A program made the position numbers and the translations under genes. A stretch of 34,076 nucleotides of DNA, taken from positions 1 to 34,076 of the forward strand of contig DAHUXT010000006.1 in assembly GCA_027307065.1 (NCBI GenBank). Direction: 5' to 3'. Below are positions 1 to 34,076 of this stretch, in pieces; position 1 is the first letter of the stretch, and each line of letters starts with the position of its first letter. The stretch comes from Ktedonobacteria bacterium (GTDB lineage: Bacteria; Chloroflexota; Ktedonobacteria; Ktedonobacterales; JADMIN01). The notes below the pieces were generated by a model. It ran no database searches. It had not been told where the DNA came from and saw only the letters and a list, made by a program, of their open reading frames with translations.

Positions 1-80
1 CGCGTCGGGGGCAGGCGCGCGGAGCGGCAGCAGCCCAACGGGCGGGGGTAGGGGAAGATGTCTACCCACTTAGCGCCCGC

Positions 81-109
81 TTGCGACGGCATTGCCCGCG
101 ATGTACAAT
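81..109 (+). promoter_or_regulatory. Putative sigma70-like promoter upstream of argJ
   Basis: TTGCGA (81-86), 17-nt spacer, TACAAT (104-109), about 125 nt upstream of the argJ start. Confidence 0.45.
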
Positions 110-231
110 AGCGTAGCCTGTGTATTATGCCCGTCTAACGTTCTGTTGTACCGGGTGACCAGCGCAAACGTACCGCAATCCGTGGAGTAGCATCGCTTCT
201 AACGATCCCTGTAGAAGCTCGACGAGGAGCC

Positions 232-1512
232 TTGAACGTGTCAGATACTGTGTCAGACCATGTGCCCGAATATCCTGAGCTGATGACGCGCGACCTTCCC
301 GCTGGCGTCCGCCTGGTCGAAGGCGGCGTCACTGCCGCAAACGGCTTCCGTGCCGGAAATACCGCCTGTGGCATCAAGTCGGACGCAGGCCTGCCCGACC
401 TTGCGATGCTCGTCGCGGATGGCGTCTGCGCGGCGGCGGGTACCTTCACCACCAGCAAGACCGCATCCCATACTGTCCTGCTCGACCGCGAGAAGCTCAG
501 CAGCACGGGGGGGCACGCGCAGGCGGTGGTGGTCAATAGCGGCAACGCCAACTGCTCCAACGGCGAGCAGGGCATGCTGGACGCACGCAGGATGTCTGAG
601 CTGGCGGCGCAGAAACTCGGCGTCGATCCGTCGCTCGTCCTCGTCTCGTCAACGGGCATCATCGGGCGGCGGCTGCCGATGGAGAAGGTGGAGCAGGGCA
701 TCGCGCAGATCGAGGTCAACTCCAGCGGCGGACCCGACTTTGCGCAGGGCATCATCACCACCGACACCCGCACCAAGACCATCGCCGTCGAGTTCACAAT
801 CGAAGGCAAAACTGTGCGGCTGGGTGGCTCGACCAAGGGCGCGGGCATGATCTATCCGAACATGGCGACGATGCTCTGCTATATCACCACCGATGCCGCC
901 GCCGAGCCAGCCTATCTGCAGCAAATGCTCAGCGGGGCGGTGGACGACTCGTTCAATATGGTCTGCGTCGATGGCAATATGTCCACCAACGACACCGTGC
1001 TGCTCTTCGCCAGTGGCGTCGCGGGCAACACTCCGCTCAACGCGTCGTCGCCGGATGCCGCGCTCTTCGAGTCGGCGCTGCGCCATGTGACCCGTTATCT
1101 CGCCCGCGAAATTCCCCGCGATGGCGAGGGAGCCTCGCGCTTCCAGACGGTGACGGTGCGCCACGCGCCCACCCGCGACGATGCCCGCAAGGCGGCTCGT
1201 GCCATCACCAACTCGCCGATCTGGCAGTGCGCCATGGCGGGCAGCGATCCCAATTGGGGGCGTGTCATCGCGGCGCTGGGCAAGAGCGGCGCCAATCTCG
1301 ATCACAACAAGCTCGATATCGCGCTCGGCGGGATTCTGGTCGTGAGCCAGGGCATCGCGGCCGAGTATGACCAGGCGGCGGCCAAAGCGGCGATGGGCCA
1401 GGCAGAGGTCGCGGTAGATGTTGACCTGCATCTCGGCGACGAAACGGCGATGGCCTGGGGCTGCGATCTGACCCACGGCTACATTGACGAAAACGCCACC
1501 TATACGCGCTAA
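232..1512 (+). CDS. argJ: Bifunctional glutamate N-acetyltransferase / amino-acid acetyltransferase ArgJ
   Basis: ORF with ArgJ hallmark KGAGMIYPNMATMLCYITTDA around the autocleavage Thr. In-frame GTG at 238, 8 nt after GAGGAG, is an alternative start. Confidence 0.95.
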   Translation: MNVSDTVSDHVPEYPELMTRDLPAGVRLVEGGVTAANGFRAGNTACGIKSDAGLPDLAMLVADGVCAAAGTFTTSKTASHTVLLDREKLSSTGGHAQAVVVNSGNANCSNGEQGMLDARRMSELAAQKLGVDPSLVLVSSTGIIGRRLPMEKVEQGIAQIEVNSSGGPDFAQGIITTDTRTKTIAVEFTIEGKTVRLGGSTKGAGMIYPNMATMLCYITTDAAAEPAYLQQMLSGAVDDSFNMVCVDGNMSTNDTVLLFASGVAGNTPLNASSPDAALFESALRHVTRYLAREIPRDGEGASRFQTVTVRHAPTRDDARKAARAITNSPIWQCAMAGSDPNWGRVIAALGKSGANLDHNKLDIALGGILVVSQGIAAEYDQAAAKAAMGQAEVAVDVDLHLGDETAMAWGCDLTHGYIDENATYTR

Positions 1513-1615
1513 CTGCAGTAGACGGCGAATAGGCGAGTGTGCCGCTTCGAACGGAGAAAGTCGCCGTCAGGCTCCGGCACGGATAATCTTAGGCGAACAG
1601 TGGCCGTCCCGTCTT

Positions 1616-1652
1616 CCCATCCCCCTGAAGGGGGATGGGCCAGGGGAGGGGG
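1616..1652 (+). promoter_or_regulatory. Perfect 10-bp hairpin overlapping a G-quadruplex motif in the argJ-argD intergenic leader
   Basis: CCCATCCCCC-TGAA-GGGGGATGGG (1616-1639); GGGGG-AT-GGG-CCA-GGGG-A-GGGGG (1630-1652) shares the 3' arm. Confidence 0.55.
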
Positions 1653-1686
1653 CCGCCAGCGTGTACCACACAAGGAGAAGAATCGG

Positions 1687-2919
1687 ATGACCACGACAAC
1701 ATCCTCCAGCGGAACCGCCGCGGAGCAGCCATCGGAAAAGCGCGACTGGGTAGCTCTCGAGCACAAGTATTACCAGAGTACCTTCAAGCGCAATCTGGTG
1801 ATGGAACGTGGCGAGGGCGCGCGCGTGTGGGACGCGAACGGCAAAGAGTATCTCGATCTGGTCGCGGGCATCGCCACCAATGTGCTCGGCCACGCGCATC
1901 CCAATGTCGTGCGTGCCATCCAGGAGCAGGCGACCAAGCTCATCCACGTCTCGAATCTCTACATCAACGAGCGGCAGGTCGAGCTGGCCGAGCAGCTGTA
2001 CAACCTGAGCGGTGGCATGCGCTCGTTCTTCTCGAATAGCGGCGCGGAGGCTAACGAAGGCGCGATCAAGCTGGCGCGCAAGTATGGACGGCTGCATCGC
2101 AACGGCGCGTTTGGCATCATAAGTATGGAGCGCTCGTTCCATGGGCGCACGCTGGCAACCACCGCCGCGACGGGCCAGAAGAAGTATCAGGATACCTGGC
2201 TGCCACTGCCGGAAGGCTTCAAGCAGGTACCTTTCAACGATCTCGACGCCGTCAAAGCCGCGACCGACAACAACACCATCGCGGTGCTGGTCGAGGCGGT
2301 GCAGGGCGAGGGTGGCATCTACCCCGCGACGACCGAATACCTGCAAGGGTTGCGCGCCTGGTGCGACGAGCAGGACCTGATTCTGATCTGCGACGAGGTG
2401 CAGGCGGGCATGGGCCGCACCGGCAAATTCTTTAGCTGGGAGAATATGGAGGTCCGCCCCGACATCACGACGATGGCGAAGGGACTGGCTGGCGGCGTGC
2501 CTATTGGCGCGATGCTCGCGGGCGAGCGTGCCGACATCTTCGAGCCGGGCGACCACGGCACGACCTTTGGCGGCAACCCGATTGCCTGTGCCGCTGGCGT
2601 TGCCACCATCCGCACGATTCTCGACGAGCACCTGATCGAACATGCCGACGACATGGGCGAGTATCTCGAAGGCAGGCTGCAGGAGCTGCGCAGCCGCCAC
2701 AGCAGCATCATCACCGGCCAGCGCGGCCTTGGCCTGATGCGCGCCTTTGATCTCGCCGACCCCAAGGCGAACGACATCATGGATCGCGCGTTGGAGCGCG
2801 GGCTGCTGATTACCAACGCCGGGCCGTCCACCATTCGCTTTGTGCCGCCGCTGATCATCGAGCGCAGCGATGTCGATGAGGCGATGGAGAAGATTGACGC
2901 GTCGCTGGCGGCGCTGTAA
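1687..2919 (+). CDS. argD: Acetylornithine aminotransferase (class III PLP aminotransferase)
   Basis: Motifs NSGAEANEGAIKLARKYG, ICDEVQAGMGRTG, TTMAKGLAGGVPIGAM, GTTFGGNPIACAAG; ATG at 1687 preceded by AAGGAG. The ORF-track start at 1537 is probably too far upstream. Confidence 0.93.
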   Translation: MTTTTSSSGTAAEQPSEKRDWVALEHKYYQSTFKRNLVMERGEGARVWDANGKEYLDLVAGIATNVLGHAHPNVVRAIQEQATKLIHVSNLYINERQVELAEQLYNLSGGMRSFFSNSGAEANEGAIKLARKYGRLHRNGAFGIISMERSFHGRTLATTAATGQKKYQDTWLPLPEGFKQVPFNDLDAVKAATDNNTIAVLVEAVQGEGGIYPATTEYLQGLRAWCDEQDLILICDEVQAGMGRTGKFFSWENMEVRPDITTMAKGLAGGVPIGAMLAGERADIFEPGDHGTTFGGNPIACAAGVATIRTILDEHLIEHADDMGEYLEGRLQELRSRHSSIITGQRGLGLMRAFDLADPKANDIMDRALERGLLITNAGPSTIRFVPPLIIERSDVDEAMEKIDASLAAL

Positions 2920-2952
2920 ATTTCGCTGAGTACAGTAATCGGAGAACGACCT

Positions 2953-4407
2953 ATGCCATATGACGAGCAGACCAGGGGGGCCTCAGGCTCGAACGGCAGC
3001 AGTGCCGATGGAGCCGGACAGGCGTATTCGCGCCAGGGCAATGAAGCTGCCGCCGCTGGCGATTATGAGGGCGCCGAAGAGGCGTTCGCCCAGGCCGTAA
3101 CAGCCACTCCGGGCGACGCGCGCGCGCGCTACAATCTGGCGCTGGCCCGTCAGAACCTCGGCGATGTCGAGGGCGCGATCGCGTCCTACATGCGGGCAAT
3201 CCGGCTCGATCCGGCGCTGATGGAGGCGTACATCAACCTGGGCAACCTCTACGGCGACCTTGGCCTGCATGAGGAGTCGCTAGAAGTCTTCCAGCGGGCG
3301 CTGGAGCTCGATACTGGCAACGCCGAACTGTTCATCAATGTGGGCGATGCGTACAAGCAGCTCGGCTTCTTCGATGACGCGATTCTGGCCTATCGCCAGG
3401 CGCAGATTCTGGAACCAGACAACACGCTCGCTGCGGATAATCTGCTGGATGTGCGCGAGCGGCAGAAACAGCAGACCGACCATATCGCCGTGCTCGAAAA
3501 GCGCCTGGACGAAGATCCCCGCGACCTGGAACGCTACAGCACGCTGGTGCAAGCCTACCTGGAGGCGCACCGCGAGCAGGACGCGCTGACGCTGGCGAAT
3601 CAGATGGTGGCGCTTGAGCCGGAGAGTCCCGACACCTACCGCACCCAGGCAATGGCCTACGAGTCGCTGGCGCGGGTGGATGAGGCGGCTGACGCATGGC
3701 AGCATGTGGTGCAGTTGACGCCCGACGACGCCGAAGCGTGGGAGCATTTGGGCGCGTGGCGCGAGGAACAAGGGCTTGCGGACGACGCGATTGACGCCTA
3801 TCGCAAAGCCTCCGACCTGACGCCGGAGTCGAGCGGGCTGCGCTTTAGCCTGGCTGAGGCGCTGCGCGACGCCGAACGCTACGACGAGGCGATTGAGGCC
3901 TTCAGGGGGCTGGTGCAAGAGCATAGCAAGGCCGATAACCAGGATGACGAGGAAGCATTGGCGGACTCCTATTCCGGGCTGGCCGCGTCGCTCAATCTCT
4001 CAGAGCAACACGACGAGGCGCTCAAGGTCGCCGATGAGTTCCTGCAGCGCTTCCCCGACGATCCCGAGGCGCTGTACGAACAGGCTTCCGCCTACGATGC
4101 GCTCGGACGCCACGACGAAGCCATCGCGTCGTACGAGCAGGCGCGGGTCGGCGATCCGCTGAACCCAACGATCTGCAACGACCTGGCGGATACCTATCTC
4201 GCCGCTGGCCGCACGAATGATGCGGTCGAGATGGCTGAGACGGCGGTCTCGCTCGACCCGGAGATGGCCGTCGCGTATGAGACACTGGCGCAGACGCTGA
4301 TTGCCGCTGGCCGCAATGCTGAGGCGGAAGAGGCTCTGCAACGCGCCGCCGAGCTGCATGCCGCCGAAGACGCTGAGTACCAGACGGAGGATGACGAGGA
4401 GTCATAG
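2953..4407 (+). CDS. TPR repeat protein
   Basis: Many 34-residue TPR-type repeats (e.g. AYINLGNLYGDLGLHEESLEVFQRALELD); GGAGAA upstream. Confidence 0.88.
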   Translation: MPYDEQTRGASGSNGSSADGAGQAYSRQGNEAAAAGDYEGAEEAFAQAVTATPGDARARYNLALARQNLGDVEGAIASYMRAIRLDPALMEAYINLGNLYGDLGLHEESLEVFQRALELDTGNAELFINVGDAYKQLGFFDDAILAYRQAQILEPDNTLAADNLLDVRERQKQQTDHIAVLEKRLDEDPRDLERYSTLVQAYLEAHREQDALTLANQMVALEPESPDTYRTQAMAYESLARVDEAADAWQHVVQLTPDDAEAWEHLGAWREEQGLADDAIDAYRKASDLTPESSGLRFSLAEALRDAERYDEAIEAFRGLVQEHSKADNQDDEEALADSYSGLAASLNLSEQHDEALKVADEFLQRFPDDPEALYEQASAYDALGRHDEAIASYEQARVGDPLNPTICNDLADTYLAAGRTNDAVEMAETAVSLDPEMAVAYETLAQTLIAAGRNAEAEEALQRAAELHAAEDAEYQTEDDEES

Positions 4408-4543
4408 GTAGACGTAGGCGGACTAGGCAGATATGGCGCTCTGGTGAGCCACACACCTGGTCCGGCCTCGCCGAATCATCTGGTAGCAGTGGATACGTCC
4501 ATGAAGGGTGGGGCCAAGGAATCGGACTGCGAGAGGAGTCTCC

Positions 4544-5536
4544 ATGTTCTGCCTCGAATGCGGCGCGGAAATGGCCATCCGGGCGCGCGCATGTCCGGTT
4601 TGTGGGCATGTCTATGGAGATCGCGAGCGTTCGCTGTCAGAGTCTCCGCTGGGGCAGGGCGCTCACGGGACGATGACATTCGCGCCACCAGCCGATCACG
4701 CAGCACTCGGGCGAACGGCACACGCATCTGGATCGGTCGTCCACGTCGGCGACCGCGCAGTGACCGGGCTTCCGCATGACCTGCCCGGTCGCGTGGTGCT
4801 TGCCGTTTCGCTGGGCATGGCAGCCGACCTGATCCTGCCGTGGATTAGCGTGAACAGCGTGAATGTCACGCCCGCGAGCATTGGCGCTCCAGTGGTGGTG
4901 GTGGTGGCGATGCTGGCGATGGCGGTGCTTCCGGTGTTCACATCCTCGCTGCGTCAGCATCCCGTCTGGTCGGCGCTTCCGCTCATCATCGGCGCGTTCT
5001 GCGTGGGCATTTCTGGGTGCATCTGGCTGTTGCTGGCTCCGCTCACCCAAATTTTCGCCGCCTCATTTGGCAGTGACCCTTCCAATCTGTCGCTCTCGCC
5101 CCAGGCAGGCCTCTATCTGTTCCTGATCGGGTCGGCGACACTGCTGGTGAGCGGTCAGCGCATGCTTGCCGCCACGAATGAGGCGCTCGTGGCCGATGCT
5201 CGGCGCGATGCTCTCCGTTCGGCGCAGGCGCGCTCGTCTGTGGCCACCCGCGCGGCACCTTCCGCAACGGTATCTTACGTCAGTGCGTCCGGGCTGTTCG
5301 CGCCCGTGGCTGCCTCAGCCGCCGAGTATACCACCGATGGACGGGCCGAACCAGCGCCCGTATCCGCCGAGACATCACAGCAACAGCCGCATGTTCCAGC
5401 GGCGCCTCCAACACCTGTTGGGCCGGTTTTGCCAGGTTCAGCGGCTTGGCATCAGGCGCCTGCCGCTCCGGCTCCGCTTCGCCCGGCGCCAGGTGGCGGC
5501 TGGGGGAAATCGCGCAATCTGCCACGGCCACGCTAA
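4544..5536 (+). CDS. Zinc-ribbon membrane protein of unknown function
   Basis: N-terminal MFCLECGAEMAIRARACPVCGHVYGDRE (CxxC-x10-CxxC), several hydrophobic segments, Pro/Ala-rich C-terminus; ATG at 4544 after GAGAGGAG. Confidence 0.75.
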   Translation: MFCLECGAEMAIRARACPVCGHVYGDRERSLSESPLGQGAHGTMTFAPPADHAALGRTAHASGSVVHVGDRAVTGLPHDLPGRVVLAVSLGMAADLILPWISVNSVNVTPASIGAPVVVVVAMLAMAVLPVFTSSLRQHPVWSALPLIIGAFCVGISGCIWLLLAPLTQIFAASFGSDPSNLSLSPQAGLYLFLIGSATLLVSGQRMLAATNEALVADARRDALRSAQARSSVATRAAPSATVSYVSASGLFAPVAASAAEYTTDGRAEPAPVSAETSQQQPHVPAAPPTPVGPVLPGSAAWHQAPAAPAPLRPAPGGGWGKSRNLPRPR

Positions 5537-5546
5537 CACGTCCGCG

Positions 5547-6941
5547 CTAGTCGAGCGGCGTCGTCTCGCCATCAACTGTGTGTTCGTCGCCGTGCTGCAT
5601 CGCGCCATCATCCTCGCCCAGGTCGCGGTCGCCATCCGTGCCCGTAGCGGTGTCCGTGTCCGCGCTCGCGTCAGGAGGCATATCAGCCGGGCGAATCACC
5701 ATCTCGTGTGTGAGCGGAACGGTGGTCTGCGACGACGAGCTGTGACCGTTGGAAGGCTGGTGCGCATTGTCGTCGTCAATGGTGGTGGCGCGCGCGAGAT
5801 CATCATCTGCGAGCGGCGCGACGAACCGAAGAGCCACCGTGCCCACCTGGACAAGATCGCCATTGAGCAGGCGGCGCGGGGTTGTGATTTCCTCGTCGTT
5901 GACGTGCGTGCCGTTGTTGCTTTCCAGATCGCTCGCGTAGTAGCCGTCTGACTGCCGCACGATCTGCGCGTGGCGTCGCGATACGGTCGCATCGGGCAAC
6001 TGAATCTGGCAGGAGCTGTCGCGCCCAATGCCGGTCACCGGATCGAGCAGTGTCCAGCGGCTACCTGCTGCCTCGCCCTGCACCACGACGAGCGTAGGCA
6101 GAACCGATGGTGGAAGCGTCTGCCTGCGTTTCGCGCCATTCGCGCCGGGCACCTTGGCGGTGTCTACACTGTGACTGCCGTCCGCCGCGTCGATCACGCT
6201 AAATAGATAGCGGCGCGCGCCAAGCTCTACGATGTCACCGCGTTTCAGCGGCACTGGCTGCGACACCCGCTGGTGATTGATCAACGTGCCATTCATGCTG
6301 CCGAAGTCCAGCAGCACCGCGAGGCGATGATCCAGGCGAATCTCGGCATGGTGGCGCGAGATGCGCTCGTCGTTCAAGACAATGTCGTTATCGACCTCGC
6401 GACCGATCAGCGTCAGCCGTTTCCGCAAGATCAACGGACGCCCGCCACCGGTTTCATCATCGCCGAGGATGGCAAGCTGAGCCCACGGCGCATCATCCTT
6501 GTTGATGGAGTCATAGCGCGCGGGGTCGGCAATCGCCAGCCGCATGGCTGCCTCGAGCTGGGGGCTGCGCTTCACTGCTGCGCGTTCTTCGGGTTTATGA
6601 GGCTCGGCCAGCGCCACGTAGCTGGTCAGGATGCCCAGTGGCAGGGTCCATCCGAAGATGGTGATCCACGCCAGCACCAGTGTAACCTCGGCAACGTCGA
6701 GACTCGCGCCAAAGAACACGAACCGTGTCTGATCCCACCACACCGGGAAGATCATCGCCGCCGCGCTCCCCAGGCACACCAGTATCGCCAGCGCGGACTG
6801 GCGCGGAGTGCCACGGTGAAACACCAACGCCCAGATCGCGAGGCCGGAGGCGGCCACTACCGCGCAGGTCAGACCGCCAAAGCTGCCTACATCGACCCAC
6901 GCCGGAAACGCTGTGCCATCCACACTTCGCCGCCAATCCAC
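5547..6941 (-). CDS. Membrane protein with two C-terminal FHA domains
   Basis: Hydrophobic N-terminal segments, then two FHA signatures: IGREVDNDIVLNDERISRHHAEI..SMNGT and IGRDSSCQIQLPDATVSRRHAQI..SNNGTHVN. GTG start. Confidence 0.85.
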   Translation of the reverse strand: MDWRRSVDGTAFPAWVDVGSFGGLTCAVVAASGLAIWALVFHRGTPRQSALAILVCLGSAAAMIFPVWWDQTRFVFFGASLDVAEVTLVLAWITIFGWTLPLGILTSYVALAEPHKPEERAAVKRSPQLEAAMRLAIADPARYDSINKDDAPWAQLAILGDDETGGGRPLILRKRLTLIGREVDNDIVLNDERISRHHAEIRLDHRLAVLLDFGSMNGTLINHQRVSQPVPLKRGDIVELGARRYLFSVIDAADGSHSVDTAKVPGANGAKRRQTLPPSVLPTLVVVQGEAAGSRWTLLDPVTGIGRDSSCQIQLPDATVSRRHAQIVRQSDGYYASDLESNNGTHVNDEEITTPRRLLNGDLVQVGTVALRFVAPLADDDLARATTIDDDNAHQPSNGHSSSSQTTVPLTHEMVIRPADMPPDASADTDTATGTDGDRDLGEDDGAMQHGDEHTVDGETTPLD

Positions 6942-6943
6942 TG

Positions 6944-8032
6944 CTATTCTATCGGTTCGATGTCGTGATCGCGTTCGTACTGTATATCTATCACACGCAG
7001 AATCTTCCCGCTCTGCTGATAGCTCTTAAACTCATTTTCCCCAGTGATATTCGCCTGGTTTCCGGTATAGCCGCCAGCGAGCGAGGTCTCCCAGTAATCG
7101 ATGGGCGCGCTAGCAGTGGGACCGAGCGCCACGCCGATGAACGCGTGGCCAGGCACAATAATGATGTAGGGGTGCATGCCGAGGTTCTCGATGGCCGAGG
7201 CGAGAATGGCGGACGTTTCCAGGCACATCGCGGTGGGGGCGCTCTGTGAGAGCACATCCGCCGGAAGCTGAATCCGCTGCGTCGCGTCGCGGGTGAAGGG
7301 AATGGCGTCGCTGGCGTAGCGTACGTGGTAGTCGAACTGGAGCGTGTCGAACAAGACGTCGATCTGACCGCGCACGTCGTCGGGGGTTGCGCCGCCAATG
7401 TATCCGTGCAGGCTGGTGGTGGCAGGGTACGCCGACGCGCCTGATGGGCTTGCCAGCCGGGTCACCGCGCGGGAGCGCAGCGCGCTGATAACCGTGGCAT
7501 CTGGTGTCACCCATCCCGCGAGATAGGCAAAGTTGTCATCCGTGCCGGAGCTATACCATTTCATTACCTGGCGCGACACGAGGGTTATTGGCACGTTGGT
7601 GTCGCAGAGTACTTTGCTCAATGACATCACCCGCAGATGGAGTTGCGCGACACGCTGCCCCGGCGCCACAAGCGCGTCGAGCGCGGCGACGTCGAGCACG
7701 GGCGGCTTGAATGTATACTGCTGAAAGCTGCGCACGGCCGTCACCTGGATGCTCTGGTCCTGAGTAAACTGAGGAATGCTGAGGGAAATGCGCAATGTCT
7801 GCCGCATCTCGCTGCGGTAGCGCACGACGGCGAGGCTCGGCTGGTTGACGTAGAGGCCCGTATAGAGGCGCTGAGGTGGATTCCAGGAGATGAGGGTATC
7901 GCAGGAACTGGTATAGCTGGCGAGGCTCGTCTGGTATTGGGCGTAGAGATGGCTGCCCGCCAGGACGTATCCCGCAGCGCTCACGACGAGGACCGCAAGC
8001 AACACGGCCAGCCAGAGGTACCTCCGACGCAT
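6944..8032 (-). CDS. Membrane-anchored transglutaminase-like (Cys/His) protein
   Basis: N-terminal TM segment (YLWLAVLLAVLVVSAAGYVLAG); C-terminal MCLETSAILASAIENLGMHPYIIIVPGHAFIGV...DYWETS resembles a Cys-His-acidic transglutaminase-like core. Confidence 0.6.
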   Translation of the reverse strand: MRRRYLWLAVLLAVLVVSAAGYVLAGSHLYAQYQTSLASYTSSCDTLISWNPPQRLYTGLYVNQPSLAVVRYRSEMRQTLRISLSIPQFTQDQSIQVTAVRSFQQYTFKPPVLDVAALDALVAPGQRVAQLHLRVMSLSKVLCDTNVPITLVSRQVMKWYSSGTDDNFAYLAGWVTPDATVISALRSRAVTRLASPSGASAYPATTSLHGYIGGATPDDVRGQIDVLFDTLQFDYHVRYASDAIPFTRDATQRIQLPADVLSQSAPTAMCLETSAILASAIENLGMHPYIIIVPGHAFIGVALGPTASAPIDYWETSLAGGYTGNQANITGENEFKSYQQSGKILRVIDIQYERDHDIEPIE

Positions 8033-8164
8033 CTACTGCTCCAGGATGAAGAACCCGGCGCGCAGCCACATATCCCACGTATCCGTTGGACGTCTGGGGT
8101 GCTTGCCGGCACATGCCGTAATGCTGAGCAAGCCTATCACCCGCAAAGTCTGGACCGCAAACCA

Positions 8165-8210
8165 AACGGACCAATGGCCCGACGCACTATCGCGTCACCA
8201 CTGGTCCGTT
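8165..8210 (-). terminator. Long inverted repeat, possible terminator of the 8261-8830 gene or leader element of the 6944-8032 gene
   Basis: AACGGACCA (8165-8173) / TGGTCCGTT (8202-8210) with inner GACGC/GCGTC stem; only a weak T-rich tail on minus. Confidence 0.4.
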
Positions 8211-8260
8211 ACAGTTCTTGCGGTACTGTCACGCGCGAAGATCTACCCGCTACTTGCGAG

Positions 8261-8830
8261 CTACGAGTTGGGGGTCTGTGTTGGTACCGTTGTCGCGCCG
8301 CCAGCGGAATTGTGGTGGCCCGGCAGATGCCCAGCGATGCCATGCTCGACATTGCCCACTTCGTGAACGGCACCTGCCGCTGCGCCGCCAATTGCCCCGG
8401 TCACGCCGCCGACGACATGGCCCAGTCCATGCCCAAGCGCGCCAACATCGCCAACCGCGGCCTGACCCAGATGGACGGCCTCTTGCTCGGCTTTGCGCGC
8501 CAGCACTTCAGCTTCTTTCAGCGCGGCAGCCGCGAGCTTTTCGGACTCTTCGATGATCATCTCGATGATCTTGACGATTGCCCGCAGAATCTCACCGATA
8601 AAGACGGTAGCCGCCACTGCGTAGCCGAACGCCAGGGCGAGCGCCGCCGCCGCCAGATATGTCGGGCCGCCGATCGTCTTGGTCAGGACGAATCCAACGA
8701 GGATGGTTGCTACGGCCGTAATCGCCGCCACCAAGAATCCCGTGATCACCACCGCCAAAAGCGCCCGCCGCAAAGCTTCCAACGTATGCTTGGCAGCCGT
8801 CCCCAGCAGCTTCATTAAACGCTGTTCCAC
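8261..8830 (-). CDS. Hypothetical membrane protein with Gly/His/Ala-rich tail
   Basis: Two hydrophobic segments then long helix EESEKLAAAALKEAEVLARKAEQEA; GTG at 8830 has a strong GAGGAGCGGAGAGC RBS. The ORF-track start is 8866. Confidence 0.6.
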   Translation of the reverse strand: MEQRLMKLLGTAAKHTLEALRRALLAVVITGFLVAAITAVATILVGFVLTKTIGGPTYLAAAALALAFGYAVAATVFIGEILRAIVKIIEMIIEESEKLAAAALKEAEVLARKAEQEAVHLGQAAVGDVGALGHGLGHVVGGVTGAIGGAAAGAVHEVGNVEHGIAGHLPGHHNSAGGATTVPTQTPNS

Positions 8831-9059
8831 GCTCTCCGCTCCTCTTCTCACCGCGCATAATTGCATCTGCGGGAATCGCCCGCCAGCTATAGGTTAAGTC
8901 CTAGTGTCTCAGATTTTACGACGCCGCGCAAGTAGCCAGCACCTAACGCTTCGCCCATAACCGTTCAGCATACCCACTTCTTACTACGAACGAGGCAGCC
9001 GCAAGGATGTGCAGATATGCCTATTTCAGGGGAACGTGAAGGTAAGGAAGAGATGTGAG

Positions 9060-9113
9060 GAAAACAAAAGCGGGACGGCACGCAATCCACACTGGGAATG
9101 CGTCACGCCCCGC
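9060..9113 (-). terminator. Rho-independent terminator downstream of the winged-helix gene
   Basis: GCGGGACGGCACGCA / TGCGTCACGCCCCGC stem (imperfect) followed on minus by TTTTGTTTT. Confidence 0.7.
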
Positions 9114-9162
9114 AAGAACCGCGGTCGGTGACGAGCGAGCGCCACAACACAAGCACCCTAGG

Positions 9163-9645
9163 CTAGCGCCACAAGATGTAGCCGCAGCCCTCGGCCCGGC
9201 GTGGCAGCACATTCACTCCGGCAATTTCGAGCGCGGTACGGAGTGAGCGCATGTAATCGTCAACCTTTTCTCCAGAAATGTGGAGCATCGCGCTCAGTCG
9301 CTCACAACTCAAAATCTGTCCCGCGTGCTGCAAAAGCACATGCAGTGTATCGCGTTGCCGAGTGCTCAGCGGCAATGGCTCACCCCGCCACCGAATCGTA
9401 GAGGAATGTCCTTCGAGAGTAAACGCCCCGACTCGAATGGCCCGAAGAGGCGGCAGCTTCGGCAACGTTGGGGCCGCAGCATCAGGATCAATTCCGGGCA
9501 ATATCGAGACGTCTGGCAAAGCTACGTACTCCATGGCGATACCCCTTCCCGCCGTAATCCTTAATGACGGCTTATTCGGGCGTGGCGCCATTGGCACGCC
9601 TTCCGTCTGCTGTTGCTGCGCGTCATAGCGCAGCGGTCTGTTCAT
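9163..9645 (-). CDS. Orphan OmpR/PhoB-type winged-helix DNA-binding protein (no receiver domain)
   Basis: PLSTRQRDTLHVLLQHAGQILSCERLSAMLHISGEKVDDYMRSLRTALE..GCGYIL matches a trans_reg_C wing-helix. ATG at 9645 avoids the overlap with the next gene implied by the 9864 start. Confidence 0.7.
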   Translation of the reverse strand: MNRPLRYDAQQQQTEGVPMAPRPNKPSLRITAGRGIAMEYVALPDVSILPGIDPDAAAPTLPKLPPLRAIRVGAFTLEGHSSTIRWRGEPLPLSTRQRDTLHVLLQHAGQILSCERLSAMLHISGEKVDDYMRSLRTALEIAGVNVLPRRAEGCGYILWR

Positions 9646-9754
9646 GCTCTTACAGCTTGTAGTGTAGATGAAAGACCTAAGCGCAACGTGAAGGTTTCCT
9701 GAAACTAACATAAGAAATTGACGAGTATGCTGCCGCCAGCACAAGAGCGGCTGC

Positions 9755-10897
9755 TTAACCGTTGAGCCAGGTGTCGTCAGGGAAGACGTCACCTTCAAAG
9801 CTCGGATGCCCGTCAAAAGCGTATGCCATTGCTTCGGATGAGTCGGATTCGCCGACGAGTACATTACTCACGCGATTCCACAGGCCGCCAGAACGACCAC
9901 CTTCTACGGTGGGCAGCGGTCGCGTGACAGCAGGCAATGGGCGCGTGACCGCTGGAATCGGACGGGTAATGCTGGTGTTGCGGTGCCAGCCCCGTGGTAT
10001 GAGGCCAGGAACATCGGGCGTGCCGTGAGCGATAACAGGCTCGCCAGTGTCATGCTGTCCCGGCGTCGCATCGCGATGCGTGGGCGGTTGGTCAGCACGC
10101 AACGCCGCGACCGCTCCCGGCGGTGACTTCCAGGGCGACTGATCTGGCAGTGGCGCCGTTTCAGGTGAGGTATATGAGGCACTCCGCGCACTTGTTGGCG
10201 TCGACAGGTCGTCATACGTCCACTCGATGCGAGGGAGCCGTGTTGCGAGCACCGGAAGCGCCTGCATGCCGGGCACAGGCGTCCATATCAGAGCGTCATC
10301 AGGGTCGCGGCGCGATCCGGGCGGCTCAATGTAGCGGACGTCTGACGGCGGCTTCACTCGATGCATCGTGTTGCGAGCCACATCACGGGACGCATCAAGC
10401 CCAACGCTGCCAACGATTGTCGAGGCAGCCATCACGCGCCCGTTGGCCACTGGCCGCGACTTTGGGGCAACCCTGGCGAGTGCCGGGCGGGCAGTCGCTC
10501 TACGCGATGTGCCGCCGGCGGTACGTCGCAGCATTGCGCCCAGGTCGCCAACGTCGCGCTTGGCAAAGACCGCAGCAGCTCGCGCGCCCACCTGCGCATC
10601 GCCTTCCAGATGGCGGATGAATCGAAGGCCACCCTTGAGCAATAGCGCGGCAAGCGTTGTAATCGCCACGGCGTAGCCCAGCGCAAACGCGAGCGCAACG
10701 GCGACCAGGTGCGTAACCGGAGGCGGGGGAAATGAGGCGGTCATATATGCGGAGACGCCCTCAGTCGCGATCAGCGCAGCGAGCGCGGTGAGCAGGCCAA
10801 CGCGCAGAACACGCTGCCAGTAGACCAGCACGACGCCGACAATCTGCCGGAATGCATGGGTTAACGCTTCGGCGTCCATCTGCAGTCTGTCGCTCAT
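9755..10897 (-). CDS. Hypothetical membrane protein with Pro-rich cytoplasmic tail
   Basis: Two hydrophobic segments with ALGYAVAITTLAALLL similar to AFGYAVAATVFIGEIL of the 8261-8830 product; start MSDRLQMD at 10897. Confidence 0.6.
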   Translation of the reverse strand: MSDRLQMDAEALTHAFRQIVGVVLVYWQRVLRVGLLTALAALIATEGVSAYMTASFPPPPVTHLVAVALAFALGYAVAITTLAALLLKGGLRFIRHLEGDAQVGARAAAVFAKRDVGDLGAMLRRTAGGTSRRATARPALARVAPKSRPVANGRVMAASTIVGSVGLDASRDVARNTMHRVKPPSDVRYIEPPGSRRDPDDALIWTPVPGMQALPVLATRLPRIEWTYDDLSTPTSARSASYTSPETAPLPDQSPWKSPPGAVAALRADQPPTHRDATPGQHDTGEPVIAHGTPDVPGLIPRGWHRNTSITRPIPAVTRPLPAVTRPLPTVEGGRSGGLWNRVSNVLVGESDSSEAMAYAFDGHPSFEGDVFPDDTWLNG

Positions 10898-11107
10898 AAC
10901 CACCACTCCCGCTTCGCCCGCTCTTGTGCCACTATCGAGATGCCTCACATTGTATCATGACGAACCACGGCGGCATGGAGAATCGATATAGCCGTAGTTG
11001 CCTGGGTAGCTTCCCACGAGTGCCCGTACATTGGCTTGCCAGGACGCGCTATATTTTCTGTAGCACGAGCGATGCGCAGGTAGGCGTATCGTGTATCAGG
11101 AGGCATC

Positions 11108-12016
11108 ATGCGCGTAGGATTGCAGGTACCGAGTTTTCGATGGTCCGGCGGTCCAGAACAACTGGGGCGGACGTTCGGTGATATTGCGCGGCGAGCTGAG
11201 GACGCGGGATTTCATAGCTTGTGGGTGATGGATCACTTCTTTCAGATTCCGCCGTTGGGTCCTAAAGACCAGGAGATGCTGGAGGGTTGGAGCGCGCTGG
11301 CTTTTGCCGCGGGCAAAACGGAACGGATTCGGCTTGGCACGATGGTGACCGGCGTGACCTACCGGTATCCGGCGCTGCTGGTCAAGACAGCCACCACGCT
11401 CGATGTGCTCTCAGGCGGGCGCGCGTATTTCGGCGTCGGTGCCGCCTGGAACGAGGAAGAGCATCGCGGGCTGGGTGTTCCATTTCCGTCAGTGTCAGAG
11501 CGGTTTGAGCGGCTGGAAGAGTTGCTACAGATTGCGCTCCAGATGTGGTCAGGCGAGGCGAAGCCATATGATGGCCGCTATGCCCACCTGGAAAACGCGC
11601 TCAACGTGCCGAATTCGCTGCAGCGGCCACATCCGCCCATCTTGATTGGCGGGATGGGTGAGCGGAAGACGTTGCGGTTGGTCGCGCAGTACGCCGACGC
11701 GTGCAATTTCTTCGCCGTGCCGCGACCGGGCGTGCTCGAACACAAGCTCGACGTGCTCCGCGAGCATTGCCAGGCATTGGGTCGCCCGTATGACCAGATC
11801 GAAAAGACATCGTTGGGCGCGCCACATATTACCCGGAATGGCGGCGACGGTACCAAGACGCCGAGGGAAGCGATCGAACATTTCCGCTGGCTCGCCAGCC
11901 TCGGCTTCGACCAGGCGATCTTTAGCATGCCCAACGTCAGCGATCCCGAAATCTTCGATCTGCTGGCACGAGAAGTCATCACGGCGGTTCACGAATTGCC
12001 CGTCGCGGGACGCTAA
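11108..12016 (+). CDS. LLM-class flavin/F420-dependent oxidoreductase
   Basis: MRVGLQVPSFRW.., WVMDHFFQIP, GTMVTGVTYRYPALLVKTATTLDVLSGGRAYFGVGAAWNEEEH; AGGAGG RBS. Confidence 0.88.
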   Translation: MRVGLQVPSFRWSGGPEQLGRTFGDIARRAEDAGFHSLWVMDHFFQIPPLGPKDQEMLEGWSALAFAAGKTERIRLGTMVTGVTYRYPALLVKTATTLDVLSGGRAYFGVGAAWNEEEHRGLGVPFPSVSERFERLEELLQIALQMWSGEAKPYDGRYAHLENALNVPNSLQRPHPPILIGGMGERKTLRLVAQYADACNFFAVPRPGVLEHKLDVLREHCQALGRPYDQIEKTSLGAPHITRNGGDGTKTPREAIEHFRWLASLGFDQAIFSMPNVSDPEIFDLLAREVITAVHELPVAGR

Positions 12017-12091
12017 CCTTTCAGCGACTGCCAGCATGGCGTAGGCACAATACCATATGCCACATGCGCATATCACCAGGAGAAGAGTTTC

Positions 12092-12496
12092 ATGGACCTT
12101 CAAGAGAACGTTCGCGCGTTTATCGAGCAGCCGCGCTTTGGTGTGCTGGCGACGATCAACGAGAATGGAACGCCGCAACAGTCGGTCGTCTGGTACGATC
12201 TCGTGGGGAACGATATTCTGATGAATACACGTTTCGACCGGGTGAAGGACAAGAATTTGCGGCGAGATGCGCGTGCGTCGCTGTGCGTGGCGGATGGCTA
12301 TCGCTATGTCACGTTGGAGGGCGAGGTCGAGATCAACGACGACCAGCCGACCGCCCAGGCCGATATTCTCCATCTCGCGATACGCTATGATGGCGAGGAA
12401 AGCGGCAATCAGCAGTCAGCCGAGAAGTTTTCCAGGCAGCAGCGCGTGACCATCACCTTGAAGGTGAGCAAAGTGCTCGCCTACGAGTTGGATTAG
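12092..12496 (+). CDS. PPOX-class (split beta-barrel) probable F420-dependent enzyme
   Basis: FIEQPRFGVLATINENGTPQQSVVWYDLVGNDILMNTRFDRVKDKNLRRDARASLCVAD; AGGAGAAG RBS. Confidence 0.85.
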   Translation: MDLQENVRAFIEQPRFGVLATINENGTPQQSVVWYDLVGNDILMNTRFDRVKDKNLRRDARASLCVADGYRYVTLEGEVEINDDQPTAQADILHLAIRYDGEESGNQQSAEKFSRQQRVTITLKVSKVLAYELD

Positions 12497-12527
12497 CGGT
12501 CGGTGGATAGAAAGCGGTACTGCGTAC

Positions 12528-13481
12528 ATGATTCTTGCCCTGGCGGGCGGTGTCGGCGGGGCGAAACTCGCGGACGGCCTGTATCGGTCACTTGCGCCTG
12601 ATGCGTTGACCATCGTGGTCAACACTGGCGATGATTTCGATTTGTACGGGCTGCGCATCTCGCCGGATGCCGATACGGTGCTCTACACGCTTGCTGGCCT
12701 TGCCAACCCAGAGACTGGCTGGGGTATCGCGGGCGATACCTTCGCGACGCTCGACATGTTGCGCCGCTACGGCGAGGATACCTGGTTCATGTTAGGCGAC
12801 CGCGACTTCGCCACCCACATCCAGCGCACTCGCTGGCTGCGCGAGGGCAAGACGCCCACCGAGATAGCAAGCGCGTTCGCGACATTGCTTGGCGTGCGTG
12901 CCCGCCTGCTGCCCATGTGCGATGCGGCAGTCGCCACCCGCGTCAATACACCCGCTGGCGAACTGGCGTTTCAGGATTATTTCGTCCGGCGGCATCACAG
13001 TGATGAGGTATTGGGCGTCCGTTTCGAGGGAATCGCCGATGCCCAGGTAACGCAGACGCTGCGCGACGCGATTGATCAGGCCGAGACAATCGTGTTCTGC
13101 CCGTCGAATCCTATCGTCAGCATCGGCCCGATTCTGGCAGTAGCGGGAGTGCGGGACCTGATACGCCAGGCGCGCGCGCCACGAGTCGCCATCAGCCCCA
13201 TCGTCGGCGGTCAGGCATTGCGCGGGCCAGCGGATCGCATGCTCGCGGGGCTGGGTGATGAGGTATCGGCGTTTGGCGTTGCCCGGCTCTATGCTGACGT
13301 GCTCGACGGCATGATCATCGATAGTGCTGACGCGTCGCTCGCCGGGCGAATTCGCGATGAGCTGCACCTGGATGTTCATGTCACCGATACTGTCATGCGC
13401 ACGCAGTCCGATCGTTTACGGCTCGCCCAGGAGGCGCTGCAATTCGCGCAGCATCGTATCCGAGCGGGGAAATCACTATGA
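12528..13481 (+). CDS. cofD: 2-phospho-L-lactate transferase (F420 biosynthesis)
   Basis: LALAGGVGGAKLADGLYR, NTGDDFDLYGLRISPDADTVLYTLAG, FMLGDRDFATHIQRTRWLREGKTPTE, PSNPIVSIGPILAVAG. Confidence 0.95.
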   Translation: MILALAGGVGGAKLADGLYRSLAPDALTIVVNTGDDFDLYGLRISPDADTVLYTLAGLANPETGWGIAGDTFATLDMLRRYGEDTWFMLGDRDFATHIQRTRWLREGKTPTEIASAFATLLGVRARLLPMCDAAVATRVNTPAGELAFQDYFVRRHHSDEVLGVRFEGIADAQVTQTLRDAIDQAETIVFCPSNPIVSIGPILAVAGVRDLIRQARAPRVAISPIVGGQALRGPADRMLAGLGDEVSAFGVARLYADVLDGMIIDSADASLAGRIRDELHLDVHVTDTVMRTQSDRLRLAQEALQFAQHRIRAGKSL

Positions 13482-14134
13482 AGCTCGCCGCTATCGTACC
13501 GCTCAATCGCCGATCTCAGGCGAAGACCCGGCTGGCGGGCGCTCTCGCCTCCAGCGATCGGGCAAATCTCGCGTTGTGGCTGGCGCAGCGAGTGATTGCG
13601 GCGCTGCGGGATGCGCAGGTTGTTGATGGTGGTATTGGGGTCATTAGTCCGGATGACGAGGTCTTGCGCTGGGCGTGGCGGAGCGGCGCGACGGCTGTGC
13701 GCCAGCACTGCGGCGGGTTGAATGATGCCGTCGCACTGGGGAGAGACTGGGCCTTGGCGCGCGGCGCCGATGCGCTGATGGTCGTGCTGGGCGACCTGCC
13801 GTTACTTGCCGCTGCCGACGTGCGCGCTCTGGCGGCTGCTGCGACCGAGATGCCTTCGCCGCCCTCCATCACGATTGCGCCTGATCGCGCGGGCCGCGGC
13901 ACCAACATTCTCGTGGTTCGGCCACCGGCGGCGATGCCATTCGCATTTGGTGAAGATAGCCTCTCGCGCCACGTCGCGCTCGCCCGCGAACTGGGCATCG
14001 AGCCACGTATCATCCAGTTGCCGGGGGTGGCATTCGATGTCGACACGCCTGAAGATGTGCGGGAGCTGGCAACACGTGGCCTATGGCAGCCGCCCCACTT
14101 CGAGCGTGACCTCTTCGCGGGAGAAGCGTCATGA
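13478..14134 (+). CDS. cofC: 2-phospho-L-lactate guanylyltransferase-type enzyme (F420 biosynthesis)
   Basis: AAIVPLNRRSQAKTRLAGAL..VVLGDLPLLAAADV..IAPDRAGRGTNILVVRPP..FDVDTPEDV; 4-nt overlap with cofD. Confidence 0.92.
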   Translation: MKLAAIVPLNRRSQAKTRLAGALASSDRANLALWLAQRVIAALRDAQVVDGGIGVISPDDEVLRWAWRSGATAVRQHCGGLNDAVALGRDWALARGADALMVVLGDLPLLAAADVRALAAAATEMPSPPSITIAPDRAGRGTNILVVRPPAAMPFAFGEDSLSRHVALARELGIEPRIIQLPGVAFDVDTPEDVRELATRGLWQPPHFERDLFAGEAS

Positions 14135-14901
14135 CATTCGCACCAGAGATTCGTCTGATTGGCCTGAGCGCCTTCCCGGAGGTGACTCCCGGCATGAATC
14201 TCGCCGAATTGGCGCGCGCCGCCATTCGTGATGCGGGCGAGGAATTGCGCGACGGCGATGTGCTGGTCGTGACGCATAAAATTGTGGCAAAGGCCGAGGG
14301 CAGACTGGTGGACCTGAGCACCGTCGAGCCATCCGATTTCGCGCGGCGATGGGCCGCCGCGTGGGGGAAAGACCCGCGCCACATCGAGGTGGTGCTGCGC
14401 GAGAGCGAGCGCGTCGTACGAATGGATCGCGGCATCCTGATTACCCAGACCCGTCATGGCTTCGTCTGCGCCAACGCGGGCGTCGACGCGTCGAATGTGC
14501 CGGGCGACGAGATGGTCTGTCTGCTGCCACTCGACCCGGATGCTACCGCGCAAACGATGCATCACGCGCTCTCAGAAGCGGCGGGGGCGCATGTGGCGGT
14601 CATTATCGCCGATTCGTTCGGGCGCCCCTGGCGCAATGGTATCGTCAATGTGGCCATCGGCGCCGCTGGCCTTGTTCCTCTGATAGACTATCGCGGGCAG
14701 GTGGACGATTTCGGGCGGACGATGCAAGTGAGCGTGTTGGCGGTAGCCGACGAGTTGGCCTCCGCCGCCGAGTTGGTAATGGGCAAGGTCAGCCGCTGCC
14801 CGATGGCGCTGGTTCGCGGCTACCCCTACGTGCGACGCGCCAGTGGTGAATCCTCGGCTCGCGAGCTTCTCATGGATGCCTCGACCGATATGTTCCGCTA
14901 G
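14131..14901 (+). CDS. cofE: Coenzyme F420-0:L-glutamate ligase, stand-alone CofE
   Basis: DVLVVTHKIVAKAEGRLVDLSTVEPS, ITQTRHGFVCANAGVDASNVPGD, IIADSFGRPWRNG; 4-nt overlap with cofC. Confidence 0.94.
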   Translation: MTFAPEIRLIGLSAFPEVTPGMNLAELARAAIRDAGEELRDGDVLVVTHKIVAKAEGRLVDLSTVEPSDFARRWAAAWGKDPRHIEVVLRESERVVRMDRGILITQTRHGFVCANAGVDASNVPGDEMVCLLPLDPDATAQTMHHALSEAAGAHVAVIIADSFGRPWRNGIVNVAIGAAGLVPLIDYRGQVDDFGRTMQVSVLAVADELASAAELVMGKVSRCPMALVRGYPYVRRASGESSARELLMDASTDMFR

Positions 14902-16133
14902 AGCGAGAGGTCCTTGTCGGTCTCACGCTGGGCGAGCAGATCGGTGGCCGCCTCCATCACTTGCTGCGGAGTGATCGCCTTCAGGCAGGCGCGCGAATAG
15001 CAGGTGTTCGGAATCCACGGCGCGTCGTTGCCCAGGTAGCGGAAGCACGGGCTGCATGCCAGGTTCGAGTGGACGACGCGATGCTGATAGCCGGTCTTGC
15101 CGACGGGGTGGAATTCGTTCCAGTCGGACGGCCCGAAGATGCCCACAGCAGGTGTGCCGACTGCCGCCGCCATGTGCATCGGCGCGGAGTCATTGCCGAC
15201 GAAGAGCGTTGCCTCCTCGATCAGCGCGGCAGTCACCTTGAGCGGCGTCGATCCAGCCAGCACCGTCGCACCGTGGGGAATCAGGGCAGCAGTTTTCTCG
15301 GCTAGCGGCTCGTCTACCTTGCCGCCGATCAGCAGCACGTGCGCGTCGAACCGCTCGATCAGCGCGTTGGCGACTTCGGCGAAGCGCTTTGGTGCCCAGC
15401 GCTTGCGGCCATTGAAGCCATCGCCACCCACATGCATCGCGATCAGCAACTTCGTCGGCGCCAGCCCATGCGCCCGCAGCAATCGGCGCGCGGCGGAGCG
15501 GTCCTGCAGGGTAAGGAAGAGTCGTGGCACGCGCTCGTCATCGCTCGTTGGCGGCGCTACCAATGGCGCGATGGTGAGTAAATACTGGTCAATCGTGTGG
15601 CGGGCGCGAAACGCTTGCGAGTGGCCACCGACCAGCCACCACAACGGCGGCATCGGCAGCTTATATTGCTTGCTCGCCAGCCCGGAGACGAACGTCACGA
15701 ACGTGCTGGCCGCCGAGAGGCTGACGACCAGATCGAATTTCTCGCGCTGAGCTTTGATTGCGCGGACGGCCCGCGCGAAGCGTAACAACGTTGGCCCAGT
15801 ACCCTGTGGCACGAGAATCTGGTCTGTGACATCGGGATTGCCTTCGAGGATGCCCGCGTTGCTGGCCGAGACGATGACCGTCAGTGAGGCGCTGGGATAG
15901 CGTCGGCGGAGTGCGGCGAGTGCGGGCGTCGCCAGCAATGTGTCGCCGATCGGGCTGAGCAATGAGACCAGAATACGCCGGGGTTCAGGGGTGTCTGCTC
16001 GCTTGAAAACTCGTCGCGGTGTGCTTGCACGTGTGTTCTGCGGAAGAGCGATTGTCCCATCACGATGATACAGCGTATCCACATCGACCGAACTGAAAGT
16101 ATGACCCGTGTCATCTCCCCACCATGAAGCCAC
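14898..16133 (-). CDS. Glycosyltransferase family 9 (heptosyltransferase-like)
   Basis: RRILVSLLSPIGDTLLATPALAALRRRYP, FVGNDSAPMHMAAAVGTPAVGIFGPSD, CYSRACLKAI; GTG start. Confidence 0.88.
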   Translation of the reverse strand: MASWWGDDTGHTFSSVDVDTLYHRDGTIALPQNTRASTPRRVFKRADTPEPRRILVSLLSPIGDTLLATPALAALRRRYPSASLTVIVSASNAGILEGNPDVTDQILVPQGTGPTLLRFARAVRAIKAQREKFDLVVSLSAASTFVTFVSGLASKQYKLPMPPLWWLVGGHSQAFRARHTIDQYLLTIAPLVAPPTSDDERVPRLFLTLQDRSAARRLLRAHGLAPTKLLIAMHVGGDGFNGRKRWAPKRFAEVANALIERFDAHVLLIGGKVDEPLAEKTAALIPHGATVLAGSTPLKVTAALIEEATLFVGNDSAPMHMAAAVGTPAVGIFGPSDWNEFHPVGKTGYQHRVVHSNLACSPCFRYLGNDAPWIPNTCYSRACLKAITPQQVMEAATDLLAQRETDKDLSL

Positions 16134-16221
16134 ACGCTACCTGCCTTAAATTGACGACGTTGCCGTATGTGTCGCGATATTTTTTCATAAGCATTGCCCG
16201 CAACGCGACCTGCCAGACTAT

Positions 16222-17742
16222 TTATGATGATGCAGATTGCGCTGAGTCGGACCGGCTGCCGATGTAGACGCTCAGCAGGCCGACACTGGCTATTATACCA
16301 GCGAGTACCAGCACCGCGAGTGGCAAACCGAATCCATCGGCGACTCGACCCATAATCAGTACGAACGGGATGGTCGCTCCGTTGAGGATCATTGCCTGTA
16401 CGGCCAGCACCCGGCCTTTGATCCAGTCTGGTGAATGTTCCTGTAGCATGGTTTGTGCCGGGACATTGATAAAGTCCAGTCCAATGCCGATAGCAAACGT
16501 CCACATTAGCATCAGCACGAAGTACACGGGCTGGCCAACAAACGCCTGCACTCCGAAGATTTGACGTGCCGCGGCCCATGTGCCGATGAGCAGTGCCGCG
16601 CTGCCCGCAACCATGATGACGCCATAGGCAATGGTGCGCGCGTAGCCGAGCCGACGCGCAACGTTGGGCGTAATGGCGGAACCGAGAATCAGCCCGGCGC
16701 CAGCAGGCACAAAAACCAGCGCCGCCAGTTCTGCCGGTTTGTGGAAGAACTGCTGTACGAACCCTGGAGCAATCATCGCGATCACCGCGACGAGCGAGCC
16801 GCCGAGCGCGAGCTGAGCCACCGAGATAACCAGCCGCCGATCTTTGCGGATGAAATTGCCGGTCTGCAGGATGCTGACGTAGACGCGCCGCACCTGGCTC
16901 ATATCACTGGACGCGAACAGCACATCCGACGAATCCCGCGCCTGGCGATTGACCCGCATGCGCGCCTTCGGAATCGAGAGAATCAGGCCGACGCAAACCA
17001 TGTAGAGTACGGCGATGACGATAAAGAGCGTTTGTCGCGAGGTAAAGTCTAGCCCGTGAGCTGCGGTGCCGATGCGGAAGGTCGGTATGAGCGCCAGCAT
17101 CAGCGGGCCGAGGATGATGAGTCCGGTGGCCTGGGCAAGTGTGAACGTGATGTTGAAGAGCGAGAGCGCGTGAATGAGTTCGTCGCGACGCACGAGCAAC
17201 GGTATGGCCGCACCTTCGGCTGGCGCGAAAAACTGCCCAACCAGCGCGATGAAGAATGCCAGAATGTAGACGGGAAGCAGCGGGGTGCTATCCACCATGA
17301 GCACGATAGCGAAAATGATACAGGCGATGGCCCGCAGGAAATTGCTCACCCAGAGTACCAGGCGCCGGTCGAACCGATCAACCAGCACGCCAGCGGGCGC
17401 GCCAAACAAGAGCGCGGGCAGGCTGAATGCGACGATGGCGCCAGCGGCCGCTGTGAAGCCACCGGAGCCAGTTTTCTGCGTCACGATGATGAGCGCGTAG
17501 TTGGCCGCGTTCATGATGGTCTGAGAGATCAACTGCGCCAGCCACAATCGCAGAAAGAGACGGTTGCGCATGAGCGTGCGAAATCCACGCGGCGTAGCAC
17601 TCGTCACCGCGAGCGAGGGATCAGTAAGCCCCTGCAGCGGCCCTGTGCGGTGCGGCGTGTACGCCGCTGGCGACGTGTCCGCCTCGTCGCTTATCGGATT
17701 CTGCTCCTCGAGCGGATCATTGCGGCGTCGCGCGTTCGTCAT
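16222..17742 (-). CDS. MFS transporter
   Basis: Multiple TM helices, GAPAGVLVDRFDRRLVLWVSNFLRA motif. Confidence 0.85.
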   Translation of the reverse strand: MTNARRRNDPLEEQNPISDEADTSPAAYTPHRTGPLQGLTDPSLAVTSATPRGFRTLMRNRLFLRLWLAQLISQTIMNAANYALIIVTQKTGSGGFTAAAGAIVAFSLPALLFGAPAGVLVDRFDRRLVLWVSNFLRAIACIIFAIVLMVDSTPLLPVYILAFFIALVGQFFAPAEGAAIPLLVRRDELIHALSLFNITFTLAQATGLIILGPLMLALIPTFRIGTAAHGLDFTSRQTLFIVIAVLYMVCVGLILSIPKARMRVNRQARDSSDVLFASSDMSQVRRVYVSILQTGNFIRKDRRLVISVAQLALGGSLVAVIAMIAPGFVQQFFHKPAELAALVFVPAGAGLILGSAITPNVARRLGYARTIAYGVIMVAGSAALLIGTWAAARQIFGVQAFVGQPVYFVLMLMWTFAIGIGLDFINVPAQTMLQEHSPDWIKGRVLAVQAMILNGATIPFVLIMGRVADGFGLPLAVLVLAGIIASVGLLSVYIGSRSDSAQSASS

Positions 17743-17971
17743 GGTTACCTTCGCTCACTACTTCGTGATCGGTCTGTTCACTACCCCGGCTCAAGATTTG
17801 CTTGATACGGCGCTCCAATTCGCTGCGCGGCAACAACACTCGCCGCCCGCAGCCTTCGCACTTCAGGCCAATATCAGCGCCGAGCCGAACCACGCGCCAA
17901 TCGGTGCTGCCGCAGGGATGAGGCTTGCGCAGCCGCACGCGGTCGTTGAGACCGAGATCGGCATATTTCAT
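17717..17971 (-). CDS. DUF951-like small protein
   Basis: MKYADLGLNDRVRLRKPHPCGSTDWRVVRLGADIGLKCEGCGRRVLLPRSELERRIK; overlaps nadD stop by ATGA and the MFS start by 26 nt. Confidence 0.8.
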   Translation of the reverse strand: MKYADLGLNDRVRLRKPHPCGSTDWRVVRLGADIGLKCEGCGRRVLLPRSELERRIKQILSRGSEQTDHEVVSEGNHDERATPQ

Positions 17972-18723
17972 CGCTTCTTCCCTTTCGATTGGTCCGCGCT
18001 TTGATACAGGCCGCGCGTTTCTATATACGCTGCAACGGCGTCTGGTGTCAGATAACGCACAGGCATCATCTGTGCCACTCGCGCGCGTATCTCGGTGCCA
18101 GAGATGGCGAGTTGCGGCGCTTGTATCAGCGTGAGCTTCTCGCGCACTCCCGGACGCTGCTCGTCGAGCCGCGTCAAATCACTCTCATCCGCGACAACAC
18201 CAGGCCGGTGTACCGCCGCGATTCCGTCACTGCGATCGACGACCCCAGCGGCATTGTGCCATTGGGGCAGATATTCCAGCATATCCCACCCCAATATCAA
18301 CACCATGCGCGTATCGGCGCCCCAGCGCGCTCGTAGCTCGCCCAGCGTATCGATCGTATAGGACGGCCCCGGCCGTTCCAGCTCCACCGTCGAGACGGCA
18401 AAGCGCGCATCAGCCGCGATAGCCCGCTCAACCATCGCCAGCCGATCCGCCGCCGCCGAGATGAGCTTGCCCGCCTTATGCGGCGGCTCGCGTGTCGGCA
18501 CGAACCAGACACGGTCAAGCGCCATCCGGACGTACACCTCCTGCGCAAGCGCAAGGTGGCCCAGGTGTGGCGGGTCGAATGTCCCGCCTAGAATACCATA
18601 CCTCGGCCCAGCATGCACGCCTGTCTGCTGCTCTGGAGTCGCGCGCGAACGCCGACCACGCGTGGACGTGCGGACGCGCGTGTTCTGATTCACCGTAGTG
18701 CGCTCCGCTCTCCAAGTAGACAT
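17968..18723 (-). CDS. nadD: Nicotinate-nucleotide adenylyltransferase
   Basis: YGILGGTFDPPHLGHLALAQEV, WFVPTREPPHK, LILGWDMLEYLPQW, ISGTEIRARV. Confidence 0.92.
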   Translation of the reverse strand: MSTWRAERTTVNQNTRVRTSTRGRRSRATPEQQTGVHAGPRYGILGGTFDPPHLGHLALAQEVYVRMALDRVWFVPTREPPHKAGKLISAAADRLAMVERAIAADARFAVSTVELERPGPSYTIDTLGELRARWGADTRMVLILGWDMLEYLPQWHNAAGVVDRSDGIAAVHRPGVVADESDLTRLDEQRPGVREKLTLIQAPQLAISGTEIRARVAQMMPVRYLTPDAVAAYIETRGLYQSADQSKGKKR

Positions 18724-18816
18724 ACCGCTTCAACGGGCGCCGGTCTGGCCCGGCGTATGTAGTGTAACGCGCTGGCAGCCAGGTATGCCGAAAAGCCCCT
18801 GAAAGTCTTGGGTCGA

Positions 18817-19992
18817 CTAGTCCGGGAGGGGGACGTCGAGCGGGCCAACCTCCGCGTCGGGCAGATGCATGCGCACCTTCGCCATCGCATCGGAGAGCGC
18901 GCCACCGGTCTCGTCGTTACGCGTTATCGGCAGCCAGAATTGCGCGCTCAGGTCCACCTTGCCGCCGCTCGCCTTGGAAAACACCACTTCTGGCGCGGGG
19001 GTGCGCAGCGCACCAGGCAGTTCCTCCAGCGTCAGCAGAATACGTTGCCGCGCCGCATTGATGGCGTCCGAGCCATCGTCGGGCAGGGTGACCAATAGCC
19101 CCACCCGCCGCCGCTGATAGAACGAATTGTTGACTACCGCCGAGCTAAACAACAGGCCATTGGGAACCAGCACGCGCTCGCCGTCACTGGTGCGCAGCGC
19201 GGTGACGCGGATGTAGATGTTTTCGACGATGCCGGTGTACGGCGTGATGGTAATCTGGTCGCCGATGACAAACGGACGCTCTAGCAGCAGGTAGACGCCC
19301 GCGACGAGATTCTTGAGGATATCCTGCAAGGCGAAGGTCAACGCCACCGTCAGGCCGCCGATGAGCGTGACAGGCAGCGCGATGCCTAGTCCCCAGATGC
19401 CCAGTAGGACGATGACCCCAATGATGATGGTGGTGGCGAAGATGGCCCGACCTGCCAGCAGCACCAGATTGCGATTGACGCGCCCGCGCTTCAGGCTGGC
19501 GACCAGGCTTTGCTGCAACACCCGCGCTAACACCAGCGTGACGATGATGACGAGCAACGAGATGAACGCGTCGATGATGAACTGGTGCAGCGCATCGAGA
19601 AACGCTTGACGCTCACTCTTCGTCACCGCCTGATCCACGAACCAGATGCCTCCAATCAGGTATAGCGCGAAGATCCAGAGGCATATGTGTACGACTCGGC
19701 CCAGCCAGAGACTCGACGTCGTCTCTTCTGCTAGCTCCTCCTCAGGGGTTGCCACTTCGGCATCTCCAAGACGTGCGGCGCGGCGTTCACGCACGGTTTC
19801 GATCAACCTTGGCACATGGGCAACGGTGTTGGCGATGCGGCCGCCCAGCAGCAAGGCGGCGAGCAGAATGATGAGCGTCAGCGCGGCACGTACGACCAGT
19901 GACTCTTGATCGGGTGTAAACTGCTTTACGCTCAAGATCGAGATTACCGTCGATGAACCGCCTGACAGTGCATCCATACGCGGGCCAACCAT
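18817..19992 (-). CDS. Small-conductance mechanosensitive channel (MscS family)
   Basis: GLTVALTFALQDILKNLVAGVYLLLERPFVIGDQI..GIVENIYIRVTALRTSDGERVLVPNGLLFSSAVVN; ATG at 19992 with GAGGGAG RBS (ORF track starts 20025). Confidence 0.9.
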   Translation of the reverse strand: MVGPRMDALSGGSSTVISILSVKQFTPDQESLVVRAALTLIILLAALLLGGRIANTVAHVPRLIETVRERRAARLGDAEVATPEEELAEETTSSLWLGRVVHICLWIFALYLIGGIWFVDQAVTKSERQAFLDALHQFIIDAFISLLVIIVTLVLARVLQQSLVASLKRGRVNRNLVLLAGRAIFATTIIIGVIVLLGIWGLGIALPVTLIGGLTVALTFALQDILKNLVAGVYLLLERPFVIGDQITITPYTGIVENIYIRVTALRTSDGERVLVPNGLLFSSAVVNNSFYQRRRVGLLVTLPDDGSDAINAARQRILLTLEELPGALRTPAPEVVFSKASGGKVDLSAQFWLPITRNDETGGALSDAMAKVRMHLPDAEVGPLDVPLPD

Positions 19993-20185
19993 GCGCCACT
20001 CCCTCACCCTCAACTGCTTGAACACGCCCAGCGGGAAAGTGTAGCAAATCGCGCTCCAAACGGGGTCCTATGGTCACGTTACACCTCAAGACGAAACAAC
20101 GCGCGTTCCCGTTGCTTTCTGGTGTGTTATGCTAGTCCGGCAAATGGATTGCGCCTGATGGGCGCGAGCATGAGGAGACGACTCG

Positions 20186-21430
20186 ATGTCCCACGAGTCC
20201 ACCGTAGATTCCCGTATTCCTACGCCGTCGGAGGCGTCGCGGCGCCCTTCCGGCTCGCCTCTTGGCAGACGCCTTGGCGCGATTGGCCGGGGGCTAGCGC
20301 GTGTATTGCTGGCGGCGCTGCTGGTTGTTGGCGTTGCGATGACACTCGTACCACAGGGTCGGGGCGCGCTGCGGGCGGCGATGCTCTTGCCCGCGTTGAT
20401 TTCGGCATCACAGCCGCTGCCACTCACTGTCAACGGCGACGACGTGCGTCACACCGCGACGACGGTTCCCTCACAGGGCGGGACTGTCTACCTGGATGTC
20501 TACGAGCCTGCCGCCGCAACGCCCCTGACTCCCGGCGCGCGTGAGGGTGTGGTCATCATCCCCGGCGTGGGCGACGAACGGCGCGAACCACAACTGATCA
20601 ATCTCGTCGAGGCGATGGCTCGTAGCGGCATCGTGGCCATGTTGATGACGACGCCAACGCTCATCAGCTACGCGCTCGCTCCCGTCGATGCGGACGCTGT
20701 CGCGCAAGCGGTGTTGCGGCTGCAACGCTGGCCAGGGGTCGGTGCGAACCGGGTGGGCATCCTGGGATTTAGCGCGGGGGGCGCGCTGGCAAGCCTGGCA
20801 GCCGCGCAGCCGCGAATGCACGGGCATATCGCATTCTTGACGTTTTTCGGCGGCTACTTCCACGCGGAATCACTGCTGATGGATGTCGGCCGACGGGCGC
20901 TGACCGCCGACGGCAAGACGCAGCCGTGGAAGCCCGATAATGTGCCGCTGCTGGTGCTAGCGAACACGATCGCCGCCACAGTGCCCGCGCAAGAAGCCAG
21001 TGTTCTGACCGCAGCATTCTCCAATGGTGTCAGCCCGCTCTCCGCCGACCAGCTTGCCCAGCTTTCGCCCTCAACTCAGGCGGCGTATCATCTGCTGGCG
21101 GGCGATCAACCTGAACAGGCAGCGGCGAACGTGGCCGCGCTCTCACCCGCGATGCATCAACTGCTGGCCGCTCTTTCACCAAGCAGCGTCGTGCAAGACC
21201 TGGCGACGCCCGTCTATCTGTTGCATGACCAGAGCGATCCCTTCGTGCCATTTACCGAGTCGCGCGACTTCGATGCCGCGCTCAACCGGCTTGGCGCGCC
21301 ACATCAATTCGTGGAGTTCAGCATCTTCCAGCACGTCGAGGTCAAGTCAGGACTGGGGATTGGGCCGCTCATCGCCGATGGATTCAGACTGTATCGCGTC
21401 GTCTACGCGCTGCTCGAACCGTCCATCTAG
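20186..21430 (+). CDS. Alpha/beta hydrolase, membrane-anchored
   Basis: N-terminal TM, nucleophile elbow GFSAGG, LLHDQSDPFVPF and late His (FQHVEVKSG). Confidence 0.75.
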   Translation: MSHESTVDSRIPTPSEASRRPSGSPLGRRLGAIGRGLARVLLAALLVVGVAMTLVPQGRGALRAAMLLPALISASQPLPLTVNGDDVRHTATTVPSQGGTVYLDVYEPAAATPLTPGAREGVVIIPGVGDERREPQLINLVEAMARSGIVAMLMTTPTLISYALAPVDADAVAQAVLRLQRWPGVGANRVGILGFSAGGALASLAAAQPRMHGHIAFLTFFGGYFHAESLLMDVGRRALTADGKTQPWKPDNVPLLVLANTIAATVPAQEASVLTAAFSNGVSPLSADQLAQLSPSTQAAYHLLAGDQPEQAAANVAALSPAMHQLLAALSPSSVVQDLATPVYLLHDQSDPFVPFTESRDFDAALNRLGAPHQFVEFSIFQHVEVKSGLGIGPLIADGFRLYRVVYALLEPSI

Positions 21431-21454
21431 CCGATCACGAGGGGATGCATAGCC

Positions 21455-21745
21455 ATGGTGCAGCTTACGCTTTTGTGGATGAACGTGGGTGTAATCCTCG
21501 GCGCGCTGGCGCAGGGGGCGCGAGTAGGCTTCTCGGCGCGAGGCATGTCGGGGGCTAACGGGTGGTTGGCGTCGCTGGCAGTTGGGGTGGCATTCGCATT
21601 GCTGGGGGGCTGGGCTGGTACGCTGCTCTTCGGGCGTCTCTACGGAACTCCCACGGCGCTGTGGGTTGGCATCCTCGGTGTTGTCGTGGCGCCCTGGCTT
21701 TGGGCGCGACTCCGGCGGCGCAACATAGCGACCCCGGCAGAGTAG
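21455..21745 (+). CDS. Small hydrophobic membrane protein
   Basis: 96 aa with two or three hydrophobic segments directly after the hydrolase gene. Confidence 0.55.
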   Translation: MVQLTLLWMNVGVILGALAQGARVGFSARGMSGANGWLASLAVGVAFALLGGWAGTLLFGRLYGTPTALWVGILGVVVAPWLWARLRRRNIATPAE

Positions 21746-21750
21746 TGCGG

Positions 21751-23253
21751 CTATTTTTCGCCGATGTGCTGGAGCTTGACGAAATTGGTGCGCGCTTTGC
21801 CCGCGACAGGCATCCCGCCCATAATGACGACTTCATCGCCTTTTTGCACTAATCCCTCATGCTGAAGCTGCTCGTCTACCCACGAGATCAACTGCTCGGT
21901 CGTGCCTATCAACTCGCTGTGGCGCGGCATCACGCCCCGCCAGAGTGCCAGTTGCCGATATACCTGCTCGAACGGTGTATAGGCGACCACGGGCATCACC
22001 GGACGTTCCTTCGAGATCAGATGCGCCGACGTGCCAGTGCGAGTGAACGCGGCAATCACATGTGCCTTGGCCTCTCGTGCCAGAATATGCGCCGCGCTGG
22101 CGACCGCGTGGGCATGGGTGCGTGGCTTGTCGCCGCGCTCGAAGGGACCATGATTGCACTGCGGCTCCGAGACACACGCGATACGCGCCATCACCTGAAC
22201 CGCCTCGACCGGATACCTGCCAACGGCTGTTTCGGCACTGAGCATGACGGCGTCGGTGCCGTCGAGAATCGCATTGGCGACATCGCTCGCCTCGGCGCGT
22301 GTAGGGCGTGGATGTTCGATCATCGATTCGAGCATCTGTGTCGCGGTGATGACCGGCAGACCCGCCGCGTTTGCCTTGGCAATAACCTCCTTCTGGATCG
22401 TTGGCACGCGCTCCAGTGGCATCTCGACGCCGAGATCACCGCGAGCCACCATCACACCGTCGGCCACCTTCAGAATCGCGTCGAGCGCGTCAATCGCCTC
22501 GGGCTTTTCGAGCTTGGCGATGATGGGAATCGCCCTTTCAGCGGCATAGGCGGATGGATGCAGTTTGCGTGGCGAGGGGGAGCACGGCTCAGGAAGCTCG
22601 CGCAGTGTTTCCGCCACGAGATCCTGCGCCTCGACCACGTCTTCTGGCCTGCGCACGAAGCTGAGGGCGATATAATCGACCCCCTGTTGCACGCCGAACA
22701 CGAGATCGGCGCGGTCTTTCTCGGTGAGCGCGGGAGCACTGATCGCGACGCCCGGCAGATTGATGCCCTGGTGCTCGGCGAGCGGCCCACCGTGGACTAC
22801 GTCGCAGATAACATCCTGCTTCACCACACCTGTGACGCGCAACTCGATGGAGCCATCGGACAGAAGTATGCGGTCGCCACGCTTCACATCATTCGGCAGG
22901 TCGGCATAGGTTGTCGACACCATTTTGGAGGTACCAGTGACGGGTCGCGTCGTCAGAACAAACCGATGGCCATCCGTGAGAAAGACCGGTTTACCGTCCT
23001 CCAATGGTCCAGTGCGAATCTTCGGCCCTTGCAGGTCTTGCAGAATCGCGACCGGACGATCGAGGCGTCGCGCGACGGAACGCACCCGCTCGATAGTCGC
23101 CGCGTGCTTGTCGTGCGTTCCATGCGAGAAATTGATACGGGCCACATCCATCCCGGCGCGCATCAGCGCTTCGATGCGCTCCTCCGTAGAGGTTGCCGGG
23201 CCAAGCGTGCAGACGATCTTGGTGTGGCGGACAGAGAGAGCGGTTCCGCTCAC
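21751..23253 (-). CDS. pyk: Pyruvate kinase
   Basis: TKIVCTLGPATSTEERIEALMRAGMDVARINFSHG, MVARGDLGVEMPLERVPTIQKEVI, GTDAVMLSAETAVGRYP; GTG start overlapping the coaE stop. Confidence 0.95.
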   Translation of the reverse strand: MSGTALSVRHTKIVCTLGPATSTEERIEALMRAGMDVARINFSHGTHDKHAATIERVRSVARRLDRPVAILQDLQGPKIRTGPLEDGKPVFLTDGHRFVLTTRPVTGTSKMVSTTYADLPNDVKRGDRILLSDGSIELRVTGVVKQDVICDVVHGGPLAEHQGINLPGVAISAPALTEKDRADLVFGVQQGVDYIALSFVRRPEDVVEAQDLVAETLRELPEPCSPSPRKLHPSAYAAERAIPIIAKLEKPEAIDALDAILKVADGVMVARGDLGVEMPLERVPTIQKEVIAKANAAGLPVITATQMLESMIEHPRPTRAEASDVANAILDGTDAVMLSAETAVGRYPVEAVQVMARIACVSEPQCNHGPFERGDKPRTHAHAVASAAHILAREAKAHVIAAFTRTGTSAHLISKERPVMPVVAYTPFEQVYRQLALWRGVMPRHSELIGTTEQLISWVDEQLQHEGLVQKGDEVVIMGGMPVAGKARTNFVKLQHIGEK

Positions 23254-23879
23254 GACGATTGTTCTCCTTCATCCTGACGCGGCAGCGACGCGTGGAAGCG
23301 CGCCCATGCCGCCGTGACCTTTTGCTGAAGGTCTTCAACTGTGCCGTCGTTGTCGATGATCTCAGTGGCCTGTGAGAGTTTCGGCTCGAGTGGTGGCTGG
23401 GCCGCCAGTCGCGTGCGCGCCTCTTCCTCGCTCATGCCGCGAAGCTCTACTAGCCGCCGCAACTGGTTCTCTGGAGAACAACGGACGATCCAGATACCGT
23501 GGCAGATTGGCGCGTACCCCGATTCGATCAGCTTGATGGCATCAAGCACGCCTACCTGCCCGTCTGGAATGCCGCGCACCTGGCTGATGACCGCCTCTTG
23601 CACGGCGGGATGCACCAGCGTTTCGAGCCGGCGTAGCTTCTCGGCATCGTTAAAGACCAGCGCGCCCAGCACCTTGCGATCGACGCCGCCATCCGGAGCA
23701 AGAATACTGGTGCCGAACTCCTCTACCAGTCGGGCCACCAGCGGTTGCCCCGGAAGATAGAGGTCGTGAACCACCTGGTCGGCATCGATATAGCGGTACA
23801 CGCCGAGCGCCTGGAGCATCCGGCCTACAGTTGACTTGCCGCTGGCGATATTGCCAGTCAGTCCGAGGTAATACGGCAT
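23250..23879 (-). CDS. coaE: Dephospho-CoA kinase
   Basis: MPYYLGLTGNIASGKSTVGRMLQALG..IDADQVVHDLY; ATG at 23879 with AGGGGAA RBS. Confidence 0.92.
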   Translation of the reverse strand: MPYYLGLTGNIASGKSTVGRMLQALGVYRYIDADQVVHDLYLPGQPLVARLVEEFGTSILAPDGGVDRKVLGALVFNDAEKLRRLETLVHPAVQEAVISQVRGIPDGQVGVLDAIKLIESGYAPICHGIWIVRCSPENQLRRLVELRGMSEEEARTRLAAQPPLEPKLSQATEIIDNDGTVEDLQQKVTAAWARFHASLPRQDEGEQSS

Positions 23880-23970
23880 AGATAATTCCCCTGGCAGACC
23901 TACGATAGAATGTCGCATCACAACAGGATGCGGTTGCAGCATACCAGATGTGCCCTGATTCGGGAATTGT

Positions 23971-23999
23971 GCTGACCTGAGGTACTCAGGGCAGTCAGC
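23971..23999. other. Inverted repeat between divergent coaE and VOC genes
   Basis: GCTGA-CCTGAG-GTA-CTCAGG-(GCAG)-TCAGC. Confidence 0.4.
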
Positions 24000-24141
24000 G
24001 GGGAAATCACCGACATTTCGGATTACCGCCTCTGCGGCGGCTGGCGAGAATGTGAGTCGCATGACGCGCGAACCGTTGATATGCTACCCTTATGGGTCAC
24101 GGCGGTGAGATTTCCGCAAAGCGAAGGAAGGATGTGGACCG

Positions 24142-24516
24142 ATGTTGAAAGACGCGAAAGCATTTTCCGGATTCTCTGTCGATGATCTGTCAAAGGCGAA
24201 GGCGTTCTATGGCGAGACGCTTGGGCTGGATGTCGGCGAAGAAAATGGCATGCTCCAACTTCACATTGCCGGTGGTACAACAATCATCGTCTACCCCAAG
24301 CCAAACCACACGCCCGCCACGTTTACCATCTTGAACTTCCCCGTTGCCGACGTCGAGCAAGCGGTAGATGACCTGACCGCGCGTGGGGTGCAATTTCAAC
24401 ACTACAACCAGGGTGATCTGGTGACCGACGCCAAAGGCATCGCCCACGGCGGCGGCCCCAAGATCGCGTGGTTCACGGACCCAGCGGGCAATATCCTGTC
24501 GGTGCTCGAAGCGTAG
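24142..24516 (+). CDS. VOC superfamily (glyoxalase/bleomycin resistance-like) protein
   Basis: [24 protein letters not shown]...[14 protein letters not shown]. Confidence 0.88.
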
Positions 24517-24628
24517 CTGTAACAGGCGAATTATGACAAGATCACTATTGCTCTGACTCGTCGAGGTAGTACATGAACAACGCGGCATCGTCTCGTTCAG
24601 TCCAGCCGTGGAGGGCTGTGAGCGCGGC

Positions 24629-26530
24629 CTAGCTCGCCAGTTCCTGCCACTGCTGGTACAGTTGATCGAGTCGTTCGCGCGCGGCGCCGTAGTCTGTCGC
24701 CAGTATATTGATACGTGCGACATCGGCGGCGCTGCTGGCCTCCGCGAGCGCAGACTCTAGCGCGGCCAGCGCGGACTCTTGCTCGGCGATTTCCAACTCC
24801 ACCTGGTCCACCGTACGCCCTTGTGGCACGGAACGCGCACTACTTTGCTGCGCGACTCGGCGGCCACTCGTCGCCTCTCTGGTAGCCTGAATTGCAGCGG
24901 CATTCTGCGCCTGGGCGCGGCGGGTGCGCCAGGTGGTGTAGTTGCCGACGTGCGACGTGATCGCGCCGTCCTCCAGCATCCAAACTGTTGTCGCAAGGGC
25001 GTCGACGAAGTAGCGATCGTGCGAAACGAAGATCAGCGTGCCGTCATAGGTGGCCATCACCTCTTCGAGCACCTGGCGCGCAGGCAGATCCAGATGGTTT
25101 GTTGGCTCGTCCAGCACCAGGAAATTCGCCCCTTGCAGCGTCAGTTTCGCCAGCGCCAGACGGCTACGCTCGCCACCGCTCAGCGCGCCGATTGGCTTGA
25201 AGACATCATCGCCGCTGAAGAGGAAGCGTCCGAGATAGCCGCGAGCGCCTTCCTCGCTCAGTTGGCTGGCATGGCGAATCTCGTCCAGTAGCGTTGCCCG
25301 TGGGTTGAGATGCTCGTGTGTCTGCGCATAGTAGCCAATCTGCACATTGTGGCCAAGTATCGCGCGTCCCTCCAGTGGCTGAATTTGGCCAATCAACGTG
25401 CGTAGCAGCGTCGTCTTGCCTCCACCGTTGGGACCGATCAGGCCGATGCGCTCGCCGCGTTCCACCTGCGTATCGGCCACCTGTACCCGCACCCCAGCGC
25501 CCCGTGTCCCTGCCTGATACCCAACGACCAGCTTATCGGTCGTCAGCACAATCTGACCCGACTCGATCTGCGCGCCCATGCGGAACTTGAGCGTGCTGGC
25601 GATGGGTGGGCGTTCGAGGCGGTCGAGCTTGTCGAGCATCTTCTGGCGGCCCCGCGCCTCTTTGCTGCGCTGGCCCGCCTTATATCGCCGGACAAATTCC
25701 TCTGTGCGGGCAATGTATTCCTGCTGCGCCTCGTACTCCTTTGCCCAGCGCTCCAGTTTTTCAGCGCGCAGTTGCACATATTTCGTGTAGTTGCCCGGAT
25801 ACACCTCGGCCCGCTGGTGGTCTACCTCGATGGTGCGTTCGGTGACGCGATCGAGAAAGTAGCGGTCGTGCGAGACGACGATGACCGCGCCCTGCCAGGC
25901 GTTGAGATAGCCTTCGAGCCATTCCAGCGCGGCGAGATCGAGGTGATTGGTCGGCTCGTCCAGCAGCAACAACTCAGGTTCCTGGAGCAGAAGCTTGCCA
26001 AGCGCGGCTCGCGTCTGCTGGCCGCCACTCAGGTGCGCTGCGGGCGCGGATTGCTGCTCGCGGGTGAATCCCAGGCCATCCAGCACCTGCTGTACTCGCT
26101 GCTCCAGGGTATAGCCGCCCGCGTGCTCGAAACGTCCCTGCAACTCGGAGTAGCGCTCCAGAATCGCGTTGTAACCGTCGGCATCAGCCAGCACGTCGGT
26201 ATCGCTCATGTGGGCGGCAAGTTTGGTCATCTCGCGCTCCCACGCGTGGATGTGCTCCAACGACGCGAGCATTTCTTCGTAGAGGGTATGGTGCGGCACA
26301 AATTCGGCCACCTGTGGCAGGTAGCCGACCAGTGTGCCCTGCGCGTAGGCAATCTCGCCGCCATCCGGGTCCAGACGTCGCGCGAGCATATTCAGCAGCG
26401 TTGACTTGCCCGCGCCGTTGGGGCCGACAAGGCCAATGCGGTCACGCGCATCAACGCGAAATGAGACGCCTTGCAGAATAAGCTCGGCGCCGTATGACTT
26501 GGTAAGTTCGGTGATGACAGCAATAGACAT
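24629..26530 (-). CDS. ABC-F family ATPase (duplicated ABC domains)
   Basis: Two Walker A (GPNGAGKSTLLNML, GPNGGGKTTLLRTL), two signature motifs (LSGGQQTRAALGKLL, LSGGERSRLALAKL), C-terminal coiled coil; ATG at 26530. Confidence 0.92.
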   Translation of the reverse strand: MSIAVITELTKSYGAELILQGVSFRVDARDRIGLVGPNGAGKSTLLNMLARRLDPDGGEIAYAQGTLVGYLPQVAEFVPHHTLYEEMLASLEHIHAWEREMTKLAAHMSDTDVLADADGYNAILERYSELQGRFEHAGGYTLEQRVQQVLDGLGFTREQQSAPAAHLSGGQQTRAALGKLLLQEPELLLLDEPTNHLDLAALEWLEGYLNAWQGAVIVVSHDRYFLDRVTERTIEVDHQRAEVYPGNYTKYVQLRAEKLERWAKEYEAQQEYIARTEEFVRRYKAGQRSKEARGRQKMLDKLDRLERPPIASTLKFRMGAQIESGQIVLTTDKLVVGYQAGTRGAGVRVQVADTQVERGERIGLIGPNGGGKTTLLRTLIGQIQPLEGRAILGHNVQIGYYAQTHEHLNPRATLLDEIRHASQLSEEGARGYLGRFLFSGDDVFKPIGALSGGERSRLALAKLTLQGANFLVLDEPTNHLDLPARQVLEEVMATYDGTLIFVSHDRYFVDALATTVWMLEDGAITSHVGNYTTWRTRRAQAQNAAAIQATREATSGRRVAQQSSARSVPQGRTVDQVELEIAEQESALAALESALAEASSAADVARINILATDYGAARERLDQLYQQWQELAS

Positions 26531-26723
26531 AGCACTGTTCAGTGTACGACTCGACGCGTGTGGCCGCAAGCATCATTTCTTCTGGGAGAAATCTGCCTGA
26601 TGCCGCGAGATGCTGCACAGGGCTACTCTATTTGGAGTTCCGCGCTCGCCTGCGGTAAAATTGGAGTGGTTCAGACATCTGGTGAAATCGAAATTGAGGC
26701 CAGGGGACGACCAGGAAAGAGGT

Positions 26724-28316
26724 ATGCGCATGCACACCCGCGCGACCAGCGGGCATCCCTTCGTGGGCAGCCGGGCTGGCGGAGAGTCTGCGGTGGCTGA
26801 CGACATGCTGAACGACAACGCTCTCGAGACGCTAGGCGCTATGCGCGACGACATATCAGACCAGACCCTCGACGCCCTGCTCAACGACGAACCAGACCGA
26901 CCACGGGAGGCGTGTGGCGTATTTGGCGTTTTCGCCCCAGGTGAAGACGTCGCCAGACTCACCTTCTTCGCCCTGTTTGCCCTGCAGCACCGTGGGCAAG
27001 AAAGCGCGGGCATCGTGACCGGCGACGGCGAACACCTTCGTCGCCATGTGGAGATGGGCCTCGTCAGCCAGGTCTTCAAAGAACACACGATCCAGAGCCT
27101 CACGGGCCATGTTGCCATTGGCCACACGCGTTACTCCACGACGGGCAGCACACGCATCGAGAATGCTCAGCCTGTCTCTATGACCAGTGACCTCGGCGAA
27201 TTCGCTCTGGCGCACAATGGCAATCTCACCAATACGCTCACCCTTCGCGCGCGTCTGCTGGCCGATGGCGAGAAGATGAACTCCACCAGCGATACCGAGC
27301 TGATCGCGATGTTGCTGGCGCGAGCGCCCGGCAAGACATACGTGGAAAAGCTGCAGTCGGTGATGCCGCAACTGGAGGGCGCATACAGCCTTGTGCTGCT
27401 GACGCCCACCGAGGTGATAGGCATCCGCGATCCCCACGGGGTTCGCCCGCTGACGTTGGGACGGTTGAAGAATCATTGGGTTATCGCATCCGAAACGTGC
27501 GCCATCGAGACCGTCGGCGGCGAGTCGGTGCGCGATGTCGAGCCGGGCGAGGTCGTCGTCATCAGCGATGACGGCCCCGACGGCATGCAATCATATGTGG
27601 GCCAGAAGTCCGAAGGGATGGCGGCTTGCCTCTTCGAATACATCTACTTTGCCCGGCCTGATAGCACCATCAACAACCGTTCGCTCTACCTGGCCCGCCA
27701 GCGCATGGGCGCGCAACTTGCCAAGGAGTTTCCGGTTCCGGCCGACGTGGTGATTCCGGTGCCCGATTCGGCGTCACCTGCTGCCGCGGGATATGCCGCC
27801 GCGCGTCTGCTCCCCTTCGCCGATGGCCTCATCAAGAACCGTTATATCGGCAGAACGTTCATTCAGCCGGATCAGAACCTGCGCCAGCTTGGCGTCAAGT
27901 TGAAGTTCAACGCGATGAGCGCGGTGCTCAAGGGCAAGCGTGTCGTGATGATCGACGACAGCATCGTGCGTGGCACGACGGTGAAGCCGCTGGTCAAGTT
28001 GTTGCGCGATGCGGGCGCGGTCGAGGTGCATCTCGGTGTCACATCGGCGCCGTTCCGCTTTCCCTGCTATCTGGGGCTGGATGTTGCCCGCCGGTCCGAG
28101 TTGATCGCGGCAAAGCTGGAAGACTCAGCGGCTATCGCGCGCGAAGTTGGCGCCGATAGCCTGCATTATCTCAGCCTGGACGGTCTGGTCGCGGCGATCG
28201 ATCTGCCACGCTCGACGTTCTGCATGGGCTGCTTCACCGGCCACTATCCCGTGCCGGTCGATATGGATGAGAGCGATAAGTTCGCGCTGGAGCCCGCGAC
28301 GACCGGAAGCCACTAG
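26724..28316 (+). CDS. purF: Amidophosphoribosyltransferase
   Basis: ACGVFGVF, GHTRYSTTGS, MIDDSIVRGTT, Fe-S type Cys motifs (ACLFEYIYFARPDS, FPCYLGLD, FCMGCFTGHYP); ATG at 26724 after GGAAAGAGG. Confidence 0.94.
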   Translation: MRMHTRATSGHPFVGSRAGGESAVADDMLNDNALETLGAMRDDISDQTLDALLNDEPDRPREACGVFGVFAPGEDVARLTFFALFALQHRGQESAGIVTGDGEHLRRHVEMGLVSQVFKEHTIQSLTGHVAIGHTRYSTTGSTRIENAQPVSMTSDLGEFALAHNGNLTNTLTLRARLLADGEKMNSTSDTELIAMLLARAPGKTYVEKLQSVMPQLEGAYSLVLLTPTEVIGIRDPHGVRPLTLGRLKNHWVIASETCAIETVGGESVRDVEPGEVVVISDDGPDGMQSYVGQKSEGMAACLFEYIYFARPDSTINNRSLYLARQRMGAQLAKEFPVPADVVIPVPDSASPAAAGYAAARLLPFADGLIKNRYIGRTFIQPDQNLRQLGVKLKFNAMSAVLKGKRVVMIDDSIVRGTTVKPLVKLLRDAGAVEVHLGVTSAPFRFPCYLGLDVARRSELIAAKLEDSAAIAREVGADSLHYLSLDGLVAAIDLPRSTFCMGCFTGHYPVPVDMDESDKFALEPATTGSH

Positions 28317-28388
28317 CGATATCGTCACATGCTTTCGATATATGCTGGCGAGCGGACATCATCTATTGTGCGAAAAGAGGGGCTGCAG

Positions 28389-28754
28389 ATGGCAAGCCTG
28401 CGCGATGTGCTGGGGCGAGTGCTGACGGTGCCGGGCGTACAGGCCACGGTGTTGGTTGGCCGTGAAGGTTTGCCCATCGAGCTGGCTGGTCGCGGCGATC
28501 CGCGCTTTCTGGAGGCGTTGGGCGCGTTGGGCGCGAGCGCACTGGGCACGGCGGAGGCGCTGGGGCGGGAGCTCGGCCAGAGCTTTACCATTGGCACGAT
28601 CTGCGAGTTCGACCACGCGCTAGTGACTGTCGAGCCGCTCGGCGACTATGCAGCTGTCGTCACACTGGCGGAGAGCGCGGCCAGTCTCGGGCGGGTGCGG
28701 CACACCGTGCGTGCCAGCGCCGACGAACTCTTGCGACTGCTTGATATGCGCTAA
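28389..28754 (+). CDS. Roadblock/LC7-domain protein
   Basis: LRDVLGRVLTVPGVQATVLVGREGLPIELAGRG...GQSFTIGTICEFDHALVTVEPLGDYAAVVTLAES; ATG at 28389 with AGAGGGG RBS. Confidence 0.75.
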   Translation: MASLRDVLGRVLTVPGVQATVLVGREGLPIELAGRGDPRFLEALGALGASALGTAEALGRELGQSFTIGTICEFDHALVTVEPLGDYAAVVTLAESAASLGRVRHTVRASADELLRLLDMR

Positions 28755-28778
28755 ACAGCGCCCACGGGAGAAGAATGC

Positions 28779-29813
28779 ATGACGCAGTCGGCTGAGGCGT
28801 ATGCCAACGCGGGCGTAAATCTCGATGCCGCCGATGCGGCGAAAAAGGCGATGCGTACCGCCATCAGGTCGACGCATGGGCCACAGGTGCTCGGCGCAAT
28901 GGGCGGCTTCGGCGGACTCTTTGCGCTGGATACCAGCGGAATGCGCGAGCCGGTGCTCGTCTCGTCCATCGATGGTGTTGGCACCAAGCTCAAGATTGCT
29001 TTCGCGCTCAACCGCCACGAATCCGTCGGCGCTGATCTGGTCAACCACTGCATTGACGACATCCTGGTCTGCGGCGCGCGTCCGCTCTTCTTCCTCGACT
29101 ACCTTGCCCTCGGCGCGATGGATGCGGCCCAGGCGACCGCTGTGGTCAATGGCGTGGCGTCGGCGTGCCGCGAGGCGGAGTGCGCGCTGATTGGCGGCGA
29201 GACGGCGGCGATGCCTGGATTCTACACGCCGGGCGAATACGACCTCGCCGGGTGCATCGTCGGCCTGGCCGAGCGTGACCATCTGGTGAGCGGGGAGCAC
29301 ATTCAGGCGGGCGATGTGGTGATTGGCCTGCCGTCACTGGGCCTGCACACCAACGGCTATTCGCTGGCGCGCGCGGTCTTTGCCAATGCTGATCTCAACG
29401 CGTCAGTGCCCGAACTGGGCCGTTCGCTCGGCGACGAACTGCTGCAGCCGCACCGCTCGTATCTGCGCGAGGTGCTGCCCCTTGTGGATGCTGGCGTGGT
29501 GGCAGGAATGGCGCATATTACCGGAGGCGGCCTGGTCGAGAATCTCCCGCGTGTCGTGCCTGAGGGCCTCACCGTTCGACTCGATGCGACGACCTGGGAC
29601 ATCCTGCCGATCTTCCGGATGATTCAGCGCGAGGGGAACGTCAGTTGGGGCGAGATGCAGCGCGTCTTCAACCTCGGACTTGGCTTCCTCATCTTCTGTC
29701 GCTCTGAGCACGAGGCGCAGGTATTGGCGCAGACGGCAAATGCTGGCGGGCGGCGCGTGGGCGGTGTGACCACGGATACGGGCGTTCGTGTGGTGGTCGA
29801 AGGGATAGCATGA
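28779..29813 (+). CDS. purM: Phosphoribosylformylglycinamidine cyclo-ligase
   Basis: YANAGVNLDAADAAKKAMR, SSIDGVGTKLKIAF, GGETAAMPGFYTPGEYDLAGCIVG, HITGGGLVENLPRV. Confidence 0.95.
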   Translation: MTQSAEAYANAGVNLDAADAAKKAMRTAIRSTHGPQVLGAMGGFGGLFALDTSGMREPVLVSSIDGVGTKLKIAFALNRHESVGADLVNHCIDDILVCGARPLFFLDYLALGAMDAAQATAVVNGVASACREAECALIGGETAAMPGFYTPGEYDLAGCIVGLAERDHLVSGEHIQAGDVVIGLPSLGLHTNGYSLARAVFANADLNASVPELGRSLGDELLQPHRSYLREVLPLVDAGVVAGMAHITGGGLVENLPRVVPEGLTVRLDATTWDILPIFRMIQREGNVSWGEMQRVFNLGLGFLIFCRSEHEAQVLAQTANAGGRRVGGVTTDTGVRVVVEGIA

Positions 29814-30463
29814 ACGAAGAGCAGTCAGATACCCCGGCAATCGCGGTGCTGGTTTCGGGGCGAGGGAGCAACCTCGACGCGATCTTTCGCGCCATTGAAC
29901 AGGGTGACCTGCATGCGCGAGTCGCGCTCGTCATTTCCAGCCGGGCCGATGCGCCCGCGCTCGATATTGCCCGACAGCACGGAGCCGACACAGTAGTGGT
30001 CGCGCCCAAGTCATACGGATCGAGGGCTGAGGCTGGAGCGGCCATCATCGCCGCGCTCACCGCCGCTCAGGTTGACGCTATCGCCCTGGCGGGATTCAAG
30101 CCGATTCTGGATGCCAGCGTCATCGAGGCATATCCCGACCGCATTCTGAACGTTCATCCATCGCTGCTCCCGGCCTTTGCGGGTGGGATGGCTCCCAGGC
30201 CACAGGCCGACGCGCTGGCGGCTGGTGTCAAGCTGAGTGGCTGTACGGTGCATATCGTGACGGCCGATGTCGACGCTGGGCCAATCGTTGCTCAGGCTGC
30301 CGTGCCCGTGCTGGAGGACGACACGGTCGAGACGCTCTCGGCGCGCATCCTCGTCGAGGAGCATCGCCTGCTGCCGCTCACGCTCGAATGGCTGCTCTCA
30401 GGTCGGCTTCAGATAGAGGATGGTCGTGCCCGGCTCGCGCCGGATACCGTGAGCGCCCACTAG
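29810..30463 (+). CDS. purN: Phosphoribosylglycinamide formyltransferase
   Basis: AVLVSGRGSNLDAIFRA, ILNVHPSLLPAF, SGCTVHIVTADVDAGPIVAQAAVPV; 4-nt overlap with purM. Confidence 0.93.
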   Translation: MNEEQSDTPAIAVLVSGRGSNLDAIFRAIEQGDLHARVALVISSRADAPALDIARQHGADTVVVAPKSYGSRAEAGAAIIAALTAAQVDAIALAGFKPILDASVIEAYPDRILNVHPSLLPAFAGGMAPRPQADALAAGVKLSGCTVHIVTADVDAGPIVAQAAVPVLEDDTVETLSARILVEEHRLLPLTLEWLLSGRLQIEDGRARLAPDTVSAH

Positions 30464-30670
30464 AACGGCTCTCGGCACGTCATACGTGTTCCCGCATATC
30501 TCTCGTCGCGTCGCCCAGAGTTGGTCTGACTAGGTCACAAAGCACTGTCGTAGTTTGGCGAATGCAGAGAACGCGACTGCAGGGTCAGCGTGGATATCGA
30601 CCCACATACGCCACAGCACACGTGGTAACAAGCATACTGGCAGGTTCGTTGGCTGCGGAGGACGACAGCG

Positions 30671-30934
30671 ATGAAATTTATGCCGAACGAGTTGAATGGA
30701 GGGCAGAATGTCACCCTCGGATTCACAGCTGCGGAGGCGTTGGTGCTCTTCGAGTTGTTAGCTCGCTGGGAGGAGACCGACGCGGCCTGTGTTCCGCTCG
30801 AACATCAGGCGGAATACCGGGTGCTATGGAACACGCTGGCTATGTTGGAGAGAATACTAGCCGAACCGTTCATGCCCGATTACCAAGACTGGCTCGACCG
30901 GGCGCGAGAACTTGTGCGCGACAAGGAGGAGTAG
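30671..30934 (+). CDS. Small hypothetical protein
   Basis: 87 aa soluble, acidic ORF; GGAGGACG upstream. Confidence 0.55.
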   Translation: MKFMPNELNGGQNVTLGFTAAEALVLFELLARWEETDAACVPLEHQAEYRVLWNTLAMLERILAEPFMPDYQDWLDRARELVRDKEE

Positions 30935-31054
30935 ACGCGCGATGATAGTCGTTGCCTGCGTGCCCAGTATCGGGCAGCGTTTGCGGGTCTATCACACGAC
31001 GGTTTGAGGCGACCGGGCATCACAACGCACAATCATAGCCATCCTGTGAGATAG

Positions 31055-31091
31055 CAAAAAGCCGGTTCCCCTGATTCAGGAGAAACCGGCT
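31055..31091 (-). terminator. Rho-independent terminator of the RRM gene
   Basis: AGCCGGTT (31060-31067) / AACCGGCT (31084-31091) with inner CCTG-ATT-CAGG; followed by T5 on minus. Confidence 0.8.
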
Positions 31092-31146
31092 CGCGCGATC
31101 CGACAAGCCAATCATCAGCGAACGGATCGAACACTACTGGTGTTGT

Positions 31147-31617
31147 CTACCAGCGGTCGCTACGTCCACGGCTGCCAGCATCGTAGCCGTTGTCGTCGTA
31201 GCCGCCACGGCCACCGCCACGACTGCCATATCCGCCGCCGTAGCCGCCACCGCCGTACCCGCCGCGATCGCCACCGCGACCACCGCCACGGCCACCGCGA
31301 TCTCCGCCGCCGTAGCCACCGCCACCGCCGCCATAACCGCCGCCGCCGCCGTAGCCACCGCCACGCTCAGCACGAGGCTGGGCCTCGTTCACACGAATCG
31401 TGCGGTTGCCGAGCATAGTGCCGTTGAGCGCCTGAATGGCGTTGTGCGCCTGCGCATCGTCCGACATCTCGACGAACCCAAAACCCTTGCTCTGACCGGT
31501 GGCGCGGTCCATAATCACCGCGGCATCCAAAACTTCACCAAACGCGCTAAAGAGCTGCGCAAGCTGCTGATTGTCCGTGTTGTAGGGCAAATTGCCTACG
31601 TAAATCCTGGTGGCCAC
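31147..31617 (-). CDS. RRM RNA-binding protein with Gly/Arg/Tyr-rich tail
   Basis: RIYVGNLPYNTDNQQLAQLFSAFGEV (RNP2), GQSKGFGFVEM (RNP1), then (GGYGGGG)n/RGG tail; GTG start with AAGGAG. Confidence 0.93.
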   Translation of the reverse strand: MATRIYVGNLPYNTDNQQLAQLFSAFGEVLDAAVIMDRATGQSKGFGFVEMSDDAQAHNAIQALNGTMLGNRTIRVNEAQPRAERGGGYGGGGGYGGGGGGYGGGDRGGRGGGRGGDRGGYGGGGYGGGYGSRGGGRGGYDDNGYDAGSRGRSDRW

Positions 31618-31639
31618 TAGGCTCCTTCAGTCCTCATGC

Positions 31640-31656
31640 CTGGCCGGGGAGGCCAG
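31640..31656 (-). promoter_or_regulatory. Short perfect stem-loop in the RRM gene 5' leader
   Basis: CTGGCC-GGGGA-GGCCAG, 22 nt upstream of the GTG start. Confidence 0.4.
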
Positions 31657-32014
31657 CTTTCTCAAAAACAAACTCTACCAACTCGCTCGTGGCGCCGTTC
31701 TACGGACGCTCCGGCACTCAACGCGGAGGAACCATCTCTGCCTGAAAGCCACCGGGGAAACCGTGTCAGTTCACCAACTTCCCCATTGTATCTCGCAGCG
31801 ATGTCAATCCGCAAGTCAGCATTGGAATTGCCCTCGTGCCACGCCTGGCAACACTGCAATTTCCGTGCCGGATTCCGCCTGAGTTTCGTATCTGGCGTAT
31901 ACTGCGAATGTTTTGCTACCGTCACCACGTCCATAGCGCAACGTGAATGTCATCGGCAAACACCATCGGTACAAGCCGTTTTCGGTGGCAGTCCAGCGCT
32001 GAAACGGTGCCCAA

Positions 32015-32062
32015 TGTGGATATGTGGATATGTGGATATGTGGATATGTGGATATGTGGATA
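32015..32062 (+). repeat. Six perfect tandem copies of TGTGGATA (8-bp unit) upstream of the speB-like gene
   Basis: Direct count of the sequence; followed by TGAGGAGC, which carries the RBS. Confidence 0.97.
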
Positions 32063-32076
32063 TGAGGAGCTGATTT

Positions 32077-32994
32077 GTGAGTCAAATTCCTGAGCTAGAC
32101 GATGTTCTGGCGCCTAGCCGCGCCTTCATGCATCTCGACGACGAGCAGACCGCCTTCGAGACGTCGCGTGTCGTGGTGGTCCCTGTGCCATTCGATGCGA
32201 CGACCTGTTATCGTCCCGGCACGCGTGAAGGTCCTCAGGCGATCATTGACGCGTCACGCAATTTAGAGCTGTATGATACCGAACTGCGTCGCACCCCCTG
32301 CGATGTCGGCATTCATACGTTACGCGCCATCGAGCCGGTAATGGGGAACGCCGCCGCGATGACCAATCGCATCGAGCAGGTCACCGGCCATCTGCTGGAT
32401 CAGGGCAAGTTCGTCGCGACGCTCGGTGGCGATCACTCGATCTCCATTGGCGTGATACGCGCTTTCGCCGCCCGCCATCCGCACATGTCGGTCTTGCAGA
32501 TCGACGCCCATACCGACCTGCGCGATTCATATGAGGAGAATCCGCTCAGTAGCGCCACCCTCATGCGCCGCGTGCTCGATGTCTGCCCGCGCACCGCACA
32601 GGTAGGCATGCGCAGCATCAGCGAGGCCGAGATGCGGTTGATCGAGGAACGCCAGTTGCCGTTGTGGCTCGCCAGCGATATCGCGGCACGCGGCTTCCGT
32701 GGCGATCGGGGCTGGGTTGATGAGGTGGTAGCATCGCTGGGCGACGAGGTCTACGTCACCTTCGATATCGACGCCTTCGACCCCTCGCTGGTGCCTGGCA
32801 CCGGAACACCAGAGCCGGGTGGCATGGGCTGGTACGAGGTGATGGACCTGCTCAGCGCCGTCGCTGCCAGGCGCAAAATCATCGGCTTCGACGTCGTGGA
32901 GCTTTCGCCGCTGGTAGAAGGGCACGTCAGTCCAGTGGTCGCCGCGAAGCTGGTGTACAAGCTGATCGGCCTGGCGCTGCCTGAGCGCGGATAA
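32077..32994 (+). CDS. speB: Agmatinase/ureohydrolase family protein
   Basis: GGDHSISIGV, LQIDAHTDLRDSYEE, YVTFDIDAFDPSLVPGTGTPEPGG, FDVVELSP; GTG start with GAGGAG 7 nt upstream. Confidence 0.88.
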   Translation: MSQIPELDDVLAPSRAFMHLDDEQTAFETSRVVVVPVPFDATTCYRPGTREGPQAIIDASRNLELYDTELRRTPCDVGIHTLRAIEPVMGNAAAMTNRIEQVTGHLLDQGKFVATLGGDHSISIGVIRAFAARHPHMSVLQIDAHTDLRDSYEENPLSSATLMRRVLDVCPRTAQVGMRSISEAEMRLIEERQLPLWLASDIAARGFRGDRGWVDEVVASLGDEVYVTFDIDAFDPSLVPGTGTPEPGGMGWYEVMDLLSAVAARRKIIGFDVVELSPLVEGHVSPVVAAKLVYKLIGLALPERG

Positions 32995-33001
32995 GCCGCG
33001 A

Positions 33002-33583
33002 CTAGACGTGCAGGGCAATGACGGCGTCGAGCGCGTGGCGTAGCTGCCATGCGAACTCGTCAACGCCCTGGCCGATGATCGGTAACGGCGGTGGCTGCTG
33101 CTCCACGATCTCGCGAAGTGGCGCTATCGCCCGCGCGTGGCCCGCGAATCCACGCATCACCGGGGCGGAGACGAGCGCCATCATCGTCGCCCAGTAGACT
33201 GTGCAGCAGCCAACGATGTCGCCCGCGTTGTAGCGAGGAGCGCCGATGGAGATAGCGTTGGCAACGATGGCGTGAATGTCGTTCAGGCTGTTGATCGCGC
33301 CGACATCGGGCAGGTCGCGCAGTGTCGAGAGTCGTAACTGATACTGGTCAAAGAGTGTCGAGCCGAGGCTATCCAGCAAGAGCGCGTAATTCGTGTCGCT
33401 TAGCAACAACGCCGCGCGCCACCATCCGAAAAGTTGCTCTTCATCCGCCTGAAGCAGCGCGTGTAGATTATGCAGCGACGCCAGACCAACGTGCATCGCG
33501 GTCGGCGGCAATATCTGCGGGGATTGTAGATATGCCCAGGTCGTCGCCACTGATGCTTGAATTGCCGCCAGCCGCACCGCCAT
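33002..33583 (-). CDS. Hypothetical protein
   Basis: 193 aa ORF, convergent with speB, no recognised motif. Confidence 0.55.
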   Translation of the reverse strand: MAVRLAAIQASVATTWAYLQSPQILPPTAMHVGLASLHNLHALLQADEEQLFGWWRAALLLSDTNYALLLDSLGSTLFDQYQLRLSTLRDLPDVGAINSLNDIHAIVANAISIGAPRYNAGDIVGCCTVYWATMMALVSAPVMRGFAGHARAIAPLREIVEQQPPPLPIIGQGVDEFAWQLRHALDAVIALHV

Positions 33584-33663
33584 ACTTCACCACCCACCGT
33601 GTTGGTTGTGACTCTTGCGACATGTGGTGTGTATTGTGCATCGAGTTCACGCTCAATCTGAGC

Positions 33664-33678
33664 GTATAGCGCCTATAC
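33664..33678. promoter_or_regulatory. Palindrome GTATAG-CGC-CTATAC upstream of the 33002-33583 gene
   Basis: Perfect 6-bp arms, about 81 nt upstream of the start codon. Confidence 0.35.
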
Positions 33679-33684
33679 ACACGA

Positions 33685-33719
33685 ACAGCGGCCCCCATTT
33701 ATCACCAGGAGGCCGCTGT
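33685..33719 (-). other. Stem-loop downstream of tRNA-Pro
   Basis: ACAGCGGCC (33685-33693) / GGCCGCTGT (33711-33719), no clear U-tract; possible terminator or processing hairpin. Confidence 0.45.
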
Positions 33720-33722
33720 ATA

Positions 33723-33800
<78 letters not shown>

Positions 33801-33856
33801 ACGTACCCTCACCTTAGCATACATACGAGCGCTTCGTCAAGGCGCGACGGTTGCCT

Positions 33857-34076
33857 TCAGTGCAGACCAGCCGCACGGGCAAGAGCATCTAACCGGGCCG
33901 CCACCTGGTCTGGCGCCCCATCTGGCATGCTGATGAGCGGCTCGTTCATGCCTAGCGCCTGCCACTCACGCAGCCGCGCCACCACCTCATCTGGCGTGCC
34001 AATAATAGCCGTCGCGTCGAGCAGCCGGTCGCTCACCGCGGCAATCGCGCCCTTGTGGCCACTTTCCCAGCCTTTG
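33857..34076 (-). CDS. C-terminal part of an LLM-class oxidoreductase (truncated by window edge)
   Basis: Minus translation ...[72 protein letters not shown]; not in the supplied ORF track. Confidence 0.7.

Follow-up and report, generated by a model that had tools for sequence, protein, structure and literature searches.

In Ktedonobacterales, an order of soil bacteria, a membrane protein with two FHA domains is encoded directly downstream of a membrane-anchored transglutaminase-like protein. Translation of the FHA gene in most of the family Ktedonobacteraceae very probably begins at an ACG codon that selection has kept in at least eight genera, presumably for a low or regulated level of the FHA protein, while its partner would be an outside-facing enzyme that has turned into a pseudoenzyme in the genus Thermogemmatispora. 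With somewhat less assurance, we favour the reading that both genes encode one membrane unit, in which phosphorylation inside the cell is coupled to a domain outside it.

A conserved gene pair in Ktedonobacterales

The window that we analysed, a stretch of 34,076 nucleotides, is one contig of a 3.9-Mb genome in 558 contigs. A preliminary description of this DNA had put forward two genes on its reverse strand as a two-gene unit, and both open reading frames were found, preceded by that of a small membrane protein:

5547..6941, (-): gene 2, 464 aa, starting with GTG; protein with three TM segments and two FHA domains, the latter predicted to be cytosolic (ORF, Pfam FHA at 3.2e-40, hydropathy)
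6944..8032, (-): gene 1, 362 aa, starting with ATG; membrane-anchored transglutaminase-like protein (ORF, family profile, Pfam matches of relatives, AlphaFold2 model with pLDDT 89.8)
8261..8866, (-): upstream membrane/coiled protein of 201 aa, no Pfam family

The pair is flanked on one side by a convergent group of argJ, argD, TPR and zinc ribbon genes and on the other by the gene for the 201-aa protein, with genes for F420 synthesis (CofD, CofC, CofE) farther upstream. The latter form a compact cluster with overlapping genes (12528-14901, (+)), which adjoins a luciferase-like monooxygenase gene. In the window's family, and in no other, most genomes have the 201-aa protein upstream of the pair, and it is possibly a family-specific third member of the unit. 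In its membrane region it is similar to the protein encoded at 9755-10948 (-); neither of the two matched a Pfam family.

Named relatives of gene 1 belong nearly all to Ktedonobacterales, e.g. Ktedonosporobacter rubrisoli and several Thermogemmatispora. A profile of the gene 1 core (A4) detected the gene in 28 of the 47 genomes of the order, with a 29th being marginal, while a profile of the FHA membrane domain (A3) gave strong matches in 39 of the 47 and a marginal fragment in a 40th. Wherever enough contig was available for assessment (27 loci from 15 genera and three families), gene 2 was found directly downstream of gene 1 on the same strand, in line with the proposed two-gene unit; across families, the FHA gene is the only neighbour that gene 1 loci have in common. 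The pair occurs once per genome, among housekeeping genes, and its distribution follows the families in the tree. Twelve genomes possess the FHA gene without gene 1, many of them with downstream genes of the same kinds as beside the pair, and in a tree of FHA proteins these solo genomes cluster, as if gene 1 had been lost once and not shuffled away, although the support for this grouping is weak (87/42). Since the FHA protein persists without gene 1 in these genomes, we read it, on its distribution, as the constant core and gene 1 as its usual partner, one that is not required for the function of the FHA protein.

The solo genomes could also be taken to mean that adjacency merely reflects accidental operon inertia and that the two proteins have unrelated jobs in the envelope. 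We regard this as highly improbable: adjacency is maintained in 27 of 27 loci while the other neighbours vary between families, the solo genomes cluster in the FHA tree, albeit weakly, and a protein from another Chloroflexota family (L107, see below) carries both domains in fused form. That the pair acts as one unit is instead supported by this constant adjacency and by the fusion, and also by the invariant phosphothreonine pocket of the first FHA domain, described in the following section.

The FHA protein and its start codon

Gene 2 had been described as polytopic with two FHA domains, which agrees with our analysis: Pfam FHA was matched in two stretches (3.2e-40), and hydropathy gives three transmembrane segments at about residues 23-41, 49-67 and 86-104, which makes the protein polytopic in a modest sense. 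Its features are as follows:

6630..6875, (-): membrane domain, three TM, residues 23-104; conserved G44, W69, R73, E85, G97, W98 and P101; positive-inside loop HRGTPRQ
6222..6431, (-): FHA1, with the phosphothreonine-pocket residues R181, S195, R196, H198 and N217 all present
5817..6086, (-): FHA2, pocket intact in the window's protein, lost in several lineages
6921..6923, (-): GTG, codon 7 of the listed gene 2 ORF and probable true start, five codons before the F of FPAW

Judged by their sequences, both FHA domains of the window's protein have an intact phosphothreonine-binding pocket, as had been anticipated. In FHA1, every pocket residue is present in 39 of 39 family members, while Thermogemmatispora, K. 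rubrisoli and one group of six solo genomes have lost the pocket of FHA2. The HRGTPRQ loop, together with a positive stretch after the third transmembrane segment, predicts that both FHA domains reside inside the cell.

The preliminary description let gene 2 start two nucleotides after the stop of gene 1. This is correct for the GTG at 6941; however, in 9 of 11 genes from the window's family (f1) and its nearest sister family (f4), a start codon lies exactly five codons before the conserved F of an FPxW motif. The window's gene therefore probably starts at the GTG at 6923 and not at 6941, which would widen the intergenic gap from 2 to 20 bases.

Bacterial start codons other than AUG include GUG and UUG, and the AUU of infC; ACG lies outside the accepted list and, to our knowledge, almost never begins a bacterial protein. 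In Ktedonobacteraceae (f2), the conserved N-terminus of the FHA protein (FPTWF..GCYGGL) is encoded ahead of any ATG, GTG or TTG. The fifth codon before the F of the motif, ATG or GTG in 9 of the 11 sister-family genes (f1/f4), is ACG in 24 of 28 Ktedonobacteraceae genes (L040, L041, L044-L055, L109-L113, L115-L117, L119 and L043). The exceptions have an ATG at the same codon (L118), two codons earlier (L108, L114 and also L043, in addition to its ACG) or seven codons earlier (L042). In 22 genes from eight genera (g9, g12, g15, g17, g18, g19, g23 and g25), the 25 codons that precede the motif contain no usual start, and most of these genes have an in-frame stop within about ten codons. The ACG is preceded by a purine-rich, Shine-Dalgarno-like stretch; Thermogemmatispora, g18, most of g25 and part of g9 have a strong version of it (AGGAGG or GGAGG, 6-8 bases off), the others a weaker one. 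Between genera, the N-terminal FHA codons display a pN/pS of 0.36 in frame, whereas both shifted frames give values above 1. From these sequence comparisons, ACG looks like the conserved start codon of the Ktedonobacteraceae FHA genes.

Three other explanations for the ACG were considered. Readthrough or frameshifting from gene 1 into the FHA gene is excluded because the ACG is also present in solo FHA genes, some of which follow a divergently oriented gene. Internal ATG or TTG codons were rejected as the true start, since the stretch upstream of them is under purifying selection in frame and they are not preceded by an obvious Shine-Dalgarno sequence. If, finally, the codon were merely that of a conserved threonine, codon usage would produce ACG in all nine genera with a probability of about 1e-5, an approximate value that treats genera as independent. 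A control for non-canonical starts in other conserved ORFs was too noisy for interpretation, as it flagged 57 of 170, including many shadow ORFs; the FHA gene alone was flagged consistently against 11 genera, and the control leaves room for other such genes. In two solo FHA genes (L117 and L118, genomes G039 and G024), the match to the membrane-domain profile contains one in-frame stop (TGA, TAG), apparently located a short way before the proposed start.

Like the GUG, UUG and AUU starts, the ACG of the FHA genes is a near-cognate codon with a Shine-Dalgarno-like sequence before it; unlike them, it is outside the start list, and it is conserved here in at least eight genera. In E. coli, ACG initiates at 0.1-1.5% of the level of ATG (PMC6925171). 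If our reading is true, an entire family makes conserved use of a codon that gives less than 2% initiation in that organism, and standard bacterial gene calling, which disallows ACG, would misplace the N-termini of such genes.

Gene 1 encodes a predicted transglutaminase-like protein

The features of gene 1, including the proposed active-site residues, are listed below:

7952..8020, (-): N-terminal TM anchor, about residues 5-27 (hydropathy; helix 2-38 in the model)
7559..7831, (-): beta-sandwich with an Ig/UNC119-like fold, preceding the core at about residues 68-158 (model strands; Foldseek UNC119, A2ML1, C5)
6947..7555, (-): transglutaminase-like core, about residues 160-362 (core model pLDDT 91.7, pTM 0.91; Foldseek)
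7223..7225, (-): Cys270, proposed nucleophile, N-terminal end of helix 270-283 (alignment, DSSP of the model)
7145..7147, (-): His296, proposed catalytic His, start of strand 296-302 (alignment, DSSP of the model)
7088..7090, (-): Glu315, proposed acidic third residue, end of strand 311-315 (alignment, DSSP of the model)

A Pfam scan of the window's protein returned no family. When 22 relatives (alignment A1) were scanned singly, Transglut_core2 was matched in 11 (best 5.9e-8) and Transglut_core in 10 (best 1.5e-5). AlphaFold2 modelled the full-length protein with a pLDDT of 89.8 and the core alone with one of 91.7. In a Foldseek search with the full-length model, human transglutaminases 3 and 2 occupied ranks 1-6 (E 3.6e-4 to 7.7e-4, but at a high rmsd), followed by UNC119-like beta-sandwich proteins. 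The core alone retrieved two microtubule-complex entries and menin at the top, menin being its most frequent fold match, and, at lower ranks, LapG, TglA, arylamine N-acetyltransferase, 3isr, XPC and TgpA, which mostly belong to the same superfamily. Individual solved structures were matched only weakly by the core (menin to TgpA, E 0.014-0.12, TM-score up to 0.43), and a profile-based PDB sequence search gave one inconsequential match (E 0.038). Profile and prediction thus support the assignment of gene 1 to the transglutaminase-like (papain-fold) superfamily, the fold that its motifs had originally suggested.

The TM anchor, also noted before, is the single transmembrane segment seen in hydropathy, at about residues 6-24. 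It is preceded by the sequence MRRRY, from which an N-in/C-out topology is predicted, with the transglutaminase-like core outside the cytoplasm; the lipoprotein-like character of two distant relatives (L101, L102) points in the same direction.

The preliminary description had picked out a Cys (MCLETSA), a His (PGHAF) and an acidic residue (DYWET), and all three motifs are present in gene 1, carrying C270, H296 and E315. In the model, a helix begins with the Cys and a strand with the His, and the strand after that ends with the acid, which is the canonical order. Cys and His are retained in every aligned sequence that reaches the site, Thermogemmatispora excepted; at the third position, the window's family has Glu and Ktedonobacteraceae have Asp. 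In six Thermogemmatispora genomes (L046, L048, L049, L050, L053 and L054), GMC is replaced by GSD and PGHAF by PDRTL, with the loss of both Cys and His, yet pN/pS values of 0.13-0.22 demonstrate strong purifying selection on the gene. Going by these substitution patterns, the Thermogemmatispora protein is therefore a maintained, genus-wide pseudoenzyme. The FHA2 pocket of the neighbouring gene has been lost in this genus as well.

A purifying selection that outlasts the active site could indicate that gene 1 is mainly a receptor or scaffold, with a fold that recognises some peptide or envelope ligand outside the cell and an FHA protein that relays the signal. Menin, the commonest match of the core, and XPC/Rad4 indeed use the same fold without catalysis. 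However, a pure binder would not need the Cys, His and acid that are kept in all other lineages, and we hold this role to be possible but rather doubtful.

In the membrane unit that we favour, FHA1 would dock a phosphothreonine protein at the membrane by way of the cytosolic FHA module, while gene 1, a single-pass protein, would expose its beta-sandwich and the thiol-enzyme core outside the cytoplasm. Ser/Thr phosphorylation inside would then be coupled to the outside domain through the membrane domain of the FHA protein, presumably by contact between the two proteins and with the signal running outwards. The outside domain would cleave or crosslink an envelope protein in most lineages, acting as a protease or a crosslinker, and only bind one in Thermogemmatispora. 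Coupling to a cysteine hydrolase or crosslinker, as first suggested, may thus describe most lineages, but catalysis is not obligatory, with Thermogemmatispora lacking Cys and His and twelve genomes having the FHA protein only. Such a unit would be compact, follow family lines and tie an outside thiol-enzyme-like domain to an inside reader of phosphothreonine; its natural gene 1 variants (active-looking, inactivated and absent) separate catalysis from binding.

Related systems in other bacteria

The claim that no described system has this architecture was too strong, given the PFNA operon, the transglutaminase-like domains of MoxR-vWA systems and fusions in other Chloroflexota. In bifidobacteria, the PFNA operon (pkb2-fn3-aaa-atp-duf58-tgm, joined by prpC and fha in some species) likewise clusters a membrane transglutaminase-like protein, presumed to be a cysteine protease, and an FHA protein with signalling genes (PMC8430577). 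However, PFNA includes a kinase, an FN3 protein, an AAA ATPase and DUF58, whereas our pair consists of two genes only, and a scan of window genes and conserved neighbours turned up none of these partners beside it. Pairing is conserved in the neighbourhood, but no Ser/Thr kinase was found among the genes scanned there, and the proposed kinase link is left to rest on FHA biology and the distant L107 fusion.

TgpA of Pseudomonas aeruginosa (DUF3488/transglutaminase) resembles gene 1 in being a membrane protein with an extracytoplasmic transglutaminase-like core, and its periplasmic domain (6g49) is among the fold matches of the core (rank 45, E 0.12). TgpA itself is polytopic, and MoxR and DUF58 usually accompany it. 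Gene 1, in contrast, has one transmembrane segment in place of a multi-TM N-terminus, a preceding beta-sandwich and an FHA partner, and neither MoxR nor DUF58 families occur among the window genes scanned. The actinobacterial proteins FhaA and FhaB, which accompany PknA and PknB, are membrane or kinase-linked FHA proteins; as gene 2 may do, they read phosphothreonine in envelope processes. They lie in kinase/cell-division operons, whereas gene 2 combines tandem FHA domains with a distinct three-TM domain and a transglutaminase-like partner. Among the papers searched, none joined Ktedonobacter with transglutaminase, or DUF4011 with transglutaminase.

Across the phylum, the A1 profile matched in 36 of 400 genomes. 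Several of the distant relatives suggest biological conflict: the domain is fused to EAD7 and adjoins a NACHT-FGE protein (L056), is fused to VMAP-C beside an AAA/MoxR-like ATPase and NACHT (L106), or forms the N-termini of DUF4011-helicase-MTES_1575-DUF3320 proteins (L103-L105), for one of which, L104, the best PADLOC matches were PDC-S37 and Hhe. Transglutaminase-like domains have been described in MoxR-vWA conflict systems by Aravind and colleagues (PMC7159879, PMC8195603). With its nearest homologues outside the order in such settings, the pair might belong to a defence system, its domain being an effector or protease triggered by infection. We consider this unlikely. MoxR-vWA/VMAP, EAD and DUF4011-helicase (Hhe, PDC-S37) systems share the homologous domain with gene 1 by profile (E 2e-11 to 1e-33), but they are multi-gene systems with effector or regulatory fusions and no TM anchor seen, while the domain of the Ktedonobacterales pair is membrane-anchored, stands alone and has an FHA partner. 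VMAP-C, EAD, NACHT, MoxR and DUF4011-helicase were absent from gene 1 and the window genes scanned, PADLOC returned no match for the pair, and its housekeeping surroundings, single occurrence per genome and distribution along families are unlike those of mobile defence loci.

The N-terminal domain of the helicase proteins (L104:8956-15147(+), L105:251-6388(+), L103:8299-9987(+)) contains both Cys and His, although the Pfam scan assigned no family to this region. The L107 protein (5092-6996(-)), cut at the contig end, unites FHA, a transglutaminase-like domain and Clp_N, and a Ser/Thr kinase (Pkinase) gene lies nearby; the L107 coordinates also include 2198-4153(-).
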